Made by a program: the position numbers and the translations under genes
DNA from: Dysgonomonadaceae bacterium zrk40
GTDB taxonomy: Bacteria; Bacteroidota; Bacteroidia; Bacteroidales; Dysgonomonadaceae
DNA length: 64,000 bases
Direction: 5' to 3'
Assembly: GCA_016916535.1 (NCBI GenBank)
Contig: CP070276.1
Location: 1,860,001 to 1,924,000, forward strand
Notes under the pieces: generated by a model
What the model saw: the letters and a program-made list of their open reading frames with translations, nothing else
The model's database searches: none
What the model was told of the DNA's origin: nothing
Part shown: positions 1 to 64,000 of the stretch, one piece after another
Layout: the number at the start of each line of letters is the position of its first letter
Position numbering within the stretch: position 1 is the stretch's first letter

Positions 1-1208
1 TCCTCCGTCAGCTCCTCCCCGTAACGGCGGCGTGCTCCCTGAAAGGTGAGATGTGCCAGGTAGTCCGCCTCCAGCTTTACCCTTATCACCTTGTCGTAAT
101 CACCCAGCCGGTGAAAGGTTGCTTCTCCGAACTCCTGCTTCAAAAGTTCTTCGGGATACTTTTCACGGTAAGCCTTTTCGGTGCCGAAAGCGGGATCGAT
201 GGGGTAAAAAGGCATCAGTGGTGGGTTGTCGATAGAATAAAATTCTACTTTGTCAGCCACCTCAAGTGTGTTTGTCAAAACCTCCGGCAGGTCGGCGAAG
301 ATTTGGTTCATCTCAGCGGTACTCTTCAGCCACTCCTGTTTGGTGTAGCGCATCCGGTCGGGATCATCGAAATCCTTCCCGGTGCTGAGACAGATCAGGC
401 GGTCGTGTGCGTCGGCATCCTCTTCATTCACAAAGTGGACATCGTTGGTGGCTATCAGCTTTACGTCGTACTTGCGGGCGATGCGAATCAGTTCCTGGTT
501 CACCCGCTCCTGCTTGGGGTAGGTGGTCTGGTCGGCATCGGGACGGTCGGTCTTGTGACGTTGCAGCTCCAGGTAGTAGTCGTCACCGAACACCCGCTTG
601 TACCACTGCACCGCCTCCTCGGCATCGCTGATCTGACCGCTGTCCACCTTGCGGGAAATCTCACCTCCCAGGCAGGCGGAGGAGACGATCAACCCTTCGC
701 TGTGTTTTTCCAGCAGCTCCTTGTCGATACGGGGACGGTAGTAAAATCCCTCGGTCCAGCTCTTGGAAACCAGCTTTACCAGGTTCTTGTATCCTGTAAG
801 GTTCTTGGCCAGCAACACCAGGTGCCATCCGCTACCATCGATCTTCTCCGATTGTGAAAAACGGTCGCGCCGTGCCAGGTAACATTCGCATCCCACGATT
901 GGCTTGAACAGCTTTTGCTCTGCCGCCTGCAACTGGTTTTGTAGGGCCTCCCTCCTGCCGGCAGCATCTTCCTCCTTCACGAGCGAGTCGATTTCTTTCC
1001 TCAGCTTGGCAATTTCCGTCTTGTGTGGACCGTTTTTCCTGTTGCAATAGTTGAGGAACTCCTTGATGCCATACATCGCTCCGTGATCGGTCAGGGCGAT
1101 GGCTGGCATGCCGTCGCTCAGGGCTTTGTCTACCAGCCGTTGGATGCTGGCCTGACCGTCGAGCAGCGAATATTGGGAGTGGACGTGAAGATGAACAAAT
1201 GGATGCAT
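1..1208 (-). CDS. dnaE: DNA polymerase III alpha subunit, N-terminal part (cut by window edge)
   Basis: Replicative polymerase catalytic subunit. The reading frame is open from the ATG at 1208 to base 1, giving about 402 residues of a protein that normally exceeds 1,100. Residues 6-18 carry the PHP-domain metal motif HLHVHSQYSLLDG, followed by ALTDHGAMYG and PIVGCECYLA, all standard for the start of bacterial DnaE. The polymerase palm, fingers and C-terminal domains lie outside the window. The ATG is chosen because the PHP motif starts five residues later and a -7 box lies about 33 bases upstream. Assignment is firm; only the length is incomplete. Confidence 0.96.
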   Translation of the reverse strand, partial: MHPFVHLHVHSQYSLLDGQASIQRLVDKALSDGMPAIALTDHGAMYGIKEFLNYCNRKNGPHKTEIAKLRKEIDSLVKEEDAAGRREALQNQLQAAEQKLFKPIVGCECYLARRDRFSQSEKIDGSGWHLVLLAKNLTGYKNLVKLVSKSWTEGFYYRPRIDKELLEKHSEGLIVSSACLGGEISRKVDSGQISDAEEAVQWYKRVFGDDYYLELQRHKTDRPDADQTTYPKQERVNQELIRIARKYDVKLIATNDVHFVNEEDADAHDRLICLSTGKDFDDPDRMRYTKQEWLKSTAEMNQIFADLPEVLTNTLEVADKVEFYSIDNPPLMPFYPIDPAFGTEKAYREKYPEELLKQEFGEATFHRLGDYDKVIRVKLEADYLAHLTFQGARRRYGEELTE

Positions 1209-1240
1209 GTTTCTGAAATGTTGCCAATGGTTATATAGGG

Positions 1241-1248
1241 CAAATATA
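1241..1248 (-). promoter_or_regulatory. -7 promoter box for dnaE
   Basis: Read on the minus strand the bases are TATATTTG, a full match to the Bacteroidota -7 consensus TAnnTTTG, 33 bases before the dnaE ATG. No convincing TTTG -33 element is seen at the usual spacing. Confidence 0.5.
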
Positions 1249-1350
1249 CTGAAAAAGGGGGTAGTTTTTTCCGCTTATCGCAACAAGTTATCAACCATAG
1301 AATCTATCTCTCATTAGGAGAGTATCTTTGATCCTGGGATCAATTTCACG

Positions 1351-1376
1351 AAAAAGCCGGAGGGATACCCTCCGGC
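1351..1376 (-). terminator. Rho-independent terminator after the POT transporter
   Basis: A perfect 9-bp stem (1356-1364 with 1368-1376, GC-rich, 3-base loop) is followed on the minus strand by five T residues (1351-1355). It lies about 30 bases after the stop of the POT transporter gene. Confidence 0.85.
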
Positions 1377-1405
1377 CTGATTCGTTCGGTTGAAAAGTTG
1401 TTCTT

Positions 1406-2941
1406 TTATTTTGCGATCCTTTCTAGCCATTTGATCATCGCCAGCATGGTGAACATGGAGATGAGACAGGCAACCACGAAGACCATCCAGGTGGCACTCA
1501 TGGAGATCGATTTGTAGAAGATGGCACCGATGAAGAGCAGGCTGTTGCCCACGGCGGTGGCACCCAGCCATGCCCCCTGCATGATCCCCTGGTATTTGGG
1601 AGGAGCTACCTTCGAAACGAAAGAGATACCTAGGGGACTGATGAAGAGCTCGGCAACGGTCAGGATAAAATAGGTGCCGATCAGCAGCCAGGGAGTGACA
1701 CGAGCCGCATCGGGCAGTCCGCCCATAGCATCCAGCTCTCCTTTGAGTGGAAGTCCCATTGAGCCCAGTGACATTACGGCATAAGCAATGGCGGCGATAC
1801 CCATACCGATCGCGATCTTGCGTGGTGTGGAGGGTTCATTGCCTCGGGATCGAAGCCATCCGAAGAAACCCACGATGATTGGAGTGAGGAACACCACGAA
1901 GAAGGGGTTGATCGACTGGAAGATCTCGGCTCCTTCCAGTGTCGCGAAGCCCAGGTTTAGCCTGATCTGGCTCAGGTCAGTGTAATCTTTTGCGAAGAAA
2001 GTGAGGGTGAGCCCGTTCTGGTGGAACGAGAACCAGAAGAATATCACCACCGCAAAGACAGCGAAAAGGGCATAGAGGCGTTGCTTCACCTCTTTGATGT
2101 CCATCTCATCCACCACTGTACCACCTGCCGCTGCAGCATGTTTGTTCGCAGGATCGGGGAACCGGTTCTTGTTGAGCATGTAGATCACCAGCGAGATCAG
2201 CATCGCGACAATGGCTACCGCAAAGGCATAGTGGAAGCCTGTGGTGAAGACGTTGAGATATTCACCGGCAAAAGCTGTCATGTCGCTGCCGCTGTAACCC
2301 ACTTCTCCGGCCAGTCGCTGAAAACGTTCGCTTCCCTCGGCCGTGATGGTGTTGCCCAGGTACTGATGCGCCAGCGTCGGCAGGTCGGCATTATAGAGGA
2401 AACCGTTCTTCTCCACCCACCAGTTGCGGACACCTACCGCCAGGAAGGGAGCGAAGATTGCACCCACATTGATGAACATGTAAAAGAGTTGAAACCCGGA
2501 GTCGCGCATCTTACTGTACTTCGGGTCATCATACATTTGCCCCACGAGTGCCTGGAGGTTCCCCTTGAAGAGTCCGTTACCAAAAGCGATCACCAGTAGG
2601 CCTAGGCAGCTGATTGCAAGGAACAGTGCGAACTTGTCAGCTGGCACCGGTGTCGGGGTAGGGATGGCGATGATCACGTAACCCACTGACATCAGCAGCA
2701 GGCCCGCCATGATGATTCCCTTGTAATTGCGGGTCTTGTCGGCCAGGAGCCCTCCCACGAGAGCCAGCAGGTAGATGGATGCATAAAATATGGAGTAGAT
2801 GATACCGGTGGTGGTCTCGTCCAGTCCGAACTTGGTCATTAAGAAGAGTGTCAGGATCGCCATCATGGTATAAAAACCAAATCGCTCCCCCATGTTCGCC
2901 AGTGATGCGGCAAGCAGTCCTTTAGGATGATTTTTAAACAT
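1406..2941 (-). CDS. POT/PTR-family proton-coupled oligopeptide transporter
   Basis: Predicted inner-membrane symporter importing di- and tripeptides (major facilitator superfamily, POT family). It has 511 residues with about 14 hydrophobic segments and an extra periplasmic/loop section near residues 170-215, as in bacterial POTs. Near the N-terminus is the family signature region NMGERFGFYTM. The usual E-x-x-E-R proton motif there has Asn in place of the first Glu. The start is put at ATG 2941 because a -7 box (2990-2997) overlaps the longer frame. A strong terminator follows. The family is clear; the exact substrate is inferred. Confidence 0.9.
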   Translation of the reverse strand: MFKNHPKGLLAASLANMGERFGFYTMMAILTLFLMTKFGLDETTTGIIYSIFYASIYLLALVGGLLADKTRNYKGIIMAGLLLMSVGYVIIAIPTPTPVPADKFALFLAISCLGLLVIAFGNGLFKGNLQALVGQMYDDPKYSKMRDSGFQLFYMFINVGAIFAPFLAVGVRNWWVEKNGFLYNADLPTLAHQYLGNTITAEGSERFQRLAGEVGYSGSDMTAFAGEYLNVFTTGFHYAFAVAIVAMLISLVIYMLNKNRFPDPANKHAAAAGGTVVDEMDIKEVKQRLYALFAVFAVVIFFWFSFHQNGLTLTFFAKDYTDLSQIRLNLGFATLEGAEIFQSINPFFVVFLTPIIVGFFGWLRSRGNEPSTPRKIAIGMGIAAIAYAVMSLGSMGLPLKGELDAMGGLPDAARVTPWLLIGTYFILTVAELFISPLGISFVSKVAPPKYQGIMQGAWLGATAVGNSLLFIGAIFYKSISMSATWMVFVVACLISMFTMLAMIKWLERIAK

Positions 2942-2989
2942 TCTCTGTAAATTTAGGGTGACTAATATTAGGTTACGGTATTTAAGCTG

Positions 2990-2997
2990 CAAATATA
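2990..2997 (-). promoter_or_regulatory. -7 promoter box for the POT transporter
   Basis: TATATTTG on the minus strand (TAnnTTTG consensus), with a TTTA sequence about 16-19 bases further upstream as a weak -33. It sits 49 bases before the ATG at 2941 and argues against an upstream start at 2992. Confidence 0.55.
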
Positions 2998-3090
2998 GAG
3001 ATTTTTTCAGATAAATTTGCGCTAGATTTTCTAAAACTACCTCTATTCAGGTGCATGAAAATGATGAATCGCTTTTTTTTGTCATTTTTA

Positions 3091-3120
3091 TTTGTGTATT
3101 CGAAAAATGTTGTACATTTG
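3091..3120 (+). promoter_or_regulatory. Promoter of the aromatic amino acid operon
   Basis: TTTG at 3091-3094 and TACATTTG at 3113-3120 match both Bacteroidota sigma elements (-33 TTTG, -7 TAnnTTTG) with 18 bases between them. Transcription would start around 3125-3130, giving a leader of about 190 bases before pheA. Confidence 0.7.
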
Positions 3121-3148
3121 TGCCCTATCACAATGAAAAGATAACAAA

Positions 3149-3205
3149 GTGAACAGTTCTTCTTTTGCATATTCATTCTGGTTTTACTTTTATTTTAGCA
3201 GGTAA
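3149..3205 (+). CDS. Phe/Tyr/Trp-rich leader peptide of the pheA attenuator
   Basis: An 18-residue frame, GTG 3149 to TAA 3203-3205, reads MNSSSFAYSFWFYFYFSR. Ten of 18 residues are aromatic, and residues 10-16 (FWFYFYF) are all aromatic in a row. An in-frame TGA at 3134-3136 leaves little room for another start. It begins about 20 bases after the predicted transcript start and ends one base before a segment (3207-3218) able to pair with the left arm of the following terminator. This is the layout of a leader peptide whose translation senses charged aromatic tRNAs. GTG initiation is inferred; there is no ATG in frame. Confidence 0.75.
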   Translation: MNSSSFAYSFWFYFYFSR

Positions 3206-3206
3206 A

Positions 3207-3269
3207 GGCAGGATTTTTATGTAAAATGAGAAGAAATTAAAAGTCATATCAGATAACAAAAATCCTGTC
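3207..3269 (+). promoter_or_regulatory. Antiterminator of the pheA attenuator
   Basis: Bases 3207-3218 (GGCAGGATTTTT) pair with 3258-3269 (AAAAATCCTGTC) over 12 bp with one G-U. The second segment is also the left arm of the terminator at 3258-3291, so the two structures exclude each other. A ribosome stalled on the aromatic codons (3164-3196) would leave 3207-3218 free to form the antiterminator. One that reaches the stop codon would mask it. Confidence 0.75.
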
Positions 3270-3291
3270 GATTACACGATGGGATTTTTTT
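3258..3291 (+). terminator. Attenuator terminator directly before pheA
   Basis: A 13-bp stem (3258-3270 with 3277-3289, two G-U pairs), 6-base loop ATTACA, then a run of seven T (3285-3291). It lies 27 bases before the pheA start, where a terminator only makes sense as a regulatory device. Confidence 0.82.
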
Positions 3292-3318
3292 ATGACTATG
3301 TGGCAAATTACAAAAGAA

Positions 3319-4167
3319 ATGAAAAGAGTTGCTATTCAAGGAGGGCCGGGAGCCTATCATGAGATTGCCGCACGTGATTATTTCAAGTGCGAAGAGCTGG
3401 AGATCGTTCCCTGCCAGACATTCCGTGATATTTTCAGGGAAGCGGAGAAGGATCCGCAACTGATTGGGGTGATGGCCATCGAGAATACCATTGCCGGGAG
3501 CCTTCTGCCCAATCATGATTTGTTGAAACAACACCATCTCCGTATTGCAGGGGAGCATAAACTTCGAATCACACATACCTTGGCAGCCCTTCCCGGCACC
3601 ACCCTTGATGAGATTGGAGAGGTGATGTCACACCCCATGGCGTTGATGCAGTGTGAGGAGTTTTTGGAGAGATTGCCCGGGGTGAAGATCGTGGAGCATG
3701 ATGACACCGCCCTTGCAGCCAAAGAGATTCGTGAGCGGGAGATGAAAGGCACTGCCACCATCTGCAGCAGGCTGGCAGCGGAGAAGTATGGTCTGGAGAT
3801 CCTGGCCCATGGAATTGAAACAAACAAACGCAATTTCACTCGTTTCTTTATCCTGGCACGTGAGGAGATGCTTCGTGAGGTGCAGAAGGATAACCATATC
3901 AACAAATCGTCGCTGGTGTTTGTCTTGCCACACAACGAAGGATCACTCTCGAAGGTGCTGTCGGTGCTCTCCTTCTATGGGATCAACCTGACCCGTATCC
4001 AGTCGCTGCCCATCATTGGCAGTGAGTGGGAGTACCAGTTTTATGTGGATCTCACCTTTACCGATTATCAGCGCTACCAACAGTCGATCGATGCCATCAC
4101 TCCGCTGATCAGTAAACTGAAGTTGTTGGGCGAGTACAGGGAGGAGATGAATGCCGATGAACAGTAA
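3319..4167 (+). CDS. pheA: Prephenate dehydratase with ACT domain
   Basis: Converts prephenate to phenylpyruvate, the committed step to phenylalanine. It has 282 residues, normal for a stand-alone dehydratase, with no chorismate mutase domain (that activity is fused to the DAHP synthase downstream). The catalytic TRF motif is at 174-176 (NFTRFF). A C-terminal ACT domain (about 198-275) should bind phenylalanine. Its two effector motifs read GSLSKVL and QSLP, where E. coli-type enzymes have GALxxxL and ESRP. The start is put at ATG 3319 (MKRVAIQG) rather than 3292, because the latter abuts the attenuator T-run. First gene of a four-gene operon. Confidence 0.93.
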   Translation: MKRVAIQGGPGAYHEIAARDYFKCEELEIVPCQTFRDIFREAEKDPQLIGVMAIENTIAGSLLPNHDLLKQHHLRIAGEHKLRITHTLAALPGTTLDEIGEVMSHPMALMQCEEFLERLPGVKIVEHDDTALAAKEIREREMKGTATICSRLAAEKYGLEILAHGIETNKRNFTRFFILAREEMLREVQKDNHINKSSLVFVLPHNEGSLSKVLSVLSFYGINLTRIQSLPIIGSEWEYQFYVDLTFTDYQRYQQSIDAITPLISKLKLLGEYREEMNADEQ

Positions 4168-4176
4168 CTGAATGAA

Positions 4177-5358
4177 ATGAAAACTACAATGAAGATGATT
4201 GAACCTGCAGCACATATCAAGTCAATAGAAGAATACTATTTCTCGGTGAAACTGGCTGAAGTGGCCCGTATGAATGCCGAAGGTAAAAACGTGATCAGTC
4301 TGGCGGTGGGAGCACCCGATCGGATGCCGTCGCAGGAGACCATTGAAATGCTTTGCGATACAGCCCGCCTGTCCGATGTGCATGCCTACCAGCCATATAC
4401 CGGTATCCCCGAGTTGCGTAAAGCATATGCCGACTGGTACAAGCGTATCTATGACGTCACCCTGACGCCTGCTGAGGTATTGCCGTTGATAGGCTCCAAG
4501 GAGGGGATCCTGCATGTCTCGATGACCTTCCTGAACTTCGGAGATACGGTGCTGGTCCCCAATCCCGGTTATCCCACATACCGATCCGTATCGCAACTTT
4601 TGCGGGCAGAGGTGATGGAGTATGACCTGCTGGAGGAGAAGGGATGGGAGCCTGACTTCGAGGCTCTGGAAAAGATAGACTTGAGCCGGGTGAAGCTGAT
4701 GTGGGTAAACTACCCGAACATGCCTACTGGTGCCAATGCATCGCAAGAGCTGTTTGAGAAGCTGGTGGCCTTTGGCAAGAAGCATCAGATCGTGATTTGT
4801 CACGACAATCCCTACAGTTTCATTTTGAACGACCACCCGATGAGCATCCTCTCTGTACCGGGAGCAAAGGAGATTTGTATCGAGCTCAACTCGCTAAGCA
4901 AGTCGCATAACATGTCGGGATGGCGCATGGGGATGCTGGCATCCAATCCTCAATTCGTTCAGTGGGTACTCAAGGCTAAGAGCAACATCGACAGCGGTCA
5001 GTTCAAACCGATGCAGCTGGCAACGGTGGCTGCTCTGTCGAACAGTGATGAGTGGCATGCCGGGATGAACCTGATCTATCGTGAACGACGCGACTGGGCC
5101 GAGAAGATCATGCATCTGCTTGGCTGTAGCTACGATTCTCGGCAGGTGGGATTGTTTGTGTGGGGCAAGCTGCCCGCAGAGGTGTCGGGTAGTGAAAAAC
5201 TTGTGAATGAACTGCTTGAAAAGGCGCGTGTGTTTCTTACCCCTGGCTTTATCTTCGGCAGCAACGGTGAACGTTTTATCCGCATCTCGTTGGGAGCCTC
5301 AGTTGAGAAGCTGCAGGAGGCTTACATGCGGATTGAGGAATATATGGGGAATAGCTGA
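4177..5358 (+). CDS. Class I/II PLP aminotransferase, probable aromatic aminotransferase
   Basis: PLP-dependent fold-type I aminotransferase of 393 residues. The Schiff-base lysine is K242 in SLSKSHNMSGWRMG; PNPGYPTY (128-135) and NYPNMPTGA (178-186) are cofactor and substrate loops. It lies 9 bases after pheA and before the DAHP synthase-chorismate mutase gene. That position suggests it transaminates phenylpyruvate and 4-hydroxyphenylpyruvate, the last step to Phe and Tyr. By sequence alone it resembles the aspartate/LL-diaminopimelate aminotransferase group, so a diaminopimelate or broad role cannot be excluded. Confidence 0.85.
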   Translation: MKTTMKMIEPAAHIKSIEEYYFSVKLAEVARMNAEGKNVISLAVGAPDRMPSQETIEMLCDTARLSDVHAYQPYTGIPELRKAYADWYKRIYDVTLTPAEVLPLIGSKEGILHVSMTFLNFGDTVLVPNPGYPTYRSVSQLLRAEVMEYDLLEEKGWEPDFEALEKIDLSRVKLMWVNYPNMPTGANASQELFEKLVAFGKKHQIVICHDNPYSFILNDHPMSILSVPGAKEICIELNSLSKSHNMSGWRMGMLASNPQFVQWVLKAKSNIDSGQFKPMQLATVAALSNSDEWHAGMNLIYRERRDWAEKIMHLLGCSYDSRQVGLFVWGKLPAEVSGSEKLVNELLEKARVFLTPGFIFGSNGERFIRISLGASVEKLQEAYMRIEEYMGNS

Positions 5359-5448
5359 TTGGTCGTTTTAAGTATTTGAGGATTAGCTTGGTGTTGATTG
5401 TAAATCATGGAGTAAATATTAATTGAGACAATAATAAAAACAATAGAT

Positions 5449-6519
5449 ATGGAATTCGAATCAATTTTATTGCCGGGCATTGACGCGAAGAGACCGCTGG
5501 TGATTGCGGGGCCCTGCAGTGCCGAGACAGAAGAACAGGTGATGACCACCGCGCGCCAGCTGGCGGCAGTGGGAGTGAAGATCTACCGCGCAGGGGTATG
5601 GAAACCCCGCACAAAGCCAGGTGGTTTTGAGGGGATCGGTAGTCCGGCGCTGAAATGGATGATGCAGGCGGAAAAGGAGACTGGCATGTACATGGCCACC
5701 GAGGTGGCTACGGAGAAACATGTCTATGAGGCATTGAAGTATGGTGTAGATATACTTTGGATAGGGGCACGCACGGCTGCCAACCCTTTTGCAGTGCAGG
5801 AAATTGCAGATACCCTCAAAGGAGTGGATATCCCCATCCTGATCAAGAATCCGGTGAATCCCGACCTGGAGCTCTGGATCGGTGCACTGGAGCGACTCTA
5901 CAACGCAGGTATCCGCAAGCTGGGAGTGATACACCGTGGATTCAGCACTACCGACAAGACCATATACCGCAATCTGCCGCAATGGCACATTCCCATCGAG
6001 TTGAAACGGCGTTTTCCCACTTTGCCGATAATCTGCGACCCAAGTCATATCGGCGGCGACCGCAACCTGATCTTCAAAATCAGTCAACAGGCGATGGATC
6101 TCAACTACGCGGGATTGATCATCGAATCGCATTGTTCCCCCGACGAGGCGTGGAGCGATAAGGCTCAACAGGTCACTCCGGCTGCACTGAAGGAGATTCT
6201 CGATACCATCGTAATCCGTGATACGGTGCAGACGACTGAAGATCTCTCGGTGTTGCGCGACCAGATAGATGAACTCGACAATGACCTGTTGCAGCTTTTG
6301 GCAAAGCGTATGCGTGTGTCAAGAGAGATCGGCCAGTACAAGCTGGAGCATGACATGCCAATCCTGCAGACGCAGCGCTACGATCAGATCCTGACCGACC
6401 GTGCCTATCAGGGTGAACGTCTGGAGATGTCGGGCGACTTCGTGAAGAAGGTTCTGGAGTCGATCCATTCCGAGTCGGTCCGTCAGCAGATGGTGGTGAT
6501 GGAGAGAGCGAAGAAATAA
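5449..6519 (+). CDS. DAHP synthase fused to chorismate mutase (type II)
   Basis: Bifunctional enzyme of 356 residues. Residues 1-260 form a class I beta/KDO8P-like DAHP synthase joining phosphoenolpyruvate and erythrose 4-phosphate (GPCSAE at 21-26, KPRTKPGGFEG at 52-62, later IIESHCSPDEAWSDKAQQ). Residues 265-356 form an AroQ-type chorismate mutase helix bundle (DQIDELDNDLLQLLAKRM). Entry to the shikimate pathway and the branch step to prephenate are thus on one chain, which in such fusions lets prephenate or chorismate feed back on the synthase. There are 90 non-coding bases after the aminotransferase gene, with no terminator seen in them. Confidence 0.93.
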   Translation: MEFESILLPGIDAKRPLVIAGPCSAETEEQVMTTARQLAAVGVKIYRAGVWKPRTKPGGFEGIGSPALKWMMQAEKETGMYMATEVATEKHVYEALKYGVDILWIGARTAANPFAVQEIADTLKGVDIPILIKNPVNPDLELWIGALERLYNAGIRKLGVIHRGFSTTDKTIYRNLPQWHIPIELKRRFPTLPIICDPSHIGGDRNLIFKISQQAMDLNYAGLIIESHCSPDEAWSDKAQQVTPAALKEILDTIVIRDTVQTTEDLSVLRDQIDELDNDLLQLLAKRMRVSREIGQYKLEHDMPILQTQRYDQILTDRAYQGERLEMSGDFVKKVLESIHSESVRQQMVVMERAKK

Positions 6520-6536
6520 CTGATGAAAGGTAAGCG

Positions 6537-7310
6537 ATGAAAATATTAATCCTTGGAGCCGGCAAGATGGGCTCATTCTTTGCCGATGTGCTCAGTTTCG
6601 ACCATGAGGTGGCGGTGCTCGACCCCGATCCGAAGAAGTTACGGTTCATCTACAACACGGAGCGGATGACCACCCCGCAAGAGGTGGAAGCATTCGCCCC
6701 TGAGTTGGTAATCAATGCCGCCACACTCAAATTTACGATCCCTGCTTTTGAATCGGTACTTCCCTATCTGCCGGAGACCTGTATCCTGAGCGATATCGCC
6801 TCGGTGAAAACCGGACTGGAGGAGTTTTACCGGGAGCGCACCCGCCCCTATGTCTCCACACACCCCATGTTCGGCCCCACCTTTGCCAGCCTGAACGACC
6901 TGAGCAGCCAGAGCGCCATCATTATTGCTGAGTCGTCACACCTGGGCAAAGTCTTTTTCCGTGATCTCTACCATCACCTGAAGCTGAATGTGTTCGAATA
7001 CTCCTTCCGGGAGCATGATGAAACCATCGCCTATTCGCTTTCCATCCCCTTTGCTTCTACCCTGGTGTTTGCCTCGGTGATGAAGCACCAGGATGCGCCC
7101 GGTACCACCTTCAAAAGACACATGCAGATCGCACAGGGATTGCTTTCAGAAGATGACTTCCTGCTCACCGAGATTCTCTTCAACCCTTATACACCGGGGC
7201 AGCTGACCAATATACGGGAGAAACTGAAGGAGTTGCTGGCCATTATCGAAACCAAAGACTCTGAACGAATGAAGGCCTTCTTGACGGAGGTGCGCATAAA
7301 TATTCAGTAA
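6537..7310 (+). CDS. tyrA: Prephenate dehydrogenase
   Basis: NAD(P)-dependent oxidative decarboxylation of prephenate to 4-hydroxyphenylpyruvate, the tyrosine branch. The protein has 257 residues. The dinucleotide-binding loop GAGKMG is at 7-12, and STHPMFGPTF (around 104-113) carries the conserved His-Pro-Met region of TyrA. It has no chorismate mutase or ACT domain, so any feedback control must be elsewhere. It starts 17 bases after the DAHP synthase-chorismate mutase gene and closes the operon. Confidence 0.9.
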   Translation: MKILILGAGKMGSFFADVLSFDHEVAVLDPDPKKLRFIYNTERMTTPQEVEAFAPELVINAATLKFTIPAFESVLPYLPETCILSDIASVKTGLEEFYRERTRPYVSTHPMFGPTFASLNDLSSQSAIIIAESSHLGKVFFRDLYHHLKLNVFEYSFREHDETIAYSLSIPFASTLVFASVMKHQDAPGTTFKRHMQIAQGLLSEDDFLLTEILFNPYTPGQLTNIREKLKELLAIIETKDSERMKAFLTEVRINIQ

Positions 7311-7387
7311 TGAGCAACTAACACTTGATTATCCTCTCATGCTTTTTTGAGGGGATTATGAAGGGTTACACAGATTATTTTCTCACG

Positions 7388-8191
7388 TTACTCGGTATAG
7401 ATGCGGATGATCTTCGCATCCTGGCTGGGGCGGCTGTTGCCATCCACCTCGAGGGCTGCAATCTTGTCGATCACCTCCAGACCCTCGGTCACCTCGCCAA
7501 AAACGGTATACTCCCCGTCGAGATGGTGGGCGCCGCCAATGGTTGTGTAGGCTTCTTTCAGGCTATCCGGCCAGAAGAACTTGCCGGGGGCCTCCAGGTA
7601 TAGTGAATCCACCAGGGTCAACACCGAATCAAGCAGCGCGTTGAATTCCCACGGATCACTCTCTTTTAGGTGTGCCAGTTCCTCCTTGACAGGTGAATAG
7701 TGTGTGCGGATGATTTCATTCTTGATGGGGATGTTCACACTCATTTCAGTGCTGTCGAGTCGCCCCTGTGTGTAAACCTTTCCATGTACGATGTACAACT
7801 GCGAAGCATCCGATTTCTTCTGCGGATTCTCATTGTCTCCTTTTCGTGGTGCTGCCAGTGCACCTTTCTTGTGGAAATGATGTTCCCTGAACTCCGGCAT
7901 CAGCTCCATGTCGGTGCGGCCGCCACCAATCTGCGCTCCGGCAGGTGCATTGCGCGAGTCCTGAGCCCCACCCTGGATGACGAAGTTCTTTACCACCCTG
8001 TGGAAGAGCGTGCCGTCGAAATATCCCTGACGGATCAACCGTATGTAATGATCCCCGTGCCGAGGTGTATCATCATACAGCATTGCCTTCATGGTGCCAT
8101 AATTGGTCTCGATCACGATGGTGGGATATTTCGTTTGTGCCTGCAGTATCGCTGCACAGCCCAGGAGTAAAGCAAGAACTGTTTTTTTCAT
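7388..8191 (-). CDS. Cyclophilin-type peptidyl-prolyl isomerase, exported
   Basis: Prolyl isomerase of 267 residues with a signal peptide (MKKTVLALLLGCAAILQAQ), so periplasmic. The cyclophilin core shows FHRVVKNFVIQGGAQ and, near the end, GEYTVFGEVTEGLEVIDKIA. Between these, about residues 120-210 form a long insertion (charged, with KSDASQLYIVHGKVYTQ) that separates the conserved strands and is absent from minimal cyclophilins. The start is set at the signal peptide; a longer frame to 8290 adds nothing typical. It is 64 bases downstream of the LptF/G gene, on the same strand. Confidence 0.9.
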   Translation of the reverse strand: MKKTVLALLLGCAAILQAQTKYPTIVIETNYGTMKAMLYDDTPRHGDHYIRLIRQGYFDGTLFHRVVKNFVIQGGAQDSRNAPAGAQIGGGRTDMELMPEFREHHFHKKGALAAPRKGDNENPQKKSDASQLYIVHGKVYTQGRLDSTEMSVNIPIKNEIIRTHYSPVKEELAHLKESDPWEFNALLDSVLTLVDSLYLEAPGKFFWPDSLKEAYTTIGGAHHLDGEYTVFGEVTEGLEVIDKIAALEVDGNSRPSQDAKIIRIYTE

Positions 8192-8255
8192 TTCCGGTTG
8201 ATTTTGATGTTTTGATGATGCCCGGTTGATTGCTGAAAGCTGAAAGGTGACCCTC

Positions 8256-9359
8256 CTAATTTGGCGCCTTCCGATAGAGGAATATCGCAATCAGGATGAA
8301 GAAGATATTGGGTACCCATGCCGCAATGAAGGGGCTCATGCTTCCTTTGACCGCGAAGGTGGAGCTGACCGTCATGAAAAGGATGTAGGCCATACTCAGT
8401 CCCAGTCCCACACCGATGTTGAGTCCCATGCCTCCCTTCACTTTTTTTGCTGAGAGGGAAGCACCAATCAGTGTGAGGATGAAAGCTGAGAAGACATTGG
8501 CGATACGCGAGTGATACTCAATTTGGAAAGCCTGTATGTTGCCCATCCCCCGCTCCTTCTGGCTCTTCACATAGTGGCGCAATTGGGTAGATGTCATCAT
8601 CTGCTGGTCGGTTTTGGCGATGATAAAGTCGTCAGGTACAATCTGAAGGGTGGTGTCAATTGATTGCCCCTTGGTAATGGTTTCCCTGGCACCGTTAAAA
8701 TCCCTCACCTGGTAGTTTTGAATGCTCCACTGGTAAGCCGAGTCGTAACGGATGGATTGGGCCGTGAGGCGAGAGACCAGCTGCAGGCTGTCGAAGTGAT
8801 CGATTGAGAAGTTGTAACCGGTTTGGCTCTTCATGTCGAAGTTGCCGAAGTAGACGATGGTGCCGGGGCCCACCCGAAACTGGATGTCACGATCGCCGGT
8901 TTTCTTCTTCCTTGGATCCACGTAGGTCTGTTCAAACTCGATGCGGGTGGCGTTGGCAGGGGGTATGATGTAACCACCGAATATGAAGGTGAAGATGGCG
9001 ATCACCAGTGCGGCCACCATATAAGGTTTCATCATCCTCCGGAAACCGATGCCGTTGGAGAGGATGGCGATAATCTCCGAGTTGTTTGCCATCTTGGAGG
9101 TGAAGAAGATCACCGCCAGGAAGACAAAGAGGGGGCTGAAGAGGTTTGTGTAGTAGGGGATGAAGTTGAGGTAGTAGTCGAAGATGATCTGTTCCAGCGA
9201 AGCGTTGTTGGTCATAAACTTGTCAATCTTCTCGTTGATGTCGAATACCACCGCGATGGAGATGATCAACGCGATCATGAAGAGGTAGGTCCCCAGGAAC
9301 TTCTTGATGATGTACCAGTCCAGACGTTTCAGGTTCAGTATGGAGAGGATCTTTTTCAT
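8256..9359 (-). CDS. LptF/LptG-family lipopolysaccharide export permease
   Basis: Inner-membrane permease (YjgP/YjgQ family) that works with LptB to push lipopolysaccharide into the periplasmic Lpt bridge. It has 367 residues: two N-terminal membrane helices (about 17-40 and 60-80), a third near 105-125, a periplasmic beta-jellyroll (130-265), and three C-terminal helices. The ATG at 9359 overlaps the tgt stop by four bases (ATGA), which implies translational coupling. LptF and LptG cannot be told apart from sequence alone. Confidence 0.88.
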   Translation of the reverse strand: MKKILSILNLKRLDWYIIKKFLGTYLFMIALIISIAVVFDINEKIDKFMTNNASLEQIIFDYYLNFIPYYTNLFSPLFVFLAVIFFTSKMANNSEIIAILSNGIGFRRMMKPYMVAALVIAIFTFIFGGYIIPPANATRIEFEQTYVDPRKKKTGDRDIQFRVGPGTIVYFGNFDMKSQTGYNFSIDHFDSLQLVSRLTAQSIRYDSAYQWSIQNYQVRDFNGARETITKGQSIDTTLQIVPDDFIIAKTDQQMMTSTQLRHYVKSQKERGMGNIQAFQIEYHSRIANVFSAFILTLIGASLSAKKVKGGMGLNIGVGLGLSMAYILFMTVSSTFAVKGSMSPFIAAWVPNIFFILIAIFLYRKAPN

Positions 9360-10486
9360 AATCTTCGTGTCACCTTTTCGATCATCTGCGGTTTCCATGT
9401 GGAGAAATCGCCAGCGATGATATGTTCGCGTGCCTCCATTGCCAGCCAGACATAGAATGCCAGGTTGTGAATCGAGGCGATCTGCAGTCCCAGGATCTCG
9501 TTCGTGTTGATAAGATGTCGCAAGTATGCCTTGCTGTAGAGACGGTCCACGAACGACTCACCATCCTCCTCTATCGGTGAGAAATCATTTTTCCAGCGCT
9601 CGTTGCGCATGTTCATGACTCCCTCCTTGGTGAAAATCTGGCCGTTGCGGCCGTTGCGTGTAGGCATGATGCAGTCGAACATGTCGACTCCCCGTTCAAT
9701 CGCCTCCAGGATGTTCTCCGGTTTGCCCACGCCCATCAGGTAACGGGGTTTATCCTTTGGCAGGATGCCGTTCACCAGCTCCACCATTTCATACATCTTC
9801 TCAGTGGGCTCTCCCACCGCCAGTCCACCGATGGCATTGCCGTCGGCTCCCAGGGATGCCACTTTTTCAGCGGCACGCTTCCGCAGATCAGGGTAGACAC
9901 ATCCCTGCACGATGGGGAAGAGCGCCTGACTATGTCCGTAGGGGCATTCTGTCTCCGACATGCGGGTGATGCAGCGGTCGAGCCAACGTTCGGTAAGCTC
10001 CAGCGACTGTTTCGCGTAGCCGTAGTCAGCGTCTCCGGGAGTGCACTCATCGAACGCCATGATGATATCTGCACCGATGATGCGTTGTATGTCGATCACT
10101 TTCTCGGGGGTGAAGAAATGTCTGGATCCGTCGATGTGCGACTGAAAAACAGCCCCTTCCTCCGTCAGCTTCCGGTTCTCGGTGAGAGAGAATACCTGGA
10201 ACCCCCCGCTGTCGGTCAGTATCGGACGGTTCCAACTGTTGAAACGGTGCAATCCCCCCGCCGCCTGAATGATCTCCAGGCCGGGGCGCAGGTAGAGGTG
10301 ATAAGTGTTGCCTAGGATGATTTCTGCCCCTATGTCCTCTTTCAGCTCGCTGATGTGTACCGCCTTGACACTGCCCACCGTGCCCACCGGCATGAAGACA
10401 GGAGTCTCCACTGCTCCGTGGTCGGTTGTGATGAGCCCTGCCCGTGCGTCGGACCTCGGGTCGGTATGTAGTAACTGGAAATCCAA
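9356..10486 (-). CDS. tgt: Queuine tRNA-guanine transglycosylase
   Basis: Exchanges guanine-34 for preQ1 in GUN-anticodon tRNAs during queuosine synthesis. Visible are the substrate-pocket residues DSGGFQVFS, the QGCVYPDLR and GGLAVGEP motifs, and LMGVGKPENILEAIERGVDMFDCIMPTRNGR with the catalytic Asp. The zinc-ligand region near the C-terminus is degenerate-looking but placed as expected. No ATG precedes the conserved core. TTG at 10486 is preferred over TTG at 10516 because the latter overlaps a -7 box; this gives 376 residues. Confidence 0.93.
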   Translation of the reverse strand: MDFQLLHTDPRSDARAGLITTDHGAVETPVFMPVGTVGSVKAVHISELKEDIGAEIILGNTYHLYLRPGLEIIQAAGGLHRFNSWNRPILTDSGGFQVFSLTENRKLTEEGAVFQSHIDGSRHFFTPEKVIDIQRIIGADIIMAFDECTPGDADYGYAKQSLELTERWLDRCITRMSETECPYGHSQALFPIVQGCVYPDLRKRAAEKVASLGADGNAIGGLAVGEPTEKMYEMVELVNGILPKDKPRYLMGVGKPENILEAIERGVDMFDCIMPTRNGRNGQIFTKEGVMNMRNERWKNDFSPIEEDGESFVDRLYSKAYLRHLINTNEILGLQIASIHNLAFYVWLAMEAREHIIAGDFSTWKPQMIEKVTRRL

Positions 10487-10513
10487 ATTGTGTCTGTTCT
10501 TCGGTTTAAGGCG

Positions 10514-10521
10514 CAAAGATA
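10514..10521 (-). promoter_or_regulatory. -7 promoter box for tgt-lptF/G
   Basis: TATCTTTG on the minus strand. It overlaps the TTG at 10516, so translation most likely starts at the TTG at 10486. Confidence 0.55.
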
Positions 10522-10623
10522 TATTTTTTGGCTTTATAAACAGTAGTGTAACGGTTTAAAAATAGTTACGGGGTAAAAGAAGTGAATGTAGCTCTCAAAT
10601 TCGTATATCCCCGAAGAAAATCC

Positions 10624-10631
10624 TATTTTTG
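10624..10631 (+). promoter_or_regulatory. -7 promoter box for lipA-lipB
   Basis: TATTTTTG matches TAnnTTTG. It would give a leader of roughly 100 bases before lipA; no clear -33 element and no recognised riboswitch fold are seen in that leader. Confidence 0.45.
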
Positions 10632-10737
10632 TACTGTTTTGACATTTTAAACAATTACCTATAGCTTGACGCTGTCTGCCGATGCATGATGGGGTGATCC
10701 CAAAACAGCTGTAGCAGCATGCACAGATATCATCATT

Positions 10738-11598
10738 ATGGAGAAAAAAACTGAAACAATGCAACGCAAGCCTGAATGGCTGAAAATATCTTTGCCGCAG
10801 GGCAAACAATACCTCGATGTGAAGGAGATCATCGCCAGGAAGAAACTGCACACAATCTGTGTGAGCGGAAAATGTCCCAACATGGCAGAATGCTGGGGAA
10901 GAGGTACCGCCACCTTCATGATCCTGGGAGAGGTTTGTACCCGATCCTGTCGCTTCTGTAATGTGAAGACCGGCACACCGCTGGGTGTGGACTGGGATGA
11001 ACCGGCACGGCTGGCCGACACCATCGAACAGATGAACCTGCGCCATGTGGTGCTCACCAGTGTCGACCGTGATGATCTGGAGGACGGGGGGGCCGAGATC
11101 TGGTCGCGTACTGTAAGACGAATCAAGGAGCGCTGTCCTCAGGTGACCATTGAGACCCTGATACCTGATTTTAACGGTCAGGAGGATCTGATTCGCAAGG
11201 TTATCGATGCCGGTCCCAACATCGTGTCGCACAACATGGAGACGGTGCGGCGGTTGACCCCCAAGGTACGTAGCCGTGCAAAGTATGAGGTGAGCCTCAA
11301 AACCCTCGGGATCATCGCCGCCAGCGGCAAGGTGAGGGCCAAGTCGGGTGTGATGGTGGGCCTTGGAGAAACAGAAGAGGAGATTTACGAGACGATGGAC
11401 GACCTGCTGGCGGTAGGGTGTAGCGTACTCACCGTGGGGCAGTATTTGCAACCCACGCGCAGGCACTTGGCGGTTAAGGAATATGTCTCACCGGAGCAGT
11501 TTGCACGTTATAGGGAGGTGGCACTCGAGAAAGGATTTCGTTTCGTGGAGAGCGGCCCGCTGGTACGCTCCTCCTATCATGCAGAAAAACATGTGTGA
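10738..11598 (+). CDS. lipA: Lipoyl synthase
   Basis: Radical SAM enzyme that inserts two sulfurs into protein-bound octanoyl groups. It has 286 residues. The auxiliary cluster cysteines follow CxxxxCxxxxxC (CVSGKCPNMAEC), and the SAM cluster motif is CTRSCRFC. The C-terminal RSSYHAE gives the RSSY serine that binds the auxiliary cluster. It is followed five bases later by lipB, so octanoyl transfer and sulfur insertion are made together. Confidence 0.97.
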   Translation: MEKKTETMQRKPEWLKISLPQGKQYLDVKEIIARKKLHTICVSGKCPNMAECWGRGTATFMILGEVCTRSCRFCNVKTGTPLGVDWDEPARLADTIEQMNLRHVVLTSVDRDDLEDGGAEIWSRTVRRIKERCPQVTIETLIPDFNGQEDLIRKVIDAGPNIVSHNMETVRRLTPKVRSRAKYEVSLKTLGIIAASGKVRAKSGVMVGLGETEEEIYETMDDLLAVGCSVLTVGQYLQPTRRHLAVKEYVSPEQFARYREVALEKGFRFVESGPLVRSSYHAEKHV

Positions 11599-11603
11599 GA
11601 GTG

Positions 11604-12293
11604 ATGAGCAGAAAAGTGATTTTTGAAGATCTGGGGCGCATTCGCTACAAGGAGGCCTGGGAGTACCAGGCGATGTTGTTTGAAGGGGTGATCCGCGACA
11701 AGCAGGAGCAGAAGAGGGAGAAAGAGCAGTATCTGCTCTTCTGTGAGCATGAACATGTTTACACCCTGGGCAAGAGCGGTGACCGGCAGAACCTGCTGAT
11801 TACTCGGCAGGTATGCGAGAGCAGGCAAATAGACCTGCATGAGATAGACCGGGGGGGTGACATCACCTATCATGGTCCCGGTCAGTTGGTGGCATATCCG
11901 ATCATCGACCTGGAAGCTTTCGGCATTGGCATCAAGCGATACATCTCCCTGCTTGAGGATGTGGTGATAGAGACGCTGAGGCCCTATGGGATACGGGGTG
12001 TGAAAGATGAAAAAGCAATGGGTGTCTGGATTGATCCGGATGATCCTCAGCGGGCACGAAAGATCTGCGCCATCGGGGTTCGTGCCAGCCGCTTTGTCAC
12101 CATGCACGGCCTGGCACTCAACATCAACAGTGACCTCGCCTACTTCAACTTCATCAATCCCTGTGGATTCACCGACCGAGGGGTCACCTCCATGCAAAAG
12201 GAGCTGGGGCGGGAGGTCGACTTAAAAGAGGTCTCCGAAGGCATGAAACATGCTTTCCAGGAGTTGTTCGGCATGGAACTCACAGAACGCTGA
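11604..12293 (+). CDS. lipB: Octanoyl-[acyl carrier protein]:protein N-octanoyltransferase
   Basis: Transfers octanoate from acyl carrier protein to lipoyl domains, ahead of LipA. It has 229 residues with the RGGDITYHGPGQLVAYPI motif, KICAIGVRASRFVTMHGLALNI, and the catalytic cysteine in FINPCGF. A GTG nine bases upstream overlaps the lipA stop, but ATG 11604 (MSRKVIFEDLG) fits the family better. Confidence 0.96.
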   Translation: MSRKVIFEDLGRIRYKEAWEYQAMLFEGVIRDKQEQKREKEQYLLFCEHEHVYTLGKSGDRQNLLITRQVCESRQIDLHEIDRGGDITYHGPGQLVAYPIIDLEAFGIGIKRYISLLEDVVIETLRPYGIRGVKDEKAMGVWIDPDDPQRARKICAIGVRASRFVTMHGLALNINSDLAYFNFINPCGFTDRGVTSMQKELGREVDLKEVSEGMKHAFQELFGMELTER

Positions 12294-12376
12294 TCTGAGA
12301 TGGAGAGTGTGTTGAGAATGCCCTGGCACTTAAACATTTTTAACTGCGATTCCACCGAAAACCGATTTAACATTTC

Positions 12377-12384
12377 TATTTTTG
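12377..12384 (+). promoter_or_regulatory. -7 promoter box for the Bat operon
   Basis: TATTTTTG, 41 bases before the moxR start, matches TAnnTTTG; the -33 element is not clear. Confidence 0.45.
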
Positions 12385-12424
12385 TATCCCATATCCTGAG
12401 AACCAATTTTTAACAATCAACAAA

Positions 12425-13420
12425 ATGAGCCAAGTTGTCGATATCAAAGAGCTAAACGATAGAATTGAACAGAAGAGTGTTTTCGTGCAGACACTTGTCA
12501 CCGGCATGAACCGGGTGATTGTGGGGCAGAAGCATCTGGTGGAATCACTGCTGATCGGACTTCTCTCCGACGGTCATATCCTGCTTGAAGGAGTGCCGGG
12601 TCTCGCCAAAACGTTGGCCATCAAAACGCTGTCGCAGCTGATCGATGCCGACTACAGCCGCATTCAGTTTACACCCGACCTCTTGCCGGCCGATGTGGTG
12701 GGCACCATGATTTACAGTCAACGCAAGGAGGAGTTCCAGGTGAAACATGGTCCCATCTTCGCCAATTTTGTGCTGGCCGATGAGATCAACAGAGCCCCCG
12801 CCAAGGTGCAGAGTGCCCTTCTGGAAGCAATGCAGGAGCGGCAGGTGACCATTGGCGAGGAGACCTACTCCCTCCCCAGTCCCTTTCTGGTGATGGCTAC
12901 CCAGAACCCTATTGAGCAGGAAGGAACCTATCCGCTACCTGAAGCTCAAGTAGACCGTTTTATGTTGAAAGTAGTGATCAGTTACCCGTCACGTGAGGAA
13001 GAAAAACAGATCATCCGGCAGAACATCTTTGAGCCTGTAACCACCGACAAGCCGGTCATTACTACCCAGGAGATCCTGGAAGCTCGCAAGGTGGTGCGAG
13101 AGGTATACATTGATGAGAAGATCAGCAAATATATTGTCGACATTGTTTTTGCGACCCGTTTCCCCGATCAGTACGGTATGGCACACCTCAAAGACATGAT
13201 AGGTTTCGGTGCCTCACCCCGTGCTTCAATCAACCTGGCATTGGCCGCACGTGCCTTTGCCTTTATCAAGCGTCGCGGCTACGTGATTCCCGAAGATATA
13301 CGGGCTGTTTGTCACGACGTGCTGCGCCATCGAATTGGGCTCACCTATGAAGCAGAAGCCAACAACATGACCAGCGAGGAGATTGTCAGCGAGATACTCA
13401 ACAAGGTGGAGGTACCCTGA
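12425..13420 (+). CDS. MoxR-family AAA+ ATPase of the Bat operon
   Basis: MoxR-type AAA+ ATPase of 331 residues, thought to act as a chaperone or metal-insertion motor for the VWA proteins encoded after it. It has Walker A GVPGLAKT (about 58-65), a Walker B region LADEINRAPAKVQSALLEAMQE, sensor 1 ATQNPIEQEGTYPLPEAQVDRF and a C-terminal lid. First gene of an operon that runs at least to batE. Confidence 0.92.
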   Translation: MSQVVDIKELNDRIEQKSVFVQTLVTGMNRVIVGQKHLVESLLIGLLSDGHILLEGVPGLAKTLAIKTLSQLIDADYSRIQFTPDLLPADVVGTMIYSQRKEEFQVKHGPIFANFVLADEINRAPAKVQSALLEAMQERQVTIGEETYSLPSPFLVMATQNPIEQEGTYPLPEAQVDRFMLKVVISYPSREEEKQIIRQNIFEPVTTDKPVITTQEILEARKVVREVYIDEKISKYIVDIVFATRFPDQYGMAHLKDMIGFGASPRASINLALAARAFAFIKRRGYVIPEDIRAVCHDVLRHRIGLTYEAEANNMTSEEIVSEILNKVEVP

Positions 13421-13486
13421 TCGGCAGGAAGCAGAACAGAGATGATTCACTCAACGCTGTAACATCCAGAGAAACTGCAATTCTAT

Positions 13487-14356
13487 ATGGAAGCAACCGA
13501 CCTGATCAAGAAAGTACGCCACATCGAGATAAAAGCAAGGGGTCTCTCGCGAAACATCTTCGCAGGTGAGTACCATTCTGCTTTTAAGGGACGTGGTATG
13601 GCTTTTTCAGAGGTGAGGGAGTATCGTTACGGTGACGATATGCGCGACATCGACTGGAATGTGACCGCTCGTTACAACCGTCCCTACATCAAGATCTTTG
13701 AAGAGGAACGTGAGCTAACGGTGATGTTGATGATTGATATGTCAGAAAGTCTCGGCTTCGGGTCTCGGTCAATACTTAAACGTGACATGGTGGCGGAGAT
13801 AGCTGCCACACTCGCCTTCTCGGCGATACAGAATAACGACAAGATAGGCGTGATCTTCTTCACCGATAAGGTGGAGAAGTTTATCCCACCACAGAAGGGA
13901 AGGAAACATATCCTCTTCATCATTCGGGAGATCCTGGGTTTCACACCCGAGAGCAACGGTACAGACCTCAACATGGCGTTGCGTTACATGACCAATGCCA
14001 TCAAGAAGCGAAGCACTGCCTTTCTGATTTCTGACTTCATTGATACAGATGACTACCAGAAAGCGATGCAGATTGCCAGCCGTAAGCATGACCTGATGGC
14101 CATTCAGGTGTATGACCAATTAAGCACTGCCCTCCAACCGGTGGGACTGATGAAGGTATGGGATCCTGAGACAGGTGGTGAACAGTGGATCGACAGTTCG
14201 TCGAAACGGGTGCAAGTACAATACCGCAGCTGGTGGAACAGGCTGCAGGAGAAGATGATAACTGCCACCCGTCAAAGCGGGGTGGACAGTGTCTCAGTTT
14301 CCACCGAGAGTGATTATGTGAAGTCGTTGTTGCAACTACTCCAACAAAGAAGATAG
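13487..14356 (+). CDS. DUF58 protein with a VWA-like fold
   Basis: DUF58 family, 289 residues. The hallmark GxGxxFSEVREYRYGDDMRDIDWNVTAR region (seen as GRGMAFSEVREYRYGDD) is at about 40-65. A metal-ion-dependent adhesion-like motif DMSES lies near 84. It is always found beside moxR and probably is a cytosolic partner of the ATPase and the BatA/BatB membrane proteins. No membrane segment is seen. Confidence 0.9.
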   Translation: MEATDLIKKVRHIEIKARGLSRNIFAGEYHSAFKGRGMAFSEVREYRYGDDMRDIDWNVTARYNRPYIKIFEEERELTVMLMIDMSESLGFGSRSILKRDMVAEIAATLAFSAIQNNDKIGVIFFTDKVEKFIPPQKGRKHILFIIREILGFTPESNGTDLNMALRYMTNAIKKRSTAFLISDFIDTDDYQKAMQIASRKHDLMAIQVYDQLSTALQPVGLMKVWDPETGGEQWIDSSSKRVQVQYRSWWNRLQEKMITATRQSGVDSVSVSTESDYVKSLLQLLQQRR

Positions 14357-14370
14357 ATTTGGATACAAAG

Positions 14371-15414
14371 ATGAGACATAACGGATGGGTGCTCAAAGTG
14401 TTACTTGCATCGCTCTCCTTCTTGCTGGGGGGAGGGCTCCAAGCCCAGCGTGCATCTGTGCATGCCACCGTGCAACCCTCCGAGATCCTGATCGGGGAGC
14501 AGGCGGTGATTAATCTGAAAGTGATCACACCCAAAGAGAAAACCATTCATTTCCCGGTGTATGAGAAAGAGATCATTCCCGGAATAGAGGTGATTGCCAT
14601 GTTGCCACCGGACACCACCATCGAGAACAACGTGATGACGCTCAATTTCCGCTACCTGATCACCTCATTCGACTCTACTCTCTATCATGTTTCCCACATT
14701 CCCATCTTCGACGGGAAGGATACCATCCTCTCCAACTCGTTCGGACTGAAGGTGACTTCACCTCAGCTCTCTGACTCTACGCTGGCCTACCTGGAGCGAA
14801 TAAACAAGGGTGAGACTGACTCCATAGATTTCGATCAGTTGCAGCTCAACGATATAAAGGCAGTCCGCAAAGCCCCATTCGTCTGGACCGATTATCTTTG
14901 GTTGTTGTGGATCCTTATGGGTGTAATGCTGTTGCTGGCATTGATAGGCCTGGCAATATACCTGGTGCTGCGGAAAAAGAGAAAAGGTTATTTCTTCAAG
15001 CCCCCCGAGATACTCCCTGCACACGTTCGCGCCGTGAGGGAGCTCGACAAGCTCAAACAGGAGAAGATATGGTTGCAGGGACGGGAGAAAGAGTTCTACA
15101 GCCGGCTGACTGATATCCTGAGATCCTACATTTGGGAAAGGGAAGGGATACAAGCCATGGAGATGACATCCGGGGAGATACTGCGATCTATACGCAAGGT
15201 GGCTGAAACCGACTCCATATATGACAACCTCAAGCAGATTCTCACTACCGCCGACCTGGTGAAGTTTGCCAAATACAAGCCCTATCCTGATGAGAACGAT
15301 CTGAGCATGGTGAATGCCTATTTCTTCGTGAATCAGACAAAAGAAGATGAGCTCCTGCCCGATCCGAAACAGAATGGAGGAAAAGCGGGCAGTGCATATT
15401 CGGAAATCGAATAA
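14371..15414 (+). CDS. Membrane protein of the Bat operon, BatD-like arrangement
   Basis: 347 residues. A signal peptide (about 1-27) is followed by an outside region of immunoglobulin-like beta strands (28-170), one membrane helix (about 177-200) and a basic cytosolic part of some 140 residues. In Bacteroidales Bat operons a gene of this type lies between DUF58 and batA. Its role is unknown; the layout suggests a smaller relative of BatD. TTG at 14359 is possible, but ATG 14371 directly precedes the signal peptide. The end is six bases before batA. Confidence 0.75.
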   Translation: MRHNGWVLKVLLASLSFLLGGGLQAQRASVHATVQPSEILIGEQAVINLKVITPKEKTIHFPVYEKEIIPGIEVIAMLPPDTTIENNVMTLNFRYLITSFDSTLYHVSHIPIFDGKDTILSNSFGLKVTSPQLSDSTLAYLERINKGETDSIDFDQLQLNDIKAVRKAPFVWTDYLWLLWILMGVMLLLALIGLAIYLVLRKKRKGYFFKPPEILPAHVRAVRELDKLKQEKIWLQGREKEFYSRLTDILRSYIWEREGIQAMEMTSGEILRSIRKVAETDSIYDNLKQILTTADLVKFAKYKPYPDENDLSMVNAYFFVNQTKEDELLPDPKQNGGKAGSAYSEIE

Positions 15415-15420
15415 GAGTGA

Positions 15421-16410
15421 ATGGACATGGAATTTTTGCATCCTGAATATCTCTATCTGCTGCTGTTGCTAATACCGCTGACGGCCTGGTACGTGGTGCG
15501 CCTTTCAAAGGCGCAGGCCTCCTTCAGGCTTGCCTCGGCAAATGCTTTCAAAGGCATGAAACCCGGTTTCAGGGTCTATATGCGACACTTCCCCTTCGTT
15601 CTTCGGCTCCTCTCTATAACGCTGGTGATTGTGGTCATTGCTCGTCCCCAGTCGGTAAGCAGCTGGGAAGAGTCAGAAACACAGGGGATCGATATTGTGA
15701 TGGCACTCGACGTCTCCGGCTCCATGCTGGCGCAGGATTTGCAGCCAGACCGACTGCAGGCTGCCAGGAAGGTGGCTGCCGAGTTTATCACCGATCGCAG
15801 CAACGACAACATCGGACTGGTGATCTTCGCGGGAGAGAGTTTCACACAATGTCCGCTCACCACCGACCACAAGGTGTTACTGAACCTGCTCAACGAGATT
15901 AACTTCGGCATGATCGACGACGGCACTGCCATCGGTCTCGGACTGGCCACTTCGGTGAACCGACTTAAGGAAAGCCAGTCGCAGTCGAAGGTGGTGATCC
16001 TGCTTACCGACGGCACCAATAACAGAGGTCAGATTGCACCGCTTACGGCAGCCGACCTGGCACGCTCTTACGGGATTAGGGTCTACACGGTGGGTGTCGG
16101 CACCAAGGGAATGGCCCCCACACCAGTCAACACTCCCTATGGTATCCGTATGCAGAACATGCCGGTAGACATCGATGAGGAGACGCTCACTGAGATTGCA
16201 GCCATGACCGGCGGCCAATACTTCCGAGCACAGGATACCGAAGGACTGCGTCAGGTATACAGCGAGATCGACGAGATGGAGAAGTACCTGACCAGTGTTC
16301 AGAATGTGACGAGGCGACAGGAGTTGTTCCTTCCCTGGGCACTGATTGCCCTGGCATTGATTTTGCTGGAACTACTGTTAAGACGTACCTGGTTGAGAAG
16401 CATACCGTGA
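15421..16410 (+). CDS. batA: BatA, VWA-domain membrane protein
   Basis: 329 residues. Two N-terminal membrane helices (about 10-25 and 55-75) precede a von Willebrand factor A domain whose metal site begins DVSGSM (about 94-99) and continues with the TDGTNNRG segment; one more helix is at the C-terminus. Bat proteins were first linked to aerotolerance in Bacteroides fragilis; the mechanism is unsettled. A second in-frame ATG at 15427 could equally be the start. Confidence 0.9.
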   Translation: MDMEFLHPEYLYLLLLLIPLTAWYVVRLSKAQASFRLASANAFKGMKPGFRVYMRHFPFVLRLLSITLVIVVIARPQSVSSWEESETQGIDIVMALDVSGSMLAQDLQPDRLQAARKVAAEFITDRSNDNIGLVIFAGESFTQCPLTTDHKVLLNLLNEINFGMIDDGTAIGLGLATSVNRLKESQSQSKVVILLTDGTNNRGQIAPLTAADLARSYGIRVYTVGVGTKGMAPTPVNTPYGIRMQNMPVDIDEETLTEIAAMTGGQYFRAQDTEGLRQVYSEIDEMEKYLTSVQNVTRRQELFLPWALIALALILLELLLRRTWLRSIP

Positions 16411-16472
16411 CCATTCAAGTGACGGCAGCAGGAATGATTGAGTATGAATGAAACAAGAGAAGTGTAAATAGA

Positions 16473-17495
16473 ATGTTTAGATTCGGAAATCCGGAATATC
16501 TGTGGCTATTTGCTGCCATGCCTCTGTTGCTGGCTGTTTACCTCTATCTGAACATCAGGAAGCGAAAAGATGTCCAGAAGATGGGAAGTCTCAACACGCT
16601 CAGATTGATGATGCCCGAGCTCTCGCTGAAACGCTCATACCTGAAATTTTGGTTCATTTTCGCCGCCCTCTGTACCGGTATCTTACTGGTTGCCCGCCCG
16701 CAGTTCGGCACCAAGGTGGAGACCGTTGAGAAGGAGGGCATCGAGCTTGTGATCGCCATTGATGTTTCCAATTCGATGCTTGCCAAGGACCTCTCACCAG
16801 ACCGGTTGAGTCGGGCACGCCAGATTCTCTCTCGCCTCATCGACGTGCGCCGGAACGACAAGGTGGCACTGATTGTCTTCGCGGGGGAGGCATATGTCCA
16901 GATGCCCCTCACTTCCGACACACAGTCGGCAAAGATCTTTCTCAATACAATCGATCCTTCGCTTGTACCGGTTCAGGGTACCGCTATCGCACAAGCCATC
17001 AGCCTGGGCATGACCTCCTTCTCTGCGGATGAAGAGGTGAGCCGTGCGATGGTGATCATCACCGACGGAGAGGATCATGAAGGTAACGCTGCTGAACAGG
17101 CTGCCAAGGCTGCCGAGGCGGGAGTGATGATCAACGTGTTGGGAGTTGGTTCTCCCGAGGGCTCTCCTCTTCCTGGCGGAGACAATAACAGCAATTATCT
17201 TGCCGACAGTGAAGGAAACGTTGTGGTCTCACGACTGAACGAGGAGATGGCGATGGAGATTGCCCGCCTTGGTGGAGGTCTTTATGTTCGCGCCGATAAC
17301 TCGAACAGGGCCATCCGAGCACTGGAAGTACATTTGGATGAGTTGGAAACGACACGCACCGCTTCGCTTTCCTATTCCGAATATGACGAGCAATTCCCCT
17401 TGCTTGGGTGGGTGATGTTGATTATCCTCTTGGTGGAGGTGCTCATTTACGACAAGAAAAATAGATTGTTCAGAAACGTGAGGTTATTCAGATGA
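16473..17495 (+). CDS. batB: BatB, VWA-domain membrane protein
   Basis: 340 residues, built like BatA: two N-terminal membrane helices, a VWA domain with the metal motif DVSNSM and ITDGEDHEGN, and a C-terminal helix. BatA and BatB are presumed to form a membrane complex. Its stop overlaps the batC start in ATGA at 17492-17495. Confidence 0.9.
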   Translation: MFRFGNPEYLWLFAAMPLLLAVYLYLNIRKRKDVQKMGSLNTLRLMMPELSLKRSYLKFWFIFAALCTGILLVARPQFGTKVETVEKEGIELVIAIDVSNSMLAKDLSPDRLSRARQILSRLIDVRRNDKVALIVFAGEAYVQMPLTSDTQSAKIFLNTIDPSLVPVQGTAIAQAISLGMTSFSADEEVSRAMVIITDGEDHEGNAAEQAAKAAEAGVMINVLGVGSPEGSPLPGGDNNSNYLADSEGNVVVSRLNEEMAMEIARLGGGLYVRADNSNRAIRALEVHLDELETTRTASLSYSEYDEQFPLLGWVMLIILLVEVLIYDKKNRLFRNVRLFR

Positions 17496-18217
17496 GACGA
17501 ACAGTAATCATAAAAGCCCTTTTTTTTCTGATAACGGCATCTCTTCCCTTCTCGCTGTTTGCGCAGAAAGATGTCAGGAAAAACATCCGAAAAGGGAACA
17601 AGCAGTATGAACAGCAGAAGTACTCTGATGCAGCCGGCTTTTATGGGAAGGCGGCAGAGGAGAATCCGGAATCAAAGGAGGCCATCTTCAACCTGGGCAA
17701 TACCTTTTATCGACAGAAGGAGTGGGACAAAGCTACAGAACAGTATCAGCATTTTGTAGGTTTGGAACAGGAGAACCCGGAAGAGGCATCAGCGGGGTGG
17801 CACAACATCGGCAATACGCTGTTACAGAAGAAAGAGCTGCAGCAATCCATGGAAGCCTATAAGATGGCACTTCGGCTCAATCCACAAGACGATGAGTCGC
17901 GTTACAACCTGGCGGTGGTGCAAAAGATGATTCAGGACCAGCAGGATCAACAGGATCAGAATCAGGATGATCAAGAACAGGAACAACAACAGGATCAGGA
18001 TCAAGATCAGGAACAGGAACAGAATCAGCAGGATCAACAGGAACAGCGGGCGGAACAACCCGAGCAACCGGAACAAATGTCACGCGAAAATGCCCGTCAA
18101 TTGCTTCAGGCCATCGAGCAGGATGAGCAACAGACACAGGAGAAGGTACAGCAGATCAAGGCTCAGGAGAGAGAGCAGAAAGCGGAAGATAACAGACGTA
18201 ACAACAGAAACTGGTAG
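17492..18217 (+). CDS. batC: BatC, TPR protein with a Gln/Asp/Glu-rich tail
   Basis: 241 residues: signal peptide (1-24), about three tetratricopeptide repeats (28-145), then a highly charged low-complexity tail (about 150-241) made largely of Gln, Asp and Glu. The tail DNA is a run of CAG/CAA/GAT/GAA codons, which opens a false basic frame on the same strand. Presumed periplasmic scaffold for the Bat complex. Coupled to batB by ATGA. Confidence 0.88.
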   Translation: MRRTVIIKALFFLITASLPFSLFAQKDVRKNIRKGNKQYEQQKYSDAAGFYGKAAEENPESKEAIFNLGNTFYRQKEWDKATEQYQHFVGLEQENPEEASAGWHNIGNTLLQKKELQQSMEAYKMALRLNPQDDESRYNLAVVQKMIQDQQDQQDQNQDDQEQEQQQDQDQDQEQEQNQQDQQEQRAEQPEQPEQMSRENARQLLQAIEQDEQQTQEKVQQIKAQEREQKAEDNRRNNRNW

Positions 18218-18230
18218 CGTTGCAAAACAG

Positions 18231-20069
18231 ATGAAACAGAAGAAAAATATAGAGTTCATTCTTATCTTACTTTTTGGAATGCTTGCCTCCAACGCCCCAT
18301 TGAGTGTGGCGCAGGTTACTTTCAAGGCAACTGCCCCGGCTACAGTGGTTGAAGGGGAACAGTTCAGGCTTAGTTATCACCTCAACAAGGAGGGCCGTGA
18401 TCTGCGACTGCCCGAACTAAAGGGATTAGAGTTGCTTTTCGGACCCAGCACCTCCACCAGTTACAGCCAAAGCATCATTAACGGGAAAAGCACATCTGAG
18501 ATGTCGGTGACCTACACCTATATCCTGATGGCGAGTAAAGCTGGCAGCTACACCATCCCGGCTGCATCTATCACCGTGGATCGCAGTAACTATCAGTCGA
18601 ACAGCCTGCAAATAAAAGTGTTGCCGCCTGATGAGACTGTGGCTGATTCTTCGCCAGGTGGTGATCGCCAACCGGAGAGAGCCAGCGGAAGTGCAACAGT
18701 TTCCGAGCGCGATGCCTTTATCAGGGCGATAGTTTCTAAGAGCAATCTGTATGAACAGGAGGGTTTCACCGTAACTTTTCGGTTGTACACTACCCTGAAC
18801 GTGGTCAATTTCGGAAAGATCCAGTTTCCGGAGTTTGAGGGATTTATGGTGGAGGAGATCGATCTGCCGGTGAACAAACAGTTGGAGATGGAACGATACA
18901 ACGGCAGAAACTACTATACCGCCGATTTGCGCAAGACACTACTTTTTCCACAACGTCCCGGAAAGATTACCATTCCCTCAGGCAGTCTGGAGATGGTCTT
19001 CTCGGTGCCTTCCGGTAAGAAGGTGTCCTCCTTCTTTGGTCCGCAGGAGATGATGGTGGATGTGAAGAAAGCATTGAGGACCAATCCGCTTGACATTGAT
19101 GTGAAACCGCTGCCGGAGCCTAAACCGGTTAACTATGCCAATGCTGTGGGCAGCTTCACCCTGAAGCCTGTGCTCAGTAAAACAGAAACCAGGGCAAATG
19201 AGGCGATCACGCTGCAACTTGAGATATCGGGTACCGGTAATCTGAAGCTGATACGAAACCCTGAGATCCCTTTCCCTGATAATTTCGAACAGTACGACCC
19301 AAAGGTGGACAACATCGTTAACGCAACCACGAACGGTCTCACGGGGATGCGTCGGATTGAGTATATGGTCATTCCACGTTACGAGGGGACATACAACATC
19401 CCCCCTGTTGAATTCACCTACTTTGATCCCCGAAGTGGCAGTTACAAAAGATTGACCACTCCTGAATATCAATTGAATATTGCAAAAGGAGAACCCGGTT
19501 CTGCTCCTGCGACAGCTTTCGTGAACCGTCAGGATGTGAAGGTAGAACAGGATATTCGCTTCCTGATTACCGGTGACCCCAACTACCAGCGGAAAGACAG
19601 CTTCTTTGTCGGTTCAACAGGCTACTGGCTATGGATCCTACTCCCGCTGCTCCTGCTTATCACGTTGTACCTGATTTATCGCAAACAGGTACGAGAGAAT
19701 GCCAATGTGGTGCTGATGCGTAACCGCAAAGCCAACAAGATCGCTTTTAAGCGACTGAAAAAAGCAGAGCAGTATCTCAGGGGGCAGCAGCGTGAAAACT
19801 TCTATGAAGAATTGCTGCGTGCCCTTTGGGGCTACTTCAGTGACAAGCTCTCCATACCGGTGGCACGTCTTTCGCGTGACAATGTGGAGACTGAGTTGAG
19901 GAGTTATGGTATCTCCGGGCAGCTTACAGACCGCTTCCTGCAAATCCTGGACAGTTGTGAATTTGCACGCTACGCACCTTCAGAAGGGGATGCTGCCATG
20001 GATAAACTTTATCAGGATACACTGGATGCAATTGGAGAAATGGAAAACAGATTAAAGAAATCAAAATGA
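18231..20069 (+). CDS. batD: BatD, large exported membrane protein
   Basis: 612 residues: signal peptide (about 1-27, ending VAQ), a large periplasmic region of repeated beta-sandwich units (28-460), one membrane helix (about 465-485) and a cytosolic C-terminal domain. The start is ATG 18231. The frame continues upstream to 17967, but that part only mirrors the batC Gln-rich tail and is Arg/Asn-rich nonsense. Its stop overlaps batE in ATGA (20066-20069). Confidence 0.9.
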   Translation: MKQKKNIEFILILLFGMLASNAPLSVAQVTFKATAPATVVEGEQFRLSYHLNKEGRDLRLPELKGLELLFGPSTSTSYSQSIINGKSTSEMSVTYTYILMASKAGSYTIPAASITVDRSNYQSNSLQIKVLPPDETVADSSPGGDRQPERASGSATVSERDAFIRAIVSKSNLYEQEGFTVTFRLYTTLNVVNFGKIQFPEFEGFMVEEIDLPVNKQLEMERYNGRNYYTADLRKTLLFPQRPGKITIPSGSLEMVFSVPSGKKVSSFFGPQEMMVDVKKALRTNPLDIDVKPLPEPKPVNYANAVGSFTLKPVLSKTETRANEAITLQLEISGTGNLKLIRNPEIPFPDNFEQYDPKVDNIVNATTNGLTGMRRIEYMVIPRYEGTYNIPPVEFTYFDPRSGSYKRLTTPEYQLNIAKGEPGSAPATAFVNRQDVKVEQDIRFLITGDPNYQRKDSFFVGSTGYWLWILLPLLLLITLYLIYRKQVRENANVVLMRNRKANKIAFKRLKKAEQYLRGQQRENFYEELLRALWGYFSDKLSIPVARLSRDNVETELRSYGISGQLTDRFLQILDSCEFARYAPSEGDAAMDKLYQDTLDAIGEMENRLKKSK

Positions 20070-20911
20070 TGCGGCTTAACTTATTTCATTTGATGGGCCT
20101 CAGCCTCTTGTTGATGTGTCTACCCTTGACCAAGATATCTGCCCAGGAGAACATTGCCACACCACAGCAACCGCTTGATAGCGCTGCCACAGCAATGGAA
20201 CAGAGATCTGTTTCTGCGGTGGAGGAAGCAGCAGAGGCATACAGGGCAGGAGATTTCCGCAAAAGCATTCAACAGTATGAATTGCTGGTGAAAGAGGCAC
20301 TTGCCCGGAACAGTGAGTCGGCAACGCTGTACTACAACCTTGGGAATGCCTATTTCAGGGATAACCAATTGGCAAAAGCCATCCTGAATTATGAGCGGGC
20401 CTACCTTCTTGAACCCGGTAATGGCGACATTCGTCACAACCTACGTTTTGCACAAAACATGACGGAAGATCGTATTGAACATGTCGGTATCTTCTTCCTG
20501 CAAGATTGGTTCAAGTCGGTGAGAGACCTTAACAGCTCCAACCGTTGGGCAGTGATAAGTCTCATCTTCTATTTGCTGTTTCTCTCTTGTGTTGCCCTCT
20601 TCCTTTTCTTACGTTTATTATGGGCAAGAAAAACCGCATTTTACAGCGGTATTCTGTTTCTCCTGCTGATAATTGTTACCACCTCCTTCGCTTTCAGCCA
20701 GAAAAGAGAGCGTACGCAACGAAACGAAGCCATCGTAATGGTGGGTGCTGCAGCTGTGAACGCTTCTCCCGATATGAACAGCAACCGTCTGTTTGAACTG
20801 CACGAGGGGACGAAGGTGAGCATCAGAAATAGTGACGGGAACTGGTATGAGGTAGAAATTGCCAACGGCAGCGTTGGCTGGACAGAGCAAAAAAATGTGG
20901 AGGTAATTTGA
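20066..20911 (+). CDS. batE: BatE, TPR and SH3b membrane protein
   Basis: 281 residues: signal peptide (1-27), tetratricopeptide repeats (about 50-140), two membrane helices (about 165-190 and 195-215), and a C-terminal bacterial SH3 domain (225-280, ending in VGWTEQKNVEVI). Last Bat protein. The TPR and SH3b parts suggest binding to partners and to peptidoglycan, respectively (inference). Confidence 0.88.
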   Translation: MMRLNLFHLMGLSLLLMCLPLTKISAQENIATPQQPLDSAATAMEQRSVSAVEEAAEAYRAGDFRKSIQQYELLVKEALARNSESATLYYNLGNAYFRDNQLAKAILNYERAYLLEPGNGDIRHNLRFAQNMTEDRIEHVGIFFLQDWFKSVRDLNSSNRWAVISLIFYLLFLSCVALFLFLRLLWARKTAFYSGILFLLLIIVTTSFAFSQKRERTQRNEAIVMVGAAAVNASPDMNSNRLFELHEGTKVSIRNSDGNWYEVEIANGSVGWTEQKNVEVI

Positions 20912-20958
20912 CATTATGGCAACTGTCATCTGTCCAATACCGAATAATAGCTGACTGT

Positions 20959-21657
20959 ATGAAAGAGGCAATCGAGAACTTAATACCCCTGGAAAGAGAT
21001 CTCTTTTTTCTGTTGAACGGAAGTGACTCCTCCTTCCTGGATGACTGGATGTGGACCGTGAGCGGCCGTTTTGTCTGGATCCCGCTCTTTCTGGCAATTC
21101 TATTCCTCTTCTTTTACAGGACACCACGCAAGCAAGCGTTGCTTGTCACCCTCTTCTTCATCCTGGTGTTCGTGCTGAGTGATCAACTCTCATCTGGTTT
21201 CTGCAAGCCTTTTTTTGAGCGCTTTCGTCCCACACACCATCCCGATTTTAAAGAGCTTGTGGATATCGTCAACGGCTATCGTGGAGGCAGGTACGGATTC
21301 ATCTCAGGACATGCCACCAACAGCTTCGGACTGGCCGTCTTCCTCTCACTGCTCTTTCGTCATCGTGGTGTAACGCTTGCAGCACTCAGCTGGGCGTTAC
21401 TCAACAGCTACACCCGTATTTATCTGGGTGTACACTTCATCTCAGATATTGTGGCGGGTATGTTGGCCGGTTCATTGTTGGCTTTTCTGCTCTATCGGCT
21501 GATGATGCTTCTGTTAAGCCGACTGCCTGCAACTCAAGATCTGTCAGCCGGAACACTTTACAACAGAAAGCAGGGCAATTGGCTGGCTATGTTCATCCTT
21601 GCCTACATCTTTCTGTTGACTCTATTCAGCCCCCTGATGGCATCTCTGCCACACTGA
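20959..21657 (+). CDS. PAP2-family membrane phosphatase
   Basis: Type 2 phosphatidic acid phosphatase family, 232 residues, about five or six membrane helices. The three catalytic motifs are present: KPFFERFRP (motif 1), SGHATNSFG (motif 2) and RIYLGVHFISDIVAG (motif 3). The likely substrate is undecaprenyl pyrophosphate or a phospholipid. It follows batE by 47 bases and probably shares its transcript. ATG 20959 is chosen over a TTG at 20908. Confidence 0.88.
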   Translation: MKEAIENLIPLERDLFFLLNGSDSSFLDDWMWTVSGRFVWIPLFLAILFLFFYRTPRKQALLVTLFFILVFVLSDQLSSGFCKPFFERFRPTHHPDFKELVDIVNGYRGGRYGFISGHATNSFGLAVFLSLLFRHRGVTLAALSWALLNSYTRIYLGVHFISDIVAGMLAGSLLAFLLYRLMMLLLSRLPATQDLSAGTLYNRKQGNWLAMFILAYIFLLTLFSPLMASLPH

Positions 21658-21751
21658 AAAATTAAGCCTGGCCGTTTACTCCTCTTTTTACAAAGATTTT
21701 GAGGAAAAAGTTTGGAATCTCTTTTTTTTTCCGTAAGTTTAAGGCATCAAA

Positions 21752-21759
21752 TAAATTTG
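21752..21759 (+). promoter_or_regulatory. -7 promoter box for the 98-residue HTH protein
   Basis: TAAATTTG matches TAnnTTTG, 30 bases before the ATG at 21790. Confidence 0.5.
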
Positions 21760-21789
21760 TTACGGAATTATCAACTAAAATAAAAAGCC

Positions 21790-22086
21790 ATGGCAAGAAC
21801 AATTACCTTTAATGAGCTGAGAGAACTGAAAGACAAACTCCCTGATGGTAGTATCCACCAAATAGCCGCAGAACTGGAAATGAAACCCGAAACCGTGCGC
21901 AACTATTTTGGCGGATACAATTTTAAGGAAGGCAAAAGTGTGGGGATACATATTGAGCCGGGACCAAATGGTGGTATAGTTGTACTGGACGATACCACCA
22001 TTTTCGACAAGGCCCTCAAGATCCTGGGGCTGGAAAGTTACCCCGAACCAGAACACCAACCCGAGGTGACAGAAGAGGAAGAGTAA
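21790..22086 (+). CDS. Small HTH-containing protein of unknown function
   Basis: 98 residues. Residues 20-42 (IHQIAAELEMKPETVRNYFGG) look like a helix-turn-helix. A basic turn-rich segment (YNFKEGKSVGIHIEPGPNGG) and a short strand IVVLDD follow, and the tail is very acidic (EVTEEEE). It has its own promoter and terminator, so it is expressed alone. It may be a small DNA-binding or nucleoid protein conserved in Bacteroidales; no target can be named from the sequence. Confidence 0.75.
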   Translation: MARTITFNELRELKDKLPDGSIHQIAAELEMKPETVRNYFGGYNFKEGKSVGIHIEPGPNGGIVVLDDTTIFDKALKILGLESYPEPEHQPEVTEEEE

Positions 22087-22096
22087 AATATCACAT

Positions 22097-22142
22097 AAAA
22101 CCCAATGACCGTTTGATTGAAAACATGTGATTGGGTTTTTTT
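22097..22142 (+). terminator. Terminator after the small HTH gene
   Basis: AAAACCCAAT (22097-22106) pairs perfectly with ATTGGGTTTT (22130-22139), with a 23-base loop; the T-run continues to 22142. It is 11 bases after the stop codon. Confidence 0.8.
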
Positions 22143-22198
22143 GTACAACTCACTGACATCTGCGGCTCTCGGCTGCACATGTCTCAATTGATTACAGT

Positions 22199-23335
22199 AT
22201 GGATAAAGATCACAAAAATCACGAAGAGAAAATGGTCACTGTGGCCATTCATACCTATGAAAAAGCCCATATTCTGAAGACAATTCTAGAGTCGGAAGGG
22301 ATCCCGGCTGTGATCCACGGTGTCAGGATGATTGAGCCGGTGATTCCCGGCAATGTGCGGGTGAGAATCAATGAGAGCGATTTGCCGCGTGCGCTGCGGA
22401 TCATTGAAGAGCTCGATTTCAGCGAACAAGATGTCAAAGCGATAAAAAAGGAGACCAAAAAAGAGATTCTTGTTCCGGTCGATTTCTCCGATTATTCACT
22501 TACCACTTGTGCTTTTGCCTTTCGACTGGCCCGTGATCTCGAATGTGAGGTGAAGCTGATGCATGCCTTCTTCACTCCTTTTTATCCTGCATCTGTTCCT
22601 TTTGGTGACTCTTTCACCATACAACCGGCGGATAAAAGCATTTATCTGGATGTGAAGAGCAAAACGGAGAAAGAGATGAATCATCTGGTTGATAAGATCA
22701 AAAAGCAGGTTGAAACCGGTATTCTGCCGGATGTGCCGTTTCAGACACTCCTGGTAGAGGGTCTCCCTGAAGAGGAGATCATCTCATACTCTAAGAAGTT
22801 CAGACCTACAGCAATCGTCATGGGCACCCGGGGTCGAAATGCCAAAGAGATGGATCTGATTGGCAGTGTTACCGCTGAGGTGATGGATGGATGCCACACA
22901 CCGGTATTCGCCATACCGGAAGGCACGCAGGTGCAAGGAGTGGCAGAGATGAAGCACATCGTCTTCCTGACTAATTTTCAGGAACGTGAGTTTAAGGCGT
23001 TCGATATCATGATGCAGTTTCTAAAACCCTATCAGGTGAAGATTTACCTGGCACACATCGCAAAAAAAGAGGATGTTTGGAACGAGATCAAGCTGTCAGG
23101 CATTCAGAAGCGGTTCGCTGAGCTATATCCCCACTTGGAGACAGAGTATCGCTTGATTGACCAGAACATGGGACTTGAGGAATCACTTGAGAGTTTTGTG
23201 AAAGAACATCAGATTGATTTGATTTCTCTTTCAAGCTCCCGGAGGAATATATTCGCACGAATGTTTAATCCCGGCATTGCACGTCGCATGTTGTTCCACT
23301 CCGACACTCCCTTGCTGGTGATTAAGGGGTTGTAA
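22199..23335 (+). CDS. DUF2007 domain fused to two universal stress (UspA) domains
   Basis: 378 residues. Residues 12-75 resemble the DUF2007 'signal transducing' domain (VTVAIHTYEKAHILKTILESEGIPAVI, here abridged as VTVAIHTYEKAHILKTILES). Residues 84-235 are a UspA domain with the start ILVPVDFSDYS and the nucleotide motif GTRGRN-x9-GSVTAEV. Residues 242-378 are a second, diverged Usp domain lacking the G-2x-G-9x-G nucleotide motif. The tandem arrangement is usual for Bacteroidota; the N-terminal fusion is less so. Role in stress response is inferred. Confidence 0.82.
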   Translation: MDKDHKNHEEKMVTVAIHTYEKAHILKTILESEGIPAVIHGVRMIEPVIPGNVRVRINESDLPRALRIIEELDFSEQDVKAIKKETKKEILVPVDFSDYSLTTCAFAFRLARDLECEVKLMHAFFTPFYPASVPFGDSFTIQPADKSIYLDVKSKTEKEMNHLVDKIKKQVETGILPDVPFQTLLVEGLPEEEIISYSKKFRPTAIVMGTRGRNAKEMDLIGSVTAEVMDGCHTPVFAIPEGTQVQGVAEMKHIVFLTNFQEREFKAFDIMMQFLKPYQVKIYLAHIAKKEDVWNEIKLSGIQKRFAELYPHLETEYRLIDQNMGLEESLESFVKEHQIDLISLSSSRRNIFARMFNPGIARRMLFHSDTPLLVIKGL

Positions 23336-23351
23336 CAACGTTTGCTACAAT

Positions 23352-23388
23352 AAAAAAATGGGCCTCCGTTATAAGGGGCCCATTTTTT
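23352..23388. terminator. Bidirectional terminator between the Usp gene and ompH
   Basis: Stem AATGGGCC (about 23357-23364) with GGCCCATT (23377-23384), flanked by an A-run on the left and a T-run on the right. It can therefore terminate both the plus-strand Usp gene and the minus-strand envelope operon. Confidence 0.85.
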
Positions 23389-23411
23389 AGTGCGGTAAGC
23401 TACTACAGCTT

Positions 23412-23921
23412 TTACTGTATACCCAGTTTACTTTTCACCTGGGGGGTGATGTTTACTGCTGTAGGGCTCACATAAACAATGGGAGATTGCATGGTGGAGA
23501 CATCAAAGACAAAGGTGTAACTGTTTTGATCACCTACTGCTTTGATTGCATCGGCAATCTTCTTGTTCACCGGTTCCAATAACTGTTGTTGCATTTGCTG
23601 CATCTCCTGCTGGCTGTTCTGCAGATAGACCTGATAGCGTTCCTGGATCTGGGCCAGTTGCTGCTGCTGATCCTGCAGTACAGCGTCGGATGTGGCCTTG
23701 TTCTTGTCAAACTCCTCCGCTTTCTTGTTGAATTCATCTACCAGAGCCTGACCGTTCTTGGAGATCTCTTCCTGTTTTGTGCTCAATTGGGTTTCGATTC
23801 CGGCCAATTCCGGCATGGCGGAGAAGATCTCCTGTGCGTTTACGTACGCGATTTTCACATCCTGTGCCACGGCCGCCAGAGGGGCCAGTGCAATCATACA
23901 GATCAATAATTTTTTCAACAT
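23412..23921 (-). CDS. OmpH/Skp-family periplasmic chaperone (second copy)
   Basis: 169 residues: signal peptide (1-20, ending AVAQD) and a long coiled-coil rich in Gln, Glu and Lys (about 45-110) that forms the Skp tentacles, ending in the body strand YVSPTAVNITPQVKSKL. It holds unfolded outer-membrane proteins on the way to BamA. Last gene of the envelope operon. A second ATG 15 bases upstream (23936) is equally possible. Confidence 0.9.
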   Translation of the reverse strand: MLKKLLICMIALAPLAAVAQDVKIAYVNAQEIFSAMPELAGIETQLSTKQEEISKNGQALVDEFNKKAEEFDKNKATSDAVLQDQQQQLAQIQERYQVYLQNSQQEMQQMQQQLLEPVNKKIADAIKAVGDQNSYTFVFDVSTMQSPIVYVSPTAVNITPQVKSKLGIQ

Positions 23922-23988
23922 GTTTTTATTTCTCATTTTTAATGAATAATGCAGTGTTCAAAGAGCCTACAAAGGTAAGCTTTTATTT

Positions 23989-24501
23989 TTAATAGCCTAA
24001 CCGGGCGAGTACCAGATCACTGATATCGATTGAAGGCGAGGCGAAAATCACCGATGTGGCTGAGGCTCGATCCACCACAAGGGCATATCCCTGCTCAGTG
24101 GACAGTTCTTTGATTGCCTCGTAGATGTTATCCTGGATTGGCTTGATGAGTCGCTCTTGTTGCTCGAAGAGTGCTCCCTGTGGCCCGAAGTACTGGTTAC
24201 GGAGTTCCTGTATGGCATTCTCTTTGGCCACGATCTCATTTTCCCGTTTGGTCTTCTCGCTGCCAGCCAGGAAAGCAATGTCGGCCTGGTATTTCTTGTA
24301 CATGGCATTTACGCTTTCCACCTCTTTGTCTACTTCGGCTTGCCATTCTTCTGACATGGCTTCCAACTGCTTGTTGGCGCTTTCGTAGGTGGGAATGCGT
24401 TTGAGAATATATTCCATGTCAATCAGTGCATATTTCTGTGCAAAACTGTGTCCCATGGAGATCATCATCAATAGCCCGAAAACCAATAATACTCGTTTCA
24501 T
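23989..24501 (-). CDS. OmpH/Skp-family periplasmic chaperone (first copy)
   Basis: 170 residues: signal peptide (1-21, SFAQ), KYALIDMEYILKRIP core strand, a coiled-coil hairpin (about 40-110) and a C-terminal strand. It is a paralog of the neighbouring copy and lies 67 bases before it. Tandem ompH genes after bamA are typical of Bacteroidales. Confidence 0.9.
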   Translation of the reverse strand: MKRVLLVFGLLMMISMGHSFAQKYALIDMEYILKRIPTYESANKQLEAMSEEWQAEVDKEVESVNAMYKKYQADIAFLAGSEKTKRENEIVAKENAIQELRNQYFGPQGALFEQQERLIKPIQDNIYEAIKELSTEQGYALVVDRASATSVIFASPSIDISDLVLARLGY

Positions 24502-24660
24502 ATTTTTCTTTTTTAGGTGTTTAATACAAGTGATCCTGCTAATAAAGACGGTTTTTAAGGTATAACGTTTAGACCTGCCTGTGTAAAAATTGTTAAAATA
24601 ATTTCTATAGCCTTTTCAACATTGGGGTGATTTTTCTATGAGACAATTCAACTTTTGTTA

Positions 24661-27357
24661 TCAGAATTCCTGACCAATGATGAAGTGGAACTGACTGCCA
24701 CCTCGTTGCCTATTGCCGGTGCCAAAGACAGTGTCGAAACCGTAGGCCCAGTCGATCCCCATCAACCCGATCATAGGCAGGAATATTCGGGCACCCACGC
24801 CGGCCGACCGTTTCAGATCGAATGGATTGAGGTCTTTAACCTCATACCAGGCATTACCTGCTTCCAGGAAGGCTACACCGTAGATAGTAGAATTGGGCTC
24901 AAGAATGAAAGGGTAACGTAACTCAAGGCCCAGACGGGTGTAGGCACGTGCCTGTTGTGCGATGGAGTTGTTTTCATAACCCCTCAGGGCAATGTTCTCT
25001 GTAGCAAACGATGAGGTGTAACCACTCATGCCATCTCCACCCACGTCGAAGGTCTCAAAGGGTGTAAGTTTGTTCTTGTTGTAATGCCCCAGAATACCAA
25101 ACTCTACCCGGGTGGCGATTACGGGTGTACGAGTGACCGTAGAGGGGGTGAGTGGGGTAAAGGTGCGTATCTTCAGTTTCCATTTGTGGTATTCGTTCCA
25201 GCGATATTTCTCCGGATTGTTATAGGCCAGTGCATCATAATCCTTCCCATCCCAGAGGGAGAAGGGTGGGGTAGCACTTACACTTAGTGTGAATTGAGAC
25301 CCGGTACGTGTATAAATGGGGTTGTCGGTTGAGATACGTGAAAGGGTGAAACCAAGGGTAATGCTATTGCTGACACCTGTCTGAAAGGGGAACTGATTCC
25401 ATGCCCAGTTTTTCAGTCCGTAACGCTGGAAACCCAACTCTCCCATGAACTGGAAGTAGTCGTCAGGCCAGTCTAACCGCTTGCCATAGCCCAGAGAGGC
25501 TCCCAACATGCTAAACACCTGATTGGGGTCAGAGGCATATTGGGCCATATCCTGGTATCCGCCACCATATCCTCCGTATCCTCCGTATCCACCGTATCCA
25601 CCGTAACCACCATATCCACCGTATCCGCCATAGCTGCCATAGCCAGACATGTAGGGATTGTAGTAGCTGTTCTGAGAATAATAATCGCTGTTGAGACCTG
25701 TATATCGCGAGTAATATGCACTTACGGAGAGGTTGTTGGGCCTTTTACCACCGAACCAAGGCTCCATGAACTGGAATTGATAAGATTGGTAGTAGCGACC
25801 GTTAGTCTGGGCACTCAACACCAATGTCTGTCCCTCACCTTGAGGGATGATACCCCTGTGCATGGAGGGGTTGAGTAGGTTCTGAAGTGAGAAGTTGTTC
25901 AGTTTCAGGCTCAGCTTGCCTACCAGACCTGTCACACCCCAGCCGGCTGAGAACTCAATCTGGTCGTTACCCTTTGAAGTAAGGGGGTAAGTGATATCTA
26001 CTGTGCCATCCTCCGGATTGGGATTAATCCCACCAGAGATGTCCGCAGAGAGAGCCTCCGGGTCGAAATGGCCTGTTTGTGCAATCTCACGAACCGAACG
26101 AAGGAGGTCCTCCTTACTGAAGACTGCTCCCGGCTTGGTGCGTAATTCACGCCGAATTACATCCTCATAGAGGCGGTCGTTGCCCTGGATGACTACACGC
26201 TTGATGGTTGCCTTGGGTCCTTCCATCACCCGCAATTCAAGATCTACGGAGTCCTTTTCAATGTTAATCTCTACAGGGTCGATGTTGGAGAAGAGGTAAC
26301 CGTTGTTCTGGTATAGGTTTACCGCTGCATCTTCATCTACAATCAGTCGTTCCTGTAATTTCTTCTGGTTGTATACATCACCCGGAGCCATGTTGAGCAG
26401 CTGCTCCAACTGCGCGGACGAATATTGTGTGTTGCCCACCCAGTTTATGGAGCGGATATGATATAAGGGTCCCTCCTCAAGTGCAATCTCGATGTTGACT
26501 GTTTTCTCGTCGTGTTTAAAAACAGTGTCGCGGGTGATCTCAGCGTCACGGTACCCTTTTTCGTGGTACTTGCCAATCAGGTTCTTTTTATCTTCTTCAT
26601 AGAGTTCCTCCACAAATTTCTTCGCACGGAACAGGTTGCGTAACCTCCCTTTCTCATTGGTCTTCTTCATCGCCCATTTGAGCTGGTTGTCGCTGAGAGC
26701 TTCATTGCCCTCTATCAAAATGCTGTTGACCTTCAGCTTTTCTTTCTTGTCCACATTGATCTCCAGTACCACCTGGTTCAGTTGTGTAGTATCGGGACGT
26801 TGAAAAATGCGTACTTCGGCATCACCAAACCCCTTTTCATCGTAAAAACTTTTGATGATGGTTTCAGCCCGCGCAATCTGAGGAGGGGTGATCTGGTTAC
26901 CTTTCACAAAGCCGATCTTCTTCTCTATATCGTCCTGTTCACTCTTCTTCATGCCCAAGTAGCGAATGTTGGCTACTCTTGGCCGGTCGGTGAGTCGGAT
27001 TTCAAGCCATACGCTGTCGCCCTCGATTTTGTTCTGCAGGATCTTGACATCGGAGAAGAGCCCTTGCCGCCAAAAACGCTTCAGTGCACCGGTGATCTCC
27101 TCGCCGGGAACCTGAACCTCCTGACCCTTTGCCAGACCAGAGAAGCCTACTAAAACAAACTTCTGATCTTCATACATGGTTCCCTCCACACCAGTAATGT
27201 CGATATCGGCAATGATGTACTTTTTTGGAGGGGCTGTGTAGTTCACATTCAGTTCTGCAGGCAGTCCTTCAGGAATGGTGTCATTCTGTTGTGCCGGCAA
27301 TGTTGCCTGTGAAAGAGCTATGGCTAGTATCAATAATGGGAATGTTCTCTTCAACAT
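24661..27357 (-). CDS. bamA: Outer membrane assembly factor BamA
   Basis: Omp85 protein that inserts beta-barrels into the outer membrane. It has 898 residues: signal peptide (MLKRTFPLLILAIALSQA), five POTRA domains (about 45-455) and a C-terminal 16-strand barrel ending in FHFIIGQEF, whose last residue is the usual Phe. It is longer than E. coli BamA (about 810). Part of the excess is a Tyr-Gly-Gly repeat (25562-25636) in what is probably an extracellular loop of the barrel. ATG 27357 is chosen because it begins the signal peptide; the upstream frame overlaps uppS. Confidence 0.96.
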   Translation of the reverse strand: MLKRTFPLLILAIALSQATLPAQQNDTIPEGLPAELNVNYTAPPKKYIIADIDITGVEGTMYEDQKFVLVGFSGLAKGQEVQVPGEEITGALKRFWRQGLFSDVKILQNKIEGDSVWLEIRLTDRPRVANIRYLGMKKSEQDDIEKKIGFVKGNQITPPQIARAETIIKSFYDEKGFGDAEVRIFQRPDTTQLNQVVLEINVDKKEKLKVNSILIEGNEALSDNQLKWAMKKTNEKGRLRNLFRAKKFVEELYEEDKKNLIGKYHEKGYRDAEITRDTVFKHDEKTVNIEIALEEGPLYHIRSINWVGNTQYSSAQLEQLLNMAPGDVYNQKKLQERLIVDEDAAVNLYQNNGYLFSNIDPVEINIEKDSVDLELRVMEGPKATIKRVVIQGNDRLYEDVIRRELRTKPGAVFSKEDLLRSVREIAQTGHFDPEALSADISGGINPNPEDGTVDITYPLTSKGNDQIEFSAGWGVTGLVGKLSLKLNNFSLQNLLNPSMHRGIIPQGEGQTLVLSAQTNGRYYQSYQFQFMEPWFGGKRPNNLSVSAYYSRYTGLNSDYYSQNSYYNPYMSGYGSYGGYGGYGGYGGYGGYGGYGGYGGGYQDMAQYASDPNQVFSMLGASLGYGKRLDWPDDYFQFMGELGFQRYGLKNWAWNQFPFQTGVSNSITLGFTLSRISTDNPIYTRTGSQFTLSVSATPPFSLWDGKDYDALAYNNPEKYRWNEYHKWKLKIRTFTPLTPSTVTRTPVIATRVEFGILGHYNKNKLTPFETFDVGGDGMSGYTSSFATENIALRGYENNSIAQQARAYTRLGLELRYPFILEPNSTIYGVAFLEAGNAWYEVKDLNPFDLKRSAGVGARIFLPMIGLMGIDWAYGFDTVFGTGNRQRGGSQFHFIIGQEF
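25562..25636 (-). repeat. 9-bp tandem repeat encoding (Tyr-Gly-Gly)8 inside bamA
   Basis: Eight consecutive 9-bp units each encode YGG, with third-base and codon differences between units (CCACCATAT, CCTCCGTAT, CCACCGTAT on the plus strand). It is preceded by GYGS and followed by GYQDM in the protein. Loss or gain of units keeps the frame. Confidence 0.9.
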
Positions 27358-27409
27358 TGTTGTGTGATTATTCTTTTCGATTACTCCCCGCAGGAGCAGT
27401 GTAGATTTA

Positions 27410-28159
27410 TTATTGTTCCGGTTCAATTTGTTCACTGGTCTTACCAAACCGTCTCTCCCTTTTCTGGTAATCAAGGATCGCTTTGAAAAGCTCATCATCA
27501 TTGAAATCTGGCCAGAATGTTTCGGTGAAATAGAACTCGGCGTAGGCGGACTGCCACAGAAGGAAATTGCTGATGCGCTGTTCACCACCAGTGCGAATCA
27601 ACAGGTCCGGATCTGGCAGGTTGCAGGTGGTGAGGTAGTTGCTGAGGGTTTCCTCGCAGATATCCTCCTTGCGCAGTATCCCTGACGCAATGTCGTCATT
27701 GATCTTTATCACAGCCTGTGTCAACTCCCATTTCGATGAATAGCTCAGGGCAATCACAAGAGTGAGCTTTTTCCCTCCTGCTGTTTCCTGAATGCAATCT
27801 TGCAGGATCTTTCTGACATTGTCTGGCAGACGATCAAGATTCCCGATTGCGACAATCCGGACACCATTCTTTTTCAGCTCTGCCGTCTCACGTGTCAGTG
27901 CATAGACCATCAGATCCATCAATCCACTCACCTCTTCTGCAGGACGATGCCAGTTCTCAGTAGAGAACGCATATAACGTCAGGTATTGAATCGATGCGGC
28001 TGAAGCTGCTTCTACTACTCTCCTGATCGCCTCAACTCCCTCCCTGTGTCCTTCACTTCTGTCCAGACCCCTGGTTCTAGCCCATCGTCCGTTACCATCC
28101 ATGATAATGGCTATATGTGCAGGAAGTCGGTTTTGATCCAGTTTATCAATCAACGACAT
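27410..28159 (-). CDS. uppS: Isoprenyl (undecaprenyl) diphosphate synthase
   Basis: Cis-prenyltransferase making the C55 lipid carrier for peptidoglycan and O-antigen. It has 249 residues with the signature IMDGNGRWA (catalytic Asp at about 21), LTLYAFSTENW, and the C-terminal DPDLLIRTGGEQRISNFLLWQ (abridged: RTGGEQRISNFLLWQ). It sits just before bamA, the common Bacteroidales order. Confidence 0.96.
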   Translation of the reverse strand: MSLIDKLDQNRLPAHIAIIMDGNGRWARTRGLDRSEGHREGVEAIRRVVEAASAASIQYLTLYAFSTENWHRPAEEVSGLMDLMVYALTRETAELKKNGVRIVAIGNLDRLPDNVRKILQDCIQETAGGKKLTLVIALSYSSKWELTQAVIKINDDIASGILRKEDICEETLSNYLTTCNLPDPDLLIRTGGEQRISNFLLWQSAYAEFYFTETFWPDFNDDELFKAILDYQKRERRFGKTSEQIEPEQ

Positions 28160-28177
28160 CTCTTGTTGGTTGTTTTG

Positions 28178-28864
28178 TTAGTTGCCACAACAGGGATCAC
28201 GACGCAAGCCGAAATCCCATGTCAGGAAAATCATTGTAATCGAATACCAGTCCTGATTCTTCAAAAGAGAACCCCGAATGCCGTAGGGATATTCCAGATC
28301 CGGCTCTGTGCCATTCCGTGTCACATCAAAGTCATCACCGAACAACTTTCTCATCGAGAATTCAATTCCGATATTCATCCTGTTTTTTATTTTATACTTC
28401 ACTCCGGCACCTATTGGGATACTCATGTTTAAAAATAACCGCTCACCAGAGGCGGCTGTCAAACCTGCGCCGGCCAGCAGATAAGGTGTGTAGCGACTGG
28501 TTTGAAGATATCCCATCCCGTCACTGTATGGCAGAAAGTTAAATTCCACCTGTGCACCCGTCTCGGCAAAGGTCCTGCTGAAAGCATGATCGGCTCCGTA
28601 AGGAAAATTGTTGCCGCTACCGTCACTGTTACCGGTGACTCTGCCTGCCAGTATGTTCGCTTTCACAGCCCAGTGAAGGCTAATGTTGTAACGCATCAGC
28701 AAGCCGCCTGCAATGCCAGGATATTTGAAGAGGCTGTTCCTGTTGGCATCACCCATGTAAAACGAAGTGCCGGCAGCACCTCCAATCTCATAACGGTACT
28801 CCTGAGCTTGGAGTGTCGTGGAGAAGATGAACCAGCAGGAGAGGATGAACCAAAAGGAGCGCAT
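28178..28864 (-). CDS. DUF6089-family outer membrane beta-barrel protein
   Basis: 228 residues: signal peptide (1-20, LQAQ), then alternating hydrophobic and aromatic strands of a small beta-barrel (YEIGGAAGTSFYMGD, TPYLLAGAGLTAAS, WYSITMIFLTWDFGLR). It lies 18 bases before uppS, in the bamA operon, where a member of this family is usual. Exact role unknown. Confidence 0.8.
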   Translation of the reverse strand: MRSFWFILSCWFIFSTTLQAQEYRYEIGGAAGTSFYMGDANRNSLFKYPGIAGGLLMRYNISLHWAVKANILAGRVTGNSDGSGNNFPYGADHAFSRTFAETGAQVEFNFLPYSDGMGYLQTSRYTPYLLAGAGLTAASGERLFLNMSIPIGAGVKYKIKNRMNIGIEFSMRKLFGDDFDVTRNGTEPDLEYPYGIRGSLLKNQDWYSITMIFLTWDFGLRRDPCCGN

Positions 28865-28866
28865 TT

Positions 28867-30213
28867 TTACATTCCTGAAAATTTATTGAGGCGACCCCTC
28901 CATACATCGGCAATTTGTGTTTCCTGTAAAGATATTCCGCCGAATATCCATATATAGTTTTCCGCATCGGTCGATACCGATGCATTTGTCCTTGTTGTGA
29001 ATTGTTCCGGAAGTGACTGGTTCTCCCCTGTTTTGACCCAATCTAATCCGTGATTGCTGGAGTGGTAGAGGCTGTTTCCTTCCGCTGTAGCTGTCATCAG
29101 GTAGGGCTTGCTGTCATAATAGAAAAGAGTGCTACCCCGCAGCACGAGTGATTCCGGCACCCTTGAAAAAATCCAACTGATCTGGTCCTCTTTTTGCTGC
29201 AGCATCCATAAGAGATTGCTGTGACTGCTGTTCGCAGGGATTCCTCCTGCGAGCAAGAGGTGCTTGATGGAGTAGGATGCAGGGTCTTCCACCTGTGTTA
29301 CAGAAAAATCACTCAGCGGGAAATTATCGGGAAGAGTGTTCATCACCACCACATCCGTGAAATCGGTTGTTACTGCAAAATGGAGTTTCTCACCCTGTTC
29401 TATGGCAAGCAACATTTTGTCTCCTTCTATGGTAGGAAGTGTGCCATAAATCGCCTGCACATTCAAGTCGGGAAATAGGCTGTTCCAGATGATCCCATCC
29501 GATGAATGATAGAGAGAATTGGTCTGACTATCCAGCCCGATGACACCATTGTTTGTTGTGGTAAGGGTCGTGAGATTGATTGTGGAAGGTAATCCCACAA
29601 GGTTGAGGGTGTTCCACAAAAGATTCTCATCGGTTTCTGCCATCACAGCTTCAATTCCGTTATTTGTCTGAAGGTAGGTGATGAGCCGACCGTTCAGCAG
29701 CACTGAACTTTGTGAGATGAAAGGAGCAGGCAGATAATCATTGGCCATTTCTTGCCAGGTGAGGATGTATGGATCTTCCTGGTAAATGTTCAGTTCAAAA
29801 CGATATTCTTTTTTCGAAACCGCATCAGGAGCGGTTGTAGTGATCAAACTGAGCCGGTTGATTGCCACCGAGTCAGACGCTTGCCAGAGGTAGGTGCTAT
29901 CCTCATCAAGAGTCAGCATCACCTGTGAAAAAGGATTGTAGGGGCTGGAGGCGCTAATCGACAACAAAACGCTGTCTACATGAAAAAGATAGGGCAACGG
30001 CTCCTCGTTAAAGATCCTCCCATTGATCTGATCGATGGTGAATTGGGTTGCAGACAACAAATCAGTAGTGTCCGTTTTTGAGGAGAGTGAAAAGGAATAG
30101 ATTTGTGCATCAGGTGAATATTCCACATTGTCAGTCGATGAATTCAGGCAAGAGGAGAGGAACAACAAGGTCATGACGAGCACCGATGCCAAGGGGAAAT
30201 ATTTTGATATCAT
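28867..30213 (-). CDS. DUF6242-type exported lipoprotein
   Basis: 448 residues. The N-terminus is a lipoprotein signal (FLSSC, acylated Cys at about 22). The rest alternates beta strands with a recurring SLYHSSDG / SLYHSSNHGLDW pattern, suggesting beta-propeller blades, and ends with a Kelch-like WIFGGISLQETQIADVWRGRL (abridged). It is the first gene of the envelope operon, two bases before the DUF6089 gene. A longer frame starts at a TTG inside the -7 box, so ATG 30213 is used. Confidence 0.72.
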   Translation of the reverse strand: MISKYFPLASVLVMTLLFLSSCLNSSTDNVEYSPDAQIYSFSLSSKTDTTDLLSATQFTIDQINGRIFNEEPLPYLFHVDSVLLSISASSPYNPFSQVMLTLDEDSTYLWQASDSVAINRLSLITTTAPDAVSKKEYRFELNIYQEDPYILTWQEMANDYLPAPFISQSSVLLNGRLITYLQTNNGIEAVMAETDENLLWNTLNLVGLPSTINLTTLTTTNNGVIGLDSQTNSLYHSSDGIIWNSLFPDLNVQAIYGTLPTIEGDKMLLAIEQGEKLHFAVTTDFTDVVVMNTLPDNFPLSDFSVTQVEDPASYSIKHLLLAGGIPANSSHSNLLWMLQQKEDQISWIFSRVPESLVLRGSTLFYYDSKPYLMTATAEGNSLYHSSNHGLDWVKTGENQSLPEQFTTRTNASVSTDAENYIWIFGGISLQETQIADVWRGRLNKFSGM

Positions 30214-30252
30214 TTGTTTCAAAAAATATTGTAAACCAGGTTTAAGTAAGTG

Positions 30253-30260
30253 CAAAAGTA
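30253..30260 (-). promoter_or_regulatory. -7 promoter box for the uppS-bamA-ompH operon
   Basis: TACTTTTG on the minus strand, 40 bases before the DUF6242 ATG. It is the only good promoter match in front of this six-gene run. Confidence 0.55.
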
Positions 30261-30297
30261 GGAAGATTTTTCGCTTTAACCATATTAAAATGAATAT

Positions 30298-31368
30298 TTA
30301 AAGAAAATTTCGAGTTATTTTACTCTTTAAATGAAACTGCAGCGATCTTGCGAAATTTTTTACCTGGATGATTTCACCTTGTATCTCAGGTGCTTTTACA
30401 CCCCTGCCGAGTATTATTTCCGATCGCTCCACATAGGCTTCATCCCACAATCCGGCATCAATAAAGCTGCTCAATAATTGGGATCCACCCTCCACCAGCA
30501 GAGAGTGTATATTTTCATGATAGAGGTGATCTAATATCTGGCTGTTGACATCGCCCTGAAAGTCAATGGTTACAACTTTAACACCAGCCGAAGAGGGGAA
30601 CGGCTCACGAGAAATAGCACTAAAGAGGATGGTAGGTGCTTCTCCGTTAAAGAGTGCCGCGTGGGATGGGATTTTATGATCCCGGTCAATCACTATCCGG
30701 GTGGGATTTGGTCCAAACCATTTTCTTGCGGTAAGCTGTGGGTTGTCCAGCAGTGCGGTGTTTGTCCCCACCATGATGCCTGCCACCTCTGTGCGAAACT
30801 TATGTACGATTGTTTGTGTGATTGGGTTGGAGATGATGGCGGGAGCTTTTTCCGTAAGCGATGAACGCAGGTGGTCCATATATCCGTCGCGGCTTTCTGC
30901 CCATTTGAGAATCACGTATGGCCTTTTTTGAAGCTGGTTGACGAAAAAGGATCTGTTGAGTTCACGGGCTTCCTGTTCCATCAATCCAACAGAGACTTCA
31001 ACACCTCCTTCTCTCATCATGGCAATCCCCTTTCCTGCAACCATCGGATTGGGGTCTGTCACCGCCACCACCACCCGTGGGATACGACGTGAAACGATCA
31101 ATGCTGCACAGGGGGGTGTCTTACCCTGATGGGCACAAGGTTCCAGTGTAACGTAGAGGGTACTTTCGCTGAGAAGTGAGGGATCCTTGACAGAGGCGAT
31201 GGCGTTCACCTCGGCGTGTGGTTCACCGTATTTGCGGTGATACCCTTCGCCAATGATCTTGTTGCTGTGGACTATGACCGCTCCTACCATGGGATTGGAG
31301 CCGGTGTAACCCTTGCCCTTCCGGGCCAGCTGAAGAGATCGCTCCATGTAGATAGATTGTATGCTCAT
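30298..31368 (-). CDS. ribD: Bifunctional riboflavin deaminase/reductase
   Basis: 356 residues. The N-terminal deaminase domain (1-145) has the zinc site HAEVNA and PCAHQGKTPPC. The C-terminal reductase domain (147-356) has VILKWAESRDG, GIMVGTNTALLDNPQLTAR (abridged) and LLVEGGSQLLSSF. It carries out two steps of the riboflavin pathway. No FMN riboswitch is visible in front of it; the gene is divergent from prmC with 72 bases between. Confidence 0.96.
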   Translation of the reverse strand: MSIQSIYMERSLQLARKGKGYTGSNPMVGAVIVHSNKIIGEGYHRKYGEPHAEVNAIASVKDPSLLSESTLYVTLEPCAHQGKTPPCAALIVSRRIPRVVVAVTDPNPMVAGKGIAMMREGGVEVSVGLMEQEARELNRSFFVNQLQKRPYVILKWAESRDGYMDHLRSSLTEKAPAIISNPITQTIVHKFRTEVAGIMVGTNTALLDNPQLTARKWFGPNPTRIVIDRDHKIPSHAALFNGEAPTILFSAISREPFPSSAGVKVVTIDFQGDVNSQILDHLYHENIHSLLVEGGSQLLSSFIDAGLWDEAYVERSEIILGRGVKAPEIQGEIIQVKNFARSLQFHLKSKITRNFL

Positions 31369-31374
31369 TTTTTC

Positions 31375-31382
31375 TATCTTTG
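31375..31382 (+). promoter_or_regulatory. -7 promoter box for prmC-recX-comF
   Basis: TATCTTTG, 58 bases before the prmC ATG, just outside the divergent ribD start. Confidence 0.55.
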
Positions 31383-31440
31383 CTTTGGTGATACCCCCGT
31401 TGTTTGACGGAGGATCAATACCTCATATAATGGACCTGTT

Positions 31441-32289
31441 ATGCATCAGATCATTCGCTATATCCGGCAAGCACTGAGTGAACACTATTCCCCTTCCGAA
31501 ACTTCCCTTTTGGCACGGATCATCCTGGAAGAGTTGAGTGGCTTTACTTATGCTTACTTAACCTCCGGCAAATTTAGCAATTTATCCGATTGCCAGGAGC
31601 GTAAACTGCAAGAGATTCTCTCCAGACTGAAAAAGGGAGAACCTTATCAATATGTGATGGGGAAAACAACTTTTTATGGCATCGACTTACAGGTGGGGCG
31701 TGAGGTGCTGATTCCCCGTCCCGAAACAGAAGAGCTGGTGGAGTGGGTCATTGCAGATTGTGGAGATGGAGCGACAGACATTCTGGACATTGGTACCGGC
31801 AGCGGTTGCATCGCTATAGCCCTGGCCGTGAAGTTGCCACAGGTGAAGGTGCATGCCTGGGACATCTCTAACACTGCTTTGCAGGTGGCTCAGAGAAATG
31901 CTCATCTCAATCATGTAGAGGTGTTCTTCAGACAACGAGACATCCTGAAACCCTTCACGGAGGAGCGGCGATATGACCTTATTGTCAGCAACCCACCCTA
32001 CATCACCCAGTCGGAGAAAACAACGATGGATCGTACTGTGACTGCTTATGAACCAGGGGAAGCACTTTTTGTGCCTGACAGGGATCCTATCCTTTTCTAC
32101 GAGCGCATAGCCATGCTGGGTGAGGATCTGCTCAAGGAGGGTGGACGGCTTTTCTTTGAGATTCACCGTAGCAGAGGCGACGAGGTGTGTGCGAAATTGC
32201 ACGAAATGGGATACCGGGAGATCGAGCTGAGAAAGGATCTTTCCGGAAATGAGCGTATGATTAGGGCGATAAAATGTGAACAACGATGA
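31441..32289 (+). CDS. prmC: Release factor glutamine methyltransferase
   Basis: Methylates the GGQ glutamine of release factors 1 and 2. It has 282 residues: a helical N-terminal domain, the SAM-binding motif DIGTGSGCIAIALA (about 115-128) and the substrate motif NPPY (SNPPYI, about 184). The stop overlaps recX in ATGA. Confidence 0.95.
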   Translation: MHQIIRYIRQALSEHYSPSETSLLARIILEELSGFTYAYLTSGKFSNLSDCQERKLQEILSRLKKGEPYQYVMGKTTFYGIDLQVGREVLIPRPETEELVEWVIADCGDGATDILDIGTGSGCIAIALAVKLPQVKVHAWDISNTALQVAQRNAHLNHVEVFFRQRDILKPFTEERRYDLIVSNPPYITQSEKTTMDRTVTAYEPGEALFVPDRDPILFYERIAMLGEDLLKEGGRLFFEIHRSRGDEVCAKLHEMGYREIELRKDLSGNERMIRAIKCEQR

Positions 32290-32786
32290 AACAAAAAGCG
32301 AAAAATGTCACTCAGAAACAGGCATATGCCCGTATGACACGCATCTGTGCCAGAAAAGAGTATGCACCGTACGAAATCAGACAGAAGCTGTTGTTGTTGG
32401 GACTCGCTGACAACGTGGTGGATAAGCTTGTGAAACGATTGATCAAAGAGAGGTATATCGATGAGCGGCGTTACGCGGAGAGTTATATTCGCGACAAGCT
32501 TCAGTTTAACAAATGGGGTAAACGAAAAATTGAACTGCATCTCGCCCAAAAGAGAATTTCACCGGATGTGGTCGGTGATGCCTTCGCTCAATTTTCCGAA
32601 AGCCAGTTTTCCGAACTACTGTTGTTGTTGCTTCAAAAAAAGCTTAAGAGTGTTTCCGGACGATCTGTGCCTGAGCGGAGAATGAAGTTACTTCGCTATG
32701 CGTTGGGAAGAGGATTCACTGTCGATGAAATTGGTCAATGCCTGAAAATGATGGATCTCGATTCAAGCCCAGATGAGACGCAATGA
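32286..32786 (+). CDS. recX: Regulatory protein RecX
   Basis: 166 residues, three-helix RecX repeats with the family motif RYIDERRYAESYIRDKL (abridged). In other bacteria RecX binds and restrains RecA filaments. Here recA is not adjacent. Overlaps prmC by four bases and ends five bases before comF. Confidence 0.88.
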   Translation: MKQKAKNVTQKQAYARMTRICARKEYAPYEIRQKLLLLGLADNVVDKLVKRLIKERYIDERRYAESYIRDKLQFNKWGKRKIELHLAQKRISPDVVGDAFAQFSESQFSELLLLLLQKKLKSVSGRSVPERRMKLLRYALGRGFTVDEIGQCLKMMDLDSSPDETQ

Positions 32787-32790
32787 CTTG

Positions 32791-33468
32791 ATGAGTATTC
32801 TCTCTTCACTTTTTTTTCCGAAGGTGTGTGCCGTATGCGGTGAAGCGTTACTCTCCGGTGAAGAGGCTCTTTGCCTGCGCTGCTTGTACAAATTACCCCG
32901 AACAAATAACTATCAGGAGAAGGACAATGCTGCCGAGAAACTGATGGCCGGCCGCATCCCTTTTGAACGGATTGCCAGCTTCTGTGTCTACACCAAAGGA
33001 GGGGTACTGCCTCCACTGATTCACCAGTTGAAGTACCATCAACGACAGGAAGTTGGTCTCCTGATGGGGCGCCTCTTCGGTGAAGATCTGTTGGGGAGCG
33101 ACTTCCTTGCACCCGTTCAGCTAATCGTGCCGGTACCACTCCATCCGCGAAAGGAAAAATCCAGGGGTTACAACCAGTCGCAACTGATAGCTCAAGGACT
33201 TTCACAGGCTACCGCTCTTCCCCTTTCCGTTGGAAATCTCATCCGTGAGGTTTACAATCCCACGCAAACAGTTCGAACCCGTACACAACGCTGGGAGAAT
33301 GTGCGTGACATCTTCCGTGTCTCCAACCCGGAGGAGTTTCAGGACAAACATCTGTTGCTTATAGATGATGTGATCACCACCGGTTCTACCCTGGAGGCCT
33401 GCGGCATAGCGCTTACCTGCTGCCAAGGGGTGAAGATCAGCATCGCCACCCTCGGCGAGGTGTACTGA
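32791..33468 (+). CDS. ComF-family phosphoribosyltransferase-like protein
   Basis: 225 residues. An N-terminal zinc ribbon (CAVCGEALLSGEEALCLRC, two Cys pairs) is followed by a phosphoribosyltransferase domain with the PRPP loop LLIDDVITTGST. ComF proteins aid DNA uptake in competent bacteria; the role here is not known. An ATG at 32773 would overlap recX by 14 bases; ATG 32791 (MSILSSLFFPKVCAVCG) is slightly preferred. Confidence 0.87.
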   Translation: MSILSSLFFPKVCAVCGEALLSGEEALCLRCLYKLPRTNNYQEKDNAAEKLMAGRIPFERIASFCVYTKGGVLPPLIHQLKYHQRQEVGLLMGRLFGEDLLGSDFLAPVQLIVPVPLHPRKEKSRGYNQSQLIAQGLSQATALPLSVGNLIREVYNPTQTVRTRTQRWENVRDIFRVSNPEEFQDKHLLLIDDVITTGSTLEACGIALTCCQGVKISIATLGEVY

Positions 33469-33508
33469 TTTTTTTTCTGAAATAAATCTCACTTACGGAT
33501 GAAAAGCG

Positions 33509-33516
33509 TACTTTTG
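33509..33516 (+). promoter_or_regulatory. -7 promoter box for pyrE
   Basis: TACTTTTG, 28 bases before the pyrE ATG, matches TAnnTTTG. Confidence 0.55.
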
Positions 33517-33544
33517 TGATTCATCTCAAAAAACCTGCAACAAT

Positions 33545-34198
33545 ATGCATGACGTTCAAAAGTTGACAGCTGAAAAACTGCTGCGAATAAAAGCGATCAA
33601 ATTGCAGCCCTCCAATCCCTTCACCTGGGCTTCGGGCTGGAAATCACCTATATACTGCGACAACCGGAAACTGATGTCCTATCCTGCCATTCGCAACTTC
33701 ATCAAAGTGGAGTTTGCCAGGCTGATACTTGAAAAGTATCCCCAGGTCGATGCCATCGCGGGTGTGGCTACAGGTGCCATCGCTCCGGGAGTGTTGGTCG
33801 CTGATCTGTTGGGACTCCCCTTTGTCTATATCCGTTCTACACCCAAGGATCATGGCCTGGAGAATTTAATCGAAGGTGACCTGAAGCCAAAACAGAAGGT
33901 TGTGGTGATCGAGGATTTGGTTTCCACCGGCGGCAGCAGCCTCAAGGCGGTGGAGGCAATCCGCCGTGACGGATCGGATGTGTTGGGGATGGTGGCAGTC
34001 TTCACTTACGGTTTCCCTCTCGCGCTACAGAGCATGCACGACGCAAGGGTGGAGCTCACCACGCTCTGCAACTATGATGCGATCCTCGACGAGGCAGTGG
34101 CCACCGATTACATCGATGAATCGGAGCTTAAAACGCTACAGGACTGGCGCAGGAATCCCGACCAGTGGGGTCAGACACCCAAAAAAGGCAAACGATGA
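33545..34198 (+). CDS. pyrE: Orotate phosphoribosyltransferase
   Basis: Forms orotidine 5'-phosphate from orotate and PRPP in pyrimidine synthesis. It has 217 residues with SGWKSPIYCDNRKLMS, AGVATGAIAPGVLVA and the PRPP-binding loop VVVIEDLVSTGGSS. The stop overlaps the next gene in ATGA at 34195-34198. Confidence 0.96.
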   Translation: MHDVQKLTAEKLLRIKAIKLQPSNPFTWASGWKSPIYCDNRKLMSYPAIRNFIKVEFARLILEKYPQVDAIAGVATGAIAPGVLVADLLGLPFVYIRSTPKDHGLENLIEGDLKPKQKVVVIEDLVSTGGSSLKAVEAIRRDGSDVLGMVAVFTYGFPLALQSMHDARVELTTLCNYDAILDEAVATDYIDESELKTLQDWRRNPDQWGQTPKKGKR

Positions 34199-34614
34199 CA
34201 GAATTCGTAAGCGACGTAAAAACAATCCTGTACAGTGATGCTGATGTGTACCGCGTACTCTCTGATCCCCGCAACCTGGAGAAGGTGAAAAATGAGATCC
34301 CTGAAGATCAGATTCGGGACCTTTCTTTTGATGAGGATAGCATCTCCTTTAGTGTAAATCCGATTGGTTCGGTGCGATTCCTGCTGACTGAGCGGGAACC
34401 GAACAAGGTGGTGAAGTTGAAATCTGAAAAACTTCCTTTTGATGTCTTTCTTTGGATACAGCTGGTTGCAAAAGGAGAGAAGGATACCAGACTGCGTCTC
34501 ACTCTCCGCGCCGAACTGAATCCCTTTCTCCGGGGGATGGTGGAAAAACCGATGAATGAGATGCTGGAGAAGATGTCGGAGGCATTGTCACGGTTGCCCT
34601 ACGACCGTATATAG
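34195..34614 (+). CDS. SRPBCC (START-like) superfamily protein
   Basis: 139 residues with the alternating strand pattern of the SRPBCC fold (FVSDVKTILYSDADVYRVLSD start, GSVRFLLTERE, LFLW-like FDVFLWIQL, C-terminal helix MVEKPMNEMLEKMSEAL). Coupled to pyrE, which is common in Bacteroidales. Ligand and function are unknown. Confidence 0.75.
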   Translation: MTEFVSDVKTILYSDADVYRVLSDPRNLEKVKNEIPEDQIRDLSFDEDSISFSVNPIGSVRFLLTEREPNKVVKLKSEKLPFDVFLWIQLVAKGEKDTRLRLTLRAELNPFLRGMVEKPMNEMLEKMSEALSRLPYDRI

Positions 34615-34669
34615 CCTTCGCAATCATTCTCTTGTCGGAGCATTGGCCGTATCTGGGTTTTTATTTCAC

Positions 34670-34786
34670 CTTAATTCAGACCTAACTGACTCTAATCTCG
34701 TTCTAATCTATTAGAACGAGATTAGAGCCATATTAGAACCATATTAGAACGAGATTAGAACGAGTACCGAACAAATACCGAACAAA
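34670..34786. repeat. Intergenic element A: 11-bp tandem repeats with an 18-bp palindrome
   Basis: Arms 34690-34707 and 34710-34727 are perfect 18-bp inverted repeats with a 2-base spacer. From 34710 five units of 11 bp follow without a gap (ATTAGAACGAG, ATTAGAGCCAT, ATTAGAACCAT, ATTAGAACGAG, ATTAGAACGAG). Two exact copies of TACCGAACAAA complete it (34765-34786). It fills half of the 235-base gap between the convergent SRPBCC and GH95 genes. An 11-bp unit cannot be coding. Confidence 0.85.
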
Positions 34787-34797
34787 GTGAAGCGAAA

Positions 34798-34831
34798 TGT
34801 TGAGATGGAATATGGCTTTTCCATCTCAACA
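34798..34831. terminator. Hairpin between convergent genes
   Basis: TGTTGAGATGGA (34798-34809) pairs perfectly with 34820-34831, leaving a 10-base loop. It is 19 bases after the GH95 stop on the minus strand. It lacks a clear T-run on either side, so termination is only likely. Confidence 0.5.
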
Positions 34832-34849
34832 TAACATACATAAGAAACT

Positions 34850-37279
34850 TTAATTGTCTCTATTTTCGTGTCTCATCCGGATCTCTCCCTCTTCGCCTTT
34901 TTGCAGGTTGAAGGTCACAAAACCCTCTTCCATCGGCACCATTTCTCCGTTTATTTCAACTTGAGAAACATATGAGGGTACTTTGAGCGTGAACAGATTC
35001 GAATGAGTGGCGACCATGTGGACCTTGGTCAGTTTATGATCCTGCCAAACGGCATTTACCGCTGCTCCTCCCCGTACGCGTAACCCACGGAAGCTGCCCT
35101 CCGACCAGCTTTCAGGCAGTGCCGGCAACAGATGGATGTATCCGTCGTGACTCTGAATGAGCATCTCCGCAATGCCGGCTGTCCCCCCCAGGTTACCGTC
35201 AATTTGAAAGGGTGGGTGTGCACAAAAGAGGTTGGGGTAGGTGCCCGCTTTAGCCCTCATACTGACATTTTCCATCGCCGGTTCCAACAAGCTTTTCAGC
35301 AATTTGTAGGCCCTGTTGCCGTCGTGCAGGCGGGCCCAGAAGTTGATCTTCCAGGCGCGTGACCAGCCTGTACCCTCATCACCCCTGCGGTCCAGTGTCT
35401 TCCTCGCCGCATTGGCCAGCTCCGGTGTGGTGACCGGTGAGATCTGGTTGGAGGGATGCAACGCGTAGAGGTGTGACACATGTCGGTGATGGGGATCCTC
35501 TTCCTCATAATCCTCCAGCCATTCCTGCAAATAGCCCGCGGGACTGATCTGCATTGGTGGCAGTTGGGGTAGTGCCTCCCTGATCCTCTTCACTGTCTCA
35601 TCCTCTATTCCGAGAATCTCGGATGCTGAAAGGAGATTGGTGAACAGTTCCCGGATGATCTGCACATCCATGGAGGGACCCATGCACACATAAACCGGTT
35701 CTTCACTGTTGCCGGGGAGATAAAAGGCGTTTTCGGGTGAGGAGGAGGGAGCAGTTACCAACCACCCATTTTTTGGTTCACGAATCATACTGCTCAGGAA
35801 AAATCGGGCAGCACCTTCAAGGACGGGATATACTGATTGAAGATAGTCCTGGTCACCGCTGAAAGCATATTGTTCCCAGAGATGCTGGCAGAGCCAGGCC
35901 CCGCCGGTATTGGTGGCTCCCCAGGAGGCATGCTCACCGGGTGCGGTGAATTGCCAGGGATTGCTCATCATATGGGCAACCCAACCCTCCGCACCATAGA
36001 AGGTGGATGCAGTCGCTTCTCCCGATTCAACCAGCGATGCGGTGTAACGGGTCAAAGGTTTGTGCAGCTCGGCAAGATTGCATACCTCTGCCGGCCAGTA
36101 GTTCATCTGCAGGTTGATGTTGAGGTGGTAATCACCGTTCCAGGGAGTCTGCAGTTGATTGGCCCACAATCCCTGCAGGTTGAGCGGCAGGCTATGCTCA
36201 CGGGTGCCGCTTATCATCAGGTAGCGCCCATATTGAAAATAGAGGGCGGCGAAAGCAGGGTCATCGTTGTGCTGGAATGCCGACAGACGTTCCGGTGTTG
36301 TATTGTTGTTGTCTTGTTCACCCAAGTAGAGTTCCACACGATCGAACTTCTCCCGGTACTTTGCAATGTGATTTTCTTTCAGTTTTTTGAAGGAGTTGGA
36401 ATCTGCTGCTCCAAGCAAGCTGTCAACCATGGAATGATAATCACTCTCCAGTAGATCGGTGGCGGTTGAAATAACCAACAGTACCTCATCGGCACCCTCA
36501 ACCCTGAGCGACTGTCCCTCCTGCGAAGTGATTCCCCCTTTGTTGATCATCTTCAGGCGGGTGAGGTAACTCACTCCTTCGTCACCGTTGTTGCCGTCGT
36601 TCAGTTGTCCTTCCATCCGGAGTCCCTTTTCCTCGAGAGTAATAGTAGCTCTCTCGGGACGACTGAGCTCCAGATCAAAGGTGACCGCCTCTTTCTTGTC
36701 CGCTCCGATCCGAATCAGCAGCAGGTCATTGCTGTGCGATGCCAGGTATTCCCGTGTGTAGGTGGTGCTCCCCGAGCTGAAGCGTGTCGATGCTACGGCA
36801 TCGTTTAAGGAGAGTTCCCGTTGGTAATCCCGGATGCTGTCCCCTTCCCGGTATTTGTGGGTGATATGTAACTCCCCAACCATTTGGAAGGAGCCGTACG
36901 GGGCATCTTTGCCACTGCCGAAAGCTGATCCCTGACCGCCGCACCTGAAATGTTCATACATTACTTTCTGAGCTTCCAGGTTGTTGCCATCCAGCAGCAG
37001 CTGTCTGATCACCGGCAGATATTCAATGGCTTCGGGATTGAGTGCTTCGGGATCCTCGCTGCCGGACCACATGGTGATGTCGTTCAACACAATCATCTCC
37101 TGCTCTACTCCCCCGTCAGGCATCATGCCGATGCGTCCATTGCCCAGAGGCAGCGTCTCTTCCCAGCTATTGGCAGGTGTGTCGTAGTGTAATGAAAGCT
37201 CCTGTCCGTTTGGTTGGTTGTTGCAACTTGTTGATAACAGCAGTAACGCCATCAGGGAAATCAAAGGAAATTTTTTCAT
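34850..37279 (-). CDS. GH95 alpha-L-fucosidase (1,2-alpha type), lipoprotein
   Basis: Inverting glycoside hydrolase family 95, 809 residues. The lipoprotein-type signal ends LLSTSC (Cys 19), so it is probably anchored in the envelope. Family catalytic regions are present: HLNINLQMNYWPAEV (the two Asn that activate water), the acid Glu region EWLEDYEEEDPHHRHVSHL, and FQIDGNLGGTAG (Asp). It releases terminal alpha-1,2-fucose from H-antigen or mucin-type glycans. It is last in the fucose operon, 70 bases after GH29. Some GH95 members act on L-galactose, so the exact sugar is inferred from context. Confidence 0.92.
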   Translation of the reverse strand: MKKFPLISLMALLLLSTSCNNQPNGQELSLHYDTPANSWEETLPLGNGRIGMMPDGGVEQEMIVLNDITMWSGSEDPEALNPEAIEYLPVIRQLLLDGNNLEAQKVMYEHFRCGGQGSAFGSGKDAPYGSFQMVGELHITHKYREGDSIRDYQRELSLNDAVASTRFSSGSTTYTREYLASHSNDLLLIRIGADKKEAVTFDLELSRPERATITLEEKGLRMEGQLNDGNNGDEGVSYLTRLKMINKGGITSQEGQSLRVEGADEVLLVISTATDLLESDYHSMVDSLLGAADSNSFKKLKENHIAKYREKFDRVELYLGEQDNNNTTPERLSAFQHNDDPAFAALYFQYGRYLMISGTREHSLPLNLQGLWANQLQTPWNGDYHLNINLQMNYWPAEVCNLAELHKPLTRYTASLVESGEATASTFYGAEGWVAHMMSNPWQFTAPGEHASWGATNTGGAWLCQHLWEQYAFSGDQDYLQSVYPVLEGAARFFLSSMIREPKNGWLVTAPSSSPENAFYLPGNSEEPVYVCMGPSMDVQIIRELFTNLLSASEILGIEDETVKRIREALPQLPPMQISPAGYLQEWLEDYEEEDPHHRHVSHLYALHPSNQISPVTTPELANAARKTLDRRGDEGTGWSRAWKINFWARLHDGNRAYKLLKSLLEPAMENVSMRAKAGTYPNLFCAHPPFQIDGNLGGTAGIAEMLIQSHDGYIHLLPALPESWSEGSFRGLRVRGGAAVNAVWQDHKLTKVHMVATHSNLFTLKVPSYVSQVEINGEMVPMEEGFVTFNLQKGEEGEIRMRHENRDN

Positions 37280-37349
37280 CGGTTCTCATTTAAAAAAGTA
37301 TCAGTTAGACGTATGTCGTTTGAGGCGGCACCCATCATCATTTATCTCG

Positions 37350-39575
37350 TTATAAAAAATCCAGTTCCGCGATTGCCAATGATTTCCCATCTCCTGCAAT
37401 CCCGGTCGCTTCGATCCGGATATATCGGGTTGTTACCGGTTGTGTCAAGCGATGTGTCCGGGGTGTGGGATCATTGATCAGGTTGCCGAACAGAAATTTC
37501 TCCACCGTTTCCCACCGTTCTCCGTCCATACTGACCTGCAGGATTCCCTCTGCCATCATCCCATCACCATGAACGGTTTGCGGGGTGTAGACCATTGCAT
37601 TTAACTGCTGTGTCGATCCCAGGTCAATGGCTATATAGTGCGGTTCGGCATTCTCGTCCGATTGCCAGTAGCTTTGTGGGTCGGCATCGAAAGCAAAATG
37701 AGCGGCTCGATTATGCTGCTGACTACTTGCCCTGAGCAATGTCCATTCTTTTTTCACGAGCCCGAACGCTTCCTGATGCACCGGGCCCTTCATGTCGTTC
37801 GCAAATGAAACCGCTTTCAGTTCGTTTCGTTCAACCCTTACCGGTTGGGTGTATCTGTGGGAGGCTTGAGTAGGTTCACTGCCGTCGAGCGTGTAATAAA
37901 TTTCATACCCACTGTTCAGGTTGCCGGTAGCATTCTCACCATGTTGATTCCAGTTGAAGTCGGACTGCCGGGGTGCAATGGTGACCATTCCTTCTTTGTC
38001 TCGTGAAAAGGTGAGCTGTGGCGGTCGCGTTTGGTAATAATGGGCGGAAACATGGCTGATGGCCGGGTCAAGACGTGCTGCAGTCACCCGGATACGGATC
38101 TTTTTCGTGGTGACTTCCGGAAAACGGAGGATTCGCTTGTAGCCAATGTTGGTTGCCGTTGCAACCTCCACCCATCCGTCCCCGATCCAGGCATCTACAG
38201 CGTGCGCCTCTACCCGTTCACTGTGGGTGGCGATTGCCTCCTGCAGCATCAGGCGGTTGATTGTAACGGGAGCAGACAGCGTCAGCGTCAGTTCACGCGG
38301 TCTCTCATCCAACAGGAGGTATGTGTCAGGATCGCCGTCCAGCAACTCTGCAGCTCCTTCGGCACCTTGTAGCAAATCCACCTCATAGGTCTCCCTGATC
38401 CGTTTGCCTACAGCTTCCAGTACAGCCACATCTTCAGGGGAGAATATCCCGTCACGGTTGGGAGGAATGTTGAGCAGAAAAGTAGAGTTTCCACCCACAG
38501 AGCGTTCGTAGATATCAAACACATCGTCGGCACTTCGCACCTTCTGATGGGTGTCATCGCGGTAGAACCATCCTTCACGAATGGAGGTGTTGGTCTCCGC
38601 TTGCTGGTAGTGCAGGTATTTACCTTGGTAAAGCATCTTCCGTGAGCCGAGATCCGTTTCGGTACGGTCGGGGAAGAGGGAGGAGTTGCCCGGATCATCG
38701 GGATAGGTGATCACATTCCACTCGGTGTCACGGGTGGCTCCCCCTTCGTTCCCACACCAGCGGATATCTTCACGCCCGAAAATTACTGCTTTGGGAGCCA
38801 GGGTGCGGATCAGCTCCCGCCACGCAGGATAGTTGTAAGTCTGTCCCCCCTTCCTTTTGGGGTGTGCCCCGTCGAACCATACTTCATGAATCTCTCCATA
38901 CTCGGTCAGGATCTCGAAGAGCTGGTTCAGGAAATATTCGTTGTAGTCATCCACCTCAAAGGTGAAGGTGGTCTTGTTCTTGAACGGTCGTCCCGGCACC
39001 TGGCGGGGGATGGTTCGTTTTGTGTATGCACTGAGATTACCGTAAAGCCCTTCCGGATGTTCAATCTGGTGGAGATCTGCCGGTGAGAGGTAAACCCCGA
39101 GCTTCAGGTCATGTTTCTTGCAGGACTCAGACAGCTCCCTGAGAATGTCTCCCTTTCCGTGACGAAAACCCGAGGACATGATGCCGTGGTCGGTATAACG
39201 GCTCTGCCAGAGGACAAAGCCATCATGATGCTTCACGGTGAGGATGACCATTTTCATGCCTGCGGCTTTCATTGCGCGGCACCATTGGTCGGTATCCAGG
39301 CTCTTCAGGTCGAAGACGCCGGGGTCCTCCATGCCGGTGCCCCACTCCTTCCGTGTGAAGGTGTTCGGACCAAAGTGGATGAACGCGATGAACTCGTTCC
39401 GGAGTGCTTCCAGCTGATTGGGCGATGGAATCACATGCGCGGCTTTTGCAATGATCAACTCTTTACTGTCCCCTTCATCTATCCTGATGGTTTGGGCTGG
39501 TGTGATGGTCTGTTGTGCCGGGAGAAAGAACGACAACAGCATAATTGAAGCACTGAGTAGGAATTTCTTTATCAT
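37350..39575 (-). CDS. GH29 alpha-L-fucosidase with C-terminal discoidin-like domain
   Basis: Retaining fucosidase, 741 residues, exported (signal peptide about 1-20, LPAQQ). The catalytic barrel (about 40-370) starts with FIHFGPNTFTRKEWG and holds the nucleophile Asp in HEVWFDGAHP. After a chitobiase C-like beta domain, a C-terminal F5/8 (discoidin) sugar-binding domain (about 600-741) ends ARYIRIEATGI-like. The architecture resembles GH29 subfamily B, which prefers alpha-1,3/1,4-fucose in Lewis-type structures, complementing the GH95 enzyme. The start is at the signal peptide, 45 bases inside a longer frame. Confidence 0.92.
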   Translation of the reverse strand: MIKKFLLSASIMLLSFFLPAQQTITPAQTIRIDEGDSKELIIAKAAHVIPSPNQLEALRNEFIAFIHFGPNTFTRKEWGTGMEDPGVFDLKSLDTDQWCRAMKAAGMKMVILTVKHHDGFVLWQSRYTDHGIMSSGFRHGKGDILRELSESCKKHDLKLGVYLSPADLHQIEHPEGLYGNLSAYTKRTIPRQVPGRPFKNKTTFTFEVDDYNEYFLNQLFEILTEYGEIHEVWFDGAHPKRKGGQTYNYPAWRELIRTLAPKAVIFGREDIRWCGNEGGATRDTEWNVITYPDDPGNSSLFPDRTETDLGSRKMLYQGKYLHYQQAETNTSIREGWFYRDDTHQKVRSADDVFDIYERSVGGNSTFLLNIPPNRDGIFSPEDVAVLEAVGKRIRETYEVDLLQGAEGAAELLDGDPDTYLLLDERPRELTLTLSAPVTINRLMLQEAIATHSERVEAHAVDAWIGDGWVEVATATNIGYKRILRFPEVTTKKIRIRVTAARLDPAISHVSAHYYQTRPPQLTFSRDKEGMVTIAPRQSDFNWNQHGENATGNLNSGYEIYYTLDGSEPTQASHRYTQPVRVERNELKAVSFANDMKGPVHQEAFGLVKKEWTLLRASSQQHNRAAHFAFDADPQSYWQSDENAEPHYIAIDLGSTQQLNAMVYTPQTVHGDGMMAEGILQVSMDGERWETVEKFLFGNLINDPTPRTHRLTQPVTTRYIRIEATGIAGDGKSLAIAELDFL

Positions 39576-39661
39576 TGTGGTTGTTGTTTTCGTTAGTGCA
39601 ATTGAACAATTTGTATCCAATTCTTCATCTTCAGGTTCAATTTTTCAATCGTGATTAAAGC

Positions 39662-40990
39662 TTACCCGTGATAAACAGCAATGCTTCTCCGGTAAGCTTT
39701 CCTGCCATACCATGCTACTACCAGAAAGCTGATCAGTGGAAGAATGAAAGAGGCATTGACCGCCGGGAAGTCAGTACCGATAATTCCCATGTCGATGATA
39801 CGCGCCTGCAGGGGAGGTAGCAGTGATCCGCCCAGAATGGCCATGATCAACCCCGCTGCACCAAACTTGGCATCCTCACCCATTCCTTTCAGTGCGATGC
39901 CGTAAATGGTGGGGAACATGAGTGACATACAACCTGATATAGCTACCAGGCAGTAGAGACCCCATACATCCCTGAAGAAAATCACACCCAGGGAAAGGAT
40001 GGCTGCTGTGACGGCAAACGTACGCAGCATTTTTCCCGGGTTGAAGAATTTCATCAGATAGGTTGCTACGAAACGGCTCACGATAAATAGTGACATGGCC
40101 ACAATGTTGTGCTTCTGCGACAATACTTCGGCAGCCTGTTCATCCATTCCCTGTGCCATGAACACACGGGTGCCGTATTGGATGATAAAGGTCCAACACA
40201 TGATCTGAGCCCCCACATAGAAAAATTGGGCAATAACCCCCTCCCGGTAGTTGGGGAGGGAGAAGATCCGCCTGATCGTGCTGCCGAAATAGAATGTCTT
40301 CTCCTTGTCTCCGTTCACCGGCATGTGGGTGAAGAAAATGATCAGGAAAATCAAGACCACTACCAGCCCGATGGCCAGGTATGGTGTGATGAGGATGGAG
40401 AGATCAGATTGGCTGAGAAGCCTGAACTGCTCCTCCGGGAGGGCTGCTCGTTCTGCTGAGTTCATCGGATTGAGTCGTGCTTGTATGAACTGCATTGCCA
40501 CAAACATTCCCATGAGTGATCCGAGGGGGTTGAACGACTGAGCCAGGTTGAGCCTGCGCGTGGCATTCTCCTCCGGACCCATGGTGAGGATATAGGGGTT
40601 GGCACTGGTCTCCAGGAATGACAATCCACAGGTCAAAACAAAATAGGCGAATAGAAACGGCCAATAGCTACCCATCATTTTCGCCGGGAAGAAGAGAAAT
40701 GCACCGATGGCATAGAGTGCCAGTCCCATCAGGATACCCGATTTGTAGGAGAACTTCTTGATGAAGATTGCAGCCGGAAAAGCCATCGCAAAATAGCCTC
40801 CGTAGAAAGCCACTTGTACCAGTGCCCCTTGGGTGACATTCATCCGGAAAATCTTCGAGAATGCCTTCACCATCGGGTTGGTGATGTCGTTGGCAAACCC
40901 CCAGAGGGCAAAACAGGATGTGATGATGATGAAAGGAATCAGGTAGTTGACACCGTTGTGTCGCAGCAAGGGTAGTTTTGTTTTATTCAT
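39662..40990 (-). CDS. fucP: L-fucose:H+ symporter
   Basis: Major facilitator symporter of 442 residues with about 12 helices. The N-terminal region FALWGFANDITNPMVKAF (about 27-44) is the FucP sugar/proton signature, including the Asp needed for coupling in E. coli FucP. It takes up fucose released by the GH29 and GH95 enzymes. It lies 10 bases after fucU. Confidence 0.94.
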   Translation of the reverse strand: MNKTKLPLLRHNGVNYLIPFIIITSCFALWGFANDITNPMVKAFSKIFRMNVTQGALVQVAFYGGYFAMAFPAAIFIKKFSYKSGILMGLALYAIGAFLFFPAKMMGSYWPFLFAYFVLTCGLSFLETSANPYILTMGPEENATRRLNLAQSFNPLGSLMGMFVAMQFIQARLNPMNSAERAALPEEQFRLLSQSDLSILITPYLAIGLVVVLIFLIIFFTHMPVNGDKEKTFYFGSTIRRIFSLPNYREGVIAQFFYVGAQIMCWTFIIQYGTRVFMAQGMDEQAAEVLSQKHNIVAMSLFIVSRFVATYLMKFFNPGKMLRTFAVTAAILSLGVIFFRDVWGLYCLVAISGCMSLMFPTIYGIALKGMGEDAKFGAAGLIMAILGGSLLPPLQARIIDMGIIGTDFPAVNASFILPLISFLVVAWYGRKAYRRSIAVYHG

Positions 40991-41000
40991 GATTCTGTTC

Positions 41001-41426
41001 TTATTTGACCACCCCTTTTTTCAGGATGATATTGGCATACAAAGCCTCTTCGCCCGTTGCAATTATGGCATAGGCTTCTCGGGCTCTCTCGTAGAACGGA
41101 AACCGATCGAGGAAACCAATCCTGCAGGGTTCCCCGGAACGTTGCAGGAGGTTTAAATATTCCTCCCAGATTACCGGTTTATAATCGTCGCCAGGAACCA
41201 CATTCATCAGAAATAGCTGATGTTCACTATAACTGTCAAGTGGAAACAGCTCCAGCAACGCTTCCAGGATCTCCGTTCCCGAGAGACCGTCAGCCCTGAT
41301 CACATTGGATGAACAGGTGTGAGAGGGGAAATTGGCATCGGCAATTACAATCTCATCGCCATGGCCCATCTCCATCAATGTTTTTACCAACAACGGCGAC
41401 AGAATCTTTGGTATTTTTTTCAGCAT
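41001..41426 (-). CDS. fucU: L-fucose mutarotase
   Basis: RbsD/FucU family, 141 residues, interconverting fucose anomers. The family core is seen in MGHGDEIVIADANFPSH (His at about 22) and the C-terminal YANIILKKGVV. It lies between fucI and fucP, as expected for fucose use. Confidence 0.93.
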   Translation of the reverse strand: MLKKIPKILSPLLVKTLMEMGHGDEIVIADANFPSHTCSSNVIRADGLSGTEILEALLELFPLDSYSEHQLFLMNVVPGDDYKPVIWEEYLNLLQRSGEPCRIGFLDRFPFYERAREAYAIIATGEEALYANIILKKGVVK

Positions 41427-41448
41427 AACAATTCCGTGTTAGTGGTTT

Positions 41449-43218
41449 TTATTGATAGATGGGTCCGAAATTATCGCAAGCACGGTAATCGGCCCCCTCT
41501 TTCTCCATGCCGAAAGCGTTCCACACGGAGGGCCTGAAGATCTCATCATCAGCAATGTTGTGCATGCATACCGGGATCCGAAGCATCGATGCCAGGGTGA
41601 TCAGATCTTTGCCGATATGGCCGTAGCTGATGGCACCGTGATTGGCTCCCCAGTTGTTCATCACCGAATAGACATCCCGGAAGGCGGGCTTGTCGGTAAG
41701 GCGCGGCACGAACCAGGTGGTGGGCCAGGTCTTATCGGTACGCTCATTTAGAATCCTGTGCACCTCGGCTCCAATCTCCACGGTCCACCCTTCTGCGATC
41801 TGTAGCACAGGTCCCATCCCTTTCACCAGGTTCAGTCTCGACATGGTGACAGGCATGCCACCCTCCGACAGAAAGTTTGAAGAGAAACCCCCTCCACGGA
41901 AGTAGTCACGATTGGCAGGATACCAGGTGGTAGCCGCAAGGCACTCATCTACTTCCTGTTGTGTGATCTCCCAGTGAGGCTTCAGTGAGGGTTCACCGTT
42001 AAACTGTTGTTTCCCGGTACCATCGAGGGTGGTGGAGCCCGAATTGATCAGGTGAATGATGCCGTTTGCAGCCCTGCCGGTCAGTTCCTTCCCTGTTACC
42101 CGTTTCACTGCTTCCGGGCTCCAGTAGGTACGTACATCGGAGAAGAGCTGTGCTCTGTTGGTGAGAAGGTGTCCGAAAAGCATCGACACTCCGTTGAGTG
42201 CATCATTCTCGGTTGCCAGGATATAAGCCTCCCGTATGCCGTTCCAGTCAAATGAGCTGTTAAGGATTGCTTCTGAGAAATCACCGTTTGGACGGAAATC
42301 GGTCCACTGTCGCTGACCCTGAAAACCCGCAGCGATGGCATTGTGCCCGATAGCTTCCTCCTTGAAGCCCATCTCCCGCAGTTTCGGGTTGCCGGTCATC
42401 AGGTCGCGGATGATCAGGGTCATTTTCGCCACAAACTCCCAGTCGGCATCCATCACCTCGCGAGATCTCTTTTTTGTTTCACTGTTAAAGTCCTCTCCCT
42501 CATTAGGCTTGCACTTTTCTTCCGTCCAAGCCATTGCCCTCTCAAATTCAACCCGGTCGTAGATGCCCTCTTCAATCCGACGCAAAATCTCGGTAGAGTC
42601 GACCGATTCGTTACGCATTCCCAGATACTCCTGGAAGAAGTCGGGATTAACCATTGATCCGGCGATGCCCATGGAGACACTGCCGATGGAGAGGTAGGAG
42701 CGGCCGCGCATGGTGGCAACCGCTTGTGCCGCACGGGCAAAGCGGAGCAACTTTTCCTGTACATCGTCTGGAATGCTGTTGTCACTGATGTCCTGGATGT
42801 CACGGCCATAGATGCCAAAAGCGGGTAACCCTTTTTGCGCGTGTGCAGCCAACACCGCAGCAAGATATACTGCGCCGGGTCGCTCGGTACCGTTGAAACC
42901 CCATACTGCTTTCGGATAATGTGGGTTCATGTCCATGGTCTCGGTGCCGTAACACCAACAGGAGGTGACAGTGATGGTTGCACCTACTCCTGCGCGTTCA
43001 AACTTTTCTGCACAGGCGGCGCTCTCACCCACACGCCCGATGGTGCCATCTGCAATCACACACTCTACAGGGCTGCCGTCACCATTCTTCAGGTGGCTGC
43101 TTATGAGATCTGATACAGCCCTGGCCAGGTTCATTGTTTTATCTTCAAGGCTTTCTCTGACGCCTCCCTGTCGGCCGTCAATTACCGGTCGAATGCCGAT
43201 TTTTGGGTAGTTATGCAT
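41449..43218 (-). CDS. fucI: L-fucose isomerase
   Basis: Isomerises L-fucose to L-fuculose with a Mn2+ ion. It has 589 residues, the usual length. The metal-binding region [18 protein letters not shown] includes the conserved Glu and Asp, and [19 protein letters not shown] marks the N-terminus. Only 15 bases separate its ATG from the end of the insertion sequence. The kinase and aldolase that act next (fucK, fucA) are not in this window. Confidence 0.97.
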
Positions 43219-43233
43219 AATGGATATATATTT

Positions 43234-44875
43234 AGGGTCTGCTTATTAAATCCTAATCAGGCACACAATTTCATTTGTGGCCCGAGTGGATAAATGTTTA
43301 TATTTCTCACTTTCATCAGTTTCAATAGTAACGAGACAAAATAAGACAAGGGAATATCCCTCATATGTCGGATCAGGTTCATCACAAAAATGATAGCCCC
43401 TATCCAACTGTTTGATGTCGTGGCCAATCTGGCGCGGATATCATTTAAACCATATCCACGTTTCCCCTGACCAAACTTTCCTTCAACCTGATTGCGTTCC
43501 GCCGCCTCTCGTCGCTCTTTACGTTTTTGGTATCTGCTCTTGATCTCTTTTATCGGTTTTCGTCCCAGTGGTTCCCCGGTGTAGCGGATTCTTTTCTCTT
43601 TCAAAAACCGTCTGTTCTCCCGGGTGAGATAAATCTTATCCACCTGAACCAGCTCCGGGTATTTCCCTGTCAGTTCCCTAAAGCGTTCGACCTGTGCCTG
43701 AAGATCCTGCCCCTCGTTAAAGGCATCCCAGTCAAAATGATCCACCCTGGCATATCCATCCAGCAGGCTGATGTTGATCTTGGCGCCAAACTCCGTCTTG
43801 GCCTTGGCCTTGCCACGCACGATGGGACGTACATGCGGCTGATGAATGCTCACGATGCGATCTTCTACTTGATGGCTCTTCTTCTTGTACATTGTCTCCT
43901 GTTGTTCCAGCAGATGCTGGATAACAAAAAAATATTTCAGTTGCCGCCTGTCAAAAGGAACCGGTTCATCCTTTATGGTGTCCAGCATCTCATTGATAGT
44001 CCGTACATCCCGCTTCAGGTAGTTGATTTGCTTGCGTATCGCTTGTCTTAAAACGTTGGCAGGTTTTCTCTTCATCTTCGATACATTCAAAAAATCCTTG
44101 CGTGCAACCCTTCTGTATGTACGGGGTTTATCTTTAATACCCAGTTTTAAACACAACTCATCAATCAACTCCTCGGCCTTTTGACGACTCTCGTTCAGCA
44201 GATCCAGATCGGTGGGATACTTGATATCCGCATCACAGACCGTTGCATCCAATTGAAGCTTCCCCTTGTTCCCGGGATGTGGATCAGGGTCGTCATCATT
44301 ATCATCTTCTTCATCCTTCGTAACCGTGTCAGCCTTTTCTTGTTTTGTCCCGGCTTTCAGCTTCAACCCTTTTCTTATTAAATCGTCTGTCAATGATTCA
44401 AAGACATCCAGATCAATGCGTTTCCTGATGGAAACCAGCAGCGAGGGCGTCATTACCTGTTCATAAGTGAAAGCTTCGAGTCCAAGAAAATACTGCATGT
44501 AGGGATTCTCCTGGATCATCTCTATCACACCGCGATCGTCCGTCTTCATGATGTGCTTGATGATGATCACTCCCAGCACAAGCCTGGCATCCTTGGTGGG
44601 GGCACCACGGTTGCTCTTGAAGTTCTTGTAGTAAAGCCGGGCGAACTCTTCCCAGGGAACTATTTTTGAAAGAACAACCCACCGGTTATTCTCATCCAGT
44701 TTTGCCTCAAAAGGCATCTTGAACTCGGATATTGAAAGCTGTCTGGAGCTCTTGTATCGTATCATAAAATGCAAGGTTTATGAAGTAAAAATACTCAATT
44801 TCTTGCAGTTATGCAAATTTTATATCGTTTAATTTGCTGATTTTCAGAATAAATATCTATTATTCAGCAGACCCT
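43234..44875 (-). mobile_element. Insertion sequence, IS5/IS1182-like, 1,642 bp, flanked by ATTT duplication
   Basis: The ends are perfect 10-bp inverted repeats: AGGGTCTGCT (43234-43243) and AGCAGACCCT (44866-44875). A 4-bp direct repeat ATTT flanks them (43230-43233 and 44876-44879), the expected target duplication. One intact transposase gene fills the inside. The element lies between fucR and fucI, transcribed in their direction. Both ends and the gene are intact, so it is probably a recent and possibly active insertion. Confidence 0.9.
43257..44765 (-). CDS. IS5/IS1182-type DDE transposase
   Basis: 502 residues. The N-terminal DUF772 domain is seen in GAPTKDARLVLGVIIIKHI and ENPYMQYFLGLEAF. 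The DDE core includes KLQLDATVCDADIKYPTDL (first Asp), LVQVDKIYLTRENRRFL (second Asp) and RNQVEGKFGQGKRGYG (Glu). An acidic linker of Asp/Glu around residue 155 is unusual. No frameshift or stop is present. ATG 44765 is chosen over a TTG nine bases upstream. No terminator is seen before fucI. Confidence 0.9.
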   Translation of the reverse strand: MIRYKSSRQLSISEFKMPFEAKLDENNRWVVLSKIVPWEEFARLYYKNFKSNRGAPTKDARLVLGVIIIKHIMKTDDRGVIEMIQENPYMQYFLGLEAFTYEQVMTPSLLVSIRKRIDLDVFESLTDDLIRKGLKLKAGTKQEKADTVTKDEEDDNDDDPDPHPGNKGKLQLDATVCDADIKYPTDLDLLNESRQKAEELIDELCLKLGIKDKPRTYRRVARKDFLNVSKMKRKPANVLRQAIRKQINYLKRDVRTINEMLDTIKDEPVPFDRRQLKYFFVIQHLLEQQETMYKKKSHQVEDRIVSIHQPHVRPIVRGKAKAKTEFGAKINISLLDGYARVDHFDWDAFNEGQDLQAQVERFRELTGKYPELVQVDKIYLTRENRRFLKEKRIRYTGEPLGRKPIKEIKSRYQKRKERREAAERNQVEGKFGQGKRGYGLNDIRARLATTSNSWIGAIIFVMNLIRHMRDIPLSYFVSLLLKLMKVRNINIYPLGPQMKLCA

Positions 44876-44892
44876 ATTTATAATTGTTTTTG

Positions 44893-45876
44893 TTAATAGG
44901 AATTTCGTTCTGTAATGGTCGTTGGTAAATATGTCTGAATTGGTTCTCCCGAAGTCACAAATGCTGCTGCCAGTTCTCCCATGCGACGAAAGTCAATGCT
45001 GATGCTGGAGATGCCGACATCTATCACTTCATAAAAAGGATTTTCATTGTACGCCAGCAACCCATAATCATATTTCATGCGGAGCTTTTCTTTACGTCCC
45101 TGCTTGATGATGTTCACGATGTCCTCCTGTTTGATGACCAGATAGAAGGAATTGCTGCTGATGGTACTCTCTTCATTCACCTCATCCAGGATCTCAAAGT
45201 CGAAATCATTGTCGATACAAAACTTACTGAAGTACTCTTTGCTACTGGCGGGATGTTTGTGACTCTTGTTAAATACAAAATATAGTTTTCGGTAGTTGCA
45301 AAGACGATCCTTAATACTTTCCAGCGCTTGGTAAAGTGCTTCGTCGAAATCCTGACAGAGATAGGAGAAATCATCTTTGGCAAATTTCCCAAAATCGAGC
45401 AGGAGCAATTTCTTCTTGTCCAGTTTTCCCAATGAATCCGCAAAATTCTCATTGTGGTAGTTCATGACAATGTAATGGTTGTACATGCCAGCTGAATCGT
45501 CGATAATCTGATTGAAGAGCTGTTCGTTGTATTGGTGAAACCAGAGATCGATGTGGTAGTTGTCCGGAAGATTATTGCGAAGTGTGTTATAAAGTACCTC
45601 TTTGAATGGAGAATATTCATCCAGGAGCAATAGGATGTTCCTGTTGACAGACGAGACATAATAGTTTTTACCATGTACTGATTCTATAATCCCCCTATTT
45701 TTTAAATCAGAAAATGCCTTGAAAACTGTGTCGCGTGAAATGTGAAAATCTTTGCTCAATTGGTTGATGGAGGGAAGCTTGTCGCCATAATTCAATTCAC
45801 TGGAAGCGATTAAATTTTGGATATAATCTACCAGCTGTTGTACTTTCGAGTTTCTATTGGTAAATTGCAGGTTCAT
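44893..45876 (-). CDS. GntR-family regulator with sugar-binding-like domain, probable FucR
   Basis: 327 residues. An N-terminal GntR winged helix (about 8-75: KLPSINQLSKDFHISRDTVFKAF, abridged) is joined to a LacI-type periplasmic-binding-protein-like effector domain (80-327). In Bacteroides a GntR regulator named FucR precedes fucI and responds to L-fucose. Here the stop was about 28 bp before fucI until the insertion sequence separated them. It is most likely the repressor of this locus; by homology alone another sugar is possible. ATG 45876 is used because the upstream frame is low in coding character. Confidence 0.85.
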   Translation of the reverse strand: MNLQFTNRNSKVQQLVDYIQNLIASSELNYGDKLPSINQLSKDFHISRDTVFKAFSDLKNRGIIESVHGKNYYVSSVNRNILLLLDEYSPFKEVLYNTLRNNLPDNYHIDLWFHQYNEQLFNQIIDDSAGMYNHYIVMNYHNENFADSLGKLDKKKLLLLDFGKFAKDDFSYLCQDFDEALYQALESIKDRLCNYRKLYFVFNKSHKHPASSKEYFSKFCIDNDFDFEILDEVNEESTISSNSFYLVIKQEDIVNIIKQGRKEKLRMKYDYGLLAYNENPFYEVIDVGISSISIDFRRMGELAAAFVTSGEPIQTYLPTTITERNSY

Positions 45877-45891
45877 CTTAATTCGGTTTAT

Positions 45892-45911
45892 AGTACTGTG
45901 CTGTACTGTGC
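45892..45911. promoter_or_regulatory. Candidate operator in front of fucR
   Basis: TACTGTGC occurs twice (45894-45901 and 45904-45911), exactly 10 bp apart. The same bases hold an inverted repeat AGTAC-N6-GTACT (45892-45907). It lies 16 bases upstream of the fucR ATG, where an autoregulating repressor would bind. Confidence 0.45.
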
Positions 45912-46021
45912 TAGCCGACTGTAAAAATAGAATCAAACTTGCAACAAAAAAAATGATCCGATATGTTGTGCAACACATCAGATGAAATCTTATTGATGTG
46001 GGGGGGGCGATTGCAACGCTC

Positions 46022-46067
46022 CAAAAAGCAACCGACCGGACGCTTCACAGTGTCCGGCCGGTTTTTG
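46022..46067 (-). terminator. Terminator after the NigD-like gene
   Basis: A stem of 11 bp with one mismatch (46031-46041 with 46052-46062, GC-rich) lies between an A-run (46023-46027) and a T-run (46062-46066). It can terminate the minus-strand NigD-like gene and shields fucR. Confidence 0.75.
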
Positions 46068-46122
46068 GAAAATCAAAAAGTCATATAAGAAATAGAACTA
46101 TTGTCTTGTGGTTTTTTTTTAT

Positions 46123-46857
46123 TTAATAGTATTCATCTGATGAGATTACGGGTATCGGGATCTCGGTGCGTGTGTTGACCGAAGCCTCGTTGTACCTGTA
46201 AATCACATCATATGTGACATCTTTATCCCACTCTTTCACTTTCACGGACAACAAAACCGAATCTGCAGTACTGCTTCTCAGAGGTTTCAGATCGAAGCAG
46301 ACAAACCCTTCGAAAAGTTTTGTACGGTCGCTCTGGTAAGCGTTGTGACGGAATTCCAAATTGATAGGGTCATCCGATGATACTGCCGAGGCACTGTTTT
46401 TTACAAGGTTGATGGCATGTGGTTTCACTCCACCGTAATTGAACATGAAAGAGACGTTGAGGTAATCACCCCCTACCCATACCGCATTTGACTTCACCGG
46501 GTCATTGCCGATGCTATCGGCATTCTCAGCGTTCAGTTCAATTACATCTTTGGTAAGAATGTTCCATATGTCATTCACCTTCACGTAATGGTCGTAACCG
46601 CTTTGTGCATCAGAGAGGATGGTGTAGTTCAGAAATACTCTCTGGTTGAAGGTGGGATTGTAGGGTACTGCACTGGCGGCAGGCCAAAGCCTTTTGCCGT
46701 TGTCCAGCAACAGTGAATATGCATCCTCTCCTTCGGGGTTCACGGTTGCTATGTCGATTCCGAAACTTCCAAGTGAATGAGAATTGTCGTCACATGAAAC
46801 CATTGCCAGTAAGATACCGGCCGACACTAAAGTAAATGTCAAAAGCGTTTTCCTCAT
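46123..46857 (-). CDS. NigD-like lipoprotein
   Basis: 244 residues. The lipoprotein signal ends in MVSC (Cys 22) followed by Asp-Asp-Asn, an acidic stretch like Bacteroidota surface-export signals. The rest is beta-rich with Bacteroidales NigD features (NPEGEDAYSLLLDNGKRLWP, abridged). NigD relatives lie in bacteriocin-associated operons in Prevotella, but their function is unknown. It is alone, with its own terminator. Confidence 0.78.
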   Translation of the reverse strand: MRKTLLTFTLVSAGILLAMVSCDDNSHSLGSFGIDIATVNPEGEDAYSLLLDNGKRLWPAASAVPYNPTFNQRVFLNYTILSDAQSGYDHYVKVNDIWNILTKDVIELNAENADSIGNDPVKSNAVWVGGDYLNVSFMFNYGGVKPHAINLVKNSASAVSSDDPINLEFRHNAYQSDRTKLFEGFVCFDLKPLRSSTADSVLLSVKVKEWDKDVTYDVIYRYNEASVNTRTEIPIPVISSDEYY

Positions 46858-46998
46858 ATGAAATCACTCGATGATTACTAATTGAAAGATGCATGAATTG
46901 TATAAAACGTTGCACCGTAAAGAGAGAAAAAAGAGTGATTAACAAAGATTAACATGATCTTATGAGGCAGCAATCATACAAACTCGGACAGCGGCTTA

Positions 46999-48837
46999 CT
47001 AACCGTTTGGGTAGAGTTTGCGTATCAGGTCCGGACGGTTCATCTTTTTAAGGGCGCGGATGATCTGTTGCTTATTACGCCGGTCATGCCAGAAGAAGAA
47101 CTGTCGTTGTCCATTTTTCTCTTCCTTAGTGATGGCGGTGTAGACCGGTTTGAGCGTGTAGGGATGAAAGCCGGTATAGTAGATCTCAGTGGCAAGGGTC
47201 ATGGGTGAGGGGGTGAAATCCTGTACCTGTTCCAGTTTGAAATGCAAGTTCTTGGTGATCGCGGCAAGCTCTGCCATGTCTTCTTCGCTGCATCCAGGAT
47301 GGGACGAGATGAAATAGGGAATCAGTTGTTGGTTGAGTCCCTCTTTGCGGTTCACCTCGTCAAAGATTGCCTTGAACCGGTAGAAGAGTTGGAAGGAGGG
47401 CTTCCGCATCAGTGACAATGTCGCATCTGAAGTGTGCTCGGGTGCAACTTTCAGTCTCCCCGACACGTGGCGGGTGATCACTTCCCGCAGATAGCTTTGT
47501 GCGGAGTTGCGATCAGTGGTATCAGCTCCTTCTTGCAGCAACATGTCGTAACGGATTCCACTGCCGATAAACGATTTTTTTATACCGGGAATGGTGTCGA
47601 CCGACCGGTAGATATCGAGCAGGGGAGCGTGGTTGGTGTTGAGGTTGAAGCATACCTTTGGAAAGATGCAGGAGGGGCGTTTGCATTTCTCGCAGATGGA
47701 GAGATCCTTTCCTTGCATCCGGTACATATTGGCCGAGGGGCCACCCAGGTCACTGATGTATCCCTTGAATCCCGGCATCCGGGTGATTTTTTTCACCTCT
47801 TCGAGCACCGATTTCTTTGATCTGGATGCGATAAACTTGCCCTGATGGGCAGAGATGGTGCAGAAAGCACAGCCGCCGAAACAGCCCCGATGCAGGTTGA
47901 CCGAGAACTTGATCATCTCGTAAGCCGGGATCTGTTTTTCACGATACTTGGGATGGGGTAGGCGGGTATAGGGGAGGTCATAGGAGGCATCAATCTCCGC
48001 TTCGTTCATCGGCGGAAAGGGTGGGTTCACCACGAGCATCTCTCCCCCCACCTCTTGAAGGATGCGGGCCGCATGTAAACGGTTCGACTGCTCCTCAACC
48101 ACCCGGAAGTTGCGAGCCTGGTTGATCTTCTCCTGAAGGCATTCCTCGTGGGAGAAGAGAGTCACCTCCTCCTCGAAGGGGTTTGGGGGTATGTTTGTTC
48201 CGGAACAGAGGAAAGCTGTCTGGGGTATCTCCCTGATTTCATTCATGCTTTTTCCTCTTTTCAGTTCAGCGATCAACTGACGCAGCGGTTGTTCCCCCAT
48301 TCCGTAGATCAGCATATCGGCACCCGTCTCTGCCAGAATCGTTTTGTGCAGGGAGTCATCCCAGTAATCGTAGTGCGTCACCCTTCTCAGAGAAGCTTCA
48401 ACGCCGCCCAGCACGACAGGTACTTCGGGAAAGAGTTGTTTCAGAATTTGGGTGTATACCGTTACTGCCCGGTCGGGACGCATGTCGGAGCGCCCGTCGG
48501 GGGTGTAGGCATCGTTCGAGCGGAGCCGTTTGTTGGCAGTATAGTGGTTGATCATCGAGTCCATCACGCCGGCGGTCACGGCAAAGAAGAGGCGGGGTCT
48601 GCCCAGTTTTTTGAAGTCACGCAGGTCATCCCGCCAATTGGGTTGCGGTACGATGACCACCCGCAATCCCTCACTCTCCAGCAGTCGTCCAATCACGGCG
48701 GTGCCGAAGGAAGGATGATCCACGTAAGCATCTCCCGAGAAGAGGATCACGTCAGCTTCCTCCCACCCGCGGAGCAGCATCTCTTTTTTGGTAGTGGGCA
48801 GCCAGTCGGTTAGCTGCAGGTTTTTCTCCTCTTTCAT
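46999..48837 (-). CDS. YgiQ-family radical SAM protein
   Basis: 612 residues. An N-terminal cobalamin-binding-like region (UPF0313, about 20-200) precedes a radical SAM domain with the cluster motif CFGGCAFC (about 322-329, CxxxCxxC). The substrate is unknown for the family. It overlaps the upstream sulP gene by four bases (ATGA), so it is co-translated with it. Confidence 0.92.
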   Translation of the reverse strand: MKEEKNLQLTDWLPTTKKEMLLRGWEEADVILFSGDAYVDHPSFGTAVIGRLLESEGLRVVIVPQPNWRDDLRDFKKLGRPRLFFAVTAGVMDSMINHYTANKRLRSNDAYTPDGRSDMRPDRAVTVYTQILKQLFPEVPVVLGGVEASLRRVTHYDYWDDSLHKTILAETGADMLIYGMGEQPLRQLIAELKRGKSMNEIREIPQTAFLCSGTNIPPNPFEEEVTLFSHEECLQEKINQARNFRVVEEQSNRLHAARILQEVGGEMLVVNPPFPPMNEAEIDASYDLPYTRLPHPKYREKQIPAYEMIKFSVNLHRGCFGGCAFCTISAHQGKFIASRSKKSVLEEVKKITRMPGFKGYISDLGGPSANMYRMQGKDLSICEKCKRPSCIFPKVCFNLNTNHAPLLDIYRSVDTIPGIKKSFIGSGIRYDMLLQEGADTTDRNSAQSYLREVITRHVSGRLKVAPEHTSDATLSLMRKPSFQLFYRFKAIFDEVNRKEGLNQQLIPYFISSHPGCSEEDMAELAAITKNLHFKLEQVQDFTPSPMTLATEIYYTGFHPYTLKPVYTAITKEEKNGQRQFFFWHDRRNKQQIIRALKKMNRPDLIRKLYPNG

Positions 48838-50558
48838 CTCTTTTCGTGATGTTTCTCTTTTTCCCTAAGTTCGTCGGCAAGTACCTCTGCCCTGGCTACC
48901 GCCAGGTGGATGTTGCCACAGATATTTTCCTCTCCTACGATACCGGGTATTTCTGACATGTTGAGGCTTGTGCGCAGGGTCTCGCTTACACCTGAGAGGA
49001 TTACCAGTATCTTCTCCTTACGGGAGTTACGGCAGAGGTTCTCGAGGTTGTTCAACCCGGTGGAATCGATAAAGGGTACCTTGCGCATGCGGATGATGCG
49101 TATGCGGTGATGGCTTCCGGTCTCGCGCATCAATTCATCGAACTTGTTGGCTACACCGAAGAAGAAGGGGCCATCAATCTCGTACACTTCCGTGTTGTGA
49201 GGCAGGTAAAGCACCTCCTCCTCCCGGTCGGCTGCATGTGATTCCATCTCTCTGGTGATGTCTATCTTTCCGGTGGTATGTCTTATCTGCGTACTTTCGT
49301 TGGTTCGTTTCAGGAAGGCGAAGACCGCCAGCAACAAACCCACTTCGATGGCGATGGTGAGGTCGAAGATGACTGTCAGCAAGAAGGTGGTGAGCAATAT
49401 GGCCATGGTCGATCGAGACTGTTTCAGGAGTGAGCGGAAGGTGCGCCACTCACTCATGTTGTAAGCTACCACCACAAGCACGCCGGCCAGGCAGGCCATT
49501 GGGATATGTCTGGTAAGATCACCCAGGAAGAGTACGATCAGCAACAATACAAGGGCATGAATAATCCCAGCCACCGGGGTGCGTCCCCCGTTGTTGATGT
49601 TGGTCATGGTGCGGGCAATGGCACCCGTGGCGGGGATTCCCCCGAAGAAGGGAGCGATGATGTTGGCAGCACCCTGTGCTACCAGCTCCATGTTTGAGTT
49701 ATGCTTTTTTCCTGTCACCCCATCGGCCACCGTGGCCGAGAGGAGCGACTCGATGGCACCCAGTATGGCGATGGTGAAGGCTGCAGGGAAGAGCATCCGG
49801 ACAGTCTCGAGGTTCAGCGATATCTGCTCCACAGCGGGTAGTTGCTTGTTGATCACAAACCGATCGCCGATGGTCTCTATGGCAATGCCGCCATACTGTT
49901 TCATCAACCAGGCAGCCACGGTGATCACTACAATGGCGATGAGTGATCCTGGTATCTTCTTCGATATCTTTGGAGTGAGCATGATGATGGCAATACTGGC
50001 CAGGCCGAGCAACAATGTCCAGCCATCCGTCGTGTCGAAATGCTGAAAGTAGATCACCCACTTCTCCAGAAAGCCTGAGGGTAGTTTAGGGGTGGTAAGG
50101 CCGAAGAGATCCTTGATCTGTGTGGAAAAGATGGTGAGGGCGATGCCACTGGTGAATCCCACCACAATGGGATAGGGGATGAATTTGATTACGCTGCCCA
50201 GCTTGAGGAAACCCATCATCAGAAGCATTGCACCGGCCAGTACCGTCGCGATGGCGAGCCCCTGTACGCCGTACTGCTCGACGATGCCGTAGACAATCAC
50301 GATAAAGGCACCGGTGGGACCCCCTATCTGGACAGTGCTGCCCCCCAGGAAGGAGATGATGAAACCGGCGATGATGGCTGTGTAGATCCCTTTTTCTGGC
50401 GTTACTCCTGAAGCGATTCCAAAGGCAATTGCCAGAGGCAATGCCACCACACCCACAATCAGACCGGACATTAAATCGGCCATGAACTTCTCCCTGTTGT
50501 AGGTTCTCAGGGTTTGAAAAAGCACCGGTTGGAAATCAGTAAGAAAATTGAAACGCAT
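48834..50558 (-). CDS. SulP-family anion transporter with STAS domain
   Basis: 574 residues: about 12-14 membrane helices (20-420) with ALPLAIAFGIASG and GGSTVQIGGPTGAF near the substrate site. A cytosolic STAS domain (about 445-555: IRMRKVPFIDSTGLNNLENL, abridged) follows. It transports sulfate, bicarbonate or a dicarboxylate; the substrate cannot be fixed from sequence. Confidence 0.9.
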   Translation of the reverse strand: MRFNFLTDFQPVLFQTLRTYNREKFMADLMSGLIVGVVALPLAIAFGIASGVTPEKGIYTAIIAGFIISFLGGSTVQIGGPTGAFIVIVYGIVEQYGVQGLAIATVLAGAMLLMMGFLKLGSVIKFIPYPIVVGFTSGIALTIFSTQIKDLFGLTTPKLPSGFLEKWVIYFQHFDTTDGWTLLLGLASIAIIMLTPKISKKIPGSLIAIVVITVAAWLMKQYGGIAIETIGDRFVINKQLPAVEQISLNLETVRMLFPAAFTIAILGAIESLLSATVADGVTGKKHNSNMELVAQGAANIIAPFFGGIPATGAIARTMTNINNGGRTPVAGIIHALVLLLIVLFLGDLTRHIPMACLAGVLVVVAYNMSEWRTFRSLLKQSRSTMAILLTTFLLTVIFDLTIAIEVGLLLAVFAFLKRTNESTQIRHTTGKIDITREMESHAADREEEVLYLPHNTEVYEIDGPFFFGVANKFDELMRETGSHHRIRIIRMRKVPFIDSTGLNNLENLCRNSRKEKILVILSGVSETLRTSLNMSEIPGIVGEENICGNIHLAVARAEVLADELREKEKHHEKR

Positions 50559-50578
50559 AACCTAATCATTAATCGCTG

Positions 50579-50586
50579 CAAAGATA
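50579..50586 (-). promoter_or_regulatory. -7 promoter box for sulP-ygiQ
   Basis: TATCTTTG on the minus strand, 20 bases before the SulP ATG. Confidence 0.55.
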
Positions 50587-50675
50587 GGCAATTTTATTTT
50601 GCATTTGCTTTCAAGAGGGCTGATTTTCAGAAAAGAGGGGGAGTCAACTCGGGAAGGAGAGGAGATTTGTGCCGA

Positions 50676-51320
50676 TTAAATGTTTCCCTGTTCCACCATG
50701 ACGCAGACCCGCTCGGTCACACGATCCTCCCCATAAGGGTTGTAACGGGTCTTAAGGCTGTTGCCGAACAGGCCGGCAAAGACATTGTAGGTCCACGCTT
50801 TGAAGCTACCCATAAAGGCATCGATGATGTGGTAGGAGGAGGAGTTGGTCTCCCGGTCTACCAACTTCATGAGCAGCTGTCCCTGGGAGCGGGTCAGCTT
50901 CTTCATCTTGGGCGTATATTGATCCATCAGATATTTCTCCATCTGGTTGAGGTGATCCTGTCGGGTCTTGTCGTCGGGGAGTGTCTCCATGTATTCATAG
51001 GTCTCGGTGATGATACCGGCAATTTGCTTGGCATAAGGGAGTGTTTTCTTAACATCACGTACCAGCTTGGTGTAAGCAATCTTATCCTTGTTACTGCGGA
51101 AGCGGATCGGAGAGTATTTCACGAAATCGGTCAGCCACATGCAGGCCACCGTGTCTCCTTCTATGACTACCGCTGGGTAGACGTTCGGCATCAAGAAGAT
51201 CGTAGAGACAGGGCCGTTATTCTCCGGGTTGATGTTAGCAGCATAATAATCCTGGCCGATACTGTTTAAAGGCATCAGCTGAACAACAAGACCGATGAGT
51301 ATGGAGTAGCGAGCATTCAT
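50676..51320 (-). CDS. DUF4294 protein
   Basis: 214 residues with a signal peptide (1-22, NSIGQ). The family region is VVIEGDTVACMWLTDFVKYSP and DVKKTLPYAKQIAGIITETYEYM-like helices (about 90-130), a small globular exported protein with no membrane anchor. Function is unknown. Confidence 0.8.
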   Translation of the reverse strand: MNARYSILIGLVVQLMPLNSIGQDYYAANINPENNGPVSTIFLMPNVYPAVVIEGDTVACMWLTDFVKYSPIRFRSNKDKIAYTKLVRDVKKTLPYAKQIAGIITETYEYMETLPDDKTRQDHLNQMEKYLMDQYTPKMKKLTRSQGQLLMKLVDRETNSSSYHIIDAFMGSFKAWTYNVFAGLFGNSLKTRYNPYGEDRVTERVCVMVEQGNI

Positions 51321-51327
51321 TTCACCA

Positions 51328-51335
51328 CAAAGATA
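51328..51335 (-). promoter_or_regulatory. -7 promoter box for the DUF4294 gene
   Basis: TATCTTTG on the minus strand, 7 bases before the ATG, implying a very short leader. Confidence 0.5.
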
Positions 51336-51496
51336 TATGCATTGTTTTATTTCGTCGCTTCAAATCACGTTAAGTGTCGTTAATTAAGATCCCTATTTTT
51401 AGATTGTTAAGAAAATAGGTATGACGTAAAAATGAAATGAGCGATGCAGTTTATCAAAAAAATTAAGAATTTCGCGGTCATGTTTCAGAAAAAACG

Positions 51497-51504
51497 TATA
51501 TTTG
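51497..51504 (+). promoter_or_regulatory. -7 promoter box for the acyl-CoA synthetase
   Basis: TATATTTG, overlapping a TTG at 51502 that would otherwise extend the gene; it supports ATG 51526 as the start. Confidence 0.55.
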
Positions 51505-51525
51505 AGAACACCAACACATAAGGAT

Positions 51526-53331
51526 ATGACATATCATCATCTGGGAGAAGTTGTTCACCGGCAAGCCCTTAAATACAAGCATAAAACTGCGTTAAAATAT
51601 CAGGATCCCGATGGGAAGTGGGTAGACATGTCTTGGAGGTTATTCTCCTCAACCATTAAAAAAGCGGCCCAGGCGATGGCTGAGATGGGGGTCAATCCTG
51701 GCGATAACCTGGGTGTCTATTCCCAGAACATGGAAAAGTACCTGGTCACCGATTACGCTGCATACGCCAACAGGGCGGTGATGGTGCCCATGTATGCCAC
51801 CGCTTCACCCGCACAGGTGAGTTATATCGTCCGGGATGCAGCCATCCGCATCCTCTTCGTGGGGGAGCAGTTTCAATACAACAACGCCTGGAAGGTACAG
51901 CAGGAGAACAACCGCCTGGAGCAGTTGGTTATCTTCGACCGGAAGGTGGTAAAGAAAGCAGAAGATACCACATCGGTCTATTTTGATGATTTCATCGCCA
52001 CGGGTGACAATTCTGAAACCATTACACTGGTCAACGCTCGTCTCAAACAGCTCAAAGATAATGACATGGCAACCATCATCTACACCTCGGGCACCACGGG
52101 TGAACCCAAGGGGGTGATGCTCACCCATGCCAACTACATGAAGGCGATGGTGATCCACGACCAGCGCATCACCGGCATGTCGGACAAGGATCTCTCCATG
52201 TGCTTTCTCCCGCTGACACACATCTTTGAGAAGGCGTGGACCTATTACTGTCTTCACATGGGGACGGCTGTAGCAATCAATCGCGATCCCAATGAGATAC
52301 GCAAGAACCTGAAAGTGGTGCGCCCCACCCTGATGAGCAATGTGCCCCGTTTCTGGGAGAAGGTGTATGACGGGGTGCAGGAGACCATCAACAATGCATC
52401 GGGAGTGCTCAAGTGGCTCTTCCAGGATGCAGTCACCACGGGACGCCGTCACAATCTGGAGTACCGCAACGAGGGTAAGCGTCCCCCGCTGACTAACCGG
52501 CTGAAGTTTTTCTTCTATCGCTATACCATTTATTACCTGATCAAACGGGTGGTAGGCATCGACCGCGGCAACTTCTTCCCGGTGGCGGGTGCCCCTCTCT
52601 CAGATAACATCAATCGATTCATGCAGTCGATCGATGTGCACCTGATCTACGGATATGGCCTCTCCGAGACCACCGCTACCGTGAGCTGCTTCCCGGCAAA
52701 GGGTTTCAGGATTGGTACAGTAGGCAAGGTGATGCCTGACATTGAGGTGAAGATCGGTGAGAACAGCGAGATCCTGGTGAAGGGAGGGACGGTGATGAAG
52801 GGATATTACAACAAGCCGGAAGCCACGGCGGAAGTATTCACCGAAGATGGTTTCTTCAGGACCGGTGATGCCGGGTTGTTGACAGAAAACAACGAGATCA
52901 TCCTCACCGAGCGGATCAAGGATCTTTACAAGACCTCCAACGGGAAGTACATTGCTCCGCAGATGATCGAAACAAGGGTCAGCGAAGACAAGTATGTCGA
53001 TCAGGTCGCTGTTATCGGTGATGAGCGCAAGTTCGTCAGTGCACTGGTAGTACCCAACTTTGAGGCGCTGAAAATTTATGCCGGTGATCAGCAGATCCCC
53101 TACAGCTCAGTAGAGGAGCTGGTGCAAAAAGAGGAGATCATCGATTTTGTCTTCGGGCAGATAGAGTTGCTTCAGTCGCAGTTCACCTCCTACGAGAAGA
53201 TCAAACGGATCACGCTCCTCTCTCAGCCTTTCAGCATGGAACAGGGTGAGCTGACCAACACCCTGAAACTGCGTCGCAAGGTGATCCTGGAGCACTATCA
53301 CGATCTCATTGAAAAGATGTATGCTGATTAA
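51526..53331 (+). CDS. Long-chain fatty acid-CoA ligase (AMP-forming)
   Basis: 601 residues. The AMP-binding P-loop is YTSGTTGEPKGVMLTHAN (about 187-204). The adenylate motif is YGYGLSETTATVS, and the hinge-region motif is FRTGDAGLL. This is the long-form FACL/FadD15-like class typical of Bacteroidota, using long-chain fatty acids. There is no obvious beta-oxidation gene nearby, so it probably activates acyl chains for lipid synthesis or recycling. Confidence 0.9.
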   Translation: MTYHHLGEVVHRQALKYKHKTALKYQDPDGKWVDMSWRLFSSTIKKAAQAMAEMGVNPGDNLGVYSQNMEKYLVTDYAAYANRAVMVPMYATASPAQVSYIVRDAAIRILFVGEQFQYNNAWKVQQENNRLEQLVIFDRKVVKKAEDTTSVYFDDFIATGDNSETITLVNARLKQLKDNDMATIIYTSGTTGEPKGVMLTHANYMKAMVIHDQRITGMSDKDLSMCFLPLTHIFEKAWTYYCLHMGTAVAINRDPNEIRKNLKVVRPTLMSNVPRFWEKVYDGVQETINNASGVLKWLFQDAVTTGRRHNLEYRNEGKRPPLTNRLKFFFYRYTIYYLIKRVVGIDRGNFFPVAGAPLSDNINRFMQSIDVHLIYGYGLSETTATVSCFPAKGFRIGTVGKVMPDIEVKIGENSEILVKGGTVMKGYYNKPEATAEVFTEDGFFRTGDAGLLTENNEIILTERIKDLYKTSNGKYIAPQMIETRVSEDKYVDQVAVIGDERKFVSALVVPNFEALKIYAGDQQIPYSSVEELVQKEEIIDFVFGQIELLQSQFTSYEKIKRITLLSQPFSMEQGELTNTLKLRRKVILEHYHDLIEKMYAD

Positions 53332-53417
53332 AGTTGTTGGCTGCATACCAAATCCATGAACCTTTTTCGTGATCCAAAAGCCTTCGGCTGAATGGCTCTA
53401 CTTCAGAACTTATTTGC

Positions 53418-53425
53418 TATCTTTG
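53418..53425 (+). promoter_or_regulatory. -7 promoter box for leuS
   Basis: TATCTTTG, 25 bases before the leuS ATG. It lies inside the longer open frame that begins at 53369, excluding that start. Confidence 0.55.
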
Positions 53426-53449
53426 CACCGTTTTTTAAAATGGCTAGGA

Positions 53450-56203
53450 ATGGACTACAATTTCGGAGAGATAGAAAAACGGTGGCAGCAATATTGGGCT
53501 GACCATAAGACCTACAAGGTGACGGAAGATGGCACAAAACTCAAGTTCTATGTGCTCGACATGTTTCCCTATCCGTCGGGAGCCGGACTACATGTGGGGC
53601 ATCCGCTGGGTTACATCGCATCCGATATCTTTTCCCGATTCAAACGTTTGCAGGGCTTCAACGTGCTGCACCCCATGGGCTACGACGCTTACGGCCTTCC
53701 TGCCGAACAGTATGCCATCCAGACGGGACAGCACCCCGCAGTCACTACCGAGCAGAACATTGCCCGTTACCGTGAACAGCTCGACAAGATTGGCTTTTCC
53801 TACGACTGGGACCGGGAGGTGCGTACCTGCGACCCCGGCTACTACAAGTGGACCCAGTGGGCTTTCATACGCATGTTCCACTCCTACTATTGCAATCAAG
53901 CCAACCAGGCACGACCCATTGCCGAGCTGGAGCAGGTTTTTTCCCAACAGGGTACCGAAGGGCTTGACCTGGCCTGCAGTGAACCGATGAACTTCACCGC
54001 GGCAGAGTGGAACGCCATGAGTGAAAAGGAACATCAGCAGATATTGATGAACTACCGTATCGCCTACCTGGGCGACACCATGGTCAACTGGTGCTCACAG
54101 CTGGGCACGGTGCTGGCCAATGATGAGGTGAGTGAAGGTCTCTCCATTCGCGGGGGTTATCCTGTAGAACAGAAGAAGATGCGGCAGTGGTGCCTGCGGG
54201 TGTCTGCTTACGCACCCCGCCTGCTGGAGGGATTGGAGAGGGTGGCGTGGAGCGACTCACTCAAGGAGACGCAACGCAACTGGATCGGCCGCAGCGAGGG
54301 TGCCGTAATGCATTTCAATACCCCCGGCGGTGTCACCTTCGACATCTTCACCACCCGTGCCGATACCATCTTCGGCGTCACCTTCATGGTGCTGGCTCCC
54401 GAGAGTGAGCTGGTGGAACAACTGACCACCCCTGAGCAGCGCGATGCCGTTAAACAATATATTGAGAGAACAGGTAAAAAGACAGAACGGGAAAGAATTG
54501 CCGATCGGTCGGTGAGTGGTGTCTTCTCCGGTACATACGCTACCCACCCCTTCACGGGTGAACCGCTGCCCATATGGATCTCAGACTATGTGCTGGCCGG
54601 CTATGGGACCGGTGCCATCATGGCAGTTCCTGCACACGATAGTCGTGACTATACCTTTGCCAGACATTTCAACCTCCCCATCGTACCGCTCATTGAGGGG
54701 TGTGATGTCTCCCAGGAGAGTTTCGATGCGAAGGAGGGGGTGATGATCAACTCTCATTTCCTCAACGGGCTGACCGTGAAGGAGGCAATCCCCGCGGCCA
54801 TCGATGCGGTGGAGGAGCAGGGCCTTGGTTACCGCAAGGTCAACTACCGCCTGCGTGATGCCATCTTCTCCCGTCAACGCTACTGGGGTGAGCCGTTCCC
54901 TATCTACTACAAAGAGGGGATGCCTTACACATTGCCGGAGGAGCAGCTGCCGCTGGAGCTGCCCGAGGTAGACAAGTTCCTGCCCACCGAGACAGGTGAG
55001 CCACCCCTGGGACGGGCAAAGAACTGGCATACCAGCGAGGGATTCCCCCTGGAGATGAACACCATGCCCGGCTTCGCCGGTTCATCGGCTTACTATCTCC
55101 GTTACATGGATCCCCACAACGAAGAAGCACTGGTGTCGGAACAGGCCAACAGCTACTGGCGGAACGTGGACCTCTACATCGGCGGTACGGAACATGCCAC
55201 CGGTCACCTTGTTTACAGCCGTTTCTGGAACAAGTTCCTTTTCGATATCGGTGCAACCTGTGAGGAAGAACCCTTCAAGAAACTGGTCAACCAGGGGATG
55301 ATTCAGGGACGCAGCAACTTTGTCTATCGCATCAAGGGCAGCAACCGCTTCGTCTCACTCAACCTGAAAGAATCATATGAGGTGACACCCATTCATGTGG
55401 ATGTGAACATGGTACACAACGATATTCTCGACCTTGAGGCGTTCCGTAACTGGAATCCCGAGTACAAGAATGCCGAGTTCATCCTCGAGGATGGGAAGTA
55501 TATCTGTGGCTGGGCCGTGGAGAAGATGTCGAAATCGATGTTCAACGTGGTGAACCCGGATGACATCGTTTCCCGTTATGGTGCCGACACGCTGCGGCTC
55601 TATGAAATGTTCCTCGGACCACTGGAGCAATCAAAACCATGGGACACCAACGGCATCGATGGCGTGCATCGTTTCCTCCGTAAGGTATGGAATCTTTTCT
55701 ATCAGGGAGAGCTCTTTGCAGTAACTGATGAGGAGCCGTCGCGCGATGCACTCAAGGCACTGCACAAGCTGATCAAGAAAGTGACCTCCGACATCGAACA
55801 GTTCTCATTCAACACCTCCGTCTCAGCTTTCATGATCTGCCTCAACGAACTGACAGCCTTGAAATGCCGTAACCGAACCGTGCTGAGCGATCTGGTGGTC
55901 TGCCTGGCCCCCTTTGCACCCCATATCTCGGAGGAGCTGTGGCATGCACTGGGCAACGAGAGCACTGTTTGTGATGCTGCCTGGCCCCTTTGGAACGAGG
56001 AATACCTGAAGGAGGATACCTTCGCTTATGCCATCTCATTTAATGGCAAGTCGCGCTTTGTGATCGAGTTCGCTGCCGATGCCTCCAATGATGAGATTCA
56101 ACAGGCGGTATTGGCTCATCCCTCTTCTCAGAAGTGGCTGGAAGGTAAAACGCCGAAGAAGGTGATCATCGTACCGCGGAAGATTGTCAATGTGGTGATC
56201 TGA
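53450..56203 (+). CDS. leuS: Leucyl-tRNA synthetase
   Basis: Charges tRNA-Leu. It has 917 residues with the HIGH motif HVGH at 48-51 and KMSKS at 692-696. An editing domain (about 275-460) shows [17 protein letters not shown]-like residues ([16 protein letters not shown]). A Bacteroidota-type insertion of some 60 residues follows [11 protein letters not shown] (about 150-205). The end is the short C-terminal domain. ATG 53450 is the only start consistent with the promoter. Confidence 0.97.
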
Positions 56204-56250
56204 GCATCATCCTCCATCGTCAGAAAGTTCATTCCTTAATAGATTTCCTC

Positions 56251-57120
56251 ATGGCCAAAGAGGTTCGTTATCTCAAATCGTTCTACTGGAAGGATTACCT
56301 GGTAATCACGGTGGGATTGATGCTTTTCTCCATCGGTTTCACCGGTTTCATCATGCCCAACGAGATCGTCGTGGGCGGCCTCGGCGGTGTGGGGCTGCTT
56401 CTGAAGTACGCTTTTGGACTGCCGGTTTTCATGACCTTTCTTGTGGGGAACGGCCTCATGATGGTGGTGGCCTGGTTCATACTGGGCAAAGGGTATGTCT
56501 TCAAAGCACTCTATGGAGTGGTGGGGGTGACCTTGCTGATGGCTGTGGCTGAGAATCTGATCACCGAGGCGATCATCCATACCGACCCGCTGATTGCCAG
56601 CATCATCGGAGCTGTCTTCAGTGGTACCGGCCTGGGACTGGTCTATACACGCAACGCCAGCACCGGTGGAACGGACATCCTTGGCGCCATCATCACCAAG
56701 TATCGCTACATCAGCATGGGACGAGGTTTGCTTTACATCGACCTGGTCATCGTGGGCAGCTCCTATCTGCTGTTTCAGAGCTTTGAAAAGATCATCTACG
56801 GACTGATTGTGGTCTCGGTGATGTATTACACCGTTGACCTGGTGATCAACGGTGCCCGTCAATCGGTCCAGTTCATCATCTTCTCCACCCGCTACAACGA
56901 GATCGCCTCGCATGTCAACTCCGAACTAGACCGCGGCTGCACCGTGCTGGAAGGAACAGGTTGGTATTCCCAGCAACCGCAGAAGGTGCTGATCATCCTG
57001 GCGCGCAAGACCGAATCGACCTCCATTTTCCGACTGGTAAAACGAATCGATGAGAATGCCTTTATCTCACAAAGCAATGTGGTGGGTGTCTATGGCAAAG
57101 GATTCGATCAGATGAAGTAA
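56251..57120 (+). CDS. YitT-family membrane protein (DUF161/DUF2179)
   Basis: 289 residues: five or six membrane helices (about 16-200) with GFTGFIMPNEIVVGGLGGVG and NASTGGTDILGAI. A cytosolic C-terminal DUF2179 domain (about 215-285) holds RGCTVLEGTGWYSQQPQKVL. The family is widespread, with no settled transport substrate. It lies 47 bases after leuS. Confidence 0.85.
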   Translation: MAKEVRYLKSFYWKDYLVITVGLMLFSIGFTGFIMPNEIVVGGLGGVGLLLKYAFGLPVFMTFLVGNGLMMVVAWFILGKGYVFKALYGVVGVTLLMAVAENLITEAIIHTDPLIASIIGAVFSGTGLGLVYTRNASTGGTDILGAIITKYRYISMGRGLLYIDLVIVGSSYLLFQSFEKIIYGLIVVSVMYYTVDLVINGARQSVQFIIFSTRYNEIASHVNSELDRGCTVLEGTGWYSQQPQKVLIILARKTESTSIFRLVKRIDENAFISQSNVVGVYGKGFDQMK

Positions 57121-57177
57121 ACCGATCCCTCGACAGGGAAGAGACAGGGAGTTTCATGGGCTTTGGGAAGCTCTAGC

Positions 57178-57265
57178 CTTATTGCACCCTTATTGTACCC
57201 TTATATCCACTCCGATATTTATGGGAGTGGATATAAGGGTACAATAACTTTAGAATAAAAGAATA
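57178..57265. repeat. Intergenic element B: 11-bp units with a 24-bp perfect palindrome
   Basis: 57190-57213 and 57224-57247 are perfect 24-bp inverted repeats with a 10-base loop. On the left the 11-bp units CCTTATTGCAC and CCTTATTGTAC (57178-57199) adjoin a third, diverged unit. Eight 11-bp steps describe the whole element. It sits between convergent yitT and the winged-helix gene, as element A sits between other convergent genes, but shares no sequence with it. Nothing else is seen between 57121 and 57340. Confidence 0.8.
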
Positions 57266-57341
57266 GCTTCCCAAAATATTGGGAATTGGGAAAGGTTCAT
57301 TTTTCTGGTGTAACGTTCTTTCAGGATGGCACCCATACTAC

Positions 57342-57378
57342 AAAAAAGAGAGGCTGCCTCTATTTGGAGACAGCCTCT
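57342..57378 (-). terminator. Terminator after the winged-helix gene
   Basis: AGAGGCTG (57349-57356) pairs with CAGCCTCT (57371-57378), with further inner pairing (58-60 with 67-69), and six A residues on the left give the minus-strand T-run. Confidence 0.8.
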
Positions 57379-57406
57379 GATCTGAATTTTTTACGATGGC
57401 ACTTCG

Positions 57407-57604
57407 TTAACTCAACGAAATGAAGATCTCTTTTTCCACCTCTTCCATCGCCACCTTGCCTTCTCTGGCTAACCATCCGAGGGCAGCATAGAGATCCTTT
57501 TCGGTCAGCTTGGCTGCCTTCTTAACCTCTTTCACATTCTGGCGGCCGTTTTCATCAAGTATGGTCCATACTTTACCGGCGTTGATTCCAATTTTCTCAA
57601 TCAT
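57407..57604 (-). CDS. Small winged-helix protein (DUF2582-type)
   Basis: 65 residues: MIEKIGINAGKVWTILDENG start, then KEVKKAAKLTEKDLYAALGWL (abridged) as a winged helix, ending in a short wing strand EEVEKEIFISLS. It has its own promoter and terminator. It is probably a DNA-binding regulator of unknown target, common in Bacteroidota. Confidence 0.8.
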   Translation of the reverse strand: MIEKIGINAGKVWTILDENGRQNVKEVKKAAKLTEKDLYAALGWLAREGKVAMEEVEKEIFISLS

Positions 57605-57646
57605 GACTTTGTTGTTAATTTTGAATAACCTAAAATTTGAATGCTG

Positions 57647-57654
57647 CAAAGATA
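57647..57654 (-). promoter_or_regulatory. -7 promoter box for the small winged-helix gene
   Basis: TATCTTTG on the minus strand, 42 bases before the ATG at 57604. Confidence 0.55.
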
Positions 57655-57723
57655 ATGCTAATTGTTCAAAAAAAAAATATTTCTGATTAGCTGCGTTGGC
57701 ATAAGCGGTTGTAAGATATCTCC

Positions 57724-58317
57724 TTATTGCTCATTCAATCGTAGAAGGTCCTCCAGGATCGTTGCCGACTGCAGGATGAGCGAGTGGCTTCCGTCGTTGC
57801 GTATCACATAATCCGATCGCTCCAATTTCTCCTCCTCCGGCAGCTGGTGCTTCATACGCTCCTCAACTGCTTCCCTGGTGGTGTGATCACGTTGGATAAC
57901 CCTTGCGAGGCGGATAGTTTCAGGAGCAAGGACGGTGATCACCTTGTCGAGATAACGCACAAAACCGGCTTCGAAGAGAAGAGCTGCCTCGATCATCACG
58001 ACCGGATGATCCTGGTGGCGGAGACACCAACCCATGAAGTGTTGGGCCAGGACGGGATGAACGATGGCGTTTACCGCCTCCACCTTTTGCCTGTCACCAA
58101 ACATAAGGGCGGCCAGTTGTTTGCGGTTGAGTGAACCTTCTGCATAGAGATCCTTTCCGAAGAGGGCAGTGAGCTCTTTGCGGATGACCGGTGAGGTATC
58201 GTTGAGCTGTTTGGCTTCACTGTCGGCGTCAAACACCGGGATGCCATGCAGACGGAACAACTCACTGACCACCGACTTCCCACTTCCGATGCCACCGGTG
58301 ATGCCTGCAGTAATCAT
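57724..58317 (-). CDS. coaE: Dephospho-CoA kinase
   Basis: Last step of coenzyme A synthesis. It has 197 residues: P-loop GGIGSGKS (8-15), the acceptor region FDADSEAK and RVIQRD lid. The start overlaps the ybbR-like stop by four bases (ATGA). Last gene of the nusB operon. Confidence 0.96.
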   Translation of the reverse strand: MITAGITGGIGSGKSVVSELFRLHGIPVFDADSEAKQLNDTSPVIRKELTALFGKDLYAEGSLNRKQLAALMFGDRQKVEAVNAIVHPVLAQHFMGWCLRHQDHPVVMIEAALLFEAGFVRYLDKVITVLAPETIRLARVIQRDHTTREAVEERMKHQLPEEEKLERSDYVIRNDGSHSLILQSATILEDLLRLNEQ

Positions 58318-59309
58318 CGATTTGGTTTGTTTTCAAAGAGAAACTCTACGCTAGAGGGTGATATGCGGACATTCTGTGCCGCTTCCGGATGCTTGCTCAG
58401 TTGCAGCTCCACCCTGCCATCTTCGTTCTGGTGAAAGTTGCGGTAATTGAGCCTGATCTCAAAATCTTCGGGAGCAATCTTGCGGTATTCCTCCAGGGTG
58501 ACTGAGAAGGAGACATTGGCTCGTGAAGGAAAAAACTTCACATCCAGGCTACCGGGCAGCCCCGTTGCGGTGATCGGTACCTCGAAGGTACGTTCCGTAT
58601 ACTCCTCAATCGGTATGAAGATCTCCACCTGATCGGGAACGAACTTGATACCTTCCACGCGGTTGATGGGGATAGGCAATTGTGAGGTGGCTTTCAGGTT
58701 CTTGAAGACCGTGTACTCGGTGGCGGCATGCTCCAGCTTGCCAAGCGATTCACGTGATCCGTAGGCCGTGACCTTTTCAGGCAGGAAGGTGACACTGTCT
58801 GCCACAAGGTTAACCCTGCTGGTGGTAATCTCACCGTCGAAAACAACCTTGAGCTCTTTGCTTTGCAACTTCGAGGTGGTTAGGTTGATGATCATCGGAT
58901 AATAACCCCTGATGTTGGTGCTGGAAAAGAGGCGAGAGCGAATCAACTGCCTGTACTGGTCGCCCTGCAGCGTGTTGTTACCCTCCTCCGTGAACTCTGC
59001 CACGTTGATCTCGAGCGAGTCTTTCTTGCTCAGGTCGAGGCGAAAGATGGCGGCGCCGTTATCGGTGATGCTCACCTCTACATAGTCGGGCAGGGGGTTG
59101 TCGAACACCACATCTTGCGGGATGTTGTGGTATTTCAGCGGAATGCGATAGGTACCCTCCACATTCTCTTTCTGGAAGAAAAGCATTAACCAGAAGATGA
59201 AAGCCAACAGGAGGAAAAGCAGAAAAAAAAGCATATTCTTCCACGGGAATGTGGAAAAAAAGGCTGCCGCTTTGGGTTTCCATTTTCCGATGATGGCTTT
59301 CACCTCCAT
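58314..59309 (-). CDS. YbbR-like protein
   Basis: 331 residues: an N-terminal cytosolic stub, one membrane helix (about 25-45), then three or four YbbR beta-rich repeats in the periplasm (for example TYRIPLKYHNIPQDVVF). In Firmicutes YbbR (CdaR) regulates a diadenylate cyclase; no cyclase gene is adjacent here, so that link is not shown. Coupled to coaE. Confidence 0.85.
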   Translation of the reverse strand: MEVKAIIGKWKPKAAAFFSTFPWKNMLFFLLFLLLAFIFWLMLFFQKENVEGTYRIPLKYHNIPQDVVFDNPLPDYVEVSITDNGAAIFRLDLSKKDSLEINVAEFTEEGNNTLQGDQYRQLIRSRLFSSTNIRGYYPMIINLTTSKLQSKELKVVFDGEITTSRVNLVADSVTFLPEKVTAYGSRESLGKLEHAATEYTVFKNLKATSQLPIPINRVEGIKFVPDQVEIFIPIEEYTERTFEVPITATGLPGSLDVKFFPSRANVSFSVTLEEYRKIAPEDFEIRLNYRNFHQNEDGRVELQLSKHPEAAQNVRISPSSVEFLFENKPNR

Positions 59310-59319
59310 GAGACGATGT

Positions 59320-59631
59320 TTAAGGGGTCGTCACATCTGATGAGGAAGCAAAGACAGAGGCTTTCTCAAACTTAATCTTCACGCCGTCGGCAACCTCAAC
59401 CAGGAACCAGGTCTCACCCACCTCCTTGATTCTTCCGTGGATACCACCCGAGGTGACCACCTTGTCGCCCACTTTCATCGCTGCGCGACTTTTTTGCAAC
59501 TCTTTCTGTTTCTTCTGCTGGGGACGGATCATGAAGAAATAGAATACGGCAATGATGGCAACCATCATAAAAAGGGTACTGCCCATGCCCGAGAAACCGC
59601 TGCCCTGAGCAGCCTGTAATAAAATATTCAT
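59320..59631 (-). CDS. yajC: Preprotein translocase subunit YajC
   Basis: Accessory of the SecDF complex. It has 103 residues: one membrane helix (about 18-38, MVAIIAVFYFFMIRPQQKKQKE, abridged) and a cytosolic domain with VGDKVVTSGGIHGRIKEV. It lies 10 bases before the YbbR-like gene and 27 after nusB. Confidence 0.95.
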   Translation of the reverse strand: MNILLQAAQGSGFSGMGSTLFMMVAIIAVFYFFMIRPQQKKQKELQKSRAAMKVGDKVVTSGGIHGRIKEVGETWFLVEVADGVKIKFEKASVFASSSDVTTP

Positions 59632-59658
59632 GAGAATGATTTTTTAAGTGTGTGAATA

Positions 59659-60585
59659 TTAGTTTTTAAAAATTGTTTTTTCTGCTTTTATCTCCTGTAC
59701 AATCGCATCCAGGATGCCGTTGATAAATGTGCTGCTCTTGGGTGTGCTGTAAGACTTTGCAATCTCAATGTACTCGTTGAGTGAGACATTGGTTGGTATC
59801 GACTCAAAGGTGCAGATCTCCGAGAGAGCTACCTGCATGATGATCATATCCATGAAAGCGATGCGATCGAAATCCCACTTTTCGGTGTGCTTCTCTATCA
59901 GTGTCCTGTATTTATCCTCGTTGAGAATGGTGTCATGCAATAATTTCAGTGCAAATACCCGGTCCTCCTCGTCCTTGAACATGGGCAGTAGTGGCTGCTC
60001 TGCTCCCTCATCCTCCGAGAATCGCTTGATTGTTTTCAAGACAAAACTCTGTACGATCTCCACATCATCGTTCCAATAGATGCACTCATCCTCCAGTATC
60101 TCATCGAGCTCCTCATTGAGGTAGATGTACTGCTTGAAACATTTTCTCCAGAACTCGCGATCTTCATTGTAGGTGGGTGCTGCAAGCTCAGTGTAATTCT
60201 TATAGGTGTCCGAATCGAGAATGGTGTCGAGCAGGTTTTTCAAAAAAGAGGTGTCGGCATCCCATACCATTGGTCTTTCAGCGAAATGGTGCTGTAGTTG
60301 GCGGTTGTCGCTCAACTGCCGTATGAATTTGTTGTCGATAAGATGGGTGTTGGGGTTGAGATCCTCCCAGGAGGGGAGATGCTTGTTCTTCTTGGCCTCT
60401 ATCCTGCTTTCATACGCTTTTGTCAATTCCACCATCAGCGAAAGCAAATAGAAATAGAGGTCATAAGATTTTTGCAAGCCGAAAAGAAGTTCCTTTTCTG
60501 CACCGCGCAAATCCTTATTCGTATTCTGGTACCATGAATAGACAATCTGTACGATTCGGATACGAATTAAATTTCTGTTTATCAT
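59659..60585 (-). CDS. nusB: Transcription antitermination factor NusB
   Basis: Joins NusE (S10) on boxA in rRNA transcription. It has 308 residues, over twice the E. coli length. The NusB fold is the C-terminal half (about 180-300, with FMDMIIMQVALSEICTF and NEYIEIAKSYSTPKSSTFINGIL-type helices), preceded by a helical N-terminal half of some 170 residues. The long form is usual in Bacteroidota. First gene of nusB-yajC-ybbR-coaE. Confidence 0.93.
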   Translation of the reverse strand: MINRNLIRIRIVQIVYSWYQNTNKDLRGAEKELLFGLQKSYDLYFYLLSLMVELTKAYESRIEAKKNKHLPSWEDLNPNTHLIDNKFIRQLSDNRQLQHHFAERPMVWDADTSFLKNLLDTILDSDTYKNYTELAAPTYNEDREFWRKCFKQYIYLNEELDEILEDECIYWNDDVEIVQSFVLKTIKRFSEDEGAEQPLLPMFKDEEDRVFALKLLHDTILNEDKYRTLIEKHTEKWDFDRIAFMDMIIMQVALSEICTFESIPTNVSLNEYIEIAKSYSTPKSSTFINGILDAIVQEIKAEKTIFKN

Positions 60586-60852
60586 TGTTTAAATGAGCTT
60601 TTTTATGATGTTGCAGAAACACAAACCCTTATCAAGTCGTCGATCACGAAGTGAAAAAGGCAATGCTTAGTGCAATATTTCTAACTGCAAAAGTAGTGAT
60701 TTTTTTGGTATTACCTTGCAGGAATTGTGAAAAGTGAAGCGCGAATGAAGCGAGCAACTCTTTTTTTATCATTCTGATCTTACATTCGATCCCTTTTGTG
60801 GGTGGTAAAAAATGAACCCCCGAAAATAATTGCACACTAAAAAGAAAATCAC

Positions 60853-60860
60853 TAACTTTG
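60853..60860 (+). promoter_or_regulatory. Promoter of rplY-pth
   Basis: TAACTTTG (-7 consensus TAnnTTTG) with TTG at 60830-60832 as a -33 element, 20 bases between. The upstream stretch 60586-60825, between divergent nusB and rplY, shows no gene. Confidence 0.6.
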
Positions 60861-60877
60861 CGCCGCTTTTTGAGAGC

Positions 60878-60916
60878 TCCCAAGTGTGATGGGAAATAAA
60901 GAAAGCAGCTTTATTT
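60878..60916 (+). promoter_or_regulatory. Two tandem hairpins in the rplY leader
   Basis: TCCCA (60878-60882) pairs with TGGGA (60890-60894), and AAATAAAG (60894-60901) pairs with CTTTATTT (60909-60916), loop AAAGCAG. They lie in the roughly 80-base untranslated leader, where ribosomal protein genes often carry autoregulatory structures; no known class is recognised. Confidence 0.4.
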
Positions 60917-60945
60917 TGAGTAACACAAAAACAACAATTGAAAAA

Positions 60946-61524
60946 ATGAAAACATTTGAATTAAAAGGCGAAGTCAGGGCTGATTTCGGAAAAAAAGCGG
61001 CCAGGGCTTACCGTAGCGAAGGGCTGATACCCTGTGTGGTTTATGGTGGTCACGACGGCGAAAATCTCAACTTTGTTGTGAAGAACAGCGATGTACGCAA
61101 TCTGATTTATACACCCGAAGTGTTTCTGGTGAACCTCGACCTGGGAGCAAAGAAGCTGATGGGAATCGTCAAAGATATTCAATTCCACCCGGTGAAAGAC
61201 AGCATCCTGCATATCGATTTCCTCCATGTATTTGAAAATGCACCGGTGGTGATTGAGATTCCGGTACGTCTTGAAGGATTGGCTGAAGGTGTGAAGGCCG
61301 GTGGTAAGCTCTCGCTCGACAGCCGCAAGTTGAAGGTGAAGGCGTTGCCTGCTCATCTGCCGGAAGAATTGGTGGTGAATGTTGAGAAGCTGGAGCTGGG
61401 TAAATCAATTCAGGTAGGTGATCTCAACTTCGACAACCTGGATATTCTCAGTGCCAAGAATGCAGTGGTATGTAGAGTACAGCTGACGCGTGCTGCAAGA
61501 GGTGCCGCCGCCAAGGCGCAGTAA
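60946..61524 (+). CDS. rplY: 50S ribosomal protein L25 (general stress protein Ctc type)
   Basis: 5S rRNA-binding protein, 192 residues: an N-terminal L25 domain (1-95) and a C-terminal TL5/CTC beta domain (96-180), with a short Ala-rich tail. ATG 60946 ([20 protein letters not shown]) is chosen; the longer frame from 60886 covers the leader hairpins. pth follows after 16 bases, a common pairing. Confidence 0.95.
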
Positions 61525-61540
61525 CCTAACGAGGTATGTG

Positions 61541-62101
61541 ATGAAATATTTGATTGCGGGATTGGGCAACATCGGACCTGATTATGAGCAAACCCGCCAC
61601 AATATAGGTTTTATGGTGTTGGACGCTTTTGCAAAAGCGTCCAATGCTGTTTTTGAGGATCGCCGTTACGGCTTTGTGGCCGAGATGCGGTTGCGTAACA
61701 AGATGTTGCTGTTGCTCAAACCCTCCACCTTTATGAACCTGAGCGGGAATGCAATCCGTTATTGGCTGCAGAAGGAGAAAATCGACAACCAACAGCTGCT
61801 GGTGGTGGTGGACGATCTGGCTCTTCCTTTCGGGACGCTGCGTCTCAAAGCCAAAGGGAGTGATGCGGGACACAATGGATTGAAGCATATTCAGGAGTTG
61901 ATAGGGCAGGATTACCCGCGACTGCGGTTCGGTATCGGGAATGATTTCCCACGTGGACGTCAGGTGGATTATGTGCTTGAACCCTTTTCCCCGGAGGAGC
62001 AGTTGCTGTTACCGGAACGCATTGAAACAGCGGTGGATATGATCAGGAATTTTTGTCTGGCCGGTATCAACACCACAATGAATCAATACAACAATAAGTA
62101 A
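61541..62101 (+). CDS. pth: Peptidyl-tRNA hydrolase
   Basis: Releases tRNA from prematurely dropped peptidyl-tRNA. It has 186 residues: [22 protein letters not shown] (abridged: QTRHNIGFM with catalytic His at about 20), [24 protein letters not shown] and GHNGLKHI. The ATG at 61541 follows the rplY stop. Confidence 0.96.
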
Positions 62102-62112
62102 TCTGTTGAGTG

Positions 62113-62517
62113 ATGGAAGAAGTGCGCATAGACAAATGGCTCTGGGCGGTACGTATCTTCAAGACGCGGACAGCCGCCACGGAGGCCTGCAAAAAAGGAA
62201 GGGTCCTGATTGGAGAGGCATCGATGAAGCCTTCCCGGAATGTCAGAGTGGGGGAAGTGATCAAAGTCAGGAAGCCTCCCGTGACCTATTCCTTCAAGGT
62301 CCTTGCCCTTGCGGAAAAACGAATGGGAGCGAGATTGGTGCCGGAGTATATGGAGAACGTGACTCCTCAGGAGCAGTATGAGCTGTTGGAGCTTAAAAGC
62401 ATCAGCGGGTTCGTAGACCGACAACGCGGGACGGGACGTCCCACCAAGAAGGAACGGCGCGACCTGGACCAGTTTGCTGACAGCATTCCTGAAGACCTCT
62501 TCAACTGGGATGAATAA
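62113..62517 (+). CDS. S4-domain RNA-binding protein, Hsp15-like
   Basis: 134 residues. The S4 domain (about 3-65: VRIDKWLWAVRIFKTRTAA) has a basic face, followed by a Lys/Arg-rich C-terminal tail. Hsp15 rescues nascent-chain-bearing 50S subunits in E. coli. Its placement after pth fits a role in ribosome rescue (inference). Confidence 0.85.
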   Translation: MEEVRIDKWLWAVRIFKTRTAATEACKKGRVLIGEASMKPSRNVRVGEVIKVRKPPVTYSFKVLALAEKRMGARLVPEYMENVTPQEQYELLELKSISGFVDRQRGTGRPTKKERRDLDQFADSIPEDLFNWDE

Positions 62518-62548
62518 GGGATTCCTTAGCGGGAGACCCTTATTTTTT
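62513..62548 (+). terminator. Terminator overlapping the S4-gene stop codon
   Basis: AATAAGGG (62513-62520) pairs with CCCTTATT (62537-62544), followed by a T-run to about 62549. The left arm contains the TAA stop codon, and the right arm lies inside the end of the convergent comB-like gene. Confidence 0.7.
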
Positions 62549-63242
62549 TGTCTGTGCGGTTGTAGAGTGGCACTACCTCAAGGGTGTCACTGCTCAGACA
62601 GTAGGCCGCATCTCCCTCCGCACCGTTGGCCAGGAGGCGCCCGTAGTGCTCACTGCTCTTTAGAAAACCCATCGGATCTGCTTTCGCCTGCAGCCACAAC
62701 AGTTGGGCTACCCGCACCGCATCTGAACCGATGGCCACCTTTCCAGAGGCAGAGAGCCTTTCCAGAAGAGCACCCCCGAAGAGCATATCTTCCAGGTTGA
62801 TCCGGTTGTTCCACCCCGCACAGAGTACCACAATTCGTTCTGCATGTTCGATGCAGTAGTGGCTTAACGCACCGATGTTTGAGAAGGATCCTATCAACAG
62901 CTCCTGTGCGTTTGCACCCTCTCTGATGGCCATTGTGCCATTGGTGGTGGTGAAGACAACCTCTCTCCCTGCTACCCTTTCAGGAGTGTAATCGAAGGGG
63001 GAGTTGCCAAAGTCAGCAAAGTCGCACTTTCGCGTATGTCGTTCTGCTCCCACCAGGTAGCCATCATTCTTGTAACGTTTCGCCTCCTCAATCTCTGCCA
63101 CGGGGATGATTGCTGTGGCACCGTTGTGGAGCATGCGGCACATGGTGGTTGATGCACGAAAGATATCGACCACGATCACGGTGTCATTTTCTTTTCGGTA
63201 GTAAGGGTAGAGGGCGGGAGATGGGGCAATGTCGATGATCAT
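62526..63242 (-). CDS. ComB-family 2-phosphosulfolactate phosphatase-like protein
   Basis: 238 residues, COG2045 family. Conserved family parts seen: VIVVDIFRASTTM (about 24-36), VGAERHTRKCDFADFGNSP and FTTTNGTMAI. In methanogens ComB dephosphorylates phosphosulfolactate for coenzyme M. The substrate in this anaerobic bacterium is not known. ATG 63242 is chosen since a -7 box lies 18 bases upstream. Confidence 0.85.
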   Translation of the reverse strand: MIIDIAPSPALYPYYRKENDTVIVVDIFRASTTMCRMLHNGATAIIPVAEIEEAKRYKNDGYLVGAERHTRKCDFADFGNSPFDYTPERVAGREVVFTTTNGTMAIREGANAQELLIGSFSNIGALSHYCIEHAERIVVLCAGWNNRINLEDMLFGGALLERLSASGKVAIGSDAVRVAQLLWLQAKADPMGFLKSSEHYGRLLANGAEGDAAYCLSSDTLEVVPLYNRTDKKIRVSR

Positions 63243-63260
63243 ACCATTGATGTTTGAATG

Positions 63261-63268
63261 CAAAGATA
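63261..63268 (-). promoter_or_regulatory. -7 promoter box for the comB-like gene
   Basis: TATCTTTG on the minus strand, 18 bases before the ATG. Confidence 0.55.
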
Positions 63269-63416
63269 GGAACAATTTGTCTGAAAGCAAAACAACAAAG
63301 CAGGACCACTGATTCGATGTCAGTTTACAGTGTAGTGTAGTGGTGAGGACGATGCAAAATTTTTTGTATCTTTCGCCCCGAATTAAAAAAAGTGCATCAC
63401 AAAAGTTTTCTTTTGA

Positions 63417-64000
63417 ATGAAACAACAGTTGAAGATTACCAACTATAAGGTCATATTGGCTTCTGCTTCACCCAGGAGACAAGAACTCCTCTCAGGGATC
63501 GACCTGGCATATGAATTACGCACCCTGCCCGATGTTGATGAATCCTTTCCGGATGATCTGCCACATGAGGAGGTCGCGGAATACCTGGCACGCAAGAAGG
63601 CTACAGCATACACCGACGCATTGAAGGAGGATGAATTGCTGATCACTGCCGATACGATTGTACTGTTGAACGGAATGATTTTGGGTAAACCCACCGATAG
63701 AGAGGAGGCACAACGGATGCTGCGGATCCTCTCCGGTAAACGACACAGGGTGATCACCGGTGTCTGCCTCACCTCGATACGGAAATCACACTCCTTTTCT
63801 GATACAGCCTGGGTGACCTTTGGTGAGCTTACCGATGAAGAGATTGATTCTTATCTCGATCGTTATAACCCAATGGACAAGGCGGGAGCCTACGGTGTGC
63901 AGGAGTGGATTGGTTATGTGGGTGTGGAAAAGATTGAGGGTTCTTACTTCAACGTGATGGGCTTTCCCATTTACAAAGTGTACCGCGAGTTGAAGCGGTT
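63417..64000 (+). CDS. Maf-family nucleoside triphosphate pyrophosphatase (cut by window edge)
   Basis: The frame is open from ATG 63417 to the window end, 194 residues; Maf proteins are about 190-200, so little is missing. Family motifs: LASASPRRQELL (about 16-27), DEL-LITADTIVLLNG, GKPTDREEA, SGKRHRVITGVCLTS and DKAGAYGVQEW. It hydrolyses dTTP/UTP or modified nucleotides. A near-consensus -7 box (TATCTTTC, 63367-63374) precedes it. Confidence 0.93.
   Translation, partial: MKQQLKITNYKVILASASPRRQELLSGIDLAYELRTLPDVDESFPDDLPHEEVAEYLARKKATAYTDALKEDELLITADTIVLLNGMILGKPTDREEAQRMLRILSGKRHRVITGVCLTSIRKSHSFSDTAWVTFGELTDEEIDSYLDRYNPMDKAGAYGVQEWIGYVGVEKIEGSYFNVMGFPIYKVYRELKR

Follow-up and report, generated by a model that had tools for sequence, protein, structure and literature searches.

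Attenuation by leader peptides was worked out in enterobacteria, and the pheA and trp operons are its textbook cases. The pheA leader of E. coli has Phe codons only, and thrABC and ilvGMEDA are each preceded by one leader with codons for several end products of the operon. In Salmonella, the two ORFs of the mgtCBR leader sense different signals. Concerning the spread of such systems, a 2010 survey states that, before its own Firmicutes case, they had been known from Proteobacteria and Actinobacteria only, the atypical ermC leader apart (PMC2965389). The Bacteroid-trp RNA is listed in Table 1 of PMC2864571, a paper that also lists a pheA motif in Actinobacteria. For Flavobacterium psychrophilum, which belongs to the same phylum as the genome studied here, a passage of PMC9723704 mentions 'strong clues' that amino-acid operons are preceded by leader peptide attenuators, without naming any operon, and sORFs of B. 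thetaiotaomicron are called reminiscent of leader peptides in PMC7366714. Finally, the uORFC-13-1 motif, which precedes aroF in Acholeplasma, is described in PMC8632094.

The locus presented here lies in the 3.47 Mb genome of Dysgonomonadaceae bacterium zrk40, in a window of 64,000 nucleotides (the whole stretch analysed, G000:C1:1860001-1924000 in our numbering). The nearest named relatives of its PheA come from metagenome bins of Bacteroidales, followed by Petrimonas and Dysgonomonas. The leader region and the operon behind it consist of the following features, in window positions:

3091-3120, forward strand: promoter of the Bacteroides type, with the -33 element TTTG at 3091-3094 and the -7 element TACATTTG at 3113-3120
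3149-3205, forward strand: leader peptide frame VNSSSFAYSFWFYFYFSR, GTG start, 18 codons, TAA stop
3157-3235, forward strand: 1:2 protector hairpin of the minimum-energy fold, inner part 3175-3189 with 3200-3214
3207-3218, forward strand: strand 2, 5' arm of the antiterminator, pairing with 3258-3269
3258-3270, forward strand: strand 3, shared arm (antiterminator 3' arm 3258-3269, terminator 5' arm 3258-3270)
3277-3291, forward strand: strand 4, 3' arm of the terminator (arm 3277-3289, T run 3285-3291)
3319-4167, forward strand: pheA, prephenate dehydratase
4177-5358, forward strand: class I/II aminotransferase
5449-6519, forward strand: DAHP synthase fused to chorismate mutase
6537-7310, forward strand: tyrA-like prephenate dehydrogenase

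The start of pheA is most likely the ATG at 3319, where the consensus of the relatives begins with MKKVAIQG. A divergent gene for an oligopeptide:H+ symporter (1406-2992) has its intergenic region in common with the pheA promoter, and a four-codon frame (ATG AAA AGA TAA, 3133-3144), different from that of the leader, is found between promoter and leader start. The promoter consensus TAnnTTTG/TTTG is quoted in PMC7366714, and among 194 distinct related regions, 157 have TAnnTTTG at most 70 nt from the start of the leader, compared with 43 of 970 mononucleotide shuffles. The first-pass annotation of this DNA had listed a consensus promoter, an 18-codon frame, a 12-bp antiterminator and a 13-bp terminator with seven T, the two stems excluding each other. 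Promoter and antiterminator (12 pairs, one G.U) are read directly from the letters, and the two stems are indeed mutually exclusive since strand 3 is common to both. The leader frame also holds, apart from its start, which is GTG where M had been written, and the terminator (13 pairs, two G.U) needs a correction of its limits, as the stem ends at 3289 and only the hairpin plus T run extends to 3291, with five of the seven T inside the stem. Phe, Tyr and Trp account for nine of the 18 leader codons. The minimum-energy fold of 3130-3300 reaches -44.9 kcal/mol (z = -6.33; none of 200 shuffles was equally good) and contains the 1:2 hairpin, which was absent from the earlier list.

We propose, with a probability of about 0.9, that this element is a ribosome-mediated transcription attenuator through which the pheA-aminotransferase-DAHP synthase/chorismate mutase-tyrA operon would respond to the level of charged Phe- and Tyr-tRNA. 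When Phe and Tyr are plentiful, the ribosome would reach the stop codon and cover strand 2 (3207-3218), so that strands 3 and 4 would pair and transcription would end before pheA. Under shortage of Phe or Tyr, it would stall in the aromatic run and mask strand 1, leaving strands 2 and 3 to pair; no terminator would then form and the operon would be transcribed. If the leader carries no ribosome, the 1:2 hairpin would sequester strand 2, and termination would be the default in this genus. Leader translation, stalling and the change in read-through are steps that we infer. Translation-coupled attenuation had been suggested for this region before, and comparison supports it strongly through the leader frame, the changes in the stems, the stall scan and the composition of the leaders.

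Aligning the regions upstream of pheA from relatives had been named as a check, and the aromatic leader proved to be conserved. A PheA match was present in 126 of the 295 genomes of the order; upstream DNA was taken for 110 of them, one of which offered only 70 bases and was left out, and 103 of the 109 loci scored carry an aromatic leader upstream of pheA (30/30 plus 73/79). A strict test, defined as leader plus scored terminator, was passed by 95 of the 109 loci and by none of 545 dinucleotide shuffles. Among the 14 loci failing it, eight have the leader, followed by a terminator-like hairpin that was seen by eye, is imperfect in some and was left unscored, and six (L062, L070, L071, L112, L128 and L138) showed no aromatic leader. 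Three of these six still have the operon behind pheA; L062, L071 and L112 have a solitary pheA with no aromatic leader found upstream. Within the family, from 88 genomes with a match, all 29 loci read have the leader, and one of 145 shuffles passes the strict test. Outside the order but in the same class, the test was passed by 12 of 21 loci, a subset of 70 matches outside the order, and by 0 of 105 shuffles. Also outside the order, L229, L236 and L237 have a different shared leader (QTYFWYYP/QTYFWFYP type) with a terminator before pheA. In named genomes, a set that partly overlaps the unnamed one (80 loci, two dropped for want of upstream DNA), 71 of 78 loci pass, including those of Bacteroides fragilis, B. 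xylanisolvens, Parabacteroides distasonis and Alistipes. The bare codon string alone is not rare, since TTYTAYTTYTAYTTY at one mismatch or fewer gave 51 genome matches (2 exact) and the reversed pattern gave 108. The 20 of these 51 loci that were read revealed no other Phe/Tyr leader, leader plus terminator being found only before pheA.

The alignment of 29 same-family relatives points to coding constraint on the leader. All 29 keep the frame, whose start is exchanged between ATG (17) and GTG (12) and whose stop varies among TAA (20), TGA (6) and TAG (3). Codons 12-16 vary only between TAC and TAT. A three-base periodicity is seen in the wider set, where C in 174 distinct aromatic runs occupies 526 of 1740 third positions, 165 of 1740 second positions and 24 of 1740 first positions. 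Of the distinct ten-residue runs, 146 out of 150 contain both Phe and Tyr.

That codon identity is sensed is best supported, as far as sequence comparison can show, by the relation between leader composition and operon content. Downstream DNA was read for 108 loci of the order (L075 and L088 were left out), with about 1.5 kb or less behind pheA in 28 of them and up to 6 kb in the others, and the proteins of the window served as tblastn queries for the genes in it. In 97 of the 108 loci, pheA is followed by an aminotransferase, a DAHP synthase/mutase or TyrA, or by more than one of them. The remaining 11 comprise L024 (too little DNA), three leaderless loci and seven with a leader. In these seven solitary-pheA leaders the ratio Y/(F+Y) is 0, 0, 0, 0, 0.14, 0.14 and 0.20 (mean 0.07), compared with a mean of 0.42 and a minimum of 0.11 in 94 operon leaders; Tyr-free leaders number 4/7 and 0/94, respectively. 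The difference has P = 1.3e-5 by locus, a value to be read with the loci not being independent and the comparison having been devised after the first solitary case was known. By family, it has P = 0.0013 (4 vs 43 families, f19 having both states), the solitary group being small with its 7 loci in 4 families.

All seven genomes with a leader-bearing solitary pheA have a DAHP synthase match elsewhere in the genome. In five of them (G237, G028, G018, G099 and G284) a separate leader with a terminator precedes the aminotransferase or prephenate dehydrogenase gene of that detached cluster. Tyr exceeds Phe in all seven units of these split-operon leaders (L363, L364, L365, L367 and L368), two units standing in tandem in G099 and in G284. 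For L363 and L364, antiterminator pairing is still 0.5 with the ribosome at the stop. As for the other two genomes, no leader was found in the 394 bases between the contig end and the DAHP synthase match of G244, and the match of G038 begins at base 4 of its contig. The second DAHP synthase copies of G099 and G284 (L366, L369) lack such a leader. In G237, the DNA following the solitary pheA (L266) contains long and short frames on the opposite strand that look phage-like by eye, one of them being repetitive and 1256 aa long.

The mixed string of codons had been read as a possible sensor for any aromatic amino acid. This is supported for Phe and Tyr, where composition follows the operon, but not for Trp, where codon 11 varies. 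We consider it unlikely that codon 11 makes the switch responsive to a shortage of Trp as well, an explanation with points on both sides. Codon 11 lies inside the stall window and reads TGG in 19 of the 29 family members, but GGT in six, TAT in two, CGA in one and TTT in one, so that Gly, Tyr, Arg or Phe stands there in 10/29. Among runs chosen on F/Y alone (151 distinct), Trp makes up 24 of the 321 non-Phe/Tyr residues, which exceeds its usual share of proteins, yet Trp occurs in only 34 of 150 distinct runs of the wider set and is missing from 116. The DAHP synthase of the operon feeds Trp too; on the other side, the genome carries a dedicated leader for its trp operon, with two Trp codons and a terminator:

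G000:C1:1500147-1500283, reverse strand: Trp leader MTNLLMNGYWWRCLQLTRS (L265), two adjacent Trp codons, terminator

By eye, the gene behind this leader reads as trpB, and Bacteroid-trp (RF01692) scores 48.4 bits there with a cut-off of 49. A contribution of Trp to the Phe/Tyr attenuator may exist in particular lineages.

A switch made of RNA only or bound by a protein (riboswitch, T-box or RNA-binding repressor), its U-rich stretch being untranslated, seems to us highly unlikely. U-rich Phe/Tyr codons do arise easily in A+T-rich leaders, and the alternative folds form without any protein. Nevertheless, the three-base periodicity and the interchange of stop codons and of ATG with GTG speak against an untranslated stretch, Tyr codons become few or disappear where the operon stops feeding Tyr, and no Rfam family reached its gathering score anywhere in the window. 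A relaxed Rfam search at the element listed 16 matches, all below their gathering scores and with T-box and RF01692 absent; the enterobacterial Phe_leader (RF01859) scored 17.7 bits there (gathering score 55, E = 1.4). The aromatic peptide could also arrest its own ribosome by sensing free amino acid in the tunnel, as TnaC senses free Trp. The peptides are long, similar and hydrophobic, as such an arrest would have it, but their composition tracks operon content and relatives differ in how F and Y are ordered, which fits tRNA supply and not a fixed arrest sequence; we therefore consider nascent-peptide arrest very improbable.

Compensatory changes were found in both competing stems, as had been anticipated if the element is genuine. 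Among the 29 relatives, 99.7% of the antiterminator cells are paired (11 of the 12 pairs were scored, the last one falling on a gap) and one pair has changed on both sides, in two sequences. In the terminator 93.9% of the cells are paired, and two-sided changes affect two pairs (11 cells). If the partner is shifted by one to three columns, pairing falls to 37-61%. The number of cells changed on both sides was matched by 0/500 column shuffles for the terminator and by 9/500 for the antiterminator, whereas the count of two-sided pairs was reached in 159/500 and 113/500, respectively; hence the cell number is exceptional and the pair count is not. Alignment column 129 is common to both stems, and through its changes both stay paired in 29/29. 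The inner 1:2 stem has 90.9% of its cells paired in the 29 relatives and no two-sided change among them, so it is kept but lacks proof by covariation. That pheA is merely preceded by a small RNA or an ordinary terminator, involving no regulation, would account for the terminator but hardly for a conserved leader and a conserved competing antiterminator with both stems kept paired through the changes of column 129, and is very unlikely.

Returning to the ribosome-mediated attenuator, we folded the RNA ahead of the ribosome with the latter placed at each codon, its 3' edge assumed 14 nt past the first A-site base and the transcript cut before strand 4. In the window, antiterminator pairing is 0.84 at codon 2, 0.91 at codons 3-15 and 0.75 at codon 16, falling to 0.07 at codon 17 and to 0 both at codon 18 and at the stop. 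In silico, then, the antiterminator is free with the ribosome at the aromatic codons and blocked with it at the stop, which agrees with the earlier statement that the spacing fits the classic model. Without a ribosome the pairing is 0.00 because of the 1:2 hairpin. When the full transcript (end at 3300) was folded, antiterminator pairing stayed at or below 0.08 at every ribosome position, so the switch would have to work by kinetic trapping, on which known attenuators likewise rely. The scan was extended to 223 units, which are not all independent since some genomes occur twice. Pairing above 0.5 on some aromatic codon was obtained in 217 of the 223, and 129 of these 217 fall below 0.2 at the stop. 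A drop of more than 0.3 at the stop was also seen in 217 of the 223 units, in up to three of them because the footprint already reaches the terminator. A drop of more than 0.3 without a ribosome, the effect of the protector, occurs in 53 of 223 units only, and termination without a ribosome is thus not general. With shuffled spacers, a control that is not clean, pairing with strand 3 exceeded 0.5 in 218 of 456 cases, compared with 109 of 114 real ones.

Apart from single units such as that of the window, two leader-terminator units precede pheA in 19 of the 109 order loci, belonging to 11 of 49 families by the strict test (L006, L011, L015, L020, L059, L078, L085, L087, L114, L116, L118, L121-L124, L132-L134 and L136). 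A second leader is also present in L007, L008, L024 and L072, its terminator failing the strict test. Four tandem candidates of the same genus (L032, L039, L041 and L048) were rejected as artefacts in which the 1:2 stem had been scored as a terminator, and their units were dropped from the unit-level folding and make-up counts. In 20 tandem loci, one of them outside the order, first units contain 91 F and 66 Y in 200 residues and second units 99 F and 66 Y in 200. A division of Phe and Tyr sensing between the two units was considered and rejected, the F/Y make-up being the same in both. If the reading is correct, tandem units of the same make-up would multiply two terminations and steepen the response.

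Taken more broadly, the loci probably represent a Bacteroidota-wide family of aromatic leader-peptide attenuators outside Rfam, whose codon make-up would evolve with operon output: mixed Phe/Tyr where both are served jointly, Phe only or nearly so with a solitary pheA, and Tyr-rich with a detached tyrA. Tandem doubling occurs in several families. Such an attenuator, if real, would govern how a large group of gut and anaerobic bacteria commits to making Phe and Tyr. With Tyr codons lost where the operon gave up its Tyr role, and Tyr-rich leaders before detached tyrA operons, the way in which codons set the specificity of a leader can be tested both by comparison and at the bench; the family, if real, would offer natural replicate experiments on the effect of codon order and codon number on this specificity.

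Among described systems, the enterobacterial pheA leader (RF01859) follows the same logic, with a leader likewise rich in Phe codons, an antiterminator and a terminator before pheA. It differs in that Phe and Tyr codons are mixed here and the operon adds DAHP synthase/chorismate mutase and tyrA. Bacteroid-trp (RF01692) is also a cis-regulatory RNA of Bacteroidetes, but with Trp codons and before the trp operon. The uORFC-13-1 motif, compared by its description alone, likewise combines a short ORF containing Phe codon(s) with a terminator ahead of a DAHP synthase gene, although it belongs to another phylum and gene and is described as requiring at least one Phe residue only (PMC8632094). Leaders for several amino acids are shared with thrABC and ilvGMEDA, again likened by description alone, the pair being Phe and Tyr in our case. 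In Salmonella mgtCBR, two short ORFs in one leader are, in the account of PMC3641672, expected to act on stem-loops; the tandem relatives found here differ by having the same Phe/Tyr make-up in both units. Our literature search turned up no account of a leader before pheA in Bacteroidales, and Lopatovskaya et al. 2010, on attenuation in bacteria, may list some. The kind of attenuator is textbook, its pheA member in Bacteroidales appears to be new, and the tandem form of the relatives would be a variant of it.
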